Origin: Bacteroidia bacterium
GTDB taxonomy: Bacteria; Bacteroidota; Bacteroidia; B-17B0; Aurantibacillaceae
Length of the DNA stretch: 64,000 bases
Direction: 5' to 3'
Assembly: GCA_018000995.1 (NCBI GenBank)
Contig: JAGNIU010000001.1
Location: 1 to 64,000 of the forward strand
The notes below the pieces were generated by a model. It made no database searches. It was not told the origin of the DNA and saw only the letters and a program-made list of their open reading frames with translations. Shown in pieces: positions 1-64,000 of the stretch (within the stretch, counting starts at the first letter, position 1; each line of letters starts with the position of its first letter). The position numbers were made by a program, and so were the translations under genes.

Positions 1-65
1 GCTTTATATGTAGCACGACGTGAATCTCTGCGTGAGCGCGATAGTTTTCGTTTAGGATTTGGCAT
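1..65 (-). CDS. rpmF: 50S ribosomal protein L32 (partial, 3' end beyond the left edge)
   Basis: Only the first 21 codons lie inside the window. They read MPNPKRKLSRSRRDSRRATY, the strongly basic N-terminus typical of bacterial L32 (bL32), a zinc-ribbon protein of the large ribosomal subunit. The zinc-binding cysteines would lie in the missing part. It follows the DUF177 gene on the same strand by 13 bp, the widely conserved yceD-rpmF arrangement, so the two are probably cotranscribed. Confidence 0.9.
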   Translation of the reverse strand, partial: MPNPKRKLSRSRRDSRRATYK

Positions 66-78
66 GGTTTCTTATTTT

Positions 79-600
79 TTAATTTTTATTAATCTTTAAT
101 TTATTCAATTTCTCCCACATGGGATTTGTTTCTTTTTCTTCATCAACTGAGCTTTCGTTTAACTTTTTTAATGTGTCTTCATCGCATTCAAAATCCTCGT
201 CAATTTCACAAGGCACCCGGCGATAAGGCAAAGCTAAAGTAATATATTCGAATAAATAGTGAGACACATCAGCTTGTCCTTCGCCTTCATTAATCACCAT
301 AATTTCATCCGTACTTTCTTCAGGGTTACCAAATCTTACCACAAGATTTTCTGAAGCTTCAATAGGGAAATCATAAGCGATAAGGCAGCGGTCGCAATCT
401 AAATTAACCGTTCCGTTAATATCAAACTGCAATTGCATTAAATTGTTTTGCTTTAATAACACTACAACTACTTGCAAATTGGCTTTTGTAATTTCACAAT
501 CATCAAACTGCTCAAAGAACGTCCCGTTTATGTCGAACTCAAATTCATGAGAACCAACAGGCAAACCGGCAAATTTTACTATGTATTGTTTTTTGCCCAC
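79..600 (-). CDS. DUF177 (YceD) family protein
   Basis: A 173-residue protein of the DUF177/YceD family, which lies next to rpmF in most bacteria and has been linked to 23S rRNA accumulation and ribosome assembly in E. coli and plants. A CDRC motif sits near residues 68-71, with further cysteines (CEI, ECDED) near residues 130-140, so a small zinc site is possible. The C-terminus is acidic and ends in a lysine-rich stretch. It is transcribed with rpmF from a probable promoter at 620-627. The family assignment is good; the exact molecular role is not known from the sequence. Confidence 0.88.
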   Translation of the reverse strand: MGKKQYIVKFAGLPVGSHEFEFDINGTFFEQFDDCEITKANLQVVVVLLKQNNLMQLQFDINGTVNLDCDRCLIAYDFPIEASENLVVRFGNPEESTDEIMVINEGEGQADVSHYLFEYITLALPYRRVPCEIDEDFECDEDTLKKLNESSVDEEKETNPMWEKLNKLKINKN

Positions 601-619
601 TTTGCTCTAAAAAGGGATG

Positions 620-627
620 CAAATTTA
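620..627 (-). promoter_or_regulatory. Probable -7 box for the DUF177-rpmF operon
   Basis: On the minus strand this reads TAAATTTG, a full match to the Bacteroidota -7 consensus TAnnTTTG, 20 bp upstream of the DUF177 start. No convincing -33 TTTG was identified. Confidence 0.5.
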
Positions 628-655
628 CTAAAAAAGGCGTATTCGGCAAATTAAT

Positions 656-1012
656 TTACAGACTTTCAAGCTCCTGCCTAAGTTTTTTAGTGAGACCCTT
701 AACTACTTCATCATAACTATGGTCGATCCATTCTTTCAACAGCTTTGAGGGTAGGGAATTATCGCAAACCACTGTATTCCAATGAGTTTTACTCATATGA
801 AACCCCGGTTTAACGCAGTTGTATTTCTCACGGAGCTGAATGGCTAAGTCGGGATTACACTTTACATTAAATTCCACAGGTTTTGAGTCGATTCCGGTCA
901 ACAAAAACATCTTTCCCATGACTTTAAACACTAAAGTTTCTTCGTCGAAAGGAAAACATTCTTCAACGGCCTTTTTACTAATGCAGTAATTTCTAAGTTG
1001 TTCTATGTTCAT
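656..1012 (-). CDS. MmcQ/YjbR family DNA-binding-like protein
   Basis: A 118-residue protein of the MmcQ/YjbR family, small double-wing proteins related to the CyaY-like fold. Recognisable signatures are the N-terminal IEQLRNYCISKKAVEECFPF, the central LAIQLREKY and the Met-Ser-Lys-x-His-Trp-Asn segment (about residues 73-79). Length is normal for the family. Function is poorly defined; some members bind DNA. It stands alone between the DUF177 operon and the divergently transcribed exbB. Confidence 0.85.
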   Translation of the reverse strand: MNIEQLRNYCISKKAVEECFPFDEETLVFKVMGKMFLLTGIDSKPVEFNVKCNPDLAIQLREKYNCVKPGFHMSKTHWNTVVCDNSLPSKLLKEWIDHSYDEVVKGLTKKLRQELESL

Positions 1013-1195
1013 ATTATGTTGTGAGAAAACTGAAATAAATTTAGTTTAAAATTACCACTTATAGTTAAACTGCAACCACTTATTAAACTACCGTAATTTG
1101 AGGGAGAAACACCACACTATTTGTGCTGTAAATTCGTTCTTGAATTGTTAATACAGTATTAATTTTAAAAACTTTTTGATTTAAAACCTTTTTAC

Positions 1196-1203
1196 TAAGT
1201 TTG
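1196..1203 (+). promoter_or_regulatory. Probable promoter -7 box for the exbB-exbD-exbD-tonB operon
   Basis: TAAGTTTG matches TAnnTTTG exactly. A TTG at 1176-1178 lies 17 bp upstream and could be the -33 element. exbB starts 44 bp downstream. The rest of 1013-1247 holds nothing else recognisable. Confidence 0.55.
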
Positions 1204-1247
1204 GCATTCATATTATATTTAAAAATAACTAATAACACATAAAATCT

Positions 1248-2051
1248 ATGAGCAAGAACAAAACATCAGGAGGATTTCCATTAGTGGTATCTGCATTAGC
1301 CATTGTAATTTGTATTGGAATTGGCTGGTTTATTTACAAAACAATTTTAGGTTCAGCTGCCAACTTCGAAGGTGGCGATGCTGAAAAAGGTCATCCACAC
1401 AACATTTTAGGAACCATGTATAAAGGTGGTTTTATCGTACCTATCCTAATCGGTTTCTTATTAACAGTAATCACTTTTGCTATCGAGCGTTTCATTACTA
1501 TTATGAAAGCAGCAGGTACAGGAAATACTGATAAGTTTGTTTCTAACATCAAGTCATTAATTTCTACTCACGATTTCGACGGAGCTGTTGCTGCTTGTAA
1601 TAAGCAAAAAGGTTCTTTAGCGAATGTTGTTCACGAAGGAATTGAAAAATACCGTTTCGTACAAAACGATTCTTCAATGGATAAAGAAGCAAAAGTTGCT
1701 GCCATTCAAAAAGCTTTAGAAGAAGCTACTTCATTAGAATTACCAATGTTATCTAAAAACATGGTGGTTATTTCAACAATGGCTTCGATTGGTACATTAG
1801 CCGGACTAATCGGAACGGTTGTGGGTATGATTCGTGCGTTCGCGGCTTTATCTGCTGCAGGTGCACCTGATACTTCTGCTTTAGCAACAGGTATCTCTGA
1901 AGCCTTAGTAAATACATTAGTAGGAATTTTAACTTCTGCTTTTGCAATTATTTTCTATAACTACTTCAGTAACCGTATCGATCAAATTACTTACGCAATG
2001 GATGAAGCCGGATTCTCAATAATCCAGGAATTCCAATCAAGCGGTAAATAA
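1248..2051 (+). CDS. exbB: MotA/TolQ/ExbB proton channel family protein
   Basis: A 267-residue inner-membrane protein. Hydrophobic segments lie at about residues 13-33, 59-82, 173-197 and 215-235. The conserved ExbB/TolQ core is the region around IGTLAGLIGTVVGMI (about 181-195) and the ALVNTLVGILTSAFAI helix. With ExbD it would form the proton channel that energises TonB. It opens an operon with two exbD genes and tonB. Compared with the classic three-helix ExbB it has an extra N-terminal helix, as is common in Bacteroidota. The functional call is firm; which receptors it serves is unknown. Confidence 0.93.
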   Translation: MSKNKTSGGFPLVVSALAIVICIGIGWFIYKTILGSAANFEGGDAEKGHPHNILGTMYKGGFIVPILIGFLLTVITFAIERFITIMKAAGTGNTDKFVSNIKSLISTHDFDGAVAACNKQKGSLANVVHEGIEKYRFVQNDSSMDKEAKVAAIQKALEEATSLELPMLSKNMVVISTMASIGTLAGLIGTVVGMIRAFAALSAAGAPDTSALATGISEALVNTLVGILTSAFAIIFYNYFSNRIDQITYAMDEAGFSIIQEFQSSGK

Positions 2052-2065
2052 CGGTAATACGGTTC

Positions 2066-2079
2066 TCCGCCTAGGCGGA
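2066..2079. repeat. Perfect 14-bp palindrome TCCGCCTAGGCGGA
   Basis: It lies in the exbB-exbD spacer, just after the exbB stop. A nearly identical palindrome with one extra base (TCCGCCTGAGGCGGA) forms the stem at 20865-20879, which suggests a dispersed palindromic repeat family in this genome. There is no T-tract, so it is not an obvious terminator. Confidence 0.6.
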
Positions 2080-2169
2080 AAGCTCACCATGACTCACGTT
2101 TTGGAAAGAGTTTGAAGAACTTTATGGAAAATTAAAAGATTATTCATCTAAATATTAAACAAAAAGAAA

Positions 2170-2853
2170 ATGTCAAAAAAACCATCAAAAGGAGGAGCCC
2201 CCGCACTGGACATGACGCCCATGGTGGATTTGGCTTTCCTACTGGTTACCTTCTTTATGTTGACAGCTTCGTTCCGTATGGCCGAACCTGTAGTAGTTGA
2301 TCCTCCTTCTTCAATTGGGATGGTTGATTTACCTGACAATCATATTTTGGTAACAGTAGATGATAACGGACGTGCTTTTTTTGGAATCAGTAATTCAACT
2401 GCTAAAATGAACGCTCTAAGAGAAATGGCTAAACGATATAAAGTTCAGTTTACCGAAGAGCAAATTGTGAAATTTAGCGGGTTGCCAAGTTTTGGTGTAG
2501 ATATTAAAGATCTTCCAAAATATATTGACCTGAAAGAAGACGATCGCAAAAAGTTTCAGCCACAAAAAGGTGTACCATTAGATACTATTACTCCAAACAA
2601 TCAATTAAAAGATTGGATTAATATTGGCGGTACAGAAGCAGTAAGAGTTTATCAAGCCGCTAAAGAAAAAGCAGCTGAATCTAATACTGAATTTAAAGCT
2701 GAGAAACCACGTTACGCTATTAAATGCGCAGCGAAAACTAAATACATTTATGTTAAAGATGTAATCAGAACGTTTACTGATTTAAAAATTTATCAGTTTA
2801 ATTTGATTACATCATTAGAGGGCGGCGGTACAATTATACAGCCAACCAAATAA
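2170..2853 (+). CDS. exbD: ExbD/TolR biopolymer transport protein (first copy)
   Basis: A 227-residue single-pass membrane protein. The N-terminus carries the hallmark DMTPMVDLAFLLVTFFML helix (about residues 14-31), with Asp20 as the expected proton-carrying residue. A long periplasmic domain follows, larger than in E. coli ExbD (about 141 residues), with an inserted region between residues 70 and 170. It is the first of two tandem, non-identical exbD genes, a usual Bacteroidota arrangement, and presumably pairs with the second in the ExbB pore. Confidence 0.93.
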   Translation: MSKKPSKGGAPALDMTPMVDLAFLLVTFFMLTASFRMAEPVVVDPPSSIGMVDLPDNHILVTVDDNGRAFFGISNSTAKMNALREMAKRYKVQFTEEQIVKFSGLPSFGVDIKDLPKYIDLKEDDRKKFQPQKGVPLDTITPNNQLKDWINIGGTEAVRVYQAAKEKAAESNTEFKAEKPRYAIKCAAKTKYIYVKDVIRTFTDLKIYQFNLITSLEGGGTIIQPTK

Positions 2854-2907
2854 TAAATATTAATTGATGAAGCGGATTTAAAATCGCTTCGCATAAAAAA
2901 TTAAACA

Positions 2908-3543
2908 ATGGCAGAAATAGCAGATAGCGGTGGTGGCGGTCATAAGGGCGGTAAAAAACGCGCGAAGAAACAATCCACACGCATAGATATGACACCAATG
3001 GTTGACTTAGCGTTCCTGTTACTTACGTTTTTCGTATTAACGGCAACTTTCAGTAAACCAAAATCAATGGAACTTACTTTTCCTGCGCCCCCTGAAAAAG
3101 AAGAGGATATGCCTCCAATTAAAAAGGGTATTACTTTTTTATTATCTAAAGACGACCGCATTTTTTATTACGAAGGTCAGTTTAGACCGGTAGCAGATGA
3201 TAAAGGTCCTGCAACTGAATTAAAAGAGTTAAGTTTTGATCAAAGCAGCTTACACAAATATTTGTTAGAGAAAAACAAAGAGATGGATGATAAGATTAAA
3301 GCATTGCAAGCAAAACACGAAAGTAAACAGTTAGCTGATACTACTTACAAACGTTTGGTAAGAGAAACAAAAGCAGATAAAGATTCTTACACTTACTTAA
3401 TTAAAACCGACGACCAAGCTACTTACAAAAACGTAATTGATGTTATTGATGAGTTGAACTTTTTTGTAGTTGGTAAATATGTAATGGTAGATATTTTAAA
3501 ACCTGAATTTGATTTAGTGAAAGCAAAAACCGGTACAAACTAA
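2908..3543 (+). CDS. exbD: ExbD/TolR biopolymer transport protein (second copy)
   Basis: A 211-residue paralogue of the preceding exbD. After a Gly/Lys-rich cytoplasmic N-terminus (residues 7-25) comes the DMTPMVDLAFLLLTFFVL helix, with Asp33 as the proton-pathway residue. The periplasmic part ends in a domain including TYKNVIDVIDELNFF, resembling the ExbD C-terminal fold. It lies between the first exbD and tonB, with short spacers. The extended periplasmic region again exceeds the classic size. Confidence 0.93.
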   Translation: MAEIADSGGGGHKGGKKRAKKQSTRIDMTPMVDLAFLLLTFFVLTATFSKPKSMELTFPAPPEKEEDMPPIKKGITFLLSKDDRIFYYEGQFRPVADDKGPATELKELSFDQSSLHKYLLEKNKEMDDKIKALQAKHESKQLADTTYKRLVRETKADKDSYTYLIKTDDQATYKNVIDVIDELNFFVVGKYVMVDILKPEFDLVKAKTGTN

Positions 3544-3547
3544 TAAT

Positions 3548-3554
3548 AGGAGGT
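3548..3554 (+). promoter_or_regulatory. Strong Shine-Dalgarno sequence before tonB
   Basis: AGGAGGT lies 4 bases before the ATG at 3559. Most genes in this window, as in Bacteroidota generally, have no such motif. It supports the chosen tonB start and makes this gene stand out for translation initiation. Confidence 0.6.
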
Positions 3555-3558
3555 AATT

Positions 3559-4413
3559 ATGTTATTTATTTTAATAGGAATTTTCGCAGCCATATCGGTA
3601 GTCATGCTAATGCTTGACTTGAAAACCGGATGGAATGGCGAAACCTACGCCACTAGAAATACGGTAGTATTTGGTGGACGAAACACAGGTTACGGCGCTT
3701 ATGAATTAAGAACCAATTACAATAAGCGCGTAATGCTAATTATTGGCGGGATGATTATTTTTTCAGTTGCTTTATTTGGCTTGAAAAAATTTATGGACCG
3801 CCCAAAAACTGAAGAGGTTACTGAAACACTTAAAGTGGAACAGATTGATTTAACACCTCCTCCTCCGGTTGAAGAACAACCACCACCGCCACCGCCACCA
3901 CCACCGCCGCCAATGGTTGAGATGGTGAAATTTACACCGCCTGTAATTAAAGATGATGCTGTTGAAGAAGAGCCTCAAAAATTACAAGAAGATGTAAAAG
4001 ACGCTAACGTGAGTACAAAAGATCAAGAAGGTGAAAAAGATCTTCCTGTTGTACCAACTGAAGATACTGGTCCGGGTGAAGCTGCAGCTCCTGAAATTTT
4101 TACAGTGGTTGAAGAGATGCCAGAGTTTCCGGGTGGAGCAATGGAAATGATGAAATACATTCAGAAAAACATTCAATACCCTGCAATGGCTCGCGAAGCC
4201 GGAATAAGTGGTAAATGCTTTTTAAAGTTTGTTGTTAGCGGCGATGGTGCAATTAGTGATGTGCAAATTCTAAAAGGTGTAGCTGGTTGTCCTGATTGCG
4301 ATAAAGAAGCAATGCGAGTAGTTAAATCAATGCCAAAGTGGAAAGCCGGAAAACAAAACGGTCGTTCAGTATCGGTGTTCTTTAACTTACCAATTAACTT
4401 TACTATTAAATAA
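3559..4413 (+). CDS. tonB: Energy transducer TonB
   Basis: A 284-residue TonB-family protein. It has an unusual hydrophobic N-terminal segment (residues 1-19), a linker containing the GAYELR motif common in Bacteroidota TonB, a second hydrophobic segment (about 58-77) and a proline-rich periplasmic spacer with a run of prolines near residues 96-119. The TonB C-terminal domain (about 185-284) contains YPAMAREAGISG and ends with the VFFNLPINF strand. It would couple ExbB/ExbD to outer-membrane receptors. The proline run is encoded by a CCN triplet microsatellite at about 3855-3912. The start is supported by an AGGAGGT motif. If translation begins here, the protein has two membrane spans. Confidence 0.92.
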   Translation: MLFILIGIFAAISVVMLMLDLKTGWNGETYATRNTVVFGGRNTGYGAYELRTNYNKRVMLIIGGMIIFSVALFGLKKFMDRPKTEEVTETLKVEQIDLTPPPPVEEQPPPPPPPPPPPMVEMVKFTPPVIKDDAVEEEPQKLQEDVKDANVSTKDQEGEKDLPVVPTEDTGPGEAAAPEIFTVVEEMPEFPGGAMEMMKYIQKNIQYPAMAREAGISGKCFLKFVVSGDGAISDVQILKGVAGCPDCDKEAMRVVKSMPKWKAGKQNGRSVSVFFNLPINFTIK

Positions 4414-4418
4414 TCTTG

Positions 4419-4441
4419 CTGACTTCGGCTACGCTCAGTCA
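4419..4441. repeat. Dispersed repeat unit CTGACTTCGGCTACGCTCAGTCA
   Basis: It lies 6 bp after the tonB stop. TGACT and AGTCA form short inverted ends. It resembles the two repeats at 4499-4514 and 4542-4557 (core CGACTACGCTCGA or its complement), a short intergenic repeat type I recall from many Bacteroidota genomes. Confidence 0.55.
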
Positions 4442-4454
4442 CCAAATAAAATTA

Positions 4455-4485
4455 AAAAGCCCTTCGGAAACGAGGGGCTTTTTTT
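4455..4485 (+). terminator. Rho-independent terminator of the exbB-tonB operon
   Basis: The stem AAGCCCTTCG/CGAGGGGCTT with a GAAA-type loop is followed by a run of T, a classical intrinsic terminator about 40 bp after the tonB stop. Confidence 0.85.
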
Positions 4486-4498
4486 ATGCAATGTCCTA

Positions 4499-4557
4499 TC
4501 GAGCGTAGTCGAGACATTTTACTGCAGCAATCATTACTAGTTCTCGACTACGCTCGA
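4499..4557. repeat. Inverted pair of a 16-bp dispersed repeat
   Basis: TCGAGCGTAGTCGAGA at 4499-4514 and its exact reverse complement at 4542-4557 flank a 27-bp loop. Each arm is itself partly palindromic. The core also occurs, diverged, at 4419-4441. Confidence 0.7.
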
Positions 4558-4572
4558 ACTGACAAAGCAATA

Positions 4573-4605
4573 AAAAAGCCGCTCCATAATATGAAGCGGC
4601 TTCTT
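4573..4605. terminator. Hairpin, probable terminator usable on both strands
   Basis: AAGCCGCTCC...GAAGCGGCTT with flanking A- and T-rich ends. It lies between two convergent transcription units (tonB and the T9SS cargo gene) and could stop both. Confidence 0.7.
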
Positions 4606-4621
4606 CTGAACCTTGTTTACT

Positions 4622-4663
4622 CCTCTCCTCATAGGAGAGGACGATTTGGTATTCACCAAATCG
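4622..4663. repeat. Two adjacent perfect hairpins downstream of the T9SS cargo gene
   Basis: CCTCTCCT-CAT-AGGAGAGG (4622-4640) is followed at once by CGATTTGGT-ATTC-ACCAAATCG (4642-4663). They lie 7 bp past the stop codon of the minus-strand gene, without a T-tract. They may act as an mRNA 3' stabiliser or be a mobile palindromic repeat. Confidence 0.6.
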
Positions 4664-4670
4664 GGTGAGG

Positions 4671-5906
4671 TTAGTTAACCACTAATTTTCCCTTACTTAC
4701 AACAGTTTTGTTATTGTAAACACTGTAGGTGTAAATTCCTTTAGAGAAATCACTTAAGCTTAATTCCGCCTTACCATTTTTCATTTCAGTAATAGAAACA
4801 TCACGACCTAAAACATCAGTAATTTTTACTTCACAATTTTTTTCAAACAGTAAATCATTTGCTTCAATAGTCGTAAAATCATTTGCAGGATTTGGATATA
4901 CTTTACTTTCGATAGCTAGCGGATTAATTTCGCTTATGCCTGAAAAAATTTGATTTAATGGGCGACGAACAATTGTTCCATTACTTGTAGAAGCAAATAT
5001 ATAATTAGACGTTGCTGTTATTTTTCTCAAATAATTTTCGCTATTACTATAATTTAATCCAACATTATTTTTCTGAAAGGTTGCTCCCCCATCCTGACTA
5101 TAAACAAAACCTGAATCACAAGCCACTAAAATGTTATTGTTCGACATAACATAAATATCGCTTATAGATATTGTTGCTCCATTACTGATGCTATAAGCTG
5201 TTGTCCATGTAGCACCATTATTAGTTGACTTAAATAATCGACCACCATAAGTTCCCATAAATAATGTAGTACTTGTTGCGCCTTGACATAAAACATATTT
5301 ATCCCACCAATTTGTTGACGTTAATGTGCCATTTGCAGCAGCCCAAGTAGAGCCTCCGTTAGTAGATTTTATACTTAATGTTGAAGTAGTACCAATCCAC
5401 AATTCACCATTCATGTTTTCTACACAAAGACCCAAAGTAGCCGTGCCAATAGGAACATTAGCTTTAAAATTCCAGGTTGAACCACTTAATTGATAAACTT
5501 TAATTCCATTACCGCTTATTGGATTAGTAATTGCAAAAACAGAATTAGTACTTATAACCGCTATGCCTTTTATAACTTCAGTTCCGCTTATTGCGCTTGT
5601 TGTCATGGCTGTCCAATTATTACCAGTTGTAGATTGATAAATACTTGTGTTACGGTAGGCATAAAGTGTTGTTCCGTTAAGTGCACCAAAAGATAAACCT
5701 GAAGCCGGTACTCCGGTATTTGATGATATCCAATTAGCACCATCATCTGTTGAAGCATTTAGTGCGTTAGTGCCGTCATCACTAGCTAACACCTTACCAA
5801 AGGCGGTAAAACAATCTTCACCTGTACTAAAAATCGAAGTGGTTGACCACTGCGAAAAAGAAGTTAATGAAGTAATCGTAAAAATTGAAAGTAAAAGTTT
5901 TTTCAT
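4671..5906 (-). CDS. Secreted protein with T9SS type A sorting domain
   Basis: A 411-residue secreted protein. It starts with a Sec signal peptide (residues 1-18, ending near TSFSQ). The central part (about 20-330) has repeated strands with BNR/sortilin-like Asp-box motifs such as STDDGANW, STNGGSTW, STNNGATW and SQDGGATF, which suggest a beta-propeller. The C-terminus (about 335-411) is a Por/T9SS type A sorting domain with the YPNPANDFTTI motif, a GxY strand and a final KLVVN, which directs export by T9SS and surface attachment or release. The ligand cannot be told. It lies opposite its neighbours and is bounded by repeats, so it may be a late insertion into the exb/tonB cluster. Confidence 0.85.
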   Translation of the reverse strand: MKKLLLSIFTITSLTSFSQWSTTSIFSTGEDCFTAFGKVLASDDGTNALNASTDDGANWISSNTGVPASGLSFGALNGTTLYAYRNTSIYQSTTGNNWTAMTTSAISGTEVIKGIAVISTNSVFAITNPISGNGIKVYQLSGSTWNFKANVPIGTATLGLCVENMNGELWIGTTSTLSIKSTNGGSTWAAANGTLTSTNWWDKYVLCQGATSTTLFMGTYGGRLFKSTNNGATWTTAYSISNGATISISDIYVMSNNNILVACDSGFVYSQDGGATFQKNNVGLNYSNSENYLRKITATSNYIFASTSNGTIVRRPLNQIFSGISEINPLAIESKVYPNPANDFTTIEANDLLFEKNCEVKITDVLGRDVSITEMKNGKAELSLSDFSKGIYTYSVYNNKTVVSKGKLVVN

Positions 5907-5925
5907 ATAATATATTTTAGTTAAA

Positions 5926-5933
5926 CAAAATTA
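5926..5933 (-). promoter_or_regulatory. Probable -7 box for the T9SS cargo gene
   Basis: On the minus strand it reads TAATTTTG, a full match to TAnnTTTG, 20 bp upstream of the start codon. Confidence 0.5.
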
Positions 5934-5997
5934 AGGGAATAATTCAGTTATCCAAGTCATTAATCACTAAATTAGAGCTCTAAAACAGAGAGAATAA

Positions 5998-6210
5998 ATG
6001 AGAAACGGAATTAACATGGTAACGCTTTGGTTTAGCGTATTAATGGTGCTGATAGTTATTGCCGGCGCCTTTGCTTTTACATTTACCGATTTCATGATTG
6101 ACACTGTATTCGGTACTAAACGAATTGTTTTAACAGTTGTATTTTTAGGTTACGCCGTTTTTAGAGGCATACGTATTTATCAAGTATTTAAATCTAATCA
6201 GAATGATTGA
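5998..6210 (+). CDS. Small two-helix membrane protein, unknown function
   Basis: A 70-residue protein with two predicted membrane helices (about residues 7-27 and 40-58) joined by a loop containing FGTKR, and a polar tail. I do not recognise a named family. It overlaps the following PstS-like gene by 8 bp, which suggests translational coupling and a shared role in the envelope. Confidence 0.65.
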   Translation: MRNGINMVTLWFSVLMVLIVIAGAFAFTFTDFMIDTVFGTKRIVLTVVFLGYAVFRGIRIYQVFKSNQND

Positions 6211-7165
6211 AAAAATTCAAAATTCAAAATTCAAAATTCAAAGATTGTTTTTTGCGATTACTGTTGCTGTTAGTCTTTGTTCTTGTGATAACTACTATAA
6301 AAACGATTACGTAGATAATTCTCCTACTTCCGGTAAATTAAAAGTGTATTATAGTGAAGGCTTACAATTGCACATCAAAAACCAAGCGCTTAGTTTTTCA
6401 TCGCAATATCATAACGCTGAAATTGAATGTATTCCTTCCTGCGAATCAGAAATCATAAACGCGTTTTTAAATGATAGTTGTAAAGCCATTATCATTAGCA
6501 GATTATTAGGAGAGAAAGAAGTAAAAGCTTTCGCTCAAAAAAAATTAACACCTATGTATTCGCCATTGGCAAAATCAGGTGTGGCTTTGGTGACTTCCGC
6601 AAATACAAATATTAGTAAACTTACTGTAGAACAAATAAAACAATTATTAAGTGATCAGTTAACTCTTAAAGATTCTTTAGGAAATTCCATTTCACCACTC
6701 GCTGTTTTAGACAGTAAATGTTCTTCCGTTTCATATTATTTAATAGATAGTCTTACTCCTACGAAAAAATTTGGTGCAAAATGTTTTGTAGTGAATAATG
6801 CGTTAGACTTACTCCAAAAAATTACTGAACAACCCAATCACATTGGCTTTATTGATTTTGCTATGTTGAGCGATGGGGATGATTCGCTGACGAAAGTTTA
6901 CAAAGACAAACTAAAATTTATTGCAGTAGGAAAAACGGATTCCATTTATTTCGCCCCAAATCAAAGTTCATTTAAAACCGGAGAATATCCTTTTACACGC
7001 ACCATTTATTTATTGCGACGAACAGATGATTTTAGTTTAGCCAAAGGTTTCGAATCTTATTTAGCTGGACCAAAAGGACAAATGACTTTTCTTAAACAGG
7101 GCTTGTTACCGGTGCGTCAATCTGAGCGGAAAATCGAGGTAAATATGAAGCCTCCCGGACAATAA
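6203..7165 (+). CDS. PstS-like substrate-binding lipoprotein
   Basis: A 320-residue protein of the phosphate-type periplasmic-binding superfamily. The signal peptide ends in a lipobox (SLCSC, Cys28), so it is probably a lipoprotein. Features seen are SGVALVTSANTN and QIKQLLSD (the part where PstS proteins contact ligand), the mid-domain IGFIDFA, and a PFTRTIYLLRR segment typical of PstS-family C-lobes. No pst permease genes are nearby. In Bacteroidota such proteins are often found beside exbB/exbD/tonB and a TPR gene, so phosphate import is not assured. The first codons contain four tandem ATTCAAA heptamers. An alternative start is TTG at 6246, just after the repeat. Confidence 0.8.
   Translation: MIEKIQNSKFKIQRLFFAITVAVSLCSCDNYYKNDYVDNSPTSGKLKVYYSEGLQLHIKNQALSFSSQYHNAEIECIPSCESEIINAFLNDSCKAIIISRLLGEKEVKAFAQKKLTPMYSPLAKSGVALVTSANTNISKLTVEQIKQLLSDQLTLKDSLGNSISPLAVLDSKCSSVSYYLIDSLTPTKKFGAKCFVVNNALDLLQKITEQPNHIGFIDFAMLSDGDDSLTKVYKDKLKFIAVGKTDSIYFAPNQSSFKTGEYPFTRTIYLLRRTDDFSLAKGFESYLAGPKGQMTFLKQGLLPVRQSERKIEVNMKPPGQ
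6215..6242 (+). repeat. Heptanucleotide tandem repeat (ATTCAAA)x4 in the coding start
   Basis: Four exact copies lie within codons 5-14 of the PstS-like lipoprotein. The unit length is not a multiple of three, so gain or loss of one copy would shift the frame. Confidence 0.9.
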
Positions 7166-7287
7166 AAGGACTTAAAAATCGTTTAATTATAAGTATTTAA
7201 TCCTCATTTGGTTAGCTATCTATTTTTAAGCTTACTAAAGCCCAAAAAATGCTAAAAAACTCGCTTTTTTATTAATTGGCACTTAAC

Positions 7288-7316
7288 TTGCTTTATTAAT
7301 AATTGTATTAATTTTG
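7288..7316 (+). promoter_or_regulatory. Probable promoter for the 569-residue TPR gene
   Basis: TTG at 7288-7290 and TAATTTTG at 7309-7316 are 18 bp apart, a good fit to the Bacteroidota -33/-7 pattern, 18 bp upstream of the start codon. Confidence 0.6.
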
Positions 7317-7333
7317 AAGCTCTATAAAAGAAT

Positions 7334-9043
7334 ATGAAAACTACATTAACAATAGCAACTCTGGCCCTAAGTGTTTTTGCAAATGCTCAAACCTTAAACG
7401 ACATCATTGTAAAAACCGATAACGAACGTTATGAAGCTGCTGCTGCAGATTTCGTAACCTTACTTAGCAAAGAGGCTGGTAAAGGCGAAAATTATTTTTA
7501 CTACGGTGAGAACTTTTTTAAGAATGAAGATTTAGATAATGCAAATGCCCAATACCAAAAAGGTACTGAAGTAAATGCAACTAATCCTTTAAACTATGTT
7601 GGTTTAGGAAAAGTACTTTGGTATAAAGGAAAAGAAGCTGATGCTAAAGCTATGTTTTTTAAAGCTGCAACTTTAGGTGCTAATAAAAATACTGAAGTGA
7701 TGCGTAAAACAGCTGAGGCTTACATCTTCGCGCCCAATAAAAATTTAGATGAGGCTATCAAATTATTAAATGAAGCTATTAAACTGGAACCAAAAAATCC
7801 AATCAATCATATTTTATTAGGTGATGCGCAGTTGGAAAAAAATCCAACCGATGGAAGCACGCCTATTAAGAGTTATCAAAAAGCAAGCGAGTTAAATCCG
7901 AAATCCACTTTAGGTATTTTACGTGAAGGTAAATTATACCAACGCGGAAGAAACTATCAATTAGCTTTAGAACTTTACAAAAAAGCAATTGGTATTGATG
8001 CTACGTTTGCCCCGGCTTATCGCGAGATTGCTGAAGTGTATATGTTAGCAGGACAATCAAAAAACGCGATTGAAAACTGGAAAAAATATTTAGAGTTAAA
8101 CAACAGTAACGATGCGCGTTACCGTTATATGACAGCTTTGTTTAACAATAAACAATATACCGATGCGATTAACGAAGGTGAAGGTTTAAAGAAAGGTGGT
8201 TATAACAATTATACTATCGAACGTTTATTAGGTTGGGCTTATGGTGAGATGGGAAATAAAAACGACACTACAGCATACTCAAAAGGTTTACGTGCGTTGA
8301 ATCAGTTTTTTGATATGACTAAAGATAAAGCAGGCTTCAAATATTTACCGGGCGATTACAAATACAAAGGTATGTTGTTATCAAAAACAGGTAAAGACTC
8401 CTTAGGAACTTTAGAACTGGAAAAAGCAATTGCTTTAGACCCAAGTGCGAATTGCGAATTGTGGACTGAAGTTGCTCGCATCTGGAATAAAGCAAAAAGC
8501 TACGACAAATCAATTGCTGCATGGGAAAAACGTGCTACTTGCACAAAAGCAATGGGCGGACAAGATTATTTTGAATTAGGACGCACTTTATATTTTGCAG
8601 GTAACGCTAAAATGCGTGAAGCTGCAGGCATTAAAGATGCCAAAGCAAAAACAGCAAAGGAAGCTGAAGCAACACCTTATTATGTAAAAGCAGATACTTG
8701 TTTTTCTAAATTAATTCAAGGTTCGCCGACATTTGCTGCAGGTTATTTTTGGAGAGGTCGTTCAAGCTCACAATTAGATCCTACAAGCGTTGCAGGTTTA
8801 GCTAAACCTTATTACGAAAAAGGATTAGAACTAGCTAAGCCTGAAGAAAAAACTAGCACCTACAAGGCAAACGTAATTGAAGCTTTAGAATATTTAGGCT
8901 ACTACCATTTGGTGCAAAACAAAAACAAACCAAATCCGGATTCAGATAAATACTTTAACGAAGTAAAAACAATAGATCCGACTAACGAGAAAGCAAAAAA
9001 TTATTTTAACCCGCCAAAAACTACGGCACCAAAAGGAAAATAA
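7334..9043 (+). CDS. Secreted tetratricopeptide repeat protein
   Basis: A 569-residue protein with a Sec signal peptide (residues 1-18, ending FANAQ). Most of the rest consists of TPR helices. Clear units include NYVGLGKVLWYKGKEADAKA, INHILLGDAQ and YQLALELYKKAIGIDATFAPAYREIAEVY (about residues 215-245). The C-terminus is Lys/Pro-rich. TPR proteins are scaffolds for protein assembly. It is the last gene in the exb-tonB-PstS series and is followed by a terminator, so it may help assemble an envelope complex. No enzymatic domain is visible. Confidence 0.85.
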   Translation: MKTTLTIATLALSVFANAQTLNDIIVKTDNERYEAAAADFVTLLSKEAGKGENYFYYGENFFKNEDLDNANAQYQKGTEVNATNPLNYVGLGKVLWYKGKEADAKAMFFKAATLGANKNTEVMRKTAEAYIFAPNKNLDEAIKLLNEAIKLEPKNPINHILLGDAQLEKNPTDGSTPIKSYQKASELNPKSTLGILREGKLYQRGRNYQLALELYKKAIGIDATFAPAYREIAEVYMLAGQSKNAIENWKKYLELNNSNDARYRYMTALFNNKQYTDAINEGEGLKKGGYNNYTIERLLGWAYGEMGNKNDTTAYSKGLRALNQFFDMTKDKAGFKYLPGDYKYKGMLLSKTGKDSLGTLELEKAIALDPSANCELWTEVARIWNKAKSYDKSIAAWEKRATCTKAMGGQDYFELGRTLYFAGNAKMREAAGIKDAKAKTAKEAEATPYYVKADTCFSKLIQGSPTFAAGYFWRGRSSSQLDPTSVAGLAKPYYEKGLELAKPEEKTSTYKANVIEALEYLGYYHLVQNKNKPNPDSDKYFNEVKTIDPTNEKAKNYFNPPKTTAPKGK

Positions 9044-9046
9044 ATT

Positions 9047-9075
9047 AAAAGCCCCGACAGAAGTTGGGGTTTTTA
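9047..9075 (+). terminator. Rho-independent terminator after the TPR gene
   Basis: CCCCGAC-AGAA-GTTGGGG is followed by TTTTT, directly after the stop codon. Confidence 0.85.
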
Positions 9076-9105
9076 ATTTATTAGATTGAATTGTACAAAT
9101 CTAAT

Positions 9106-10704
9106 ATGAAATATAAACTTCAGGTACTATTGATCTTTATCGTTTGGACATCATTCGCCCAAAACAAAACGATAGACTCCCTCAATGTACTTCTACATTC
9201 AACTAAAGAAGATACAACACGGTTGCGTCTGTACTTCGCACTTGCAAATCTGTGCGATATAAAAGACAATTTAAAATATGCAGAACCTGCAATAGCTTTG
9301 ATTGATAAACTGATTTTGAAAACTTCTGATGAAAAGGAAAAAGGGAAACTACTCAAAAGAAAAGCTGATGCGATTAATTTCATTGTATTCTACTATCAAA
9401 GAAACCCGAACGAAAACAAGTTGCTCGAAAATATTCAGAAAAGACTAAATCTCTGCCAGCAAATTAAGGATTCAGCATGTATCTTATATAGCCATATGAG
9501 TATAGCCGCTCATTATCGCAGTCAAGGTAATCTCCCTGAAGCTTTAGAATATTACCAAAAAGGACTTTCCGCTTGTGTCAAATTAAATTACAAGGAAGGC
9601 ATCGCTAGGTCAAATGCTGAATTAGCGGATATGTACTTAGACCAGGGCGACACAGTTCATGCAATAGAGTTATATAAAAAAGTAGTGTCTATCGTAGAGG
9701 AAATGAACAACAAGCCTCTTTTAGCACGCGCCATCATGCAAGCCGGGGGTGTATACAACGCTATTCGAAATTTCACGAAAGCTTTGGAATATTACGAAAA
9801 AGCAAGGCTGATGTTTGAAGAAGCGAACGATAAACTTGGTTTAATGGAAATTTACAAGAACTCAGGGGATACTTATAATGCAAAAAAGGATTATGAAAAA
9901 GCCTTACTCAATTATAAAAAAGCTGTGCAGCTTGCTGAAGAAATGAAAAAGCCGGTAGCTGTTGTGAATTTTATGGGAAGGATGGCAAACGCATATGCAA
10001 ACATGTCGGACTATAAAAATGCCATAGAATGTATTGACCAAGCTATTCAGTATAATAAAGAACATTTAGAGTCAGGCGGCAATATGCAGACATGGCTTAA
10101 ATCAAAGCTAGCGGTGATTTATTATAAGAAAAAAGATTTCGAGAAAGCCAAACAATACAGTGATATGACTTTGGCAACTATGAAAGAGGCGAACGACGCT
10201 GACGTTGATATGGAGCTCGAAAAACTCGCAGCGAAAATTGATTCAGCCTGTGGGAATTATAAAGAAGCTTATTTTCATTATCAACAATACATACTACTAC
10301 GTGATAAGTTGAGCAGTGAGGAAGTCCGCAAAGCGGCCACGAAAGAAAGGTTCCAAAGCGAATACGACAAACAAAAAGCGGCGGACAAAGTTGAACAGGA
10401 TAAAAAAGATTTACAGGCGGACCAAGAAAAGCAGAGACAAAAACTGATTATATCTTCCGTAATAAGTGTGCTTGTACTTGTAGTAATTTTCGCCGTATTT
10501 ATGTTCCGTTCATTGCGAATAACACGGAAACAAAAAGAAATCATTGAAATTAAAGAACAGGAAACGCTTCGGCAGAAACATTTGGTGGAGGAAAAAAATA
10601 AAGAGGTTATGGATAGTATACGTTATGCAAGGCGGATTCAAAATTCACTCTTGCCTACTGAAAAATATCTCGACAAAATTTTTAAGATCTTAACTAAGAA
10701 GTAA
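9106..10704 (+). CDS. TPR transmembrane signalling protein lacking its output domain
   Basis: About 532 residues from the ATG at 9106; an in-frame TTG lies five codons upstream. It has a signal peptide (ending TSFAQ), a set of TPR repeats (about residues 95-400), a charged coiled coil, one membrane helix (about 451-470) and a cytoplasmic coiled coil that ends with MDSIRYARRIQNSLLPTEKY. That last motif is the usual entry into a SpoIIE-type PP2C phosphatase domain in Bacteroidota sensor proteins. Here the protein stops about 12 residues later, so the phosphatase is absent. It could be a natural short subfamily, a decoy, or a decayed gene. No downstream remnant is visible before 10770. Confidence 0.8.
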   Translation: MKYKLQVLLIFIVWTSFAQNKTIDSLNVLLHSTKEDTTRLRLYFALANLCDIKDNLKYAEPAIALIDKLILKTSDEKEKGKLLKRKADAINFIVFYYQRNPNENKLLENIQKRLNLCQQIKDSACILYSHMSIAAHYRSQGNLPEALEYYQKGLSACVKLNYKEGIARSNAELADMYLDQGDTVHAIELYKKVVSIVEEMNNKPLLARAIMQAGGVYNAIRNFTKALEYYEKARLMFEEANDKLGLMEIYKNSGDTYNAKKDYEKALLNYKKAVQLAEEMKKPVAVVNFMGRMANAYANMSDYKNAIECIDQAIQYNKEHLESGGNMQTWLKSKLAVIYYKKKDFEKAKQYSDMTLATMKEANDADVDMELEKLAAKIDSACGNYKEAYFHYQQYILLRDKLSSEEVRKAATKERFQSEYDKQKAADKVEQDKKDLQADQEKQRQKLIISSVISVLVLVVIFAVFMFRSLRITRKQKEIIEIKEQETLRQKHLVEEKNKEVMDSIRYARRIQNSLLPTEKYLDKIFKILTKK

Positions 10705-10727
10705 TAAATACAGGAACAATCCTCAAC

Positions 10728-10750
10728 TCGCGGGGATTTGTAATCCGCGA
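10728..10750. repeat. Hairpin TCGCGGGGATT-TGT-AATCCGCGA
   Basis: A nine-pair stem with a two-base G bulge lies between two convergent genes. The GGATTTGTAATCC core resembles palindromic repeats found widely in Bacteroidota. There is no long T-tract; a terminator role is possible but weak. Confidence 0.5.
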
Positions 10751-10770
10751 CAACATCAAGACAGAAAAAA

Positions 10771-13464
10771 TTACTTCACCGAATTATAAATCTCAGTCAG
10801 TTTGTTTTTAGTTTCCGTAACTGTTTTTAATTCTGCATTCATTGCAGTAACGTCCTTATTTTCTTTTGTTGCCGTTTCTATAGCTGATTTTAATTTGCTT
10901 TCGCGGCCTTCGTAATTCTCAACTAAATTTGTTTTTAAAACGCGTAAGGCGCCATACTTAACGTATTTATTACCACCTTTTGTCATAGCCGCAAAATCAT
11001 TTGCACCCGCAATAGCAGTCTCCGGTTTTGTACAACGCTTTAAAAATTTACCGTAAATACTTGCGAAGCCTAATAATTCAAAACCGTTAAATTGTGTTTT
11101 TGCTTTAGCGAAGAACGAAGCATTCTCATCTGAACCATGATTAGAATATAAATCTGCAATAGCATAAATTAATTTTTTACCTGTTTCATTTTCTAATGCC
11201 TTTGCTTTTTGTAATGCAACTGTTGGATTTACTTTTGTCATTGCTTCCAAACTCTCTGCATTAATTGCATACGATTGTTCACTTAACCCTTTTTCATACA
11301 AAGCATTTAAATCATCGCCTTTAAAATGCATGGATAAACCATGTATTGCCTCTGCCCTAACTTTTGTACTTGCATCGTTATTGGCAATGTTTACTAATAA
11401 AGATTTTAAATCTTCTTCCGTTCCTTTCGCATTGTCTCCTAAATAAGAAACAGCATCCATTCTTATGCCTTTCCACTTATCCGATTGCGCTAGTTTTTTT
11501 ACAGCTTCATAAATATCTTTATCGTTTAATTTTTTCGAGAAATAATTTAAAGCTTCCTCTCTATCTCCCCACAATGGCGCGTTAGCAGCTTGAAATAAAT
11601 ATTCTTCTTTTGTTTTTTCGTAATTGATTTTCGCTAACAACTGACGCTCGCCATCGAAGTTCACTAAGTTTGGAGCAGAGGCCACATCAAATGTAAACGT
11701 TTGAGAAACATCATCCACCCAAACTAATTGACGCTCTACTTTACCACCTGAATAAATATCAATATTGATTGGTAATTTATACAATGGCACTTCTGCAAAA
11801 TCTTGTTTTTGGTTTACAGTTACTGTTAGTTTATGCGTTGCTTCATTATAATTTTTTGTCACATTTAAAACCGGATGACCTTTTGCTAAAAACCATTGAT
11901 TAAAAAACCAGTTCATGTCTCTACCCGTTACTTCTTCAAATGCTAAACGTAAATGATGAATCTCTCCCGGCTTAAAACTTCTTGATTCTAAATATAATTT
12001 CAACGAAGCAAAAAACGCATCATCACCTACAATTTTACGCAACATGTGTAATACTTGTCCGCCCTTATTATAACTGAAGGCATCGAACATTTCTTCACGT
12101 TGTTCGTATTCGAAACGAACTAAATCCACTTCTTTACGCTCTGAAGAAGCAAAATAGCCGAAGCGAGAACCGGCGTGATGATCGTCTGCAGCATCTCTTC
12201 CGTATTTAAATTCTTCCCATAAATATTCTCCGTAAGTAGCAAACGATTCGTTCAATGGTAAATTACTCCAGCTTTCGGCAGTTACTAAATCACCAAACCA
12301 TTGGTGAAATAATTCGTGAGCGATAACATCTTCTCCTTTTTTACCATCAATCATTTCGCGGGTGGTTTGATACACCATAAAATCTCCGTGTAAAGTTGCA
12401 GTTGTATTTTCCATGGCGCCGCTCACATAATCGCGTGCAACAATTTGAGAATATTTTTGCCAAGGATAATCAACGCCTAAACGCTTCGAATAAAAATCAA
12501 TCATTTCTTTTGTGTTTCCGAAAATGGCTTTCGCATGAGGCTCATATTCCTTCTCAACATAATAACTTACTTCTTTTCCTTTCCAAGGCTCGTCAGTTAC
12601 TTTTTTAAATTCACCAACGCCCATCATCACTAAATAAGCTGAGTGCGGTAAATCCATTTTCCAATGATCAGTACGTGTACCATCAGCATTTTTTTTCGAA
12701 TCCAATAACAAACCATTTGAAAGTGTAGTGTATTTATCTGCCACCGTCATATAAATTTCAGAGGTAGATTTTTCGTTCGGACTATCAACACAAGGAAACC
12801 ATGCCGAATTACTTTGTGTTTCGCCTTGCGTCCAAATTTGTGGCATTTTATTTGGATCTTCTCCTTTAGGATTAATAAAGTATAAACCCTTATCGTCGGA
12901 AATAGCATCGCTACCACCCTTTTTTAATTCGTTTGGTTTAGCGGTGTATTCTACTTGAATATAAAAACTTTCTTCAGGCTTTATCTCTCTTCCTAAATTA
13001 ATTTTAAGAGAATCATTCTGATAAAAATATATTGCCTTTCTAAGTTCAGGATATGAACTTTCAGTAACTTCCATTTTCTTTCCTTTTACTACACGTGATG
13101 AAGTAACAGTTGATTCTATACTTACCGTTACACCTTTAATATCAAAACCACGGGCGTTTAAGTAAACAACATTTGTAGGATAGAAATAAGGTTTACCATA
13201 AATATGAGCCTTGCCGTTTAAGCGGGAGTTCTCCCAATCAAAACTTACTTCCAATTTAGTGTGAGTAATATCAGTGATTAGCGGATTAGATTCGCGATAG
13301 ATTTTTTTCTTCGGCGTTGGATTTGCAACAACGCGAATCGTATCTAAATTAATTGAAGGGTCTTCAATGGTTATTGCTTTAGCTGTTGATGTTTGATTTT
13401 TTTTGCTGCTTGAACAAGCTAACATCACTAAGGTTAAAATACCGACTACAAGTTTATTTGTCAT
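10771..13464 (-). CDS. M1 family zinc aminopeptidase, lipoprotein
   Basis: An 897-residue peptidase. The N-terminal signal ends in a lipobox (VMLAC, Cys17), so it should be membrane-anchored outside the cytoplasm. The N-terminal beta domain (about 60-260) is followed by the catalytic domain with the exopeptidase motif GAMEN (349-353), the zinc motif HELFH (383-387) and the third ligand Glu406 in NESFA. A beta domain (about 520-620) and a helical ARM/HEAT-like C-terminal region (about 630-890) complete the M1 architecture. It probably trims amino-terminal residues from peptides for uptake. It stands alone between the convergent TPR gene and a minus-strand VOC gene. Confidence 0.95.
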   Translation of the reverse strand: MTNKLVVGILTLVMLACSSSKKNQTSTAKAITIEDPSINLDTIRVVANPTPKKKIYRESNPLITDITHTKLEVSFDWENSRLNGKAHIYGKPYFYPTNVVYLNARGFDIKGVTVSIESTVTSSRVVKGKKMEVTESSYPELRKAIYFYQNDSLKINLGREIKPEESFYIQVEYTAKPNELKKGGSDAISDDKGLYFINPKGEDPNKMPQIWTQGETQSNSAWFPCVDSPNEKSTSEIYMTVADKYTTLSNGLLLDSKKNADGTRTDHWKMDLPHSAYLVMMGVGEFKKVTDEPWKGKEVSYYVEKEYEPHAKAIFGNTKEMIDFYSKRLGVDYPWQKYSQIVARDYVSGAMENTTATLHGDFMVYQTTREMIDGKKGEDVIAHELFHQWFGDLVTAESWSNLPLNESFATYGEYLWEEFKYGRDAADDHHAGSRFGYFASSERKEVDLVRFEYEQREEMFDAFSYNKGGQVLHMLRKIVGDDAFFASLKLYLESRSFKPGEIHHLRLAFEEVTGRDMNWFFNQWFLAKGHPVLNVTKNYNEATHKLTVTVNQKQDFAEVPLYKLPINIDIYSGGKVERQLVWVDDVSQTFTFDVASAPNLVNFDGERQLLAKINYEKTKEEYLFQAANAPLWGDREEALNYFSKKLNDKDIYEAVKKLAQSDKWKGIRMDAVSYLGDNAKGTEEDLKSLLVNIANNDASTKVRAEAIHGLSMHFKGDDLNALYEKGLSEQSYAINAESLEAMTKVNPTVALQKAKALENETGKKLIYAIADLYSNHGSDENASFFAKAKTQFNGFELLGFASIYGKFLKRCTKPETAIAGANDFAAMTKGGNKYVKYGALRVLKTNLVENYEGRESKLKSAIETATKENKDVTAMNAELKTVTETKNKLTEIYNSVK

Positions 13465-13520
13465 TTGGGGTGTATGTAATTTTACACAAGATAGAATTAT
13501 TCTTTATCCTTTAAAATACC

Positions 13521-13538
13521 CCAATTCGGGTGAATTGG
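13521..13538. repeat. Hairpin CCAATTC-GGGT-GAATTGG
   Basis: A perfect 7-bp stem in the leader of the aminopeptidase gene. Its GGTGAAT element is shared with the hairpin at 4642-4663, which suggests a related dispersed repeat. Confidence 0.45.
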
Positions 13539-13610
13539 AAGTCTTTAAAATGTTGGAACTTTACAATGGTTTATTTGGCATGGCATTAATTGTAAGTTTT
13601 TGTCATGCCG

Positions 13611-13629
13611 AATCATCGAAAAGATGATT
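13611..13629. repeat. Hairpin AATCATC-GAAAA-GATGATT
   Basis: A 7-bp perfect stem close to the larger inverted repeat at 13634-13729. No T-tract follows it. Confidence 0.4.
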
Positions 13630-13633
13630 TCAT

Positions 13634-13729
13634 GTTAGTCCTAAAATCGAAGAAGCCCCTGTTATCTGAATCTATAGCTACACTAAGGATTGGAATAACG
13701 GGGGCTTCGGATTTTATGGTTCGGCTAAC
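13634..13729. repeat. Long imperfect inverted repeat between the VOC and M1 genes
   Basis: The left arm (13634-13665) and right arm (13695-13729) pair over about 30 bases. The blocks are GTTAG/CTAAC, TAAAATC/GATTTTA, and GCCCCTGTTAT against ATAACGGGGGC with one mismatch. The loop is about 29 bases. It sits just past the VOC stop codon. It may be a strong transcript-ending hairpin or a small non-autonomous palindromic element. Confidence 0.65.
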
Positions 13730-13744
13730 TCACCATGATGATGG

Positions 13745-14806
13745 TTAGTCTTTAACCCTGTTCATTTTTAAGGTCTTTAACATCCAAGCAGGAACCGGTT
13801 TTTCGGGAGCGCGCTTGCGTAAATCTAAATACCAACCCCATTTTTTCATGATTGGGATTTTCTTGGTTTCAACAAATTCTATGAGTGTTCCGTCAGGATC
13901 TTCTATATAAGTAAAATGACCGGCAGCTTCTCCCATTTCAAAACCTGCACCACCATCAACTGTAAATGGATGTCCAGCTTTTTCGCAAGCTTCTTTCAAA
14001 CCTTGCATGTTTCTGATATCAAAACATAAATGAATAAAACCTAAGTCACCCCAAAAACGATTTTCAAAAATTTTACGTGGTGTATAATTTTGCGCTTGTA
14101 CTAATTCAATATAACTCGAGCCAAACATTTCAGCGAAACTCGCTGTACGTTTTTTAGAATGCGTTAATAATATGCGGCGGCATTTTACATTTCCTCCGGG
14201 AAGAGATTTAAAATCTTCGAATTCTCCTTCTTTATCATAAACTACTTTATCGTAACCTAAAATTGCAGAATAGAATTTTTTTGACTTTTCAATATCACTT
14301 ACGCCAATAATCATTCCAACCGGACCGCCAGTTGTTTTCAAACCTTTCCCGAACCAATCTTTCCCTTCAACAATTTCAAAAATATTACCGTATAAATCTT
14401 TAATAAAAAAATGCTTTTCGTTATTGGGAGTTGTTGTAAGGCCGGAAAGCATCTCTACACCTTTTCCTTTTAAAAAATCGTAGCTCGCCTGAACATTTTC
14501 ACTCTTAATTTTAGCTACAAAAAGACCTAAATCGCCCAAATGCGCCTGAAAAGTAGCCGACTGAGGGGTACGGCTTGTATATTGCCATATTTCAAAACCA
14601 CCTCCACCTTTAAGGTTTATGGCTAAAATTGCGTGACGTTTATGAGGTTTTCCGCCAGTGTAAGGCAACATTAAATTAGCTTCGGCAGCTTCTTCAAAAA
14701 TGGGAATATCCATTCCAAAATGCTGTCGGTACCACTTAAAACCATCGTGTACATTGGGAACACCAATGCCCACCTGTTGTATTCCTGCTATAAAATAATT
14801 ACTCAT
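13745..14806 (-). CDS. VOC superfamily (glyoxalase/dioxygenase-like) protein
   Basis: A 353-residue protein with two vicinal-oxygen-chelate modules, at about residues 8-127 and 157-317. The first includes IQQVGIGVPNVHDGFKWYRQ and a C-terminal LYGNIFEIVEG. The second includes PVGMIIGVSDIEKSKKFYSA and ends with EDPDGTLIEFVE, where the last Glu is a usual metal ligand. Such proteins include glyoxalases, ring-cleaving dioxygenases and hydroxyphenylpyruvate dioxygenase relatives. The substrate cannot be assigned. Confidence 0.8.
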   Translation of the reverse strand: MSNYFIAGIQQVGIGVPNVHDGFKWYRQHFGMDIPIFEEAAEANLMLPYTGGKPHKRHAILAINLKGGGGFEIWQYTSRTPQSATFQAHLGDLGLFVAKIKSENVQASYDFLKGKGVEMLSGLTTTPNNEKHFFIKDLYGNIFEIVEGKDWFGKGLKTTGGPVGMIIGVSDIEKSKKFYSAILGYDKVVYDKEGEFEDFKSLPGGNVKCRRILLTHSKKRTASFAEMFGSSYIELVQAQNYTPRKIFENRFWGDLGFIHLCFDIRNMQGLKEACEKAGHPFTVDGGAGFEMGEAAGHFTYIEDPDGTLIEFVETKKIPIMKKWGWYLDLRKRAPEKPVPAWMLKTLKMNRVKD

Positions 14807-14826
14807 ATTAGAAGCAAATATAACAA

Positions 14827-14858
14827 TTTGACAATTCGGCGATTTGACAATTTGACAA
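14827..14858. repeat. Three copies of TTTGACAA upstream of kbl
   Basis: Copies lie at 14827-14834, 14843-14850 and 14851-14858, the last two in direct tandem. They fall between the VOC start and kbl, which diverge. This may be a regulator-binding site or simple slippage sequence. Confidence 0.55.
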
Positions 14859-14973
14859 TTTTATCCTATTCATTGATAATTATGAATACAAAATTGATAT
14901 TCTCTCCACAAAAAAGAGTGAAAAATCTGGGTTTTAGCTTGGTATTTGCTAATTTTAAGAAAATTTTCATGTC

Positions 14974-16176
14974 ATGTACGGAGCATTTAAAAATCATTTA
15001 CAAAACCAGCTAAACGAAATCGAATCGAACGGCTTATTTAAGAAGGAACGCATAATTACCACACCTCAAGGGGCAGTTGTAAAAGTGAAAGATGGCAAAG
15101 AGGTTATTATTTTTTGTGCGAATAATTATTTAGGATTATCATCTCACCCAAAAGTTATTGAAGGCGCTAAAAAAGCATTAGACACTCACGGTTACGGAAT
15201 GAGCAGTGTTCGTTTTATTTGCGGTACACAAGACATTCATAAAACATTAGAAGAAAAAATCGCCAACTTTCTCGGACAAGAAGACACGATTTTATACGCC
15301 GCAGCATTTGATGCAAACGGCGGTGTGTTTGAACCTTTGTTTGGTGAAGAAGATGCAATTATATCGGATGAATTAAATCACGCTTCTATTATTGATGGTG
15401 TTCGTTTATGTAAAGCACAACGTTACCGTTACAAAAATAGCGACATGGCTGATTTGGAAGAACAATTGAAAAAAGCACAAACCCAACGTTACAGAATCAT
15501 TGTTACGGATGGTGTATTTAGCATGGATGGTTATGTTGCGCCTTTAGATAAAATTTGTGATTTAGCTGATAAATACAATGCGCTTGTAATGGTTGATGAA
15601 AGCCATGCTTCAGGTTTCATTGGGAAAACCGGTCGTGGTACTGTTGAATTAAAAAATGTAATGAACCGCGTTGATATCATCACCGGAACTTTAGGAAAAG
15701 CATTAGGCGGTGCAATGGGTGGATTTACTACCGGTAAAAAAGAAATTATTGAGATATTGAGACAACGTTCTCGTCCGTATTTATTCTCGAATTCATTAGC
15801 GCCAAGTATTGTTGGGGCGAGTATTGCTGTTTTTGATATATTAAGTAAGACCACTGAATTACGTGATAAATTAGAATGGAATATTAATTATTTCAAAAAA
15901 GGAATTAAAGAAGTTGGTTTAGAAATTAAAGATGGTGATTCGGCCATTGTTCCTGTAATGTTGTACGATGCAAAATTATCTCAAACCTTTGCGGATAAAT
16001 TATTGCAAGAAGGAATTTATGTGATTGGATTCTTCTTCCCTGTTGTTCCGAAAGGACAAGCGCGTATTCGTGTACAATTATCAGCAGCACATGAAAAAGA
16101 ACATTTAGACAAAGCTTTAGCGGCGTTTGAAAAAGTTGGAAAAGAATTAGGTGTGATTAAACAAAAGGTAAGTTAA
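14974..16176 (+). CDS. kbl: Glycine C-acetyltransferase (2-amino-3-ketobutyrate CoA ligase)
   Basis: A 400-residue PLP enzyme of the alpha-oxoamine synthase family. It interconverts glycine plus acetyl-CoA with 2-amino-3-ketobutyrate in threonine catabolism. The N-terminus ([13 protein letters not shown], then [13 protein letters not shown]) is Kbl-like. The core shows FCANNYLGL, the cofactor-binding DESHASGF (about residues 209-216) and the Schiff-base lysine in [10 protein letters not shown] (about 238-247). Serine palmitoyltransferase-type relatives exist, but the overall match favours Kbl. No threonine dehydrogenase gene lies nearby. Confidence 0.93.
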
Positions 16177-16213
16177 AATATACCGTCTGTTTAACTTAGG
16201 ATGATTAAAATAA

Positions 16214-16705
16214 ATGGCTAAGCACACTTTACATAACGATCCTGATGAGTTCAACTTTTTACTGTTTGGCATTGCTTGCTCTGATAATCAATATGTATTA
16301 GCAACAAATATTAATAGCGCATTAGGTATTGATTTAAGTCTGCACGATTATATAGATTTAAGTCACAAGATGGGAAAAGATTTCAGGTTCTCGTTTTTCA
16401 ACTATTTGGATGAGGAATTTAATTTAGAATATAATCTGATTCCCAATAGAAGTAATTATGTAGCCAAAGAAGGCGGGCAAAATGAAGATGGTGATTTGTT
16501 TTCGATGTTTAATGAAAACATAGATGAAAGCAGTCGCTTAATTCCGGAACTCACAAAAACAGATTATTTACTCTTAATAAAAGGGGACGAGCATTACAAT
16601 TTCACTTATAAAATTACAGATGCCCTCAAAAAAATTCCTGAAATAATTTCATTACAAGAAATCATCCCGGAAAAACTCAGTAATAAAAACAATCTTATTT
16701 TTTAA
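16214..16705 (+). CDS. IPExxxVDY family protein
   Basis: A 163-residue protein of a Bacteroidota-restricted family named after a motif seen here as IPELTKTDY (about residues 116-124). The N-terminal half has the usual FLLFGIACSDNQYVLATNINSAL pattern. The role is unknown; in other genomes it lies near fatty-acid or pyruvate-kinase genes. Here it follows kbl by 37 bp on the same strand and may be cotranscribed. Its 3' end overlaps the convergent gene by 11 bp. Confidence 0.8.
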   Translation: MAKHTLHNDPDEFNFLLFGIACSDNQYVLATNINSALGIDLSLHDYIDLSHKMGKDFRFSFFNYLDEEFNLEYNLIPNRSNYVAKEGGQNEDGDLFSMFNENIDESSRLIPELTKTDYLLLIKGDEHYNFTYKITDALKKIPEIISLQEIIPEKLSNKNNLIF

Positions 16706-17084
16706 TTCTGAATTTCATCAGCCAATGTTCAGCGTCGGTTACTTTTGTAAAATAAGCAGCCGGAACAACTGGCTTTCTTATCTTTATAAAATAAAGACTT
16801 GCAAGCAAACGTTGGGTAGTGGAATGTATAATAAAAGCTTCAGCTCTAATAAAGCTCGCGTGCGGTCCTTGATTTACGTAATAACTCGCCTCGGAAGTAA
16901 TGCCGGTATATTTTCCAGTGACACTATATACTAATATGGGCTCCCCCTTTTTCTGAGATATTTTTTCAAGAACCGAGTGATTTTCTGTGATTTGTTCAAT
17001 ATCATACATAAACTCATCTTTGCAGATTATTTCTACAAGTCCGTTTTCGAGTTCTGTTATTTTTGAGTGCCCTAAATCAATCAT
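16695..17084 (-). CDS. SpoIIAA/STAS-like small protein (DUF7793-like)
   Basis: A 129-residue cytoplasmic protein with an alternating strand/helix pattern. A central segment (GEPILVYSVTGKYTGITSEA, about residues 46-65) and a C-terminal AEHWLMKFR resemble small Bacteroidota STAS/SpoIIAA-like proteins. The assignment is from pattern memory only. It is 28 bp upstream of nothing else on its strand and converges on the IPExxxVDY gene. Confidence 0.55.
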   Translation of the reverse strand: MIDLGHSKITELENGLVEIICKDEFMYDIEQITENHSVLEKISQKKGEPILVYSVTGKYTGITSEASYYVNQGPHASFIRAEAFIIHSTTQRLLASLYFIKIRKPVVPAAYFTKVTDAEHWLMKFRIKK

Positions 17085-17112
17085 TTTATTCTTTCTTACT
17101 TAGGGAATTAAC

Positions 17113-18162
17113 CTAGCTTTTTTTAAGCGCATCCCAACCTTGCGCTTGCAATGGATGCGACGACCCCGATTTACTTACCAAATTTGAACCACTATCCTTA
17201 TGAGTAATGTGTCCTATTATTGTAAAATCCAATTGGTTTTTTACTTTATCATAATCACTTGTTGAAATAGTAAATAGCAATTCGTAATCCTCACCGCCAC
17301 TCAGCGCACACATCGTAGGATCTAAATTAAATTGACGGGCTGTGTCGTAGGTTTGAGGATCAATTGGAATTTTCTCTTCGTATAATTCACAACCTACACC
17401 TGATTGATCACATAAATGCAAAATTTCAGAAGCTAATCCATCACTCACATCAATCATTGATGTGGGTTTCATTTCTAGAGCTTCAAACAATTTAATAATG
17501 TCTTTTCTGGCTTCCGGTTTTAGTTGTCGCTCTAAAATATAATCCTTCCCTTCTAAATCAGGTTGAATTTTTGGATTGTCTTTAAATACAGCTTTTTCTC
17601 TCTCCAAAATTTGTAAGCCCATATAAGCACCGCCTAAATCTCCACTAACACATAACAAATCTTTTTCTTTAGCGCCGTTTCTATAAACCACTTTGCTTTT
17701 ATCAGCCTCGCCAATTGCGGTAATACTAATCACTAATCCGCTTAATGAAGAAGTTGTATCGCCACCAATTAAATCCACTCCGTATTTTTCGCAAGCCATT
17801 AACATGCCGGCGTATAATTCTTCCACCGATTCTAAACTAAATCTATTTGAAAGCGCAATACTAACTGTAATTTGTTTTGGATTACCGTTCATTGCATAAA
17901 TATCACTCAAGTTCACTACAACCGATTTGTATCCTAAATGCTTTAAAGGAACATAAGTTAAATCAAAGTGAACTCCTTCAACTAACATATCAGTTGTGAT
18001 TAAAGTAACTCTTTCGCTCTCTGTGTAATTAATTACAGCGGCATCATCCCCTACTCCCTTCAGCGTTGACGGATTTTTAATTTCGATGTGTTGAGTTAAG
18101 TGCTTTATCAAGCCAAATTCACCTAATTGTGATAACTCTGTTCGTGTACTATTTTCCAGCAT
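17113..18162 (-). CDS. thiL: Thiamine-monophosphate kinase
   Basis: A 349-residue AIR-synthase-fold kinase that phosphorylates thiamine phosphate to the active cofactor. Seen are ELGEFGLIKHL at the N-terminus, GVGDDAAVI (about residues 37-45), TTDMLVEGVHFDLT (55-68), GGDTTSS and SMIDVSDGLASEI (about 236-248), all expected metal- or nucleotide-binding motifs. No TPP riboswitch is evident upstream. It follows a methyltransferase gene by 3 bp, so the two are probably cotranscribed. Confidence 0.94.
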   Translation of the reverse strand: MLENSTRTELSQLGEFGLIKHLTQHIEIKNPSTLKGVGDDAAVINYTESERVTLITTDMLVEGVHFDLTYVPLKHLGYKSVVVNLSDIYAMNGNPKQITVSIALSNRFSLESVEELYAGMLMACEKYGVDLIGGDTTSSLSGLVISITAIGEADKSKVVYRNGAKEKDLLCVSGDLGGAYMGLQILEREKAVFKDNPKIQPDLEGKDYILERQLKPEARKDIIKLFEALEMKPTSMIDVSDGLASEILHLCDQSGVGCELYEEKIPIDPQTYDTARQFNLDPTMCALSGGEDYELLFTISTSDYDKVKNQLDFTIIGHITHKDSGSNLVSKSGSSHPLQAQGWDALKKS

Positions 18163-18165
18163 ATT

Positions 18166-18849
18166 TTATTTTTTTGCGTAACCGTAAACTATATAATGAG
18201 AACTGCCCGGTAATTTATTAAACATCATTGAATCTATTTTTCCAAGAAACGTCTTACTTCCTTCATTAAATCCAAAGGCTCCTAAAAATCCTGTTGTTTT
18301 TATACTTACTTCAGAAAATGGTTTTAGATACTTTTCAAATTGTGTTTTCTCCATGTAATTCCAATCTTTTGCCCAATGCACAAAATTCTTTCTGAAAAAA
18401 GAATGAAACTTCGTTGCTTTCAAATTCTCGGCAAATAAAAACAATCCTCCCGGTTTTAAAGCTTTATAGATTTCTTGCACTGCCAATTCTATTCTTTCGT
18501 TTTTTCCGTCCCGTCCAACTCCCCCTAAAACTGATTTCAAAATAATGATGTCAAATTTGTTTTGGTATGGAATGCTTACTGCATCAAAACTTTCATAATC
18601 TATCTTGCCACTATAATTAAACTGTTTGTGATATTGAATTACATCATCGCTAACAGGCCTTATATCATTACAAATTATATGATGTCCCTTAGACGCTAAC
18701 CATAAACTCAAGCCGCCATTATTCGCTCCTAACTCTAAACATTCTAATGGCTGAGAAGGTTTTAAAATACTTTCCCAATATTTAAGTGCGCCTGACCAAT
18801 TGTAAACATCCCATGCTAAAATATTTTTTTCATTCAGGGATTCAGCCAT
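18166..18849 (-). CDS. Class I SAM-dependent methyltransferase
   Basis: A 227-residue methyltransferase. The SAM-binding motif I reads LELGANNGGLSLWLA (about residues 38-52), acidic motif II is in NDIRP, and an IIILKSVLGGVGRDG segment follows. The C-terminal half has LKPGGLFLFAENL, a standard Rossmann methyltransferase strand. The substrate is unknown. It shares one base with the upstream aldehyde dehydrogenase gene (stop/start overlap at 18849) and precedes thiL. Confidence 0.85.
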   Translation of the reverse strand: MAESLNEKNILAWDVYNWSGALKYWESILKPSQPLECLELGANNGGLSLWLASKGHHIICNDIRPVSDDVIQYHKQFNYSGKIDYESFDAVSIPYQNKFDIIILKSVLGGVGRDGKNERIELAVQEIYKALKPGGLFLFAENLKATKFHSFFRKNFVHWAKDWNYMEKTQFEKYLKPFSEVSIKTTGFLGAFGFNEGSKTFLGKIDSMMFNKLPGSSHYIVYGYAKK

Positions 18850-20297
18850 TATTTTATTTTAATACAAACGTTTTTAGGTTCGGTGAAAAAATCGAAAGCT
18901 TCAAAACCACCTTCTCTTCCAACACCCGATGATTTAACCCCGCCAAACGGCGTACGTAAATCACGAAGCAACCAACAATTAATCCAAACTATTCCAGCAT
19001 GAATTTCATTGGCAACACGGGTTGCTTTTGTAATGTCTTGAGTCCATACCGTTGATGCTAAACCATACATAGTAGAATTCGCCATCATTAACACTTCCTC
19101 TTCTTTATCAAATGGCATAATAGTTACAACGGGACCAAAAATTTCTTCTTGATTTGTGCGGCAATCATATGCTAAGCCCTCAATAATAGTTGGTTCAATG
19201 TAAAATCCATCTTTAAATTCGCCCTCTACAATTTTACGTTTACCTCCACACAAAACTTTTCCGCCTTCTTGTTGAGCTAATTCAACATAACTCAATATTT
19301 TTTCCATGTGCGATTTTGAAACTACTGCACCAACTTTCGTATCTGCATTGGTTGGAGGACCAACAGTTAATTTTTTAGCGCGCTCAACAAAATCAGTTTT
19401 GAATTTTTCGTAAATACTTCTCTCTACAAAAATGCGAGAGCCGCATAAACAAATTTGTCCTTGATTAGAGAATGAAGAATGCATTGTTGTAGAAAGCATT
19501 TTTTCATAATCACAATCAGCAAAAATTATATTTGGATTTTTTCCGCCTAATTCAAGAGATAGTTTTTTAAACATGGGCGCTGCAACACTTGCAATATGCG
19601 CTCCTGTTTTTGTTCCACCTGTAAATGAAATTAAAGGAACATCCTTACTGGATACTATTGCATTTCCTACTTTTGGTCCAAGACCATGAACAATATTTAA
19701 AACACCTTTTGGTAAACCTGCAGTAATACAAATTTCAGAAAGCAAATAGGCCGTCATTGGTGTTACTTCAGATGGCTTTGCAACAACTGTACAACCCGAT
19801 GCTAAAGCAGGAGCGATTTTCCATGTAAATAAATACAAAGGCAAATTCCATGGCGAAATACAACCTGCTACACCTACAGGTTGACGTAAAGTATAATTTA
19901 TAGCAGTATCTTCCATACTATGCGCATGAGCAGAATAATGTAAAATACCAGTAGCATAAAAATTAAAATTCGCAGCAGCACGAGGAATATCAACTGTTTT
20001 TGCAAGATGTAATGGCTTACCATTATCTACGCTTTCAATTAAGGCAAGCTTATCTAAATTCTCTTCAATTAAAAAAGAGATGCGTTGCAAAATACGCGCA
20101 CGCTTTTCTTTAGGTGTGTTACTCCACTCTTTAAACGCAGCTTTTGCAGCAGCTACAGCTAATTCAACATCACGCTCATCACTATCCGGAATTAAAGAAT
20201 AAACTTTACCTCGCGAAGGATCAACGTTATCGATATAAGCTTTGCTGATTGGTTCAACCAATTCGCCATTAATATAATTTCTAATTTTTTCCATCAC
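18849..20297 (-). CDS. NAD(P)-dependent aldehyde dehydrogenase
   Basis: A 482-residue aldehyde dehydrogenase. Key residues are Asn151 (SPWNLPL), the general base Glu249 (LELGG) and the nucleophile Cys283 (GQICLC). FTGGTKTG (225-232) forms the cofactor loop. The ending FGGVKSSGVGREGG is typical. The overall pattern, especially GQICLCGSRIF and the TMYGLASTVWT region, is close to 2-hydroxymuconic/2-aminomuconic semialdehyde dehydrogenases, but the true substrate is not certain. Either of the first two Met codons could be the start. Confidence 0.9.
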   Translation of the reverse strand: MMEKIRNYINGELVEPISKAYIDNVDPSRGKVYSLIPDSDERDVELAVAAAKAAFKEWSNTPKEKRARILQRISFLIEENLDKLALIESVDNGKPLHLAKTVDIPRAAANFNFYATGILHYSAHAHSMEDTAINYTLRQPVGVAGCISPWNLPLYLFTWKIAPALASGCTVVAKPSEVTPMTAYLLSEICITAGLPKGVLNIVHGLGPKVGNAIVSSKDVPLISFTGGTKTGAHIASVAAPMFKKLSLELGGKNPNIIFADCDYEKMLSTTMHSSFSNQGQICLCGSRIFVERSIYEKFKTDFVERAKKLTVGPPTNADTKVGAVVSKSHMEKILSYVELAQQEGGKVLCGGKRKIVEGEFKDGFYIEPTIIEGLAYDCRTNQEEIFGPVVTIMPFDKEEEVLMMANSTMYGLASTVWTQDITKATRVANEIHAGIVWINCWLLRDLRTPFGGVKSSGVGREGGFEAFDFFTEPKNVCIKIK

Positions 20298-20300
20298 TAT

Positions 20301-20819
20301 TTAATTTTCGCACATCTCTTTTAAACTGTTTAAACCTTGTACGAATTGTTGATTTAAATTTTTTGAAATAATCGGTCCCATTAAACGAGCTACCGGATAC
20401 GGAAGTGGTCCGCTATTGTGCCAAATAACTTTTGTGGAACCGTTTTTTAAATCTTCAAATGTCCAATTATCTTGAGCTTCCGTTTTCCAAGGTTTAATGA
20501 ATTCTAAACTTAATTCAATATTTTTATTTGGACTTAATGATTTAACTGTAAGACTTCCGCTCCCAATTTTTCTTCCATCCCAATCATATTTATGCCCAAC
20601 CGAAGAAGGATTGCCTGAGATTTTATATTTAGCAGTTGGCTCACTTTTTTGCCAAGGATTCCAAGCGCGGTAATTATTAAAATCAGATACTTTGGTAAAA
20701 ACTTCAGCTTGCGTTTTATTGATTACAACTTCTTTCTCAATGGTGTATTTTCCGGGCATAATAGCAGCTGCAATTAATATAACTGCAATTAAACCTAATA
20801 TAATATAGAGTACTATCAT
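20301..20819 (-). CDS. SRPBCC (polyketide cyclase-like) family protein
   Basis: A 172-residue protein with an N-terminal membrane helix (residues 2-20) and a START/Bet v1-type domain (about 30-168), shown by VINKTQAEVFTKVSDFNNYRAWNPWQ and the long C-terminal helix ISKNLNQQFVQGLNSLKEMC. Such domains bind hydrophobic ligands. It is 3 bp upstream of the aldehyde dehydrogenase gene on the same strand. Confidence 0.83.
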   Translation of the reverse strand: MIVLYIILGLIAVILIAAAIMPGKYTIEKEVVINKTQAEVFTKVSDFNNYRAWNPWQKSEPTAKYKISGNPSSVGHKYDWDGRKIGSGSLTVKSLSPNKNIELSLEFIKPWKTEAQDNWTFEDLKNGSTKVIWHNSGPLPYPVARLMGPIISKNLNQQFVQGLNSLKEMCEN

Positions 20820-20850
20820 GTATTGAGTATTGAAGTATAAAGATACTTAA

Positions 20851-20886
20851 AACAAAAATGCCCCTCCGCCTGAGGCGGAAGGGCAT
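20851..20886 (-). terminator. Terminator of the act-cox operon
   Basis: Read on the minus strand, ATGCCCTTCCGCC-TCAG-GCGGAGGGGCAT is followed by TTTTTGTTTT. It lies 14 bp past the cytochrome oxidase subunit I stop. Its core (20865-20879) matches the palindrome family at 2066-2079. Confidence 0.85.
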
Positions 20887-20899
20887 CCCTTAAAGCTTG

Positions 20900-22726
20900 T
20901 TAATGTTCGCCTCCGTCGTGCTCTCCGTCGGCTAGTGGTACGGTTTGAGGTACGAAGTCCTCTTCTTTACCAGGCTTGCTGTAATCGTAAGCCCAACGGT
21001 GAACTACAGGTAATTTACCAGGCCAGTTACCGTGAATATTTGCCATTGGAGTTGTCCACTCTAATGTATTTGAATTCCATGGGTTTTGAGGAGCCTTCTC
21101 GCCACGGAAAATGCTATAGAAGAAGTTGAATAAGAACACTAATTGCGACAATGCACCTAAGATTGCGAAAATGGTACAAATTTCGTTGATGTCAACTAAA
21201 TTGTCGAACATCGGGAAGTTACTGTTTGTGTAATAACGGCGAGGTACACCTGCTAAACCTAAAAAGTGTTGCGGGAAGAATACACCATAAGCACAAACGA
21301 AAGTTAACCAGAAATGTAAGAAGCCTAATTTCTTATTCATCATACGTAAGAACATTTTCGGGAACCAGTGATATACTCCGGCAAACATACCGAAGATAGC
21401 AGATAATCCCATTACAATGTGGAAGTGAGCAACCACGAAGTAAGTATCGTGTACGTTAATGTCTAATGCAGAGTCGGCAAGGATAATACCTGTAACACCA
21501 CCAGAAATAAACGATGATACTAATCCAATTGAGAATAACATCGCAGGAGTATACTGCACATTACCTTTCCATAAGGTAGTAATGTAGTTAAAGGCTTTTA
21601 CAGCTGAAGGGATCGCAATTAAGAGTGTGGTAAATACGAATACCGAACCTAAAAACGGATTCATACCAGTCATATACATATGGTGACCCCAAACAATAAA
21701 TGATAAGAAACCAATTGCTAACATAGAACCAATCATAGCACGGTAACCGAAAATTGGTTTACGTGACATGGTTGAAATTACTTCTGATGTAATACCCAAT
21801 GCAGGTAATAATACGATGTATACCTCAGGGTGACCTAAGAACCAGAATAAGTGTTCAAATAAAATAGGGCTACCACCAACGTTATCTAACGGACGACCGC
21901 CAATGTAGATATCTGATAAGTAGAAACTTGTTCCCATACTTCTATCAAAGATTAATAATAGAGCACAAGAGAATAATACAGGGAAAGATAATACACCTAA
22001 AATTGCTGTAATTAAAAACGCCCAAATAGTTAATGGCATGCGGGTCATTTTCATTCCTTTAGTACGTAAATTAATTACAGTGATGATGTAATTTAAACCT
22101 CCTAATAAAGAAGATATAATGAAAATAGCCATTGAAATTAACCACATAGTCATACCTAATTTAGAACCAGGCATTGCTTCAGGTAATGCAGATAAAGGAG
22201 GGTAAATTGTCCAACCACCAGATGCAGGACCATCTTCAATAAAACAAGAAGCTAACATGATTGCACTTGAAGCGAAGAAGAACCAATATGATAACATGTT
22301 CATGAAACCAGAAGCCATATCACGTGCTCCAATTTGGTACGGGATTAATAAGTTAGCAAAGGTTCCGCTTAATCCTCCAGTTAAAACCATAAATACCATA
22401 ATAGTACCGTGGATAGTAACTAAAGCTAAATACATGTTTGGATCAAGGATACCGTCCTTCGCCCATTTATCTCCAAGTAATGCATTAACGAACGCAAATT
22501 TTTCTCCAGGCCATGCTAATTGCATACGGAAGATGATAGACATCGTCATAGCAATTACCGCCATAATTACAGCAGTAATTAAAAACTGACGTGAGATCAT
22601 TTTGTGATCCATACTGAAAATGTACTTGCTCACAAATGTTTCGTGGTGCTCGTCATGGTCGTGCGCGTGATCGTGGTGCGTCGCGTGCGCGTGTTCCAAT
22701 GTTGTATCTGTGTGTTTAGTTCCCAT
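20900..22726 (-). CDS. ctaD: Cytochrome c oxidase subunit I
   Basis: A 608-residue haem-copper oxidase core with at least 12 membrane helices. It carries HPEVYIVLLP (His and Tyr of the active site, and the proton-pathway Glu of A1-type oxidases), WGHHMYMTG (two CuB-type histidines) and HDTYFVVAHFHIVMG (haem-ligand region). The cytoplasmic N-terminus is histidine-rich, with ten His between residues 5 and 28, and the tail is acidic/His-containing. It is the last gene of the operon and would receive electrons from alternative complex III via subunit II. Confidence 0.96.
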   Translation of the reverse strand: MGTKHTDTTLEHAHATHHDHAHDHDEHHETFVSKYIFSMDHKMISRQFLITAVIMAVIAMTMSIIFRMQLAWPGEKFAFVNALLGDKWAKDGILDPNMYLALVTIHGTIMVFMVLTGGLSGTFANLLIPYQIGARDMASGFMNMLSYWFFFASSAIMLASCFIEDGPASGGWTIYPPLSALPEAMPGSKLGMTMWLISMAIFIISSLLGGLNYIITVINLRTKGMKMTRMPLTIWAFLITAILGVLSFPVLFSCALLLIFDRSMGTSFYLSDIYIGGRPLDNVGGSPILFEHLFWFLGHPEVYIVLLPALGITSEVISTMSRKPIFGYRAMIGSMLAIGFLSFIVWGHHMYMTGMNPFLGSVFVFTTLLIAIPSAVKAFNYITTLWKGNVQYTPAMLFSIGLVSSFISGGVTGIILADSALDINVHDTYFVVAHFHIVMGLSAIFGMFAGVYHWFPKMFLRMMNKKLGFLHFWLTFVCAYGVFFPQHFLGLAGVPRRYYTNSNFPMFDNLVDINEICTIFAILGALSQLVFLFNFFYSIFRGEKAPQNPWNSNTLEWTTPMANIHGNWPGKLPVVHRWAYDYSKPGKEEDFVPQTVPLADGEHDGGEH

Positions 22727-22755
22727 ATTTATTTGATGTTAAATATTAATATAAA

Positions 22756-23787
22756 TTACTTTGAAGCAACTGCTTTAAATGGTTTTTGTTTTGCTAACCA
22801 CTCGTTATAATCTTTTTCGCTTTCAACAACTACATTCATTTGCATATTGTAATGTGATGCGCCACAAATTTTATTACATAACAAAACGTAATCAAATTCA
22901 ACCGGTTCTTTTCCTTCTTTTTCGCGTTGCTTATTAATGCCTGCCATTAACTGAATAACGTAAGGATCTTTACGCATTTCTGCTGTAGTTTTAATTGGTT
23001 TGAATTTAAATGCCGTTACTAAACCAGGAACACAATTCATTTGCGCACGGAAGTGAGGTAAATAAGCAGAGTGAATTACATCACGAGAACGCATTAATAA
23101 TTCTACTTCTCTTCCTACAGGAATGTGGAATTCATTTTTAATTAAAATATCATCGTTACCTAAAACATCAACGGTATCCATACCAACAGAGTTTGAACCT
23201 CCAATTTGGCGATAATCAGTTGTTCCTAATTTACCATCTTTACCAGGGTAACGGGCAGTCCAGTCAAATTGCTTAGCATAAAGTTCAACTGTTACTTTAT
23301 TAGGATCATTTGCATCCGCCATAATTTCATTCCAGTATTTTAAACCGAAGATGATGATGAACGCTAAAGCAACAGCAGGAACTACAGTCCAAATCATTTC
23401 TAATTTATTGCTATGCGCAAAGAATGTTGCTTTGTTGTTTGTGTTACCACGATATTTATAAGCGAATAAAAATAAAAAGAAGTTAGTAAGAAGGAATACG
23501 AAAGTAATTAAATACATATTTGCATCCCAAAGTACATCGATTTTTAATCCATGCTCAGATGCAGCACCCGGTAAAGCTCTATCGCTCCAACGATTTACTT
23601 GCCAAAAGAAAGCAATGAAAAATAAAACCATAAAAATTAACATGCCTTTTCCCATCATGTCATTGTCGGAGTTCGTTAATTGCCACTCTTTGGTTTTTTT
23701 CAAACCTCTTGACAATTCAATAATTCTTAATAATTGATGACCTGCAATTATTAGGAGTACGATGGCTAATAGAACTAAAAGTTTCAT
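22756..23787 (-). CDS. ctaC: Cytochrome c oxidase subunit II
   Basis: A 343-residue subunit. It has an N-terminal hydrophobic segment (1-20), two more helices (about 48-66 and 90-110), and a third near WTVVPAVALAFIIIFG (132-147). The cupredoxin domain carries the CuA site as HSAYLPHFRAQ and CNKICGASHYNM (about 307-318), giving the two Cys, His and Met ligands. There is no fused cytochrome c. It lies between actF and subunit I. Confidence 0.95.
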   Translation of the reverse strand: MKLLVLLAIVLLIIAGHQLLRIIELSRGLKKTKEWQLTNSDNDMMGKGMLIFMVLFFIAFFWQVNRWSDRALPGAASEHGLKIDVLWDANMYLITFVFLLTNFFLFLFAYKYRGNTNNKATFFAHSNKLEMIWTVVPAVALAFIIIFGLKYWNEIMADANDPNKVTVELYAKQFDWTARYPGKDGKLGTTDYRQIGGSNSVGMDTVDVLGNDDILIKNEFHIPVGREVELLMRSRDVIHSAYLPHFRAQMNCVPGLVTAFKFKPIKTTAEMRKDPYVIQLMAGINKQREKEGKEPVEFDYVLLCNKICGASHYNMQMNVVVESEKDYNEWLAKQKPFKAVASK

Positions 23788-23837
23788 CTTATATATTTTT
23801 AAATTCTTATAATTTTAATTTCTTCTTTACTTGTTAT

Positions 23838-25052
23838 TTAAATTGAATGGTATAAGCTCTCTTGTAAGAACGGGTGGTTCTTTACACGAAGTGGTGCTTT
23901 TGTTAAAGCATTTAATACAACATAAATAAATACACCGGCAAAGAATGCAAATGTTCCGAATTCCATCCAGCTAACACCAGTCCAGTGATGACCAACTGTG
24001 CCCGGCATTACAATCATAATAACATCTAAGAAATGTCCTGCTAAAATAATTGTTCCAATAAAAATTAAGAAGAAGAAATTGCGTTTGCTATCGCGACTCA
24101 TTAACATAACCATAGGGAAAGCAAAGTTCACGAATAAAACTGTCCACATTAAAGCCTTGTAACTCTCCCAACGTGTTTGGAAATAAATTACCTCTTCAGG
24201 AATATCAGCATACCAAATTAACATGAATTGAGAGAAGTATAAGTATGTCCATAAGAATGAAATCGCGAACATCCATTTACCCATATCATGAATTGTGCTT
24301 TCAGTTACAAATTCTAAGTAACCTAACTTCTTTAACCAAACTACTAACATGGTGATTGTAACTAAAGCGCTAATCCACATACCAGAGAAAATGTACCAGC
24401 CATATAATGTAGAGAACCAGTGAATGTCGATACTTAATAACCAATCCCAAGCAGATGTAGAAGACGTAACTGCAAACACTACCATAAACCAAGCACCTAA
24501 TTTTACGTTTTTCCAGTGGTAACTGCTGTTTACATCGATGTCTAATTTATCAGCATCTAAAGAGTTCTTACGTAATTTTAAAGTAAACCACGTCCAAGCA
24601 ATCATGTAAAGTGAAGTCCGTGTCCACCAAAACCATCCGAAATATCCCATCTTACCGGCAATGATTTCGTCATGTGCTGCAGCTTCAGGATCCATCCAAT
24701 GATAGATATGGTGTACGTGTAGCTGACCTAAAATAAACAACAACATCATAATGCTTAAACCCCACGGTAAATACATTGTTACTGCTTCGATAACACGTTT
24801 GATAGATGTAGCCCAACCAGCTTCCGCTGCATACTGCAAACCTAAAAAGAATGACGCCGCTAAAGCAATTGCCATAAAGAAGAAGGCGCTAGCAAAAATG
24901 TTTGACCATGCACGGTTGTTATGATAATTAGGATCTTCATTATGATCCATCATAAACATGCAAATGATTGATACCAATCCTATAGCCATTAAAATGAAAG
25001 AGGCCATTTTGGCTTTTGAAGGAATTGTGAATTGTAGTTTATCAGTATTCAT
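23838..25052 (-). CDS. actF: Alternative complex III subunit ActF
   Basis: A 404-residue integral membrane protein with about ten helices, of the quinol:cytochrome c oxidoreductase ActF/NrfD-like type. Motifs seen include an HHIYHWMDPEAA loop (about 112-123), GYFGWFWWTR and SSTSAWDWLLSIDIHWFSTL (about 197-216). ActF, with ActC, forms the membrane core of the complex. Its position after actE and before the oxidase genes matches the Bacteroidota supercomplex operon. Confidence 0.92.
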   Translation of the reverse strand: MNTDKLQFTIPSKAKMASFILMAIGLVSIICMFMMDHNEDPNYHNNRAWSNIFASAFFFMAIALAASFFLGLQYAAEAGWATSIKRVIEAVTMYLPWGLSIMMLLFILGQLHVHHIYHWMDPEAAAHDEIIAGKMGYFGWFWWTRTSLYMIAWTWFTLKLRKNSLDADKLDIDVNSSYHWKNVKLGAWFMVVFAVTSSTSAWDWLLSIDIHWFSTLYGWYIFSGMWISALVTITMLVVWLKKLGYLEFVTESTIHDMGKWMFAISFLWTYLYFSQFMLIWYADIPEEVIYFQTRWESYKALMWTVLFVNFAFPMVMLMSRDSKRNFFFLIFIGTIILAGHFLDVIMIVMPGTVGHHWTGVSWMEFGTFAFFAGVFIYVVLNALTKAPLRVKNHPFLQESLYHSI

Positions 25053-25073
25053 ATTATAATTTCTATGAATTAA

Positions 25074-25730
25074 TTAATGTGTTTTTGTTTCTTCTTTTTT
25101 TACTTCCGCAACAGCAGAAGTTTTTGTTGAATCAGCAACTGCTGTTTCTTTTGGACCTTGTAATTTTTGAACGTACAATACAAGCTTCCAACGTTCTTCC
25201 TGAGTTAAGATGCTTGCATGATTTCCCATTAAACCTTTACCATAAGTAATTGAATGGAAAATTTTTCCTTCTGATAAATTTTTGATTGCAGCGCTTGTAT
25301 ATGCGGGAGGCGCGCCTGGTAATTTCTGTCCAACTTTTCCATCACCTGCACCTGCAGCACCATGACAGTGAACGCAGTTCTGAGTGTATAAAACTTCTGC
25401 TTCAGCCAACACTTTATCTGAAGATGCAATTGGATTTTTTAAATATAAACCGGCTTGCTCATACCCTTCAGGAGTATTAGCGTAAGCATATGGTAAATAA
25501 CCACGAGCAATTGTTCCTGCTACTGGTAAAAATTGAGTTGAATAAACATCATCACCGTTAAAAGTGCTTGTGCCATAAACTTCAATTGAAGGAGAGCGGT
25601 ACATGTCGGGCATAAATTCAACGCCAGGACTGTTAGGGTCTTTTTTGCCACTAAGCATAAAGCCGCAAATTATCAGTAACACAAGGCCGATAATGCTCGC
25701 AAGTTTTATTGTATTAAAATTTAATTTCAT
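25074..25730 (-). CDS. actE: Alternative complex III monohaem cytochrome c subunit ActE
   Basis: A 218-residue lipoprotein-like cytochrome. The N-terminal hydrophobic segment ends with LLIICG (Cys22), a probable lipobox. MPDMYRSPSIEVYG follows. One haem site, CVHCH, lies at about residue 118, with the axial methionine probably in the GKGLMGNH loop (about 165-172). The C-terminus is Lys/Glu/Thr-rich. It transfers electrons from the complex toward cytochrome oxidase. Confidence 0.92.
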   Translation of the reverse strand: MKLNFNTIKLASIIGLVLLIICGFMLSGKKDPNSPGVEFMPDMYRSPSIEVYGTSTFNGDDVYSTQFLPVAGTIARGYLPYAYANTPEGYEQAGLYLKNPIASSDKVLAEAEVLYTQNCVHCHGAAGAGDGKVGQKLPGAPPAYTSAAIKNLSEGKIFHSITYGKGLMGNHASILTQEERWKLVLYVQKLQGPKETAVADSTKTSAVAEVKKEETKTH

Positions 25731-25752
25731 ATTCTATCAATTGCTAATAAAA

Positions 25753-26304
25753 TTAATATGCAGGTTCAATGTATAATGTCCCCTTATAGTTTACTTCTTC
25801 AACGCTGTTCTCTTTTAAAATAGCTTCTGCTTTTTTAGCTTGCTCATCGTTTAATTCTAAGTACACTAAAAATTTATCGTCAGTACTTCTTGGATCAGGG
25901 TTTTTAGCTTTTGCACCCGGCACTAACCAACAACGTAATAAATATGTTAACGCCATACCATGAGCAGCACAAAATACAGTTGATTCAAAAGTAATTGGGA
26001 TAAATGCAGGTACAGCAAAATAATAAGCCCAAGTTGGTTTACCACCAATATCATTAGGCCAATCGTGTATCATCATATACCACATCATTAATGTAGCTAA
26101 GCCTGTACCTGTAATTCCATAAATGAAAGCGCAAATTGCTAAACGTGTTCTTGGAACACCAATTACACCATCAATACCATGAACCGGAAAAGGAGTATAA
26201 ACTTCTTTAATACGGATACCTGATGCGCGCAACTTTTTGCAAGCTGCCATCATTGGCTCTTCGTCGCCAAACACACCGTGTATTATTTGTTTTGTAGTTG
26301 CCAT
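25753..26304 (-). CDS. actD: Alternative complex III subunit ActD (DUF3341)
   Basis: A 183-residue DUF3341 protein. It has a cytoplasmic N-terminal domain with the motif PFPVHGIDGVIGV (about residues 38-50), two membrane helices (about 57-78 and 92-122) and a short C-terminal domain. It sits between actC and actE as in known act operons. Its structural role is to bind the membrane subunits. Confidence 0.93.
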   Translation of the reverse strand: MATTKQIIHGVFGDEEPMMAACKKLRASGIRIKEVYTPFPVHGIDGVIGVPRTRLAICAFIYGITGTGLATLMMWYMMIHDWPNDIGGKPTWAYYFAVPAFIPITFESTVFCAAHGMALTYLLRCWLVPGAKAKNPDPRSTDDKFLVYLELNDEQAKKAEAILKENSVEEVNYKGTLYIEPAY

Positions 26305-26331
26305 ATTATATTTTAATATTTTATTTAATTT

Positions 26332-27735
26332 TTAGTGTGCGCTAACGTTTTCGTGTTTGTGATTAGCTGCCGCTTTCTTTTGTGATTCTCCTGACTGTTT
26401 TAAAATTGTTTTTAACTCAGCCTGTGCAATTACAGGGAAATAACGAGAGAACAATAAGAAGAACGTTCCAAACATTCCTATTGTACCAATAAAAATTCCA
26501 ATATCAATAAATGAAGGTGTGTAAGTGTTCCAAGTAGATGGTAAGAATGTACGTAATAAAGTAGGTACGATAATTACAAAACGTTCGAACCACATACCAA
26601 TATTTACAACGATTGATAAAATAAATGTTGCTAAGATTGATGTACGGATTTTCTTGAACCAGAATAACTGTGGAGAAATAACGTTACAAGTCATCATTGC
26701 CCAATACGACCAAGCTAACGGTCCGGTTGCACGGTTTAAGAATGCGTATTGTTCCCACTCAACACCTGAATACCAAGCCATGAATAACTCAGTTAAATAA
26801 GCTACACCTACAATTGAACCTGTAACAATAATTACAATGTTCATGTACTCGATATGTTTGATAGTTAAATAAGCTTCTAACTTGTAAATTTTACGAACAA
26901 CTAACATTAATGTTAATACCATCGCAAATCCTGAGAATACGGCGCCGGATACGAAATAAGGAGGGAAAATTGTTGTATGCCAACCCGGAACGATTGATGT
27001 CGCGAAGTCAAAGGATACAATAGAGTGAACCGAGAATACTAACGGTGTTGACAAACCGGCAAGTACTAAAGATACTTCTTCAAAACGACTCCAGTGACGT
27101 GCACTTCCGCCCCAACCGAATGATAAGAAGCTGTACATTTTCTTTTGCCAAGGTTTGATAACGCGGTCGCGGATCATACCAAAGTCAGGAATTAAACCAA
27201 TATACCAGAATACTAATGATACAGTGAAGTAAGTTGATACCGCAAACACGTCCCATAATAATGGTGAGTTGAAGTTAGGCCACAATGAACCAAATTGATT
27301 TGGTAAAGGGAATAACATATAATCTAACCAAGGACGACCAGTGTGAAGTGTTACGAAAATAGCAGCACACATTACGGCGAAAATTGTCATCGCTTCAGCC
27401 GAACGGTTAATTGCCATACGCCATTTCTGACGGAATAATAATAACACTGCAGAGATTAACGTACCAGCGTGACCGATACCAATCCACCATACGAAGTTGG
27501 TAATATCCCAAGCCCAATCGGCTGCGTTGTTAGAGCCCCATGCTCCAATTCCAACACCAATGGTGTAAGCTAAACATCCTATACCCCACAAAAAAGTTAA
27601 GGCACAAATGGTAAGTAAAATATACCAACCTTTTTGAGCTTTTCCTTCAATGGGAGCAATAATGTCATCAGTAATTTGTCGGTACGTTTTTGTACCTAAA
27701 ATTAACGGTTCCCTGATTTCTGATTCTGCGTGCAT
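26332..27735 (-). CDS. actC: Alternative complex III subunit ActC (NrfD-like)
   Basis: A 467-residue NrfD/PsrC-family membrane protein with about ten helices and the quinol-binding core. Seen are WWIGIGHAGTLISA (about 84-97), TLHTGRPWLDYMLFPLPNQ and WHTTIFPPYFVSGAVFSGFA. The C-terminal tail is His-containing (ANHKHENVSAH). It accepts quinol electrons and passes them to the iron-sulfur clusters of ActB. Confidence 0.94.
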   Translation of the reverse strand: MHAESEIREPLILGTKTYRQITDDIIAPIEGKAQKGWYILLTICALTFLWGIGCLAYTIGVGIGAWGSNNAADWAWDITNFVWWIGIGHAGTLISAVLLLFRQKWRMAINRSAEAMTIFAVMCAAIFVTLHTGRPWLDYMLFPLPNQFGSLWPNFNSPLLWDVFAVSTYFTVSLVFWYIGLIPDFGMIRDRVIKPWQKKMYSFLSFGWGGSARHWSRFEEVSLVLAGLSTPLVFSVHSIVSFDFATSIVPGWHTTIFPPYFVSGAVFSGFAMVLTLMLVVRKIYKLEAYLTIKHIEYMNIVIIVTGSIVGVAYLTELFMAWYSGVEWEQYAFLNRATGPLAWSYWAMMTCNVISPQLFWFKKIRTSILATFILSIVVNIGMWFERFVIIVPTLLRTFLPSTWNTYTPSFIDIGIFIGTIGMFGTFFLLFSRYFPVIAQAELKTILKQSGESQKKAAANHKHENVSAH

Positions 27736-27759
27736 ATCTTTTATTTAATAAGATTAATA

Positions 27760-30700
27760 TTATGCGTGTTTTTCTTCAGTTTTTTCTTCTTTGTGATCAC
27801 CATGTTTTTCAGAACCATGATGTTTTGCTTCAAGAATTGCTTCTTCTTGATTTCTTACTTTAACTAAATAAGAAACAGTTGGCTTCACACCTAAATCTTC
27901 TAATAAGAAATAGTTGCGTTCGTTAGCGCGCCATTTAGCAATTTCTGAATTCTCATCATTCACATCACCAAACATGATAGCGTTAGTAGGACAAGCTTGT
28001 TGACATGCAGTTCTGATTGAACCATCAACAATTGGAGCGCCTGCTTTTTTAGCTTCTAACTTACCAGCTTGTAAACGTTGCTGACACATTGAACATTTTT
28101 CCATTACACCACGAGAACGAACAACAACATCAGGGTTTAAAACCATACGGCCTAATTCCTGTTGTGCAGGGTTTACATCAGCAAACCATTCGTTAGCGTT
28201 ATAATTAAACCAATTGAAACGACGAACTTTAAACGGACAGTTGTTTGCGCAATAACGTGTACCAATACAACGGTTATACGTCATCATGTTTAATCCTTCA
28301 GTACTGTGACTAGTTGCTAATACCGGACAAACTGTTTCACAAGGTGCGTGATTACAATGTTGACACATGATAGGTTGGAAAGTTACCTTCGGATTATTTG
28401 AAGGCGTTTCCATATCTAAATACATTTGCTTGTAAGCAACATGTTCTTCCTCACCCTTAGCTTTATTCATATCAGAAGTATAGTAACGGTCGATACGTAA
28501 CCAATACATATCACGTGTTCTTCCGATTTCTTCTTTACCTACAACAGCAACGTTATTTTCAACACCACAAGCAACAACGCAAGCAGCACATCCAATACAT
28601 GCAGTCATATCAATACTTAATCCCCACTTATGGTTCATGCGAGGATGTGAATCCCATAAATCAATTTCAGCGATTGGAACTTTACCATCATGAGTTGTTA
28701 TCATGGTAGCCGGATTCCAAGCTTCTTTATCTTGAGTTTTAAATTCGTTTAAAGAAACCTCGCGTAAAATTTGTTCTTCGCGACCCATAATTGTATGCTG
28801 AATTTGTGTAGCAGAGAATTTATGAGTCTCTTCAGTTTTAGTAATTGTAACTGAAGGAGAAGTAGATTGAATTGTTTCGTTAGCTACACTTTGGAAAGGG
28901 AATGCATTCACACCAACTCCAAAAGCAACTTTTAATGTTTTAGCAGTACGTCCGTAACCTAAAGCTAAACCAATTGTACCTGGCGCTTGACCTGGCTGTG
29001 GAAATACTGGAACTTTAATTGTTACACCATTAGCAGTTAAAGAAGCAATACTTCCCTCGATATCCTGACGTAACATTTCATTTAAGCCCATTGCCTTAAC
29101 ATCGGCTGGAGCCATAGTAATGTAATTATCCCAAGTTACTTTAGAAATAGGATCTGGTAATTCCATTAACCAAGGGTTATTAGATTGATTACCGTTACCT
29201 AAACCAATTTTTTCGTAAACCGTTAATTCAAAAGCACCACCTTTAACTGAAGTTGCCATTGAAGCAGCTTTATTATAATCAGGTGTAGGTAATACTTCTG
29301 TTGGAAGAGCTACTTCTTCTTTAACAGGAGTTTCAACTTTTAATGTATCAGCAATTGCTGCAACAGCAACGCCATTCATTATTGGCATACCTGCAGAATC
29401 TTTTGCCATTACAACTACCGGAGCTTCTTTAGCAACATTTACTTTTAATACACCATCGTGTAAAGTATGTGTCCAGAAAGAAGCGAAATCTAAATATTTA
29501 CCTTGTTGAGGGAAAATATGATTTTGCCAATAAGCTTGTAAGTAAGTATAGTAATTTGATTTTACACCAGCCCAAGCTAATAATGTATCCTGGAACTGAC
29601 GCGTACCTTCGTAACGCGGAGCACTGAAGATTTGATTAATAGTAGGTTGTTGTAAACTGAAGTGGCCTGCTTTTGGATTTGAATCACCCCATGATTCTAA
29701 ATAATGATTATCAGGACAAACAACATCTGCCATTGCAGAAGTTTCATCCATTACTGTTGAGAAAGAAACTTTCGTTGTAACTTTTTTATAAGCATCAGCA
29801 AATTTTAAAGATGCAGGTGCTGTATAAACCGGATTACAACCATGAGTCATTAATACAGAAACTTTTCCTGCACTCATATCAGCAACTAAATCAATAAATG
29901 CCTTATCGTTAGCTTGCTTTAAGTTAAGATGATTAACAACATCAACTGTTTTACCATAGTTGTCTAACATCTTATTAATGCCATTCACTAAAGTTTGAAC
30001 ACCTTCGTCGTTTGCACCTGAAACAACTAAAGAATTGCCTTTGTTCTCAACTAATTCTTTAGCGATTTTTGCGATTGCTTTTTCAGCTTCAGCGTTTCCT
30101 AATTTAGTATCTGCAGAAACTTTTGATCCACCTGTTGCAGATGCAACTTCATTAAATAATGCAGCAACCACTTTGCCGTATTCAGATGGCTTAACCATAT
30201 AACGGTAATCAGCATTTGCACCAGTTAAAGATAAGTTAGCTTCGAAATGATAATGTTTGCTCATTACCGGATTCTCTTTGCTAACCTTACGGGTTTTGCT
30301 GTATTGATTTGCAAATTCTATCGGACTTAACCATGTTCCTAAAAAGTCGCAGGCAATTCCAACAATAGTTTTTGCTTTATTAAAGTTGTAAGAAGAAACT
30401 ACAGATTTTCCGAATACATTTTTATTAGCTGCATTTAAAGCTGAATAAGAAACTGCATCGTAAGTAACGTGTTTTGCTTTTGGATATTTAGCTGTGAACT
30501 CAGCAATAACTGCTTTTGTTGACGGACTAATAATAGAAGAAGTTAAGATGGCAATATCACCACTGCCTAAAGCTTTAGCAACTGTTTCATCAGCGTTTTT
30601 CCAAGTAGTGAAAGCACCTTTCATTACAGGACCGATTAAACGGGCACCATCATATAAACCTAAAATTGAAGCTTGAACACGCGCACTTGTTGCACCGTGA

Positions 30701-31080
30701 GAAACTTTTGAAAGCTCATTACCTTCAATTTTTACAGGACGACCTTCGCGTGTTTTAACTAACACTGATGCGTAATCGTGACCATCATAAAAAGTTGAAG
30801 CATAAAAATTAGCTACACCAGGTGTAACCTCTTCCGGCTTTACAACATAAGGAATTGCTTTGTTAACAGGAGTTTCACAGGCAGCTAATGCAACTGCGGC
30901 TGTAGAAAAGCCCATTACTTTTAAGAAATCTCTACGGCTTGTGCCGGATTTTTCCTCATCTCCATTTAGAAATTCATCTATAGGAAGTGGTTCAGCAAAC
31001 TCGCTTTGATGTTGCTTTAAAAACTCAGGGCTTTCGTTTAATTCTGATAAGCCTCTCCAGTATTTTTTTGACATAGACAT
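27760..31080 (-). CDS. actB: Alternative complex III subunit ActB (molybdopterin oxidoreductase-like, Fe-S)
   Basis: An 1106-residue fusion. An N-terminal twin-arginine-type signal (SRRDFLK, residues 48-54) ends in a lipobox (ALAAC, Cys68), as in TAT-variant-translocated ActB. Residues about 75-770 form a molybdopterin-oxidoreductase-like domain without evident cofactor-binding cysteines at its start. The C-terminal ferredoxin part (about 820-1060) holds cysteine clusters CIGCAACVVAC, CQHCNHAPCETVC, CIGTRYCANNC, CSMC and CQQAC, giving 4Fe-4S/3Fe-4S sites. The tail is His/Lys/Glu-rich. Confidence 0.95.
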   Translation of the reverse strand: MSMSKKYWRGLSELNESPEFLKQHQSEFAEPLPIDEFLNGDEEKSGTSRRDFLKVMGFSTAAVALAACETPVNKAIPYVVKPEEVTPGVANFYASTFYDGHDYASVLVKTREGRPVKIEGNELSKVSHGATSARVQASILGLYDGARLIGPVMKGAFTTWKNADETVAKALGSGDIAILTSSIISPSTKAVIAEFTAKYPKAKHVTYDAVSYSALNAANKNVFGKSVVSSYNFNKAKTIVGIACDFLGTWLSPIEFANQYSKTRKVSKENPVMSKHYHFEANLSLTGANADYRYMVKPSEYGKVVAALFNEVASATGGSKVSADTKLGNAEAEKAIAKIAKELVENKGNSLVVSGANDEGVQTLVNGINKMLDNYGKTVDVVNHLNLKQANDKAFIDLVADMSAGKVSVLMTHGCNPVYTAPASLKFADAYKKVTTKVSFSTVMDETSAMADVVCPDNHYLESWGDSNPKAGHFSLQQPTINQIFSAPRYEGTRQFQDTLLAWAGVKSNYYTYLQAYWQNHIFPQQGKYLDFASFWTHTLHDGVLKVNVAKEAPVVVMAKDSAGMPIMNGVAVAAIADTLKVETPVKEEVALPTEVLPTPDYNKAASMATSVKGGAFELTVYEKIGLGNGNQSNNPWLMELPDPISKVTWDNYITMAPADVKAMGLNEMLRQDIEGSIASLTANGVTIKVPVFPQPGQAPGTIGLALGYGRTAKTLKVAFGVGVNAFPFQSVANETIQSTSPSVTITKTEETHKFSATQIQHTIMGREEQILREVSLNEFKTQDKEAWNPATMITTHDGKVPIAEIDLWDSHPRMNHKWGLSIDMTACIGCAACVVACGVENNVAVVGKEEIGRTRDMYWLRIDRYYTSDMNKAKGEEEHVAYKQMYLDMETPSNNPKVTFQPIMCQHCNHAPCETVCPVLATSHSTEGLNMMTYNRCIGTRYCANNCPFKVRRFNWFNYNANEWFADVNPAQQELGRMVLNPDVVVRSRGVMEKCSMCQQRLQAGKLEAKKAGAPIVDGSIRTACQQACPTNAIMFGDVNDENSEIAKWRANERNYFLLEDLGVKPTVSYLVKVRNQEEAILEAKHHGSEKHGDHKEEKTEEKHA

Positions 31081-31108
31081 CTATATAATTATCGTTAGTA
31101 CCGCTTTA

Positions 31109-32392
31109 TTAATAATGACATTTTGCACACTCAAGACCACCGATTTTTTCAACAGTGAACTTAACGTCGTATTGTCCTTTATATTTTTCTTTTAATGCTT
31201 TGTGCAGACGATCGTAGTATGCATTACCTTCCATTGCAACTTCAGTTGTGCGGTGACAATCAACACACCATCTCATTGTTAATGGAGCTTTTTGCTCTAC
31301 AGTTGTCATAGCTTTAACATCACCGTGACATTTTGCACAATCAATTTTTCCAACTACAACGTGTTGTGAGTGGTTGAAATAAACGTGATCTGGTAAGTTG
31401 TGAACTTTTAACCAGTTTAATGGATTTGATTTTGATTCATCGTATTTTCCTGTTGAAGGATCGAAACCTGCTGCAGTATAAATTTTTGCGATTTCAGTTT
31501 TTCCGGTTGTAGGACCTTCTTGAATTCCTTTATGACAGTTCATACAAACGTTAACTGAAGGAATACCTGCGTGACGTGATTTTTCAACTGTGTTGTGGCA
31601 ATATTGACAAGCAATTTCGTTGTCGCCAGCGTGAATTTTGTGAGAGAATTTTATTGGTTGTTCAGGGTGATATCCTTTGTCCGTTTCCCAATCGTAATAA
31701 ACACCGATATCATAACAAGCATCCCAACAGCTTTTCATTCCCATAAAACCAAGAACGATGCAGAACACACCAACTAAACGGCGGTTACTTGACATCCAAC
31801 CTTTTGCTTCTTCCATGAAAGTCATTTCAGGATTTTCAGGTTTTCCTTCAGTGCGGTTAGCAGAGTTTTGTAATGAAGTACGAACGCTGCGGAAAGTAGT
31901 AATCATAATTGCTAAAAGAACAATTACACCTAACACAAAATAAAGAGGCTCGATACCTGGCTTTACTTGATCAGCAACAGGACCACCAGAATTTGGATCA
32001 CCTTTTGGAGTACCAACTACAGGAGCAGGAGCTTGTAAGAATGCTATGATTGCATCAACATCTTTGTCGTTTAACTGACCTTCGAAAACAGTCATTGCAG
32101 CTTTACCGTTCTCAGTAAAAATTTTGTTGGCATAAGCATCTCCGCCTTTGATTAACTTTTCGTTATTCAAAATCCACTTAGCCATCCAATCGCCTTTTGG
32201 AGCGCGATCGAAAACGCCTTTTAGGCCCGGACCGGTTAATTTTTGATCAGTGTGCGAAGCGTGACAAACTGCACAGTTTTGCTTAAACAATTTTGCTCCG
32301 TCTTGTGCGTTGATGTTGCCTGAAAACAGCACAAACATCATTGCTACAGTCAGCAAAGATTTGAAGGAAAAATGAAACATACGGCTATTCAT
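31109..32392 (-). CDS. actA: Alternative complex III multihaem cytochrome subunit ActA
   Basis: About 427 residues from the ATG at 32392. An in-frame ATG at 32437 would add 15 residues, but the later one gives a proper signal peptide. A first cytochrome c domain has CAVCH. A membrane helix follows (PLYFVLGVIVLLAIMITTF), then a second hydrophobic stretch and a cytochrome c3-like domain with CQYCH, CMNCH, CAKCH, CVDCH and CAKCH. That makes six CxxCH sites. It heads the actABCDEF-coxBA operon. Confidence 0.93.
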   Translation of the reverse strand: MNSRMFHFSFKSLLTVAMMFVLFSGNINAQDGAKLFKQNCAVCHASHTDQKLTGPGLKGVFDRAPKGDWMAKWILNNEKLIKGGDAYANKIFTENGKAAMTVFEGQLNDKDVDAIIAFLQAPAPVVGTPKGDPNSGGPVADQVKPGIEPLYFVLGVIVLLAIMITTFRSVRTSLQNSANRTEGKPENPEMTFMEEAKGWMSSNRRLVGVFCIVLGFMGMKSCWDACYDIGVYYDWETDKGYHPEQPIKFSHKIHAGDNEIACQYCHNTVEKSRHAGIPSVNVCMNCHKGIQEGPTTGKTEIAKIYTAAGFDPSTGKYDESKSNPLNWLKVHNLPDHVYFNHSQHVVVGKIDCAKCHGDVKAMTTVEQKAPLTMRWCVDCHRTTEVAMEGNAYYDRLHKALKEKYKGQYDVKFTVEKIGGLECAKCHY

Positions 32393-32459
32393 ATTTTTAC
32401 AGGAAGAATTCCCGGGGTTTAGTTTGCTTAATGACACTATAATGACAGTTTAATTGGGG

Positions 32460-32467
32460 CAAATTTA
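32460..32467 (-). promoter_or_regulatory. Probable -7 box for the act-cox operon
   Basis: On the minus strand this reads TAAATTTG, a full TAnnTTTG match. It lies 68 bp upstream of the ATG used for actA, and the region 32468-32622 shows no other gene. Confidence 0.5.
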
Positions 32468-32622
32468 GCAGAAGTTGTGAGAATTAAATCGTAAAATTTA
32501 AATTATTTTAACACATTTGTTAATTTATAATTATTCTAAATAAGGGCTTTCTGACCAATGTCAATTTTCTTTCGATTAAGTTTATTTTAGATGGAAAGAT
32601 TAGTTTTAAGGACGCTTATTCT

Positions 32623-32630
32623 TACCTTTG
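32623..32630 (+). promoter_or_regulatory. Probable -7 box for the radical SAM gene
   Basis: TACCTTTG is a full TAnnTTTG match, only 16 bp before the TTG start, which implies a very short leader. Confidence 0.45.
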
Positions 32631-32646
32631 AAATGACCTGTGAATT

Positions 32647-33657
32647 TTGAAAGAATTTAAGCTCATACTTGCCAAATTAAGTTTTGGAAAAATAATAAAC
32701 GCCGCGCGGGTTTTCACATCTTACTATGTATCAAAAATTTACAAAAAGCCATTTATTAAATCGATGCCCATCAGCATCTCCATCGAACCTACAACCAGTT
32801 GCAATTTGAGATGCCCCGAATGCCCAAGTGGCCTCCGTCAATTTACCCGCCCAACAGGAATGTTAGACCAGGATTTTTTCAAAAAAATTATTGCAGAACT
32901 TAAAAGCACACTCGTAAATCTCACGTTCTATTTTCAGGGCGAACCCTATTTAAATCCTAAATTTTTAGATATGGTTAAACACGCTTCCGAAAACGGAATC
33001 TTTACCATAACCAGCACAAATGCCCATTACTTAAATGATGAAAATGCTAAGAAAACTATTGAAAGTCAGTTAGATAAATTAATTATTTCGGTTGATGGCA
33101 CCACTCAGGAAACTTACGAGCAATACCGAATTGGTGGCGACCTCAACAAAGTTATTGAAGGCACCAAAAACATTGTAAAATGGCGCAAACAATTGAACAG
33201 CAAACGGCCGCTTATTGTATTTCAATTTTTGGTTGTGAAACCTAACGAACATCAGATTGCAGACATTTACAAACTTGCTGAAGAGCTTGGAGTAGATGAC
33301 GTGAAATTAAAAACCGCACAGGTTTATGATTTTGAAAATGGAAATGATTTGATTCCTGAAAACGAAACTTATTCGCGCTACAAAAAAAATAATGATGGTA
33401 AGTGGTCAATCAAAAATAAATTATTAAACCAGTGCTGGCGAATGTGGAGTGGCTGTGTAATTACATGGGATGGATTAGTTGTTCCGTGTTGCTTTGATAA
33501 AGATGCGAAACATCAATTAGGCGATTTAAAAAATCAAACTTTTAAAGGAGTTTGGTTATCGGATGGATATAACAATTTCAGAAAATCTATTTTAAAATCA
33601 CGTAAAGAAATTGATATCTGTACCAATTGTACTGAGGGCACAAAAGTGTGGGCTTAA
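32647..33657 (+). CDS. Radical SAM/SPASM domain protein
   Basis: A 336-residue enzyme, probably starting at TTG (32647). The first in-frame ATG is close to the radical SAM motif and would remove the N-terminal region. The iron-sulfur/SAM motif is CNLRCPEC (about residues 51-58), followed by GLRQFTRPTGML. FYFQGEPYLNP (about 92-102) is typical of the family. The C-terminal SPASM domain contains CWRMWSGC, VPCCF and CTNC, for extra Fe-S clusters. Such enzymes modify peptides or other substrates; the target is not evident and no precursor peptide is visible next to it. Confidence 0.88.
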   Translation: MKEFKLILAKLSFGKIINAARVFTSYYVSKIYKKPFIKSMPISISIEPTTSCNLRCPECPSGLRQFTRPTGMLDQDFFKKIIAELKSTLVNLTFYFQGEPYLNPKFLDMVKHASENGIFTITSTNAHYLNDENAKKTIESQLDKLIISVDGTTQETYEQYRIGGDLNKVIEGTKNIVKWRKQLNSKRPLIVFQFLVVKPNEHQIADIYKLAEELGVDDVKLKTAQVYDFENGNDLIPENETYSRYKKNNDGKWSIKNKLLNQCWRMWSGCVITWDGLVVPCCFDKDAKHQLGDLKNQTFKGVWLSDGYNNFRKSILKSRKEIDICTNCTEGTKVWA

Positions 33658-34739
33658 CGCTTATTCGCTTCTTTAATATAAGCATCCAAAGCACCACTCA
33701 TACTCGGATTCTGAGGGTTCGGCGCAAAAACATCTAAACGATATCCCAACTGTTTTACACATTGCGCAGTAGCATGACCAAAAGCTGCAATTCGTGTATT
33801 ACCTTGTTTAAAATTAGGGAAATTGTTTTTCAGTGATTTTATTCCTGCCGGCGTAAAAAACACCAACACATCATAATCATTTAGATTTTTAATATCAGAT
33901 AAATCAGCCGAAACAGTTTTATAAATTACTGCTTTTGTATACTGAATTTGAAGTTCGTCAAGGAAATCCACAATTTGTTCTTTGTGAACATCAGATACCG
34001 GTAATAAAAATTTCTCGTCACGGTTCTTACGAATCACATCAACCAAATCAATAATGGTACCGTGACCGAAAAATATTTTACGCTTACGATACTGAATATA
34101 TTTTTGAAGATAATAAGCGGTTTGTTCGTTGATACAAAAATACTTCATGGTTTCAGGAACCGTGATGCGCATTTCGTTGCATACACGGAAATAATGATCA
34201 ACCGATTGCTTACTGGTTAAAATTACTGCCTGATGCAATAAAATATCTACACGCTGTGTTCTGAAATCAATAGCCGAAACCCCTTCAACTTTTATAAATT
34301 GGCGGAAGTGCATAAATAAAGAATGCTTTCGCGCTAACTCAACGTAAGGGTTTTTATCGTTATCGGGTTTTGGTTGTGATACCAAAATATTTTTTACTCT
34401 CGTTTTAGGATGATTGCTGATTTCAATTACCGGAAGTGGTGGCGGAACATACAAAGGTTGCTTAGCATTCTTTCTCTCCTTTTTTACAACAACTACTTCT
34501 TCCTTTTGAATTTTTTCCGGCTTTATCGCTTTTACAATTATTTTTTTTGCGGGTTTAACTACTGTTTTTTTAGCAACTATTTTTTTAGGCTTAACAGCTT
34601 TTTTCGCTTTTAACAGCTTTTTCTTAACCGGCTTTTTTGATGATTTACTTTTAGCTGCAGGTTTTTTCACAGCTTTTAATTTTCTGGCTTTGCCTCCGCC
34701 CTTCTTTAAAGACTTCGATTTTGCTTTTTTAACCGCCAT
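33654..34739 (-). CDS. hemD: Uroporphyrinogen-III synthase with long histone-like N-terminal extension
   Basis: A 361-residue protein. Residues about 115-361 match Bacteroidota uroporphyrinogen-III synthase (KNILVSQPKP, FIKVEGVSAIDFRTQR, ETMKYFCINEQTAYYLQKYIQYRKRKIFFG, and VFFTPAGIKSLKNNF near the C-terminus), the cyclising enzyme of haem synthesis. The first 90 residues are very basic: 36 of 90 are lysine, with PAAK, KKPVKKK and KKAVKPKK repeats like histone H1 tails. The stretch 91-114 is a Pro-rich linker. No ATG, GTG or TTG at the domain border offers a clear shorter start, so the extension seems real. It overlaps the convergent radical SAM gene by 4 bp. Confidence 0.88.
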   Translation of the reverse strand: MAVKKAKSKSLKKGGGKARKLKAVKKPAAKSKSSKKPVKKKLLKAKKAVKPKKIVAKKTVVKPAKKIIVKAIKPEKIQKEEVVVVKKERKNAKQPLYVPPPLPVIEISNHPKTRVKNILVSQPKPDNDKNPYVELARKHSLFMHFRQFIKVEGVSAIDFRTQRVDILLHQAVILTSKQSVDHYFRVCNEMRITVPETMKYFCINEQTAYYLQKYIQYRKRKIFFGHGTIIDLVDVIRKNRDEKFLLPVSDVHKEQIVDFLDELQIQYTKAVIYKTVSADLSDIKNLNDYDVLVFFTPAGIKSLKNNFPNFKQGNTRIAAFGHATAQCVKQLGYRLDVFAPNPQNPSMSGALDAYIKEANKR

Positions 34740-34744
34740 AAAAA

Positions 34745-35506
34745 TTAAAAATTAACTACTAAAAATTTTATTAAAACCAACAATGGTAAAATTTCTAAAG
34801 CGCAAAGATAAACAAATAATTGTAACAAGCCCACACCCTGTTGTATCCCGGCATACAAAAAACCACGGTAAAGCCTTAATACATAGCCTAAAACAAGGAA
34901 TAATGTGGCTGGGAAAACAATCCATACAGGGTTGACGGGCGCCAGCTCTACAATTATCATTACCGGCAATAGTATTACCCCTATCGATTGATTGATGATT
35001 AATGTGTTATTAATATAATCGTTGAAGATGTTTGAGGTTTGTGTAACATAACCAATTATGTTAGACCCGATAAGTTTTACTGAGTAGGTTAATATTATTA
35101 CCATTACAAAAAACAGATACTGAAAGAAGCCTCCGTTTTTACTAAGAACCGACCCGAAAATTAAATTGAGTTTGTAAAATAAAAACGCAGTAATTAAAAC
35201 AAACACTACACTTAATACAATTGAAACTCGCTTTAAAGGACCGTAATCCTCACGCTCAATTTGATGCGCCACTTGTAAACTGTAGGCTGCGTTTAAAACT
35301 CTAAATGTTTTTTGTGGTGAAGTAGCTTTTAATAATACCAACAAACAAAGAGCAATAAATAAAACAATGGATGGCCAATAAAGTGTTTGTGCATTATTAA
35401 AAATAGCCGTGTCGTGAATGGGTTTTAATAAATGATTTTTAAACAGAGGCTCATAAGTTAAGCCTGTTATTATTTGGTTTGTATAAAGCACCAAACCCAT
35501 TATCAT
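34745..35506 (-). CDS. DUF4271 family membrane protein
   Basis: A 253-residue protein with about seven membrane helices and little loop sequence. The N-terminal LYWPSIVLFIALCLLVLLKA and the C-terminal VYLCALEILPLLVLIKFLV segments are typical of DUF4271, a Bacteroidota family usually found beside hemD. It lies 5 bp upstream of hemD on the same strand. Function is unknown; a link to haem synthesis or export is suggested only by position. Confidence 0.85.
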   Translation of the reverse strand: MIMGLVLYTNQIITGLTYEPLFKNHLLKPIHDTAIFNNAQTLYWPSIVLFIALCLLVLLKATSPQKTFRVLNAAYSLQVAHQIEREDYGPLKRVSIVLSVVFVLITAFLFYKLNLIFGSVLSKNGGFFQYLFFVMVIILTYSVKLIGSNIIGYVTQTSNIFNDYINNTLIINQSIGVILLPVMIIVELAPVNPVWIVFPATLFLVLGYVLRLYRGFLYAGIQQGVGLLQLFVYLCALEILPLLVLIKFLVVNF

Positions 35507-35518
35507 AAATTAAAAATT

Positions 35519-36460
35519 TTAAAGTGCGAATGTTCTTGAAATGCAGAAACCAAATTTAACCTGGCTCTTACTCCAGGTATCATTAGTATATGGAATAAAA
35601 CTATTTTCGATAAGTGCAGATGAATTGGTGAAGAACATGCTGAATACGTGTCCACCTGTTTCCATTTCAAAACCTAAAGCCAATGGATTAAATGCTGAAG
35701 TATTGTTTTGATAAAAAGGAGAGAAGTTATAAAAGTAATCGCCGATTAAACTTAAACGTTTAGTCACTTTTATACGAGCACCAAATCCACAAGAAAATAA
35801 TCCATTCACATCTTCAGAAGAATTCTCTGTATTAATACGCTGAGCAATAAAATTACGGTGTAAGTAAGAAGGCAAAACCTCAACAGATAACCATTTATTT
35901 ATTTTACTTGCAATAATTAATTGCGAAAAATAACTGAAACGGTGTAAATCATTGGTCTCAAAATCTTTTATAACGCCTGAATATAATTCATCTGATTTTA
36001 CTGAGGTGTAACCCATATCTAAAAATAAAGCGACCGAAACAGGAACTTTAAATTTTTCTTTCTGACTTAATAATTTCCATTTAATACTTCCATCATAAGT
36101 TTCGCGGAAACGGCTACGACCAATACCAATAGTTAAATTATCAGTTACACCATAATCAAACGACCAACGGATATCACTTGCATTATCAAAACCAAAATAA
36201 GAGTGAGCTGCTTCGTTTAAAGCATTATCACCATTATTCATATCATACACATTTCCAAAACGGTGAGAGATGCGGAAATCAAGATTGCTCTTCTTTACTG
36301 TTTCAATAGTTTGAGCATTACCTAATTTGTAGGTTTTAAAAGTGGCATACACTTTTTTAGGTTTGTCGTCTTTTTTATCTTCTACCAAACTCAACAAATC
36401 TTCCTGAGCGAAAACAGAAAAACTAAATAATAACGACAAAAAAAGTATAGATAATCTCAT
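35519..36460 (-). CDS. DUF5777 family outer-membrane beta-barrel protein
   Basis: About 313 residues starting at the ATG at 36460; an in-frame ATG lies six codons upstream. The signal peptide ends SVFAQ. The body alternates strands and turns as in small outer-membrane barrels, and includes the signature DFRISHRFGNVYD, FGFDNASDIRWSFDYGVTDNLTIGIG (about 88-113) and a final FGFCISRTFAL strand. It probably shares the following operon with DUF4271 and hemD (12 bp spacing). The ligand is unknown. Confidence 0.8.
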   Translation of the reverse strand: MRLSILFLSLLFSFSVFAQEDLLSLVEDKKDDKPKKVYATFKTYKLGNAQTIETVKKSNLDFRISHRFGNVYDMNNGDNALNEAAHSYFGFDNASDIRWSFDYGVTDNLTIGIGRSRFRETYDGSIKWKLLSQKEKFKVPVSVALFLDMGYTSVKSDELYSGVIKDFETNDLHRFSYFSQLIIASKINKWLSVEVLPSYLHRNFIAQRINTENSSEDVNGLFSCGFGARIKVTKRLSLIGDYFYNFSPFYQNNTSAFNPLALGFEMETGGHVFSMFFTNSSALIENSFIPYTNDTWSKSQVKFGFCISRTFAL

Positions 36461-36483
36461 AGGTTGGTGTTTAAACATTCAAA

Positions 36484-36516
36484 TATAAAAAAAGGACTGA
36501 AATATATCAGTCCTTT
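36484..36516 (-). terminator. Rho-independent terminator after the YceI gene
   Basis: On the minus strand AAAGGACTGA-TATATT-TCAGTCCTTTTTTT forms a 10-bp stem followed by T, 20 bp after the yceI stop and before the next gene on the same strand. Confidence 0.85.
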
Positions 36517-36536
36517 CGCATAAAATAGAGTAACAA

Positions 36537-37124
36537 TTATTTTTTAACAAATGGTTCAAGAGTGATGTTGACATTAACATCAACTACCTCAGCAATGTTT
36601 TGTACATATAAAGAAGGTACCTTAATGTTATAATCCGCAACCTTTATTTTAAATTTCGATACCACAATCAAATCATCTCCTTTTTTGGTAATAGTTCCTT
36701 CGGTAGTAACATCTTTCGTAACACCGTGTAAAGTCATTTTTCCGGTAACAGTAACTTTATTTTCGCCGTCTTTAGTTAAATCAATTTTCTCGTTTAATTT
36801 TCCTTTAAAGGTTGCTGTTCTATTAGGATATGTGTCTACGCCCGCCGCATCAACAACTTTCTTATCAGTTTCGATATAATTCTCGTTAAAGTGCTCTTCC
36901 ATTAAAGCAGCTTTAAATTTAAATTGTGACATCACAACCGCAAATTGTAAATCTCCACTTTCAACTTTATAAGCTGCTAATGGGTTTTTATTAGTTGCTT
37001 CAATATCCTCTAAAGGAGATTTTGATAAAAAATGAACGCTGCTTGCGTCTTTTTTGCTTTTGTAGGTTTGTGCATTGGCAGTTAAACCAACAACAACTAA
37101 CAGACTTAAAATTAATTTTTTCAT
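36537..37124 (-). CDS. YceI family lipocalin-like protein
   Basis: A 195-residue secreted protein with a signal peptide (ending TANAQ) and a YceI domain (about 25-193). The domain shows TGKMTLHGVTKDVTTEGT (about 127-144), where the LHGVTK core is the family signature, and a final ITLEPF strand. These proteins bind isoprenoid chains in a beta-barrel. Its own promoter and terminator suggest a single-gene unit. Confidence 0.9.
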   Translation of the reverse strand: MKKLILSLLVVVGLTANAQTYKSKKDASSVHFLSKSPLEDIEATNKNPLAAYKVESGDLQFAVVMSQFKFKAALMEEHFNENYIETDKKVVDAAGVDTYPNRTATFKGKLNEKIDLTKDGENKVTVTGKMTLHGVTKDVTTEGTITKKGDDLIVVSKFKIKVADYNIKVPSLYVQNIAEVVDVNVNITLEPFVKK

Positions 37125-37149
37125 AATTGTATAAATTCAATAATCATAC

Positions 37150-37157
37150 CAAAAATA
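37150..37157 (-). promoter_or_regulatory. Probable -7 box for the YceI gene
   Basis: On the minus strand this reads TATTTTTG, a full TAnnTTTG match, 26 bp from the start codon and 4 bp past the mutY stop. Confidence 0.5.
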
Positions 37158-37160
37158 GAA

Positions 37161-38216
37161 TTATTTAATGATATTCTCATCTTTTAAATACTTTTCTATT
37201 AATCGGGGGAAAGCATACTTATTAATAGAGCTGATATTTACTTTTTTTAACAGCTTTGTTTTAAGGGGCGACTTCAACTCAATACTATAAAATATAGTGT
37301 GAAGATTTTGATGTGAAAGCACATGTTTATACTCATGCGAAACCGATTTCAAAATCATGTTTTTCGCACTTGTAATTTCAGATAGTTGTTTACTTTTTAA
37401 AATGGCGTCAGTCTTTTGTTTTTTATCCGATTCAATTAAATAAAACTCATACAAATCCTGCCAGATATCTTTTTTGATTCGCTTACTTATATATATATCG
37501 TTTTTAAATCTGAATATTATATAATTAAAATAGCGGTCGCGTACTTTTGTCTTTTTCGATTTAAATGGAAGTTCGCTTACCATTTGTTTTTGAAACGCAA
37601 GGCATTTATCATTAAAAATACATGAAGCGCAATCCGGATTTACAGGCCTGCAATACAAAGCCCCAAATTCCATAATCGCCTGATTGTAATTAGCCGCTTC
37701 TTTTTTATTCAGTAATTCATCAGCGAGCTTTTGAAAATATTTTTTTCCTTCGCCGCTATCTATCGGAAGATCCACTCCAAAAACTCTGCTCAAAACGCGA
37801 TACACATTCCCATCCACAACTGCATGAGGCAAATCGAAAGCTAAACTTGCAATTGCGGCTGCCGTATAATCGCCCACTCCTTTTAATTCTTTTATTTCAT
37901 CGTAAGTTTTTGGAAAGACCCCTTTATGCTTATTAGCCACCAATTTAGCCGCTTCATGCAAATTCCGGGCTCTAGAATAATATCCAAGCCCTTGCCAATG
38001 TTTCATTACCTCATCTGAGGGCGCCTTAGCTAAAAGCTTAACATTGGGATAGTGTTTTACGAACTTTAAATAATACGCAAGTCCTTGAACCACTTGTGTT
38101 TGCTGCAAAATAATTTCCGATAACCAGATTTTATAAGGGTCGTTTATGCCCCTCCAGGGGAGGTCCCTTTTGTTAATTTTATACCATTTTAAAAGCCTTT
38201 TTCCGAAAAAATCCAT
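37161..38216 (-). CDS. mutY: A/G-specific adenine glycosylase
   Basis: A 351-residue DNA repair enzyme that removes adenine opposite 8-oxoguanine. Seen are the catalytic Glu34 in SEIILQQTQV, the helix-hairpin-helix LKGVGDYTAAAI (111-122), the catalytic Asp135 in VVDGNVYRV and the 4Fe-4S cluster Cys189, Cys196, Cys199 and Cys205 (C-x6-C-x2-C-x5-C). The C-terminal NUDIX-like domain (about 225-345) recognises 8-oxoguanine. It diverges from HU, as is common in Bacteroidota. Confidence 0.96.
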   Translation of the reverse strand: MDFFGKRLLKWYKINKRDLPWRGINDPYKIWLSEIILQQTQVVQGLAYYLKFVKHYPNVKLLAKAPSDEVMKHWQGLGYYSRARNLHEAAKLVANKHKGVFPKTYDEIKELKGVGDYTAAAIASLAFDLPHAVVDGNVYRVLSRVFGVDLPIDSGEGKKYFQKLADELLNKKEAANYNQAIMEFGALYCRPVNPDCASCIFNDKCLAFQKQMVSELPFKSKKTKVRDRYFNYIIFRFKNDIYISKRIKKDIWQDLYEFYLIESDKKQKTDAILKSKQLSEITSAKNMILKSVSHEYKHVLSHQNLHTIFYSIELKSPLKTKLLKKVNISSINKYAFPRLIEKYLKDENIIK

Positions 38217-38277
38217 GTTGAAACAGCAAATCTAAAATAATTTTTAACTAATTATTTTTCAGTTATATAATTAATAC

Positions 38278-38285
38278 TATCTTTG
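38278..38285 (+). promoter_or_regulatory. Probable -7 box for the HU gene
   Basis: TATCTTTG is a full TAnnTTTG match, 48 bp before the start codon. Confidence 0.55.
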
Positions 38286-38333
38286 CCTCCCATTTTTGAA
38301 TATTCAAATTATTGATTTTAAATACTTTGTAAA

Positions 38334-38648
38334 ATGACTAAAGCTGACATTGTAAACGAGATTTCTGAAAAGACTGGCATTGAGAAAATTGCCGTTCAAG
38401 CTTCTGTAGAAGCATTTATGAAATCCATTCGTAACGCCATGATTGAAGGTAAAAACGTATACCTGAGAGGTTTCGGAACGTTTGTTGTAAAAAAACGCGC
38501 TGAAAAAATTGGACGTAACATTTCTAAGAATACAACGGTTGTAATTCCGGCACACTTTATCCCGGCATTTAAACCTGCGAAAACATTCTCTGAAAGAGTT
38601 AAGAAAAACGTTAAGGTTGCAGAACCTGAACCAAAAAACGACGACTAG
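38334..38648 (+). CDS. HU/IHF family DNA-binding protein
   Basis: A 104-residue nucleoid protein. It has the helical N-terminus (MTKADIVNEISEKTGI), the GKNVYLRGFGTFVVKKRAEKIGRN beta-arm region (about 44-67), and the IPAHFIPAFKPAK segment (about 77-89) with the DNA-intercalating Pro expected nearby. A short acidic tail ends the protein. It is 4 bp before a TPR gene on the same strand. Confidence 0.94.
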   Translation: MTKADIVNEISEKTGIEKIAVQASVEAFMKSIRNAMIEGKNVYLRGFGTFVVKKRAEKIGRNISKNTTVVIPAHFIPAFKPAKTFSERVKKNVKVAEPEPKNDD

Positions 38649-38652
38649 TTAA

Positions 38653-39459
38653 ATGACTAAAGTTAAAAAGACACAGCTTTTACTTATTGTAGCGGCTGTT
38701 GTTTTGTCCGTTCTTTTATATTTTGCTCCAAAAAATTCTGATGCCACGGTTAAAGAAAATTTAACCAACGTATCAGGAGATAACACCGGAACTATTGAGG
38801 TTTTTGTAAAAACAGCTTTAGGTAATTTAAGTAACGACTTAAAACCAAAAGCCGAAGACAAAAATTTAGATAGTCTTGTTGCTTTTTGGGATAAAAACAA
38901 ACGCCCTGATATTGCGTCGTTTTATTTCGAACAAAAAGTAAACACTATTAATAAAGCAGTTGATTGGTTTAAAGCCGGCGACCGTTATTATTACTCGGTA
39001 CGTTTCATTAAAGATCCTGAAGAAATTCCATTATTGTATTCAAGTGCAATACGTTGTTACGATAAAGGTTTGAAACTGGAACCCAACAACACGGATGCTA
39101 AAATTATGTTAGCCTCTTGTTTAGTGGAAGGTTCACCAGATCCGATGAAAGGTATCAGCATGCTAAGGGAAATTGAAAAAACCGATAGCAACAATGTTAC
39201 CCTTCAGTTAAACTTCGCTTTTTTCTCGGTGAGGTCGCAACAATGGGACAGAGCAGTTAAGCGTTTCGAAAAAGTGATTCAGATAGATTCAACTTATATT
39301 GAAGCTTACTTACACTTAGCCGATGCTTACGAACAAATGGGGCAAAAAGAAAAAACTATTGAAGTACTGGAAAAGTATAAATCGAAAACCGATGATGCTA
39401 TGACCAGAGAAGAAATTGAAAAGTATATACAGCAATTAAAAAATAATTTAAATAAATAG
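38653..39459 (+). CDS. Membrane-anchored TPR protein
   Basis: A 268-residue protein with an N-terminal membrane helix (about residues 8-24) and at least three TPR units (about 110-265), such as SSAIRCYDKGLKLEPNNTDAKIM, RAVKRFEKVIQIDSTYIEAYLHLADAYE and KTIEVLEKYK. The TPR part should lie outside the cytoplasm. It sits between HU and the small COX24-like gene in a conserved cluster, but its partners are not known. Confidence 0.87.
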   Translation: MTKVKKTQLLLIVAAVVLSVLLYFAPKNSDATVKENLTNVSGDNTGTIEVFVKTALGNLSNDLKPKAEDKNLDSLVAFWDKNKRPDIASFYFEQKVNTINKAVDWFKAGDRYYYSVRFIKDPEEIPLLYSSAIRCYDKGLKLEPNNTDAKIMLASCLVEGSPDPMKGISMLREIEKTDSNNVTLQLNFAFFSVRSQQWDRAVKRFEKVIQIDSTYIEAYLHLADAYEQMGQKEKTIEVLEKYKSKTDDAMTREEIEKYIQQLKNNLNK

Positions 39460-39463
39460 TATT

Positions 39464-39553
39464 ATGCCAAGCGGAAAGAAAAGAAAAAGACATAAAATGG
39501 CGACCCACAAACGCAAAAAACGTTTGAGAAAAAATCGTCATAAGAAAAAGTAA
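39464..39553 (+). CDS. AURKAIP1/COX24 domain small basic protein
   Basis: A 29-residue protein, MPSGKKRKRHKMATHKRKKR followed by LRKNRHKKK. Half or more of its residues are Lys or Arg. It matches the Bacteroidota proteins annotated AURKAIP1/COX24 domain, related to the mitochondrial small-subunit protein mS38, and is likely to bind ribosomal RNA. It starts 4 bp after the preceding TPR gene and is followed by a hairpin. It is too short for most gene finders. Confidence 0.85.
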   Translation: MPSGKKRKRHKMATHKRKKRLRKNRHKKK

Positions 39554-39559
39554 TTAAAT

Positions 39560-39583
39560 GCCATCTCGTTTTAACGAGATGGC
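39560..39583 (+). terminator. Hairpin terminator after the COX24-like gene
   Basis: GCCATCTCG-TTTTAA-CGAGATGGC, a 9-bp stem, is followed by TATTGAATTTTT, 6 bp after the stop codon. Confidence 0.7.
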
Positions 39584-39662
39584 TATTGAATTTTTGCAAC
39601 ATACGGGAAAGCTTAGCTTCATTCCGTTTTTGTTGCTTGTATTAACTAAAAATATTTAGAGC

Positions 39663-41225
39663 GTGAATTACGATTTAGTTATCAATTCAACGCCTAACGA
39701 AGTTGTTATAGCTCTGTTAAATGAAAAACGTTTAATTGAGCTTCATCGAGAAAAGAATAACTCCAAATTTTCGGTAGGCGATATCTACTTTGGTAAGGTT
39801 AAGAAGGTTATGACCGGACTTAATGCTGCCTTTGTTGATGTAGGATATGAGAAAGATGCTTTTTTGCATTACCTCGACCTTGGGCCGCAGGCCAATTCTT
39901 TATACAAATACGTTGAACAAGTTCGTTCAGGCAAACAAAACGTGAGTAACCTCATGTACTTCAAAAATCAACCCGACATTAAAAAAGAAGGTAAGATTAA
40001 TGAGATTGTAAAAAGCGGACAACAAATTTTAGTTCAGGTTGCCAAAGAACCAATCTCGGCAAAAGGACCACGTATTACTTCAGAAATTTCTTTAGCCGGA
40101 CGTTATTTAGTTTTAATTCCGTTCGCCGATAAAATTTCAGTGTCTTCAAAAATTAAAAATTTCGAAGAAAAAAACCGCTTAAAGCAATTAATGCAAACTA
40201 TTAAACCAAAAAACTTTGGTGTAATTGTGCGTACCGTTGCCGAAAGCAAATCAGTTACCGAATTAGAAAACGACCTTAACGAATTAGTTGCCCGTTGGGA
40301 CGAATGCTATAAAACATTAAAAACTGCTCAGCCGCCACACCGCGTTTTAGGTGAGGTTGACAGAACTAACGCTATTCTCCGTGATTTTTTAAATGCATCG
40401 TTTAACAACATTCATGTTAACGACAAAAAATTATTTGACGAGTTAAAAATTTATATCCGTGGCATTGCTCCTGAAAAAGAAAGCATCGCTAAATTTTACG
40501 ATAATACTAAAGTTCCTATTTTCGATCACTTCGGTATCGAGAAACAAATAAAATCATTGTTCGGGAAAACCGTTCACATGAAAACCGGAGCTTATTTAGT
40601 TGTTGAACATACTGAAGCGCTTCACGTAATTGATGTGAACAGCGGTAACCGTGCAAAAAGCGATAACACACAAGAACAAAACGCATTTGAAGTAAATATG
40701 GAAGCTGCTATTGAAGTAGCGCGCCAGTTAAAACTTCGTGATATGGGTGGAATTATTGTGGTTGACTTTATTGACATGCACAATCAGGAAAACCGCAAAT
40801 TGTTATTCGACAAGCTGAAGGAAGAAATGAAGACCGACCGTGCAAAACATAATATTTTGCCGCCAAGTAAATTCGGTTTAATTCAAATTACTCGTCAACG
40901 TTTACGTCCTGAAGTTAATGTTGAGGTTTTAGAAACTTGTCCAGCTTGTAACGGAAGCGGAAAAATACAACCAAGTTTATTGTTTGTTGATCAAATTGAA
41001 AACGCCATGCGTTTCGTGATTCAGGAACAAAACGAGAAAAAATTAACGCTGAATGTTCACCCTTATATTGAAGCTTTCATTACAAAAGGAAGTTTATTTA
41101 AAAAGAGTTTACTAAAGAAATGGGCTTCAACTTATAAAGCAAAGATCAATATTCAAGCCATGGCCAGTTATGGCTTTATGGACTTCAAATTCCTGAATAA
41201 GGACGGCGATGAAATTGTGATATAA
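39663..41225 (+). CDS. rng: Ribonuclease G/E family endoribonuclease
   Basis: A 520-residue RNase, probably starting at GTG (39663). An S1-like domain (about 35-120) includes VGDIYFGKVKKVMTGLNAAFVDVGYEKDAFLHYLD. The catalytic core shows HVIDVNSGNRA and GGIIVVDFIDM (about 360-370), the acidic metal-binding part, and the RQRLRP motif. The zinc-link CPACNGSG (about 424-431) follows. Length fits RNase G rather than full RNase E. It processes rRNA and mRNA. Confidence 0.95.
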   Translation: MNYDLVINSTPNEVVIALLNEKRLIELHREKNNSKFSVGDIYFGKVKKVMTGLNAAFVDVGYEKDAFLHYLDLGPQANSLYKYVEQVRSGKQNVSNLMYFKNQPDIKKEGKINEIVKSGQQILVQVAKEPISAKGPRITSEISLAGRYLVLIPFADKISVSSKIKNFEEKNRLKQLMQTIKPKNFGVIVRTVAESKSVTELENDLNELVARWDECYKTLKTAQPPHRVLGEVDRTNAILRDFLNASFNNIHVNDKKLFDELKIYIRGIAPEKESIAKFYDNTKVPIFDHFGIEKQIKSLFGKTVHMKTGAYLVVEHTEALHVIDVNSGNRAKSDNTQEQNAFEVNMEAAIEVARQLKLRDMGGIIVVDFIDMHNQENRKLLFDKLKEEMKTDRAKHNILPPSKFGLIQITRQRLRPEVNVEVLETCPACNGSGKIQPSLLFVDQIENAMRFVIQEQNEKKLTLNVHPYIEAFITKGSLFKKSLLKKWASTYKAKINIQAMASYGFMDFKFLNKDGDEIVI

Positions 41226-41230
41226 TACTG

Positions 41231-41259
41231 AAACCCCGAAGAGATTCGGGGTTTTTTGT
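41231..41259 (+). terminator. Rho-independent terminator after rng
   Basis: AAACCCCGAA-GAGA-TTCGGGGTTTTTT, immediately downstream of the RNase G stop. Confidence 0.9.
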
Positions 41260-41355
41260 TAAAGTTCCTAAAAACCTCTCCCCCCTATCTTTTAACAGAA
41301 TCGTTTAGTAAATTTGTGTAAAGCGTCTTCTTTCTGCATCTAAAGAATAGAAGCA

Positions 41356-41836
41356 GTTCGACCCCTCTGGGGTCGGAAGTTTGGTGGAGATGCTTTTTAC
41401 AAACATTTGACCCCTCTGGGGTCATCAAAAAATAAAACAAAATAATTAGCGACCCCGGAAGGGTCAAATGTTAATAGAACAAGAAAACATACAACAGCAA
41501 CACAACCCGACCTCAATTGCGGTCATGAAAAAATAAAACAAAAAGAATATCAAAACGACCCCAAGGGGTCAAATGTTTATAGAACGAGAAAACATACAAC
41601 AGAAACACAACCCGACCTCAATTGCGGTCATGAAAAAATAAAACAAAAAGAATATCAAAACGACCCCAAGGGGTCAAATGTTTATAGAACGAGAAAACAT
41701 ACAACAGAAACACAACCCGACCTCAAGTGGTCATGTAAAATAAAACGACAAAAAGAATATCAAACGACCCTGGAGGGGTCAAATGTTTATAGAACAAGAA
41801 TGCCCTCACAACACCACGACCCCAGAGGGGTCGAAC
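41356..41836. repeat. Array of GACCCC-GGGGTC palindromes with two alternating spacers
   Basis: The 481-bp stretch is bounded by two exact 20-bp inverted repeats: GTTCGACCCCTCTGGGGTCG at 41356-41375 and its complement at 41817-41836. Inside are further palindromes at 41409, 41451, 41557, 41662 and 41766 (consensus GACCCCnnGGGGTC), and weaker GACC...GGTC palindromes at 41509, 41614 and 41719. Between strong palindromes the period is 106, 105 and 104 bp, and the spacers are almost identical copies. It is not CRISPR, since spacers are not unique. There is no credible gene in the 614-bp gap 41226-41839. Confidence 0.9.
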
Positions 41837-41839
41837 TAA

Positions 41840-44800
41840 ATGAAGAACGAAAACAACATACTAATTAATAAGCTTGATGAATTCATCCGCAAGTATTACA
41901 AAAACCAATTAATAAAAGGGGTTTTGTATTCGAGTGGATTACTGGTTAGTGCTTTTTTAGTTGTTGTGCTTTTAGAATATTTGGGTGAGTTCAATATTGC
42001 AGTCAGAAGCATTTTATTTTATTCTTTTTTAGCGACAAGCATTTTTGTTCTGGTAAAATTTATTGCAGTCCCTCTATTAAAATTACAACGTTACGGCAAA
42101 ACTATTTCTTACGAAGAAGCGGCTGCTATTATCGGAACGCATTTTGGAAGTGTGCAGGATAAACTTTTAAACGTACTTCAATTACAAAGCGAAAAAAGTT
42201 TAAGCGGATCAGATGAATTATTGTTTGCAAGCATCAATCAAAAAATAAATGAATTAAAGCCCGTTCCGTTTTCATCGGCCATTAACATTGCTGATAATAA
42301 AAAATATTTGAAATACGCTTTGCCGCCACTTTTCTTAACCATTGGTATTGCTGTTATTTGGCCAAATATTATTTCAAAAAGTACCGAGCGGTTAATGCAT
42401 CACCAAACTTATTTTGAAACTGAGGCACCGTTTACGTTTAATATTCAAAACAACGAGTTAAAAACGATGCAGCAACAAGATTTTGTATTGCAGGTAAAAT
42501 TAACCGGAAGTGAAATTCCCAATGAGTTGTTTATTAAAATTGATGGTAGCGAATTTAAATTAGAGAAGGAAAACAACATCACCTTTAATTACACCTTCAA
42601 AAATGTACAAAACTCAACTGATTTTTTATTGAGTGGCGCAGGTTATAATTCTAAAGGTTACAAATTAGAAGTAATGCCGAAACCTTCGTTGATGCAATTC
42701 AGCGTGAAATTAAAATATCCTGCCTACTTAAATAAAAAAGATGAAACAATAACTAACAGCGGCGATTTACAAGTTCCGCAAGGCACAAAAATTCAGTGGG
42801 ATTTTAATACTAAGAACACCAACAATTTATTTTTAGGTTTTAGCGATACCACTTTCAATTTAAATGAATCAGCAAAAGATAAATTCACTTTCTCAAAATT
42901 ATTATTACACAGCACAGCGTATTACGTAAAAACAAAAAATCAATTTGTTAGTACTTATGGCGATTCCGTGAATTACGGGATAAATGTTTTAATAGATCAG
43001 GTACCGTATATTGATGTAAGTGAAAAAACAGATTCAACTAATTTCAAAAGCATTTACTTTAGCGGTAGTATTAAAGACGATTATGGTTTTAATAAACTCG
43101 CATTTCATTACACACATTACACCACTGATTCTTTAGGAAATTCGAGTCAAAAAACAGGCGAAAACATTTTAGGGGTTAGCAAAAATCAAATCTCACAAGC
43201 TTACTATTATTATTTTGATGCCAACGCTTTCGAATTAAAGCCGGGCGATAAAATTGAATACTATTTTGAAGTGTGGGATAATGATGGCGTGAATGGTTCG
43301 AAGCCTGCTAAAACAAAAGTGATGGCCTTTAAAGCACCAACCGCTGAAGAAGTGGCCGAAGCTGCCGGAAAAAATAATGAGGAAATTAAAAAAGACTTAG
43401 ACGAAAGTATTAAGAAAGCAAAAGAACTTCAAAAAGAATTAGATGCCTTGTCGAAAAAAATGAACGACAAAAAACAATTGGGCTGGGAAGAAAAAAAGAA
43501 AATTGAAGATATCCTCAACAAACAAAAAAGTTTGGAGAAAAAAATTGATGAGGTGAAACAGGAGAATCAACAAAATAATCAAATGCAAAGCGAGATGTCG
43601 CAGCAGGATGAATCTATTCTTGAAAAGCAAAAGCAATTAGAGAAGTTGATGGAGAATGTGATGACGCCGGAAATGAAAAAGATGTTTGATGAACTTCAGA
43701 AACTGATGGACCAAATGGATAAAAACCAAATCCAACAGAAAATTGAAGAAATGAAATTGAGTAATAAGGATATTGAAAAAGAGTTAGACCGAGCTCTTGA
43801 AGCCTTTAAACAATTTGAAGTAGAACAAAAATTACAACAAGCTATTGATAAATTAGATGAGTTAGTGAAGAAAGAAGAACAATTAAATAAAGAAACCGAA
43901 GGAAAGAAAGACACGGAAGAGAAAAAGGACGACGGCAAGAAAACTGATGACAAAAAACAAGACGGCAAAAATCCTGACGATAAGAAACAGGATGGAAAAA
44001 CGCCTGATGATAAAAATAACGAAAACAAAAATCAGGATGCAAAAAATCCTGAAAACAAAGACAACAAGAATGCTGATGAAAAAAATAAGGATAATAAGGA
44101 TAACAAATCTCCCGATAGTAAAGAATTAAAACAAAAACAAGATGAGATTGCAAAAGAATTTGATAAATTAAAAGAAGAGTTAAAAGATTTAGATAAAAAG
44201 AACGCCGAATTAGAACAACCCAATAAATTGCCTGACACAAAAGAAGACGAGAAAAAAGCCAGTGAGGAAATGCAAAACAGTTCTGAACAATTAAGTAAGA
44301 ACAGCAAGAAGAACGCCTCCAAGTCTCAAAAAGAAGCAGAGAAAGAAATGAGTGAGATGAAAGAGAAGATGGAAGCAGCAATGGAGGAAATGGAAGAAAA
44401 AGAGGAAGAAGAAAATGCCGCAGCACTCCGTCAGATTTTAGAAAACTTATTGAACTTATCTTTCTCGCAAGAAGATTTAATTAAAACGTTGCCAAAAACA
44501 AGAGTTGATAATCCTCAGTACACTAAAATTCCCCAGCAACAAAAAAAGCTGCAAGATGATTCAAAAATTATTGAAGATAGTTTATTGGCTTTAAGCAAAC
44601 GCGCTCCACAAATCAGCGCCTTCGTTAATCGCGAAATAAGTTCGATTAACGATAACATGAAAAAAACGGTGCAAGCTTTAGCAGATAGAATTCCGAGTGA
44701 TGCAGCCATGCGTATGCAAGGTTCTATGACCTCAATAAATAATCTGGCCTTGTTACTAAATGAGGAGTTAGAAAAAATGCAAGCCAATCAAAAAAATAAA

Positions 44801-45478
44801 AAAGAACAAAAAGGCGAAGGCAGTGGTAAATGTAAAAAACCAAAAAAACCGGGAGATGGCAAAGTTCCAAAATCCGGACAAAGCATGAGCCAAATGCAAA
44901 AACAATTAAATGAACAACTCAAGCAATTAAAAGAACAGTTAGCAAAAGGTCAGAAACCCGGAGAAAAACCAGGACAAAAACCAGGTGAGAAGCCAGGGCA
45001 AAAACCCGGAATGGGAATGCCTGGTGGTCAACAAGGTCAAATGCCTAATATGATGCCCGGAACCTCCGAACAATTGGCTAAAATGGCGGCTCAGCAAGAG
45101 GCTTTGAGGCGACAATTAATGCAAATGATGGATCAGATGAAAAATAAGGGTCAAAACCCCGGCGGAAATCTGGCTGATATGATGGAACAAACCGAGAAAG
45201 ACATTGTAAATAAGGCAATTACGCAAGAAACCATTAAGCGTCAGGAAGATATTTTGACCAAATTATTAGAAAGCGAAAAGGCTGAAAGAGAGCGCGAGCA
45301 GGACGAAAAAAGGAAAAGTAATGAGGCAAAAAATGCGAATTTAAGTAACCCTAGCCAGTTTTTAGAGTATAAAAGAATGAAAGAAAAAGAACTGGAACTC
45401 TTAAACACGGTTCCGCCAAGTTTAACACCATTTTATAAAGAGAAGGTAAATAATTATTTTAATAGTGTGAGTAAATGA
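41840..45478 (+). CDS. DUF4175 family giant coiled-coil membrane protein
   Basis: A 1212-residue Bacteroidota protein. The first 180 residues carry about three membrane helices (22-46, 55-77, 155-175). A beta-rich extracytoplasmic region (about 180-500) follows, then a very long charged helical part (about 510-1200). The latter contains an acidic/Lys/Asn repeat stretch (about 690-770, units DKKQDGK and DKNNENKNQ) and a PGEKPGQK repeat (about 1038-1060) followed by Met/Gln-rich sequence. The family has been noted near cell-envelope genes but its role is unknown. The stop overlaps the next start by 4 bp (ATGA). The start codon lies 6 bp past the last palindrome of the array. Confidence 0.87.
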   Translation: MKNENNILINKLDEFIRKYYKNQLIKGVLYSSGLLVSAFLVVVLLEYLGEFNIAVRSILFYSFLATSIFVLVKFIAVPLLKLQRYGKTISYEEAAAIIGTHFGSVQDKLLNVLQLQSEKSLSGSDELLFASINQKINELKPVPFSSAINIADNKKYLKYALPPLFLTIGIAVIWPNIISKSTERLMHHQTYFETEAPFTFNIQNNELKTMQQQDFVLQVKLTGSEIPNELFIKIDGSEFKLEKENNITFNYTFKNVQNSTDFLLSGAGYNSKGYKLEVMPKPSLMQFSVKLKYPAYLNKKDETITNSGDLQVPQGTKIQWDFNTKNTNNLFLGFSDTTFNLNESAKDKFTFSKLLLHSTAYYVKTKNQFVSTYGDSVNYGINVLIDQVPYIDVSEKTDSTNFKSIYFSGSIKDDYGFNKLAFHYTHYTTDSLGNSSQKTGENILGVSKNQISQAYYYYFDANAFELKPGDKIEYYFEVWDNDGVNGSKPAKTKVMAFKAPTAEEVAEAAGKNNEEIKKDLDESIKKAKELQKELDALSKKMNDKKQLGWEEKKKIEDILNKQKSLEKKIDEVKQENQQNNQMQSEMSQQDESILEKQKQLEKLMENVMTPEMKKMFDELQKLMDQMDKNQIQQKIEEMKLSNKDIEKELDRALEAFKQFEVEQKLQQAIDKLDELVKKEEQLNKETEGKKDTEEKKDDGKKTDDKKQDGKNPDDKKQDGKTPDDKNNENKNQDAKNPENKDNKNADEKNKDNKDNKSPDSKELKQKQDEIAKEFDKLKEELKDLDKKNAELEQPNKLPDTKEDEKKASEEMQNSSEQLSKNSKKNASKSQKEAEKEMSEMKEKMEAAMEEMEEKEEEENAAALRQILENLLNLSFSQEDLIKTLPKTRVDNPQYTKIPQQQKKLQDDSKIIEDSLLALSKRAPQISAFVNREISSINDNMKKTVQALADRIPSDAAMRMQGSMTSINNLALLLNEELEKMQANQKNKKEQKGEGSGKCKKPKKPGDGKVPKSGQSMSQMQKQLNEQLKQLKEQLAKGQKPGEKPGQKPGEKPGQKPGMGMPGGQQGQMPNMMPGTSEQLAKMAAQQEALRRQLMQMMDQMKNKGQNPGGNLADMMEQTEKDIVNKAITQETIKRQEDILTKLLESEKAEREREQDEKRKSNEAKNANLSNPSQFLEYKRMKEKELELLNTVPPSLTPFYKEKVNNYFNSVSK

Positions 45479-45885
45479 TACCGGCGAAGGGACAGAAACT
45501 TAAAATAGAATCATCATCAGATAATTTAAGATTAGTTGAACGACTTATTGAAGACGTTTGCGAAATTTATAATGTAAGCGAAGATAATTTCGGAAATATT
45601 TTAATTGCTGTTACTGAAGCTGTGAATAATGCCATCTCACATGGTAACCAAAACAATCCTTCAAAATCTGTTCAAATTGGTTTTGAGAATATGGAAAAAA
45701 AACTCACCTTCTCGGTTAGCGATGAAGGAAATGGTTTTGATTATAATGGCCTCCCCGATCCTACCGACCCAAATAACATCGATAAAATAAATGGACGCGG
45801 TGTTTTTTTAATGAAACACTTAGCTGATAAAGTAGAATTCAATCAAAACGGTAAAGAAGTTCTTCTTACGTTTGTTTTAAACTAA
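45475..45885 (+). CDS. RsbW-like anti-sigma/serine kinase (HATPase_c)
   Basis: A 136-residue single-domain GHKL ATPase. The N-box is ITEAVNNAISHGNQNN (about residues 47-62), the G1 box SDEGNGFD (about 83-90) and the G2 box GRGVFLMKHLAD (about 107-118). In partner-switching systems such proteins phosphorylate an anti-sigma-factor antagonist. It overlaps the DUF4175 stop by 4 bp, so translation is probably coupled. In several Bacteroidota I recall it beside ybeY and mnmG; those are absent here. Confidence 0.88.
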   Translation: MIPAKGQKLKIESSSDNLRLVERLIEDVCEIYNVSEDNFGNILIAVTEAVNNAISHGNQNNPSKSVQIGFENMEKKLTFSVSDEGNGFDYNGLPDPTDPNNIDKINGRGVFLMKHLADKVEFNQNGKEVLLTFVLN

Positions 45886-45892
45886 ACATTTT

Positions 45893-45974
45893 GGGCGTGC
45901 CCCTTACGGGTCGCGCTTTACGTTACAAGTCCTCGCCCTTCAGGCTCCGGGCTTTCCACTACAATCGCTCACGC
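45893..45974. repeat. Dispersed GC-rich repeat element (GGGCGTGCCC...CTCACGC)
   Basis: A GC-rich island in an AT-rich gap. It begins GGGCGTGCCCCTTACGGGTCG and ends CGCTCACGC, with internal complementary pieces (GCCC/GGGT, GCCC/GGGC). The pattern matches an intergenic repeat that I recall in many Bacteroidota genomes. It ends a gene cluster and lies before an unrelated TPR gene. Confidence 0.6.
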
Positions 45975-46062
45975 ACATTCTCCAATAAAACATTTTTCTA
46001 AAACAGGAAGCTTGATTAACATTAATTTAGATACCACTGTTTCTATCACCCTTTAAATTAAC

Positions 46063-46070
46063 TAACTTTA
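46063..46070 (+). promoter_or_regulatory. Possible -7 box for the TPR-ygiD-DUF4286-rsmA operon
   Basis: TAACTTTA differs from TAnnTTTG at the last position. It lies 14 bp before the TTG start of the TPR gene. Confidence 0.3.
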
Positions 46071-46083
46071 CTTACATTCTATT

Positions 46084-47919
46084 TTGCTTTTTTTAAGTCG
46101 ATATTCCATTTTCTCTTTGCTGATTATTTTTATCAGTCTGAATTTATTTTCCCAAAAGAATAATGATGATAAATTGGCCATGCAATATTTGGAGCAAAAA
46201 GAATATGATAAAGCCAATACTTATTTAGAAAAACTATTTGACAAATCGCCTGAACAATGGTACACTTACTATTACACCGGCTTAGTTGGAGCAAAAGATT
46301 ATAGCCGTGCCGAAAAAATTTGTAAGAAAATTTTAAAACGCAATCCCCAAAACGTAAACGTTTACATTCAAATTGCAAAACTTTATAAAGCTCAAAACGA
46401 TACTAAAAAAGAAAATGAAAATTACCAGAAAGCTTTAAAAGAAGTTGTACCTGCACAAGCCTTTATTCAACAGCTGGCTTTTGCTTTTATGGAAGAACAA
46501 CTTTACGATTACGCGATTGATACTTATAAAAAAGGCCGTAAACAAACACCAGAATATCCCTACTATTATGAAATCGCTGAAGTATACAAACGTAAAGGTG
46601 ATTTAAAAGCCATGATTAATGAATACCTCGATGCGATTGAATTTAAAGAAAGTGAATTATACACAGCACAGAATTTTTTACAAAATTCTTTAGGTTACGA
46701 TGAGGAAGAAGGCGGATTTAAAAACCCAATTCTAAAACAAGAATTAATAAAACGCATTCAACAACATCCTGATAAAATTGTTTTTCCTGAATTTTTAATT
46801 TTTATTCAGAAACAACAAAAAGATTTTGAAGGTGCCTTTACACAAAGTAAAGCATTAGATAAACGCCAGAAAGAAGACGGTCGCCGTTTGTACGACTTAG
46901 CTAAACTTTGTGTTAGCAACGAGCAATATGAAACTGCACAAAAAAGTTTTCAATACGTCATTGATAAAGGTGATAAGTATAGCTATTATGATTTGGCCAG
47001 CATTGATTTAATTAATTGTGATTATCAATACCTCACTCAAAAAGCAAATGCAGCCCCTGAAGAATTAATTGCACTCGAAAATAAATTTATTAAGGCGGTT
47101 GAAAAATATAAAGGAAGTCAGTTGTGTAATTTTTTGGTTTCCAATTTAGCTAAACTTCAAACCTATTATTTAAACAAGCCTGATGCTGCAATAACTTTAA
47201 TTGAAGAATTAATCAGTAACCCGGGAATTGATGCGACAACTAAAGCAGAATTTAAAATTCAATTAGGAGATATTCATTTAATTAAAAATACAATTTGGGA
47301 CGCGTCTCTTTTATATTCTCAGGTGGAGAAAGATTTTAAATTTGAGCCTATCGGTCAAGAAGCAAAATTCAGAAACGCAAAACTCAGTTATTACGCTGCT
47401 GATTTTAATTGGGCAAAAACTCAAGCTAATGTCTTAAAAGGTTCCACAACAAAATTAATTGCAAATGATGCTTTAGATTTATCTTTAATTATTACAGATG
47501 CAATTGGTGTGGATACAAATGCTGCACCTTTAGCACGTTTTTCGGCTGCTGATTTACTAATTCTGCAACACAAATACACCGAAGCTATTGCGGAAATGGA
47601 TAGCATTAATAAAGTTTTTCCGGTGCATACTTTAGGTGATGATATTAATTTTAAGAAAGCAGAAATATATACAAAGCTTGGGAAATATCCGGAAGCTGAG
47701 AAAATGTATAAAGATATTTTAGAATATTATCCCACTGAATTGTACGGCGATGACGCACAGTTCAAATTGGCAGAGCTTTACGAGAAAAAAATAAAAGATA
47801 TTGAAAAAGCAAAACAAAGCTATCAAGAGGTGTTAACAAAATACCCCGGAAGTATTTACGTAGTGGAAGCCCGCAAACGTTACAGAACATTGCGTGGCGA
47901 TAATTTAAACAATGGATAG
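46084..47919 (+). CDS. Secreted TPR repeat protein
   Basis: A 611-residue protein that appears to start at TTG (46084), since the next in-frame ATG would remove the hydrophobic signal peptide (residues 1-23, ending NLFSQ). TPR-like helices fill most of its length. There is an N-terminal set (KEYDKANTYLEKLFDKSPEQWYTYYYTGL) and a C-terminal set (GKYPEAEKMYKDILEYYPTELYGDDAQFKLAELYEKK), the latter with spacing like YbgF/BamD-type repeats. Its 3' end overlaps ygiD by 8 bp. Partners are not evident. Confidence 0.83.
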   Translation: MLFLSRYSIFSLLIIFISLNLFSQKNNDDKLAMQYLEQKEYDKANTYLEKLFDKSPEQWYTYYYTGLVGAKDYSRAEKICKKILKRNPQNVNVYIQIAKLYKAQNDTKKENENYQKALKEVVPAQAFIQQLAFAFMEEQLYDYAIDTYKKGRKQTPEYPYYYEIAEVYKRKGDLKAMINEYLDAIEFKESELYTAQNFLQNSLGYDEEEGGFKNPILKQELIKRIQQHPDKIVFPEFLIFIQKQQKDFEGAFTQSKALDKRQKEDGRRLYDLAKLCVSNEQYETAQKSFQYVIDKGDKYSYYDLASIDLINCDYQYLTQKANAAPEELIALENKFIKAVEKYKGSQLCNFLVSNLAKLQTYYLNKPDAAITLIEELISNPGIDATTKAEFKIQLGDIHLIKNTIWDASLLYSQVEKDFKFEPIGQEAKFRNAKLSYYAADFNWAKTQANVLKGSTTKLIANDALDLSLIITDAIGVDTNAAPLARFSAADLLILQHKYTEAIAEMDSINKVFPVHTLGDDINFKKAEIYTKLGKYPEAEKMYKDILEYYPTELYGDDAQFKLAELYEKKIKDIEKAKQSYQEVLTKYPGSIYVVEARKRYRTLRGDNLNNG

Positions 47920-48787
47920 GAAAAAATTCATACAATCATTATCACTCCTTATGGCTACACCAATCGTTACAAAAGCAGAAACCGTTTTAAACGAATTAGG
48001 TAAAGGCGAAACCACCGATAAGATGCCCGTTATTTTTATTGGTCACGGTAATCCTATGCATGCTTTAAATGATAATGCTTTTACAAAAACTTTAAACAAC
48101 ATTCAAAAAACAATTTCAAAACCAAAAGCTATTTTAGTTGTATCGGCGCATTGGTTAACGCGTGGTACTTTTGTTTCTACAAATCCTAATCCAAAAACTA
48201 TTTATGATTTTGGTGGTTTCCCTGAGGAAATGTATAAAATAAAATACGAACCAATTGGTGCGCCCGAATTAGCAAAAGAGGTAAAAGAAAAAATTACGCA
48301 TACAAAAATTGAAGCTGACAACTCAATGGGTTTAGACCATGGTGCATGGACAATTTTAAAACACATGTATCCTGCTGCTGATATTCCAACATTTCAATTG
48401 AGTGTTGATTATTACAAACCCGCTTCGTATCATTTTGAATTAGCGAAACAATTAGGTTATTTAAGAAATAAAGGTGTTTTAATAATTGGCAGTGGAAATT
48501 TGGTTCATAATTTAGGAATGGTGGATTTTAGTAAACCTAACACTGGTTACGATTGGGCTATTGAGTTTGATGCAACAGTAAAAAATTTATTAGACAAAGG
48601 AGATTTTAAACCTTTATTGGAATATGAAAAATTAGGAAAGAGTGCCTTGTTATCAATTCCAACAAACGACCATTATTTACCGATGATTTACCCATTAGGT
48701 TTAAAAACAGAAAAAGAAAGTTTAATGTATTTATACGAAGGCATGGAAGCCGGCAGCATAAGCATGCGTAGTTTTGTAATAAAATAA
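47912..48787 (+). CDS. ygiD: 4,5-DOPA dioxygenase extradiol-type (LigB) protein
   Basis: A 291-residue protein of the LigB/YgiD family of metal-dependent extradiol dioxygenases. Candidate zinc/iron ligands are the histidines in IGHGNPM (His45), VVSAHW (His80) and GSGNLVHNL (about His199), with GLDHGAW near residue 144. The N-terminus (residues 1-22, MDRKKFIQSLSLLMATP) is an extra hydrophobic, signal-like segment not found in E. coli YgiD. The family name rests on DOPA cleavage; the native substrate here is unknown. It overlaps the upstream TPR gene. Confidence 0.86.
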   Translation: MDRKKFIQSLSLLMATPIVTKAETVLNELGKGETTDKMPVIFIGHGNPMHALNDNAFTKTLNNIQKTISKPKAILVVSAHWLTRGTFVSTNPNPKTIYDFGGFPEEMYKIKYEPIGAPELAKEVKEKITHTKIEADNSMGLDHGAWTILKHMYPAADIPTFQLSVDYYKPASYHFELAKQLGYLRNKGVLIIGSGNLVHNLGMVDFSKPNTGYDWAIEFDATVKNLLDKGDFKPLLEYEKLGKSALLSIPTNDHYLPMIYPLGLKTEKESLMYLYEGMEAGSISMRSFVIK

Positions 48788-48792
48788 ATTTT

Positions 48793-49095
48793 ATGTTTAT
48801 ATATAACGTTACCGTAAATATTGATGAGTCGGTTCATGACGAATGGCTCGATTGGATGAAACAAGCTCATGTACCCGATGTAATGAAAAGCGGCTGTTTT
48901 GTAGAAAGTAAGATTATCCGTGTACTTCATGTAAATGATACCGGACATACTTACTCTTTTCAATACACATTTAAACACATGTCTGATATTGAAAAATACC
49001 AGAAAGATTTTGCTCCTGCTTTACAAGCAGATGTAAAACAAAAGTATGGTGATAAGTTTACAGCTTTTCGTACATTGCTTGAGATTATAGAATAA
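48793..49095 (+). CDS. DUF4286 family protein
   Basis: A 100-residue protein with the DUF4286 pattern MFIYNVTVNIDESVHDEWLDWM at the N-terminus, a central TYSFQYTF strand and a C-terminal ALQADVKQKYGDKFTAFRT. It looks like a small ferredoxin-like (dimeric alpha/beta-barrel) fold. Its stop is immediately followed by the rsmA start, a conserved neighbour in Bacteroidota. Function unknown. Confidence 0.85.
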   Translation: MFIYNVTVNIDESVHDEWLDWMKQAHVPDVMKSGCFVESKIIRVLHVNDTGHTYSFQYTFKHMSDIEKYQKDFAPALQADVKQKYGDKFTAFRTLLEIIE

Positions 49096-49887
49096 ATGAG
49101 CCAACACATCAGAGCCAAAAAACATTTAGGTCAGCATTTTTTAAATGATGAGAACATCGCTAAAAAAATTGTTGATTCTCTGCTAGCAGTTAATAATGGA
49201 TTAACCGTTATTGAAGTTGGTCCGGGCACCGGCGTTCTCACCAAATATTTAGCACCTGAATTGAAAAATAATTTCTGGGCTTTAGATGTGGATACCGATT
49301 CCGTTCCTTATTTAAAACAACATTATCCTGATATTGCTGAACATGTTTTACTGGAAGATTTTTTAGAGTTTGATATCAAGAGCATTATTCCCGGTAAATT
49401 TAATGTTGTGGGAAATTTCCCTTATAATATTTCTTCTCAAATTTTATTTAAAGTTTTAGATCATCGTCATGATGTAGATTGTGTAGTAGGCATGTTTCAA
49501 AAAGAAGTGGCGATGCGTTTGGCAGAAAAGCCGGGAAGTAAAACTTATGGAATTATCAGCGTATTGCTTCAAGCTTATTATGATATTGAATATTTATTTA
49601 CGGTGAATGAAAATGTTTTTACACCGCCGCCAAAAGTGAAATCGGCTGTAATTCGTTTAACACGAAATAAACGCCACACTTTATCTTGTAACGAAGATCT
49701 TTTTACTAAAGTAGTAAAGACAACTTTTAATCAGAGAAGGAAACAAATCAGGAATTCAATCCGTCCCATCATTACAATTGATGATTCACTTTTAACGCCC
49801 ATGTTTCAACAGCGACCGGAACAATTAAGCGTTGAAGAATTTATTGAATTAACGGATTTTGTAGAGAAGCATTTGAAGAATCAATAA
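49096..49887 (+). CDS. rsmA: 16S rRNA dimethyladenosine transferase
   Basis: A 263-residue methyltransferase that dimethylates two adenines near the 3' end of 16S rRNA. It has KKHLGQHFLND (residues 8-18), the SAM motif EVGPGTGVLT (about 39-48), and the catalytic GNFPYNISS (about 106-114; NFPY replaces the more usual NLPY). The C-terminal domain includes FTPPPKVKSAVI and FNQRRKQIRNS. Its last 7 bp overlap the convergent lipoprotein gene. Confidence 0.95.
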   Translation: MSQHIRAKKHLGQHFLNDENIAKKIVDSLLAVNNGLTVIEVGPGTGVLTKYLAPELKNNFWALDVDTDSVPYLKQHYPDIAEHVLLEDFLEFDIKSIIPGKFNVVGNFPYNISSQILFKVLDHRHDVDCVVGMFQKEVAMRLAEKPGSKTYGIISVLLQAYYDIEYLFTVNENVFTPPPKVKSAVIRLTRNKRHTLSCNEDLFTKVVKTTFNQRRKQIRNSIRPIITIDDSLLTPMFQQRPEQLSVEEFIELTDFVEKHLKNQ

Positions 49888-50585
49888 TTCAATTTGAAAT
49901 ACTTCCTTGCGATGCTGTCCCATTTGAATTCTCTTTCCAATAAATTACCTACTAAAACTACGTTTTTAGCTTGCCAAAATTTATCCGGCACTCTATAAAT
50001 ATTATTGTATTGATAAAACCTATAATTTGATCTTGTTGAATATTCAAAAGAATAGGTTGCTTCATTATTATTATAACGAGTGTCTTCAGTATAATAATTT
50101 TGGATTTTCTCGTCCGTCGGCAAGGAATCTATTTTTAATTTTATTAGGCTATCAATAATAGAATTCCAGCTTGTTTTTGGTGTCAGATTCCATGTGTCAA
50201 ACTTATTAATTGTTTCACTTAGGTGGCGAGCATCTAAATCTACTCGCATAAGTATCAGACGACCCGTCCATTTAGAAGAATCATACTTGATTTCTATTAA
50301 ACCATGAGATTGATTTTTTGTCCCAATCGGATTAGTGATCCAAACTCTATATCTTAAACTATCTATGGTTCTTTCCGGACTTTCCAAGCCTAATTGTTTT
50401 TCCTTTTGCTTACAAAAATGCCAATATGTAAATGGATAACCGTTTGCATATTTTGGAATGTCAAGTGTTTTGGGTGTTTGAGGAATAGACGTAATATATT
50501 TACCTCTGTCGTTTTTCAATAACGGTGTGCAACCCGCAATACAAAAGGTAAAAAATAATATATAGTTAGTAAGTCTATCTAACAC
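49881..50585 (-). CDS. Hypothetical lipoprotein
   Basis: A 234-residue protein with an N-terminal hydrophobic segment and lipobox (IAGC, Cys19). The mature part is rich in Tyr, Asn and charged residues, with no recognisable domain. A YRVWITNPIGTKNQ segment (about 79-92) and a C-terminal EREFKWDSI are the most structured-looking parts. It is 6 bp downstream of a glycosyltransferase gene on the same strand. I do not recognise a family. Confidence 0.65.
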   Translation of the reverse strand: MLDRLTNYILFFTFCIAGCTPLLKNDRGKYITSIPQTPKTLDIPKYANGYPFTYWHFCKQKEKQLGLESPERTIDSLRYRVWITNPIGTKNQSHGLIEIKYDSSKWTGRLILMRVDLDARHLSETINKFDTWNLTPKTSWNSIIDSLIKLKIDSLPTDEKIQNYYTEDTRYNNNEATYSFEYSTRSNYRFYQYNNIYRVPDKFWQAKNVVLVGNLLEREFKWDSIARKYFKLNY

Positions 50586-50591
50586 ACTAAT

Positions 50592-51740
50592 CTAACCTTT
50601 ATAAAATTCATTCATTTGTTTGCCTACTGCTTCGTACGAAGCATTCTTAACCACAAATTCATGCATAGCCGCAGAATCAAAATTATATTCTTTATTGAAT
50701 AATTTTTTCAGAGACTCTACCATTTGCTCTTCATTATCTTTCTCTACTGAAACACCATAATCTTCCCGAATTAAAAATGGTAATTGTCCAACCTTAGTAC
50801 AAAAAACAGGCAGTCCGCAACTTAAAGCTTCGAGCGCAACAACAGGCATGCCTTCATAATTACTAAATAAAACTAAGGCTGAACTTTTTTGCATGAGCTC
50901 AGAAATTTTTTCTGGAGGTAAATTTCCGGTAAAAGAAATGTTTTTTAGTTTTAATTGCTCAGCTAATTTTTTTGCAGAACTCAATTCGTTTCCATCACCA
51001 CCTGCCATTACAATATCGAAATCTAAATTTTGGTCTTGCAGTTTTTTAAATACACGGAATGTTCCGCTAATATTTTTTTCTTTCTCTACCAAAGAAGAAA
51101 CATGTAATAATTTTATTCGTTCCGGTTTCCAATTGCTTAAAGGAAATGTTTTTACATTAACGGCATTATAAAGCAATTCGTAGTTTCCCTTTAAACCTGC
51201 CATGTTCATAGCTGCTTTTTGATAATGGGAAACGTGCCAAATTTTTGAGGCCCCAGAAATACATTTTTTTGTAAAGTGTTTTAAGATAGAGCCTTTGTAA
51301 CTTCCATCATCAGGCAAATAACCACTCCAATGTTCTACTACGGTATGTTTTACTCTGAATAGTTTTTTATACAAACTTAAAACAACCGAAGCCGGAAAAA
51401 TAACATTCACTTGCAAAGCTTTTACTTTTGTTTTCTTTTGTAATAAATGCTCGATTAAAATACGGTGTGCTTTCTTATAATTTAAAAATGAATTCAGAAA
51501 TTTTAAAACGCCGGAAGATTTTGGATATTTGACAATGTACTCCGTTAAATTCTCATTAACGTTTTTATGTTCTACTTTAAAGTAAGGTCCCTCAGCGCAA
51601 GCATAAGCATAAACAACAATTACTGTTTGAAAATGTGATAAGGCAATAGCGTGATTTCTTACAAAAATTCCGTGAGAAGGATTTGAATTAACCGGATACC
51701 ATGACGTTAAAAACAGTATGGCACGGTTACTGGTTGTCAT
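50592..51740 (-). CDS. Family 4-type glycosyltransferase
   Basis: A 382-residue GT-B glycosyltransferase. The N-terminal half has TSWYPVNSNPSHGIFVRNHA (about 12-31), typical of GT4 enzymes that act on lipid-linked or surface glycans. The C-terminal half has LLHVSSLVEKEKNI and the nucleotide-sugar motif EGMPVVALEALSCGLPV, with the E-x7-E pair at about residues 301-309. Donor and acceptor cannot be inferred. It is followed closely by the lipoprotein gene. Confidence 0.9.
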   Translation of the reverse strand: MTTSNRAILFLTSWYPVNSNPSHGIFVRNHAIALSHFQTVIVVYAYACAEGPYFKVEHKNVNENLTEYIVKYPKSSGVLKFLNSFLNYKKAHRILIEHLLQKKTKVKALQVNVIFPASVVLSLYKKLFRVKHTVVEHWSGYLPDDGSYKGSILKHFTKKCISGASKIWHVSHYQKAAMNMAGLKGNYELLYNAVNVKTFPLSNWKPERIKLLHVSSLVEKEKNISGTFRVFKKLQDQNLDFDIVMAGGDGNELSSAKKLAEQLKLKNISFTGNLPPEKISELMQKSSALVLFSNYEGMPVVALEALSCGLPVFCTKVGQLPFLIREDYGVSVEKDNEEQMVESLKKLFNKEYNFDSAAMHEFVVKNASYEAVGKQMNEFYKG

Positions 51741-51753
51741 TAAATAAAAAAGA

Positions 51754-52329
51754 TTATTCTAAGTTAACTGTAGACTTTAACATGAAAAGCGAAAGTTTAT
51801 CGCTTATTTGATCGAATGCGTAACCTAATTTGTTACCACTCTTCATTGCAATTGTAATAAATCCTAAGCCGGCTCCGCCTTTGTCGCTAATCTCGTTTTT
51901 CTCAAGATGCTCCATGTAATATCCTTTTAAATCTGCAGGATCATCAAATGAATTTAATCGCTCTACATCGTTCTTTAAGCGCTCTATAGAAGTATTAGGA
52001 ACTAAGTTGGCTGTTACAATTTCAACCTTAGTTTGACTCTTAGATAAAATGAAATAATTATGTTGGTGACCTAGTTCATCCTTACCACCATGTATCAACA
52101 TGTTTTGTAAAGCTTCTACCGAAATAAAAAATATTTTCTTTAAAGGACCTTTAGGAATTTGAAGTGCGGTTACTTTACCTTCTACTTCTGTTTCCAAGCG
52201 TGAAATTGTATCAACGTTCAATACACCATCGTAGGCCAGCAATACTTCGCTGCCATTCTTCAAAGAATCCATTACTTTTAAAAAATGATTTTTAAAAAAT
52301 ACTTCTTCGTTATGTGTACCGTCGCTCAA
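51754..52329 (-). CDS. SiaB family protein kinase-like (DUF6272)
   Basis: A 191-residue protein resembling SiaB/DUF6272, a degenerate GHKL-type kinase in partner-switching signalling. It shows ISVEALQNMLIHGG (about 70-83, a position equivalent to the N-box) and GGAGLGFITIAMKS (about 150-163, equivalent to the G2 box). In characterised systems SiaB phosphorylates SiaC and is opposed by the PP2C phosphatase SiaA. Neither partner is next to it here. It follows the deoxynucleoside kinase by 3 bp. Confidence 0.8.
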   Translation of the reverse strand: MSDGTHNEEVFFKNHFLKVMDSLKNGSEVLLAYDGVLNVDTISRLETEVEGKVTALQIPKGPLKKIFFISVEALQNMLIHGGKDELGHQHNYFILSKSQTKVEIVTANLVPNTSIERLKNDVERLNSFDDPADLKGYYMEHLEKNEISDKGGAGLGFITIAMKSGNKLGYAFDQISDKLSLFMLKSTVNLE

Positions 52330-52332
52330 AAT

Positions 52333-52950
52333 CTATTTAAATAATCCGTTTAATTGACTGTCGATTAATCTTATTACTTTACCTAAATCTTCTTTGTTCT
52401 CGTTGAAATTAATATCATCCACATCAACGATTAATAATTTTCCTGATTCGTAAGTTGTAGCCCAAGCTTCGTAACGTTCGTTCAAACGTTTTAAATAATC
52501 TAAACGAATTGAGTTTTCGTAATCGCGACCACGCTTTTGAATTTGTTTTACCAATGTAGGAACTGATGCGCGTAAATAAATAATTAAATCGGGAGCTTTA
52601 ATTAAACTCTCCATTAATTTAAATAACGCAAAATAGTTTTCGTAATCACGGGTTGTCATTAATCCCATTGCATGAAGATTAGGCGCAAAAATATATGCAT
52701 CTTCATAAATAGTTCTATCCTGTACAACAGTGTGTTTTCCTTTTCTGATATCTAAAACCTGACTGAAGCGATTATTTAAAAAATATACTTGCAGGTTAAA
52801 TGACCAGCGTTGCATATCTTCATAAAAATCGTTTAAGTAAGGATTGTCGTCAGCGTCTTCGTAGTGCGCATGCCACTTATAGTGCTTTGCAAGTAAAGAT
52901 GTTAAAGTTGTTTTCCCTGACCCAATGTTCCCCGCGATGGCAATATGCAT
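52333..52950 (-). CDS. Deoxynucleoside kinase
   Basis: A 205-residue kinase of the dNK family that phosphorylates salvaged deoxynucleosides. The P-loop is GNIGSGKTT (residues 7-15). VQDRTIYEDAYIFA (about 75-88) carries the DRS-like motif, and RASVPTLVKQIQKRGRDYE (about 127-145) forms the lid. The length fits bacterial dAK/dGK-type enzymes; which base it prefers is not clear. Confidence 0.9.
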   Translation of the reverse strand: MHIAIAGNIGSGKTTLTSLLAKHYKWHAHYEDADDNPYLNDFYEDMQRWSFNLQVYFLNNRFSQVLDIRKGKHTVVQDRTIYEDAYIFAPNLHAMGLMTTRDYENYFALFKLMESLIKAPDLIIYLRASVPTLVKQIQKRGRDYENSIRLDYLKRLNERYEAWATTYESGKLLIVDVDDINFNENKEDLGKVIRLIDSQLNGLFK

Positions 52951-53062
52951 ATAACTACCTTAAATTAGTAGACTAAGATATATATTTTACATACAAAAAC
53001 CAATTTTTTTACTACCAATGCCTTTTTTAACAACCTGATATTAAAATAGTTACTCAAGGCGG

Positions 53063-54058
53063 CTAACCCCTGTTTTTATAGCATTTAGATGCGAATTTAA
53101 CACATTCGTCGATAGAAGTGTACTTATAATCTAAAAACAGCCCCAATTTCTTATTGGAAAAGGTGGTTTTTGAGCTTAGGGCTGAAATGGTTGAAGAGGT
53201 GAGTTTTTGCCCAACTGGCATCAAAAAACTGAACCATTTGCCAAGTGTTAAAAGCGCCATTCCGGCCTTAATTTTTGGGAGTGGTTTTCCTAATTCTGTA
53301 TGAATTGCGTCAAGAATATATTTAAAAGAATAATTATTCTCCACCAAAATAAAACGTTCACCAAATATTTTTTTGTTTACTAAGGCTACCATCGCACCGG
53401 CTACATCAATAGCGCCAACAAAACCGGTAACACCTTCAGTGTAAAATTTTACACCTTTTGCACTTAATGAAACTAACTGTCCGGTGCCCCTACCCCAGTT
53501 ACCAGGACCAACAATAACACCAGGATTTACAATTACAGTATTTAATCCCTCTTCCATTCCGCGCCAAACTTCCTGCTCCGCTAAATATTTACTCAGTGAA
53601 TAAGCGCTTTGTCCAGGCGCGGTTTTCCAAAAAACTTTTTCATCGATATCTGTTCTAATATCTTTGTTTTGTAAAGTAGCGATTGAACTCACAAAACAAA
53701 AAGCTTGAATTTTATTATAGATACAAGCGTTTACCAAATTAGCCGTTCCTTCTTTATTTGCTTTCAGTAGTTGATCTCTATCTTTATCACACAAAGAAAT
53801 TAGAGCCGCGCAATGATAAACAGTTGTTACATCTTTTAACAGTTCGTCAAAACCTAAAACGTCGGCCAAGTCTCCTTCGCGCCAAATAATTTTATTGTAT
53901 AGCTCTTTATATTCCGGAGTGTAATACGAAAAGATTTCTTCCACTTCCTTTATATTACTGGAAGGTCGTTTCATAGCAATTACCGACTGCCCTTGCTGAA
54001 GCAATGTAAGCAGCAAATGTGAGCCTACTAAACCGGTTGCGCCTGTTACTAAATTCAA
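53063..54058 (-). CDS. NAD-dependent epimerase/dehydratase (extended SDR)
   Basis: A 331-residue Rossmann protein. The N-terminal GATGLVGSHLL (residues 6-16) binds the dinucleotide, the active-site YSLSK lies at about 152-156, and VNPGVIVGPGNWGRGTG (about 176-192) is typical of the extended family. The C-terminal part has no diagnostic motif. Possible roles are sugar-nucleotide or dihydroflavonol-type reduction; the substrate is open. It lies 3 bp after the PAP2-like gene. Confidence 0.85.
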   Translation of the reverse strand: MNLVTGATGLVGSHLLLTLLQQGQSVIAMKRPSSNIKEVEEIFSYYTPEYKELYNKIIWREGDLADVLGFDELLKDVTTVYHCAALISLCDKDRDQLLKANKEGTANLVNACIYNKIQAFCFVSSIATLQNKDIRTDIDEKVFWKTAPGQSAYSLSKYLAEQEVWRGMEEGLNTVIVNPGVIVGPGNWGRGTGQLVSLSAKGVKFYTEGVTGFVGAIDVAGAMVALVNKKIFGERFILVENNYSFKYILDAIHTELGKPLPKIKAGMALLTLGKWFSFLMPVGQKLTSSTISALSSKTTFSNKKLGLFLDYKYTSIDECVKFASKCYKNRG

Positions 54059-54061
54059 AAT

Positions 54062-54694
54062 CTAATTAAAATTAAAAAATAAAAAGCTCAAGAACACAAC
54101 AATCTGTGTTAAGAGCCCTAGAAAAAAACCTGAATAAATTTGTTTTGGTTCGTGTGCCTTTAAATATAAACGAGAAGTGGCTATTACGCCTGCCAACAAA
54201 ACCAGAAAAGCAATTTGAGGAACAGCATTGTACTTTAAAACATACGATACAATAATTAAAGAACCCAACAATCCACCAATGCCCACCATGTGCGCGCTAA
54301 TTTTATATTTCAAATTTATGATTGCAGTTAGTAAAATCGCTAATCCTCCTCCAAAAATGAGCACTTTAATACTTGGCCAAACGCTTAAATCTAAAAACAA
54401 ATAAAACAAGCCAAAATAGAAACAAGATGTTAATACATATGGAAAGGTACGTTCACTTTGATTTTCTAAACGCAAAGAGCTTATTCTATTTAAGCGGTAA
54501 AGAATGTAAATATTGATAACAGGAAGAATAAATGAAAAAGAAAATATCATAGCGGAGATAATCCATTTCAAATTAGTTGGCGTGAGATAATAATAAATGG
54601 AGCCTTTTAAAAAAAAGAAAAATAACAAACTACCATAACTGCACATTAACAGCGGATGAAATAAGACAGAAATAATATTAGCGAAGGCTCTCAA
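54062..54694 (-). CDS. PAP2-like integral membrane protein, probably degenerate
   Basis: A 210-residue membrane protein with six predicted helices. Its pattern resembles PAP2 phosphatases. R-x6-R in RLENQSER is followed by TFP (motif C1 position), SAHMVG takes the C2 site, and SRLYLKAHEPKQ takes C3, where the usual Asp is Gln. The catalytic set is therefore incomplete and activity is doubtful. It abuts gpsA and the SDR gene. Confidence 0.7.
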   Translation of the reverse strand: MRAFANIISVLFHPLLMCSYGSLLFFFFLKGSIYYYLTPTNLKWIISAMIFSFSFILPVINIYILYRLNRISSLRLENQSERTFPYVLTSCFYFGLFYLFLDLSVWPSIKVLIFGGGLAILLTAIINLKYKISAHMVGIGGLLGSLIIVSYVLKYNAVPQIAFLVLLAGVIATSRLYLKAHEPKQIYSGFFLGLLTQIVVFLSFLFFNFN

Positions 54695-55693
54695 TTAAGA
54701 TAATTTTTCGGATAACAAACTCATTTCGCGACGAGGATCTTTATTATCGTAAATAATATTGTACACCGCATTGGTGATTGGCATGTCTACTTTATACTTT
54801 TTGTTGATTTCGTAAACACACTTTACAGCGTAATACCCTTCCGCAATCATATTCATTTCTAATTGCGCTTGCTTAACACCGTAACCTTTTCCAATCATCG
54901 CACCAAACATTCGGTTACGACTAAATTGAGAATATGCGGTTACTAATAAATCTCCCAAATAAGCTGAAGCTTTTATATCTCTATCAATTGGATGAACTGC
55001 ATCTACAAATCGTTTTATTTCTTGAATAGCGTTGCTAACCAATACTGCTAAGTAATTATCTCCGTAACCAAGGCTATGACAAATTCCTCCGGCAACAGCA
55101 ATTACATTTTTTAATACGGCTGAAAGTTCCGTTCCATAAATATCATCACTTGCTGTTGACTTTATATAACGACAATTAAAAGAAGAACAAAGTAATTCTG
55201 CATTACTTACTTTAGAACAAGCCAAAGTTAAATAAGACAACTTTTCCATTGCTACTTCTTCAGCGTGGCAAGGTCCTGTAATAACACCAATATTCTCAAA
55301 TGGAATTTCATAAACCGTATTCAAATATTCGCCCACAATCAAATTATATTCAGGAATGATTCCTTTAATAGCAGAAAACACTAATTTGTTTTTGAAATCA
55401 ATTTTATCCATTCCCTTTAAACTGGTATGTAAAAAGGCTGATGGAATTGACAAAATAACAATATCAGATTTTGAAATACATTCCTTAACATTGGTGAAAA
55501 AATTTATTTTCTTAATGTCAAAATCAACAGAGCTTAAATATTTCGGATTGTGGTGATTGGTTTTTATGTATTCAACGTCATCCGCATTACGAAAATACCA
55601 ATTGATGTTGTCGCAATTATTAGATAATATTTTTACAATAGCAGTCGCCCAGCTTCCACTTCCAATTACACCAATATTTTGTTTAGTACTCAT
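54695..55693 (-). CDS. gpsA: Glycerol-3-phosphate dehydrogenase (NAD(P)+)
   Basis: A 332-residue enzyme that makes sn-glycerol-3-phosphate for phospholipids. The Rossmann motif is GVIGSGSWATAI (residues 8-19), followed by FSAIKGI (about 105-111), the GPCHAEEV loop (about 141-148), and SAVLKNVIAVAGGI with the catalytic lysine (about 195). The C-terminal helical domain is complete. It is directly adjacent to the PAP2-like gene (one-base spacing) and 3 bp after the exonuclease gene. Confidence 0.95.
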   Translation of the reverse strand: MSTKQNIGVIGSGSWATAIVKILSNNCDNINWYFRNADDVEYIKTNHHNPKYLSSVDFDIKKINFFTNVKECISKSDIVILSIPSAFLHTSLKGMDKIDFKNKLVFSAIKGIIPEYNLIVGEYLNTVYEIPFENIGVITGPCHAEEVAMEKLSYLTLACSKVSNAELLCSSFNCRYIKSTASDDIYGTELSAVLKNVIAVAGGICHSLGYGDNYLAVLVSNAIQEIKRFVDAVHPIDRDIKASAYLGDLLVTAYSQFSRNRMFGAMIGKGYGVKQAQLEMNMIAEGYYAVKCVYEINKKYKVDMPITNAVYNIIYDNKDPRREMSLLSEKLS

Positions 55694-55696
55694 AAC

Positions 55697-56398
55697 TTAA
55701 GCGAAAACAATGTCCTTGTCTTCAGGCGATTTTTGTCCGGTATATTTAATATAAATTCTTGCTAAGGTAATAACATCCTTCATGCAATAGGTTTTAATTT
55801 TCTCGATATTCTTTTCTTCGTAATACACCTTTGCAACCTGACTTCCATCCATATCATCCTTAGGCGAAGGAATATTTAAAACATTAGCCAATAAATTTAG
55901 CGAGGTGAAGTTTTTAATATCACCGAAACGCCACATTTCCATAGTATCTAAATGTTTTACATCCCAAGGTTTTAAGCCTTGCAACTGGAAATTGCGAGGG
56001 AAGGCAACGCCGTTAATTATCATTCTACGACTCAAAAAAGGATAATCAAATTCCTTACCATTATGTGCGCACAAAAAATGATCTGCTTTGTTGAAATGTG
56101 TTTTTACCAATTCAGCAAACTCTTCTAATAATTTTTTTTCGTTATCGCCGGTAATTGCTTTTACTCTGAATTTATTTTGGTGATAATAGCCAAGTCCGAT
56201 ACAAATCACCTTAGAGAATTCAGCGTAAACGCCTGCTTTGTTATAAAGTTCTTTAGGTTTGTTATCAGGATTGTATGCCCATTTTTTATCCCATAATTCC
56301 TTTGTTACAGGATTTAAGTCGGCATATTTATAAGTAACAGGTGCTGTTTCAATATCCAGAAACAAAATGTTATCTAATTTGGGTTGTGCCATTTTCAT
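55697..56398 (-). CDS. DEDDy-type 3'-5' exonuclease
   Basis: A 233-residue RNase H-like exonuclease. The acidic motifs are LDIETAP (Exo I, about residues 14-20), HNGKEFDYPFL (Exo II, about 112-122) and YCMKD (Exo III, about 206-210, with the DEDDy Tyr). It resembles predicted PolB-like exonucleases that act alone in many Bacteroidota. Either Met1 or Met3 could be the start. It may trim DNA or RNA ends. Confidence 0.87.
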   Translation of the reverse strand: MKMAQPKLDNILFLDIETAPVTYKYADLNPVTKELWDKKWAYNPDNKPKELYNKAGVYAEFSKVICIGLGYYHQNKFRVKAITGDNEKKLLEEFAELVKTHFNKADHFLCAHNGKEFDYPFLSRRMIINGVAFPRNFQLQGLKPWDVKHLDTMEMWRFGDIKNFTSLNLLANVLNIPSPKDDMDGSQVAKVYYEEKNIEKIKTYCMKDVITLARIYIKYTGQKSPEDKDIVFA

Positions 56399-56430
56399 TA
56401 CTCTAATGTATTAGTTTTAATTAAATAAAA

Positions 56431-56460
56431 AAAGGGCCGTTCTTATGAAACAGCCCCGTT
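56431..56460 (-). terminator. Terminator after queA
   Basis: On the minus strand ACGGGGCTGTTTC-ATAA-GAACGGCCC is followed by TTTTTTTATT. The stem has one G-U pair and a bulge. It is 11 bp past the queA stop. Confidence 0.75.
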
Positions 56461-56470
56461 ATAACAAATC

Positions 56471-57520
56471 TTATATTATCAGCATCGCATCGCCGTACGA
56501 ATAGAAGCGGTACTTTTCTTTTATCGCTTCCTTGTATGCTTTCATTATTAAATCGTAACCACCAAATGCACTTACCATCATCAATAATGTTGATTCAGGC
56601 ATGTGGAAGTTAGTAATCATACAATTTGCAACGTTAAAATCAAATGGAGGGAAAATAAATTTATTCGTCCAGCCCACATAAGGATTTAATTGTCCTGTTG
56701 TAGAAACTGACGATTCAACAGCGCGCATTACAGTTGTACCTACAGCACAAACTCTTTTCTTTTTTGCTTTAGTTTCGTTAACTAATTTACAAGTATCAGC
56801 AGAAATTAAAACTTCTTCGCTTTCCATTTTGTGTTTAGTTAAATCTTCAACCTCAACAGTTCTGAACGTTCCTAAACCAACGTGTAAAGTAAGTGGCGCA
56901 AAATGCACGCCTTTAATTTCTAATTTCTTTAATAATTCTCTGCTAAAGTGTAAACCTGCTGTTGGAGCAGCGACTGCACCTTCGTTTTTTGCAAACACGG
57001 TTTGGTAACGGTCGATATCACTTTCTTCGGCTTTACGTTTAATGTATTTCGGTAATGGAGTTTCCCCTAAATCATATAACACTTTTCTGAATTCTTCATA
57101 CGAACCGTCGTATAAAAAACGTAATGTGCGTCCGCGTGAAGTAGTATTATCAATTACCTCAGCTACTAAACTATCGTTTTCGCCAAAATATAATTTATTA
57201 CCAATACGGATTTTACGGGCAGGATCAACTAATACATCCCACAAACGACTTTCTGCACTTAGTTCGCGTAACAAAAACACTTCAATTTTAGCACCTGTTT
57301 TTTCCTTGTTGCCATACATACGGGCAGGGAATACTTTGGTGTCGTTTAACATCATTACATCACCATCATCAAAATAATTTATAATGTCTTTAAATTTTTT
57401 GTGAAGGATTTTTCCTGTTGCGCGATCAACTACCATTAAACGGCTTTCGTCACGATTTTTTGCAGGATACTCTGCCAATAATTCTTTCGGCAGATTAAAT
57501 TTGAACATGGATAACTTCAT
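56471..57520 (-). CDS. queA: S-adenosylmethionine:tRNA ribosyltransferase-isomerase
   Basis: A 349-residue enzyme that adds the ribosyl part of SAM to preQ1 at tRNA position 34, making epoxyqueuosine. The start [29 protein letters not shown] is typical. [10 protein letters not shown] (about 183-192), [10 protein letters not shown] (about 209-218) and [17 protein letters not shown] (about 306-322) are the family signatures. Other queuosine genes are not in the window. Confidence 0.95.
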
Positions 57521-57560
57521 AGGTCTACTTTATTTTAGTCGCAAGAAAAATGAAGTGGAT

Positions 57561-57716
57561 GTTTTCCGCGGAAGAGCGGAAACCGATTCATTAATCTTAC
57601 GGGATTAATTACTATTTAACAATTTATCTTAATGCTTCTGCATTAAGATAAATTTGAGATTAATTTTACTCCGTAAACTGCGCAAAATTAATCTCGAATC
57701 AAACGGATTATCCGTT
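57561..57716. repeat. Cluster of five hairpins between atpG and queA
   Basis: In order: GTTTTCCGC...GCGGAAAC (57561-57583), ATTAATC...GATTAAT (57590-57609), a 15-bp perfect stem AATTTATCTTAATGC-TTCT-GCATTAAGATAAATT (57621-57654), GAGATTAATTTT...AAAATTAATCTC (57656-57695), and AACGGATTATCCGTT (57702-57716), which overlaps the atpG stop. None has a T-tract, so a simple terminator is unlikely. Confidence 0.75.
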
Positions 57717-58592
57717 CAATGCCTCTGCCCCACCAACAATTTCTAATATATCATTAGTAATTGCTGCCTGACGCGCTTTGTTATAAGATATCTTTAAATT
57801 CTTTAATAATTCTTTCGCATTATCAGTTGCTTTATGCATTGCTGTCATACGAGCTCCGTGTTCAGAAGCTACTGAATCTAATAATGCTTTATAGAATTGT
57901 GTTTTAATAGAACGCGGAATTAAATCGTTTAAAATAAATTCTTTTCCGGGCTCATAAATATAATCTGCAGTTGTTGCCTTTTGATTTACATCTACAGCAG
58001 GCGGAACAATTGGCAATAACTGTTCAGTTTGTACAATTTGAACAGCTGCGTTTTTAAATTGATTGTAAACTATAACTACCTTATCGAATTGTTTATTCGC
58101 AAAGGTTTCCATTATCTTTTCAGCAACCGGAGCCGTTTTAGCAAAAGTTAAACCGTCAAATAATTCGTTAAGATTATGAGGCAAGTCCTGACCACTGATA
58201 ATATACTCAGTGCGTCTGAAAGCATCAGCAACCTTTTTTCCAACCGGTAATACTGTTACGTGATACCCTTTATACTCTTCGCGTATTAAATTCCATGTGC
58301 GTTTAACAACATTTGCGTTAAATGCACCTGCTAAACCACGATTAGAAGAAACAGTAATAATTAAAATATTTTTTCCGTCAGAATTACGCGAAAATGCATT
58401 CTCAGAACTATCCAAACTGCTGCTTACATTAGCTAAAACTTCTTTTAACTTTTCAGCGTAAGGACGCATTTGCGTTATTGCATCTTGTGCACGTTTCAAC
58501 TTTGCAGCACTCACCATTTTCATGGCGCTTGTAATCTGCATGGTTGAACCAACTGATGTTATTCTATTTCTTACTTCTTTTAAGTTTGCCAT
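57708..58592 (-). CDS. atpG: ATP synthase F1 subunit gamma
   Basis: A 294-residue rotor subunit. The N-terminal helix (LKEVRNRITSVGSTMQITSAMKMVSAAKLKRA, cut here to its pattern) and the C-terminal helix MTAMHKATDNAKELLKNLKISYNKARQAAITNDILEIVGGAEAL form the coiled coil typical of gamma. A middle Rossmann-like domain contains SSNRGLAGAFNANV. It is the last gene of the atp operon; the beta and epsilon genes lie elsewhere. Confidence 0.96.
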   Translation of the reverse strand: MANLKEVRNRITSVGSTMQITSAMKMVSAAKLKRAQDAITQMRPYAEKLKEVLANVSSSLDSSENAFSRNSDGKNILIITVSSNRGLAGAFNANVVKRTWNLIREEYKGYHVTVLPVGKKVADAFRRTEYIISGQDLPHNLNELFDGLTFAKTAPVAEKIMETFANKQFDKVVIVYNQFKNAAVQIVQTEQLLPIVPPAVDVNQKATTADYIYEPGKEFILNDLIPRSIKTQFYKALLDSVASEHGARMTAMHKATDNAKELLKNLKISYNKARQAAITNDILEIVGGAEALNG

Positions 58593-58614
58593 CTCTTTTT
58601 ATTGAGAATTCAAA

Positions 58615-60192
58615 TTATTTATATTTTGATACTAAATCCTTTGCAGCTGCTTCTAAAACGCCGGTGATAGCGTCTGTATATTGACCAGCTTTTAATTCAT
58701 CTAAAGTACTTTTGTGTTTACGCTCTAACATATCCAAGAATTCTTTTTCGAATTCGCGCACTTTGTTAACCGGAACATCACGTAATAAGTTTTTAGTTCC
58801 TAAATAAATAATTGCAATTTGTTGTTCAACGCGTAATGGAGAGAATTGTCCTTGCTTAAGGATTTCCACGTTGCGTGAACCTTTATCTAATACTGATTTT
58901 GTAGCGGCATCTAAATCCGAACCAAATTTCGCGAAAGCTTCTAACTCGCGGTATTGTGCCTGATCTAATTTTAAAGTACCTGCTACTTTTTTCATCGATT
59001 TAATTTGAGCATTACCACCCACACGTGATACCGAAATACCTACGTTAATTGCGGGACGAACACCTGCGTTAAATAAGTTACCTTCTAAGAATATCTGACC
59101 ATCAGTAATCGAAATTACGTTGGTTGGGATATAAGCAGAAACGTCACCCGCTTGTGTTTCAATAATTGGTAAAGCTGTTAATGAACCACCACCTTTAACT
59201 AACGGTCTGATAGACTCAGGCAAGTCGTTCATGCTTTGAGCAATTGTATCAGAGGCGTTAATTTTTGCAGCACGCTCTAATAACCTGCTGTGTAAGTAGA
59301 ATACGTCACCAGGATATGCTTCACGTCCCGGAGGGCGGCGTAATAACAAAGACACTTCGCGGTAAGCAACTGCTTGTTTTGATAAATCGTCAAATACAAT
59401 TAATGCAGGTCGACCGGTGTCGCGGAAAAATTCTCCAATTGCAGCACCAGCGAATGGAGCGTAGAATTGCATTGGCGCCGGATCAGAAGCATTAGCAGCA
59501 ACAATAACTGTATAAGGCATTGCACCTGCTTCGTCAAGCGTACGTAAAATATTTGCAACTGTCGAACCTTTTTGTCCAATAGCTACATAAATACAGAATA
59601 CAGGGTTACCTGCTTCATAAAATTCTTTTTGATTGATGATAGTGTCAATACAAACCGCAGTTTTTCCGGTTTGACGATCACCAATAACTAACTCACGCTG
59701 ACCACGACCAATTGGAATCATTGCATCAATCGCTTTGATACCTGTTTGAAGAGGCTCAGTTACCGGTTGACGATAAATAACACCAGGTGCTTTACGCTCT
59801 AATGGCATTTCGTAAGTTTTTCCTGTGATAGGGCCTTTGCCATCAATAGGAGTGCCTAATGTATCAACAACACGACCTAACATACCTTCACCTACATTTA
59901 AAGAGGCGATACGACCTGTACGCTTACAAGTTGAGCCTTCTTTAATATTATCACTTGAACCTAATAATACCGCACCAATATTATCTTCTTCAAGATTTAA
60001 TACGATTCCTTGTAAACCGGTTTCAAATTCAATTAACTCTCCTGATTCAACTTTTGATAAACCGTATACGCGAGCGATACCGTCACCAATTTGTAATACA
60101 GTTCCTACTTGTTCTAAATCAGTTTCGCTTTTGAAACCTGATAATTGTTGTCTTAAAATTGCAGATACTTCTGCTGGTTTTACTTCTGCCAT
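58615..60192 (-). CDS. atpA: ATP synthase F1 subunit alpha
   Basis: A 525-residue subunit with the P-loop [10 protein letters not shown] (about 171-180), [23 protein letters not shown] (about 96-118), [42 protein letters not shown] (about 268-309) and the C-terminal helical bundle. It binds non-catalytic nucleotide and pairs with beta. Operon order atpB-E-F-H-A-G is usual in Bacteroidota. Confidence 0.97.
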
Positions 60193-60210
60193 TTGCTTAA
60201 GTATTAATTT

Positions 60211-60762
60211 TTAATTTAAATCCGGAACGTAAAGATTAATCGAGAAATCCTTTCTCAAATCATTTAATTTACGCTTTATCGTTGTATCAACTTGCTTGTC
60301 ACCAACCGTTAAAATAAAACCACCGATTAGGGTTTTGTCTATTTTCTCGATTAATTGAACTTCGCCTGTTACATTCTTTTTTACTATCTCCACTATTTTC
60401 GCTTTTGTTGCAGCATCTAAAGAAACTGCTGTTGTAACAACTGCGGTAGTGATATTTTTAAATGTTTTATATTGCTCATCAAACGCATAAGCAATATCAT
60501 CTATATATCCTTCACGGCGTTTACGTGCAATTAAATCTAAAAAGGTTGATGTGGTTGCTGAAATTTTTCCGGCAAAAACTGAATGGAAAATAGCCATTTT
60601 CTTATCTGTTTTTACAACAGGACTTTCCAATAAAATAACAAACTCACGATTCTCCTTACACACTTGTTTAATTAAGCGCATATCATTAGCAACCTCTTCT
60701 AACTGTTTGGTTTCAACAGCAAGGTCGATAAGTGATTTAGCGTATCTTGAGGCAACAATCAT
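60211..60762 (-). CDS. atpH: ATP synthase F1 subunit delta
   Basis: A 183-residue OSCP/delta subunit that links F1 to the peripheral stalk. The N-terminal VASRYAKSLIDLAVE and the C-terminal IDKTLIGGFILTVGDKQVDTTIKRKLNDLRK are the family signatures. It is 1 bp after atpF. Confidence 0.95.
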   Translation of the reverse strand: MIVASRYAKSLIDLAVETKQLEEVANDMRLIKQVCKENREFVILLESPVVKTDKKMAIFHSVFAGKISATTSTFLDLIARKRREGYIDDIAYAFDEQYKTFKNITTAVVTTAVSLDAATKAKIVEIVKKNVTGEVQLIEKIDKTLIGGFILTVGDKQVDTTIKRKLNDLRKDFSINLYVPDLN

Positions 60763-60763
60763 T

Positions 60764-61279
60764 TTAGTTAAGGTTTACGTCTTTCATTAAATTGTTAACC
60801 AATGCTTTTTGTTTATCATCAGAAGATAATTCTGACTTTAAAATCTTTTCTGCAATTTCAATTGATAAAACAGCCACTTGATTTTTCAATTCAGTAATCG
60901 CGGCATTCTTTTCGTTAGTGATTTGTTCACGTGCTGAAGCTAAAATGCGATCTGATTCACTTTTCGCTTTTGATTTTGCTTCGTTAACAATAGAATCTTT
61001 TGTGTCGCGGGCTTCCTTTAACATAGCGTCGCGTTCTGCGCGGGCTTCTGCTAAAATCTTTTCGTTACCGGCCATTAACTTGGTCATTTCCTCTTTTGCG
61101 TTTTCAGCACTTGCCAATGCATTCGTAATACTTTCTTCACGTTCCTTAATTGAATTAAGGATTGGCTTCCAAGCGTATTTACTAAGCAAAAACACTAAAA
61201 GTAAAAACACAACGGTTGTCCATACAATAAGACCAATTCCCGGTGTTGTTAACGAACTTAATATTATTAAACTATTCAT
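60764..61279 (-). CDS. atpF: ATP synthase Fo subunit b
   Basis: About 171 residues from the ATG at 61279. The frame remains open upstream to 61336, but the residues there look like non-coding leader sequence (Thr/Lys-rich) and the shorter start gives the usual b-subunit N-terminus. One membrane helix (about 15-33, VWTTVVFLLLVFLLSKYAW) precedes a long helical, charged stalk region that binds delta. Confidence 0.94.
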   Translation of the reverse strand: MNSLIILSSLTTPGIGLIVWTTVVFLLLVFLLSKYAWKPILNSIKEREESITNALASAENAKEEMTKLMAGNEKILAEARAERDAMLKEARDTKDSIVNEAKSKAKSESDRILASAREQITNEKNAAITELKNQVAVLSIEIAEKILKSELSSDDKQKALVNNLMKDVNLN

Positions 61280-61357
61280 TTTTTTGTTTTTTGTTGTTTT
61301 ACCAATTTCAGTTTTTTCATAAAAGCCCCTTACCAACCGTAAGGGGCATTATGATTA

Positions 61358-61573
<216 letters not shown>

Positions 61574-61600
61574 TTATATATGGTTAAACAAAACTTCTAA

Positions 61601-62695
61601 TTAGTGTGCGTGTTCTTCTTCGCCATGCTCTTCTTCATGATGCTCAGCACAAGCTGAACCAATAAATAAAGCAGTAAGCAAAGTGAAAATGTAAGCCTGC
61701 AATAATGCAACCAGACATTCTAATACGTCGATAAATAAAGCAAAGCCTATAGCTACCGGAGAAACCCAAAGTGTTTTAAATACAAATATTAATCCAACTA
61801 AACTTATTACAATAATGTGACCAGCTGTAATATTGGCGAATAAACGAATCATTAAAGCAAAAGGCTTAGTGATAATTCCTACTATCTCTAAAGGCACTAA
61901 AATGATGTAAAGTAATTTTGGTGCAGGTGGCGCAAAAATGTGATGCCAGTATTGTTTGTTTGCGTTTACGTTTGTTAGGATTAAAGTAACTACAGATAAA
62001 ACTAAAGTAAAAGCAATATTCCCAGTTAAATTAGCTCCAATTGGAATTAAACCTAATACGTTGTTCAATAAAATCAAAAAGAAAACAGTTAATAAATACG
62101 GAACAAAGCGCTCAGGACGATTAGTAATATTACTTGCAGCAATATCATCGCGAACAAACACAATTAATGGTTCAAAAAACGATTGCTTGCCTTTTGGTGC
62201 AGATGTAACGCCAGTACTTTTATAAGCTTTGGCTATTGATGTGAACAAGAAAAATAAAATAGCTGATGACAAAATTAACTGGACAACGTTTTTGGTAATT
62301 GAAAGATCGGTGATGCTTTCTGTTGGATCCGACGAAATGATTTGCTCTTCTTCTAAACGGTAACCATTGTATTCGGCATGACCGTGCTCAAATTTACCTG
62401 ATGAAAATACTTGAATACCTTTTGTGCTTGAATATAAAATAACAGGTAACGGCATTGCAACTGCATCATGACCCTCACCCCAAAAATGCCAAGAATGAGA
62501 ATCTAAAATATGTTCAAAAGCAACTTTAGTAAGATCTACCTTGTCGTCTTCAGCAGGAGCTCCATGTGCTGAAGCATGCGTCGAAGAATGTGTTAAAGTA
62601 TCGTCTGCTGAATATTCAATCGGTTCCGATGCCGAAATTTTATTGAAAAAAAAGACAGAAATAACTACAACTAAAAATAAAGTTCTCTTACCCAT
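61601..62695 (-). CDS. atpB: ATP synthase Fo subunit a
   Basis: About 364 residues from the ATG at 62695; an in-frame ATG at 62707 would add four. It has a signal-like N-terminus, then a His/Ser/Thr-rich and acidic extracytoplasmic stretch (about 25-100) and the a-subunit core. The core has the essential arginine in PFALMIRLFANITAGHIIV (about 283-301). The tail (residues about 350-364) is made mostly of His and Glu. Length exceeds the usual 250-270 residues but is common in Bacteroidota. It opens the operon atpBEFHAG. Confidence 0.94.
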   Translation of the reverse strand: MGKRTLFLVVVISVFFFNKISASEPIEYSADDTLTHSSTHASAHGAPAEDDKVDLTKVAFEHILDSHSWHFWGEGHDAVAMPLPVILYSSTKGIQVFSSGKFEHGHAEYNGYRLEEEQIISSDPTESITDLSITKNVVQLILSSAILFFLFTSIAKAYKSTGVTSAPKGKQSFFEPLIVFVRDDIAASNITNRPERFVPYLLTVFFLILLNNVLGLIPIGANLTGNIAFTLVLSVVTLILTNVNANKQYWHHIFAPPAPKLLYIILVPLEIVGIITKPFALMIRLFANITAGHIIVISLVGLIFVFKTLWVSPVAIGFALFIDVLECLVALLQAYIFTLLTALFIGSACAEHHEEEHGEEEHAH

Positions 62696-62733
62696 GAAAT
62701 CTAACAATAAATGCGTTTTTTCTAATTTGGGTG

Positions 62734-62741
62734 CAAATGTA
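62734..62741 (-). promoter_or_regulatory. Probable -7 box for the atp operon
   Basis: On the minus strand this reads TACATTTG, a full TAnnTTTG match, 39 bp upstream of the ATG at 62695. The remaining intergenic sequence, to 62910, shows no other feature (no atpI or atpZ gene). Confidence 0.5.
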
Positions 62742-62910
62742 GGTATATTTTGATGTTTGTTATAATTTTTAGGTAGAAAATCATTTTTTTACGTTTTCAA
62801 TATAAAATATTGATTATAAGCGTCTTAATACAATTTTCTAAATCGATGTGGGGTTTGAGATAGTAACATTTTTTGCACAATGTTTTTGTCGGAAAAAAAG
62901 ACTGTTTTAA

Positions 62911-64000
62911 CTACCTCATTCGCTTGTAGGTCTGATAATAAAAACTTACCCCAACACAGGCTCCAAAGAAAATAATCAGTTTTACGACTTGAATAGCAAT
63001 TCCTCCAAAACCTAAACCCCTTAAAAACACTCCGTAAAATGCCTCAAGCCCCCAATTGAGAGGTGAAATTGAACTAATATTCCGCATTAACTCCGGCATA
63101 ACGAAAGTGGGAACCCAAACTCCACCTAAAGCAGCCAAAATCACAACACTCACCGCCCCAAACAATGAAGCTTGGTCTTGAGAATTCGAAACTGTTCCAA
63201 TTAATAGGCCATATCCTGTTGCGGCCAGACCTGAACTTAGCGCAATGCTAAATAAAGTAATATAATTATGTCCTATATCGAGTTTTGGTAGGCCTAACAT
63301 CGGTAAAATATAAATTCCCACCAATAGCATTAATAAGAACTGGATTAAATTTACAACTAAATACAAAGAGATTTTCCCTAACAAAACATTTAAATAGGAG
63401 CCAGGCATGGTTAACAAACGGAATGCACTTCCATCTTCGCGTTCTTTAATAATATTTCCTGCTAAAGGAATACAAATAAAAAACATGGCGAACATAGTCC
63501 AAGCAGGCACATTATGTTGAACTGAATTGGGAACGATGGCCGTTTCATTTTTTCCGGCATAAGCCTGAATAGTTTCTACTAATGGTTTATTATCAATTGA
63601 TGCAGCTTTACTATCAGGTGAAATATCCTTTAATTCTTCCCCTAAAGCAGAAATCATACTTTGCATTTCAATAGCTGATACAATTCTATCAATAGCACCA
63701 CTGATACTTACTTTAAACGATTGCTTCGTGATGGGATCAAAAAATACTTTTAATTGTATTGGATTTGCATCAGAAGTTTTTGTTGCACTATCCTCTTGCG
63801 GAAATAATTTTGAAATTCTTTCTTTTGCTTTGTCGCTTAATTGCTTGGAAGTGTTTTCAGGAACAATAATTCCAATTAAATATTTTCCCTCCGCCACTAA
63901 AGTCTTTGTTTCCTCTTCCGAAATATCCTTCTTCACCACTTCAAAAAAATGAGTTTGCACTAAAGCATTTTCTAATTTAAAAGAAAGCGAATCTTTATCC
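62911..64000 (-). CDS. ABC-2 type transporter permease (partial, 5' end beyond the right edge)
   Basis: The reading frame stays open from a stop at 62911 to the window edge. The residues next to the edge, DKDSLSFKLENALVQTHFFE, continue smoothly into the rest, so the true start lies outside. It has a large extracytoplasmic domain in the first 160 visible residues and then about six membrane helices. Seen are FFICIPLAGNIIKEREDGSAFRLLTMPGSYLNVLLGKI (the coupling-helix region of ABC-2 permeases) and GLLIGTVSNSQDQASLFGAV. It is the exporter class that includes drug and glycan systems; its ATPase is presumably upstream, out of view. Confidence 0.88.
   Translation of the reverse strand, partial: DKDSLSFKLENALVQTHFFEVVKKDISEEETKTLVAEGKYLIGIIVPENTSKQLSDKAKERISKLFPQEDSATKTSDANPIQLKVFFDPITKQSFKVSISGAIDRIVSAIEMQSMISALGEELKDISPDSKAASIDNKPLVETIQAYAGKNETAIVPNSVQHNVPAWTMFAMFFICIPLAGNIIKEREDGSAFRLLTMPGSYLNVLLGKISLYLVVNLIQFLLMLLVGIYILPMLGLPKLDIGHNYITLFSIALSSGLAATGYGLLIGTVSNSQDQASLFGAVSVVILAALGGVWVPTFVMPELMRNISSISPLNWGLEAFYGVFLRGLGFGGIAIQVVKLIIFFGACVGVSFYYQTYKRMR

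Follow-up and report, generated by a model that had tools for sequence, protein, structure and literature searches.

A REP/BIME-like hairpin array before a DUF4175-type gene in a Bacteroidia genome and its probable link to Y1 transposases of the subclass 1.2 type

Structure of the array

We analyzed a cluster of short palindromes lying between rng and a DUF4175-type gene in a 64,000-nt stretch of a Bacteroidia bacterium genome (the stretch is called the window, and its genome G000). Some 40 nt before the array stands TAAATTTG, which is retained in the leaders of congeners and matches the Bacteroidota -7 motif TAnnTTTG; a promoter role is presumed (Table 1). The 481-nt array described in the initial annotation was real: its palindromes were located again, seven strong ones at 41359, 41408, 41451, 41557, 41662, 41766 and 41817 and three weak ones at 41508, 41613 and 41718. 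The closing inverted repeats, given there as exact over 20 bp, were perfect and measured 21 nt (hairpins B1' and B5), and the two alternating spacers, given with a period of 104-106 bp, returned a direct-repeat period of 105 nt. Allowing at most two mismatches, GACCCCNNNGGGGTC occurred five times in the window, all inside the array, against 0.16 expected, and this count was reached in 0 of 100 shuffles. A CRISPR, which the same annotation had also dismissed, is excluded, as the spacers are near copies rather than unique.

Table 1. Positions of the hairpins and neighboring features in the window
Feature	Position	Strand	Remarks
Putative promoter of the DUF4175 gene, TAAATTTG	41309..41316	+	Fits the -7 motif; kept in congeners
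Hairpin B1' (CGACCCC-TCT-GGGGTCG)	41355..41375	-	Closes the inverted doublet on its outer side; left arm of the inverted repeat, perfect over 21 nt
Hairpin A1' and tag (on -: TGACCCC-AGA-GGGGTCA AATGTTTGTAAAAA), inverted	41394..41424	-	Model R1 match 41392-41425, E 5.3e-7
Hairpin A2 and tag AATGTTAATAGAA	41451..41479	+	Model R1 match 41449-41482
Weak hairpin b2 (CGACCTCAATTGCGGTCATG), degenerate B	41508..41527	+	Palindrome location
Hairpin A3 and tag	41557..41584	+	Model R1 match 41555-41587
Weak hairpin b3	41613..41632	+	Palindrome location
Hairpin A4 and tag	41662..41689	+	Model R1 match 41660-41692
Weak hairpin b4 (CGACCTCAAGTGGTCATG)	41718..41735	+	Palindrome location
Hairpin A5 and tag	41766..41794	+	First half of the doublet common to G003 and G006 at the same site; model R1
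Hairpin B5 (CGACCCC-AGA-GGGGTCG)+AACT	41817..41837	+	Ends 2 bases 5' of the DUF4175 start codon
Downstream DUF4175-type gene, 1212 aa	41840..45478	+	Putative 5' UTR contains the array; DUF4175 name from the initial annotation

The array consists of five hairpin doublets in the order B'-A', A-b, A-b, A-b, A-B, one inverted and four direct, and B is degenerate (b) in the three inner doublets. Hairpin A carries a 3' tag (AATGTTTATAGAA or close, consensus AT(A/G)TTT(N)TA(G/A)AA) at a fixed distance from its stem, and hairpin B (CGACCCCnnnGGGGTCG) carries none. The two alternating spacers are the linker within the doublet, which follows A and includes the tag, and an AT-rich spacer between doublets. 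The inner units are 96% identical.

Distribution of the repeats within and between genomes

The initial annotation had proposed searching the whole genome and related genomes, and hairpins of the array's type were found elsewhere in both. A covariance model of hairpin A with its tag (R1, 34 positions), which recovers all five A hairpins of the window, gave 19 matches in G000, 25 in G014, 14 in G026 and 11 in G006. The G000 matches include a second array, which lies at C19:307102-307482 between riboflavin-synthase-like and nadD-like genes, and smaller single or paired copies occur on C36, C13, C34, C19 (at 221749) and C69. Both the window and locus L019 show doublets or clusters whose orientation alternates and whose spacers are regular.

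The stems vary with compensatory changes, and the tag is kept. Among 37 sequences, 98.2% of stem cells were paired, changes on both sides of the stem affected 50 cells against 12.6 in shuffles, and the covariation score was 0.648 against 0.251 when shuffled; sliding the register by 1-3 columns left only 26-56% of cells paired. Of 53 regex hits, 44 had the tag at the same distance from the stem. Because the sequences behind alignment A2 (hairpin A plus tag) and model R1 were chosen with the tag regex, and some of them came from the same genomes, tag conservation in A2 is biased and does not count as independent evidence. A regex of GTAGNA/ATAGNA on its own overlooks lineages whose tag differs, for example TTTTTAAAA.

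This variation bears on an alternative that involves no mobility, in which the palindromes are stacked terminators or a tandem series of sites bound by a dimeric protein. Short perfect palindromes would suit either role, and E. coli REPs are reported to bind IHF, gyrase and Pol I (PMC6006769). A duplex-binding protein would conserve sequence, so the free but compensated variation of the stems counts against this alternative, as do the lack of a T-run 3' of the hairpins and the position of the repeats, which differs between species. We regard this explanation as very improbable.

Occupancy of the site before DUF4175 varied among relatives. Exactly one doublet precedes the start codon in G003 and G006 (DUF4175-gene protein 90% identical), and its linker aligns with that of the window's last doublet. 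In G001 and G004 the doublet is missing, and the leader reaches the ATG about a dozen bases or less after the conserved GCATCT; the repeats of G005 and G007 at this position are unrelated. The two genes at the nadD site lie nearly end to end in G001, and G000 and G006 have different hairpin sets there. These occupancy differences lie between species, no transposition within a single species having been seen, and on the left side the limits of the insertions are uncertain by 12-20 nt. The occupancy of the two sites suggests that the array came about by insertion at a variable site and then grew, and that it is not a conserved leader. The mobile unit envisaged in the initial annotation is therefore upheld by copies elsewhere and by congeners that are empty or hold one doublet at the same site, and the contrary outcome it had named, an array identical in all relatives with no copies elsewhere, did not occur. 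Another repeat (GTCATGTCGAGCG.AGTCG / TTCGACTACGCTCGACATGACA; L094, L095, L207, L208) occupies the same start-codon-proximal sites, those of DUF4175 and nadD, in G005, G007 and G003.

A cis-acting structured leader RNA, or a source of small RNA, regulating DUF4175 or the neighboring rng and preserving the repeats for that purpose appears unlikely to us. The array does have the putative promoter on one side and the start codon on the other, and the RNA fold reaches a z-score of -11.3, although whole-array z-scores were not taken as evidence of function because inverted copies in any array give such values. Against this explanation, copies with other stems and other neighbors occur across genomes, the array is absent at this site in congeners, and the strand asymmetry and the linkage to tnpA genes (see below) would be left unexplained. 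Furthermore, an Rfam search returned nine matches at E<=1, mostly to eukaryotic miRNA models and all far under the gathering scores. The array might affect DUF4175 expression.

The inverted ends had also led the initial annotation to a MITE-like element, which in the classical sense would be a single unit of 481 bp, mobilized by a DDE transposase and bounded by terminal inverted repeats of 21 bp. The ends are indeed perfect over 21 nt; however, they are two intact B hairpins of REP type in opposite orientation, not the terminal inverted repeats of one transposon, and such B hairpins are also found alone. The 481-bp array as a whole unit was not found elsewhere, single doublets stand at the orthologous site, and no target duplication was seen when the rng-DUF4175 junction was compared with the empty one in relatives, as that annotation had advised. 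In addition, the genes linked to the repeats encode Y1 rather than DDE transposases. A MITE is accordingly a most unlikely description of the array.

Association of the repeats with Y1 transposase genes

Doublets of the array's architecture, some with the CGACCCC...GGGGTCG stem, flank Y1 transposase genes in related genomes, and hairpins with this stem adjoin Y1 (HUH) tnpA genes in G005, G006, G014 and G022. The gene order is A-linker-B-tnpA-B'-linker-A' in the clearest loci (C53 of G000; L088). The encoded proteins of about 150 aa carry the motifs DH[VIL]H, WQ and YI.NQ..HH, and the invariant columns of protein alignment A1 are D54, H55, H57, W95, Q96, Y115, Q119, H122 and H123. They score above the NCBIfam IS200 cut-off, reach only 27-40 bits with the RAYT model NF047646 (REP_Tyr_transpos; cut-off 80), and have the TnpAs of ISDra2 and IS608 as nearest solved structures. 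On these motifs, the linked transposases are assigned to the TnpA_Y1 subclass 1.2 type.

The TnpAs of G005, G006, G014 and G022 and that of L088 form one branch (support 91/91, tree drawn open). The two subclass 1.2 genes of G000 itself (C53 and C14) are separate from this CGACCCC-flanked branch and carry other stems, with a different tag, TTTTTAAAA, at C53; no GACCCC stem was found beside tnpA in G000. The GACCCC family may thus be an orphan in this genome, or may be moved in trans. A third Y1 gene of G000 (L026:1423-1995) has subclass 2.6 motifs (NHIH, YIHQNP) and lies, flanked by CCGAAGGATTTACAATCCTTCGG-type palindromes, between dinB-like and polymerase-like genes.

The link was examined at 100 loci chosen by protein. 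The window genome and its relatives supplied 20 of them, and a protein profile found the other 80 in GTDB genomes, which belong for the most part to Bacteroidota but also to Verrucomicrobia, Ignavibacteria and further groups. At least two hairpins lay within 400 nt of the gene at 96 of the 100 loci against 15 of 100 for segments 1200-1600 nt away, and hairpin density was 7.84/kb within 300 nt against 1.08/kb at 1500-2000 nt, although this distance control sets largely intergenic flanks against largely coding sequence and part of the contrast could stem from that. In 21 genomes, hairpin density over the 300 nt preceding DUF4175 was 0.32/kb. When hairpins were oriented by their loop purines alone, making a profile without use of the tag, flank information appeared on the 3' side only, at about 0.1-0.7 bits to position 16, against about 0.0-0.05 on the 5' side apart from the stem-adjacent base; the 3' consensus was about GA[AC]AT[AG]TTTATAGAAA, and 280 of 414 loops were GNA. 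By strict regex, no tag was detected at 35 of the 100 loci. A TnpA of at least 200 bits was present in 14 of 17 genomes with model R1 matches and in 5 of 24 without (Fisher p 1.3e-4), a genome-level test that the tag-regex choice of sequences biases. In Flavobacterium foetidum, Flavobacterium sp. J49 and G026, tnpA is accompanied by tandem hairpin arrays whose layout matches that of the window.

Several further observations were made on these genes. The G026 arrays at L200 (C49) and L077 (C99) have a period of about 50 nt; that of L077 lies on both sides of tnpA, and that of L200, being near a contig end, may truly be longer. At L126, L129, L130, L136 and L172, subclass 1.2 tnpA occupies one shared place in several Chryseobacterium, Flavobacterium and Amniculibacterium genomes, which suggests long vertical residence; the ORF just 3' of it begins MKTAYIVKGFR-AVGKAPKG and looks acetyl-CoA acyltransferase-like by eye. 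Genes of the subclass 1.2 type also occurred in MAGs labeled Verrucomicrobia, Acidobacteria, Planctomycetota and Poribacteria (L133, L140, L158, L165, L171, L181, L183, L190), where binning errors are possible; these groups go beyond the Cyanobacteria and Bacteroidetes that the 2018 survey named.

Origin of the array

Taken together, these results lead us, with good confidence, to read the array as a BIME-like cluster whose doublets are non-autonomous elements of REP type, tied to a Y1 transposase of the subclass 1.2 type and formed by insertion and growth. Most likely, judging from the sequence comparisons, a transposase would have inserted a non-autonomous doublet, which was then duplicated in tandem. 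The mobile unit would be the doublet (hairpin A, 3' tag, linker and hairpin B), flanking subclass 1.2-type tnpA genes in some places and scattered without a gene in others. During replication, single-stranded DNA may fold into the purine-triloop hairpin, and TnpA would bind hairpin and tag, the latter as a guide or recognition site, cut with its tyrosine and paste the doublet elsewhere. An ancestor of G000, G003 and G006 would have received one doublet in its DUF4175 leader; in G000 the array would then have grown by tandem duplication of the A-b-spacer unit, together with an inverted doublet, and the cognate transposase gene would have been lost. Slippage or unequal recombination may have driven this growth, as the identity of the inner units suggests.

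The HUH Y1 family recognizes single-stranded DNA. The purine triloop, the one-sided tag and the Y1 linkage favor recognition of a single-strand hairpin over a duplex-binding site, and the one-sided, strand-specific structure appears to fit the former better; for this family, cleavage of REPs has been described (PMC8266576). Of the structured RNA or dimer-binding site suggested by the initial annotation, a possible side effect is what would remain.

Comparison with known systems

Most of what is known of REP elements and their domesticated transposases comes from proteobacteria, where the repeats have a GTAG foot. If the link proposed here is true, it gives a substrate to subclass 1.2, an orphan protein group described as lacking REPs, gives a name to many unexplained intergenic hairpins of Bacteroidota genomes, and permits a test for more than one origin of REP systems from IS200-type ancestors. 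We lean slightly towards a broader proposal, in which TnpA_Y1 subclass 1.2 would be the motor of a separate REP-like class across Bacteroidota, with GNA-triloop hairpins, a 3' recognition or guide tag, an IS200 (class 1) origin independent of the class 2 RAYTs, and orphan arrays left in host leaders after transposase loss.

First, the transposases resemble TnpA_Y1 subclass 1.2, as described by Quentin et al. (2018; PMC6006769), in length, in the three motifs, in occurrence in Bacteroidota and in low copy number. That survey lists the subclass without REPs and, in general, without typical terminal structures, which differs from the flanking hairpins at nearly all of our loci. In the open-licence PMC papers found, no description of such repeats beside subclass 1.2 genes was met, and the repeats are thus linked to a transposase subclass not earlier tied to REPs in that literature. 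Second, IS200/IS605 elements (ISDra2, IS608; TnpA subclass 1.1) share the HUH-Y1 family and the NCBIfam IS200 model; in contrast, the gene here lies between inverted doublets at the loci examined in full, not between one left and one right hairpin, and few gene copies accompany many gene-less doublets. Third, GTAG- and CGTC-tagged repeats are likewise tagged palindromes, and CGTC repeats have been reported in Bacteroidetes among other phyla with no dedicated transposase reported (PMC3733652), but neither GTAG nor CGTC stands at the hairpin foot here.

REP/BIME/REPIN systems (TnpA_REP/RAYT, e.g., the E. coli REPtron) share with the array hairpins that are short and extragenic, doublets of either orientation, clusters with two alternating spacers, dispersed non-autonomous copies, and linkage to a Y1 transposase gene of low copy number with copies on its flanks; this flanking was seen in relatives, and tnpA of G000 itself has no GACCCC stem beside it. 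The differences are that the conserved tag is on the 3' side, about 5-16 nt past the stem core, that the 5' foot carries neither the GT[AG]G of canonical REPs nor any information, that the stem-loops are of 15-19 nt with GNA/ANA triloops, and that the transposase is class 1 (IS200-like, Y...Q..HH) rather than class 2 (Y...NP). Copies are also fewer than the more than 100 per genome usual for REPs (PMC2817692), though the model matches in G000, G014 and G026 still amount to several to many. Lacking GT[AG]G at its foot, the array nevertheless appears REP/BIME-like in its mode of working.
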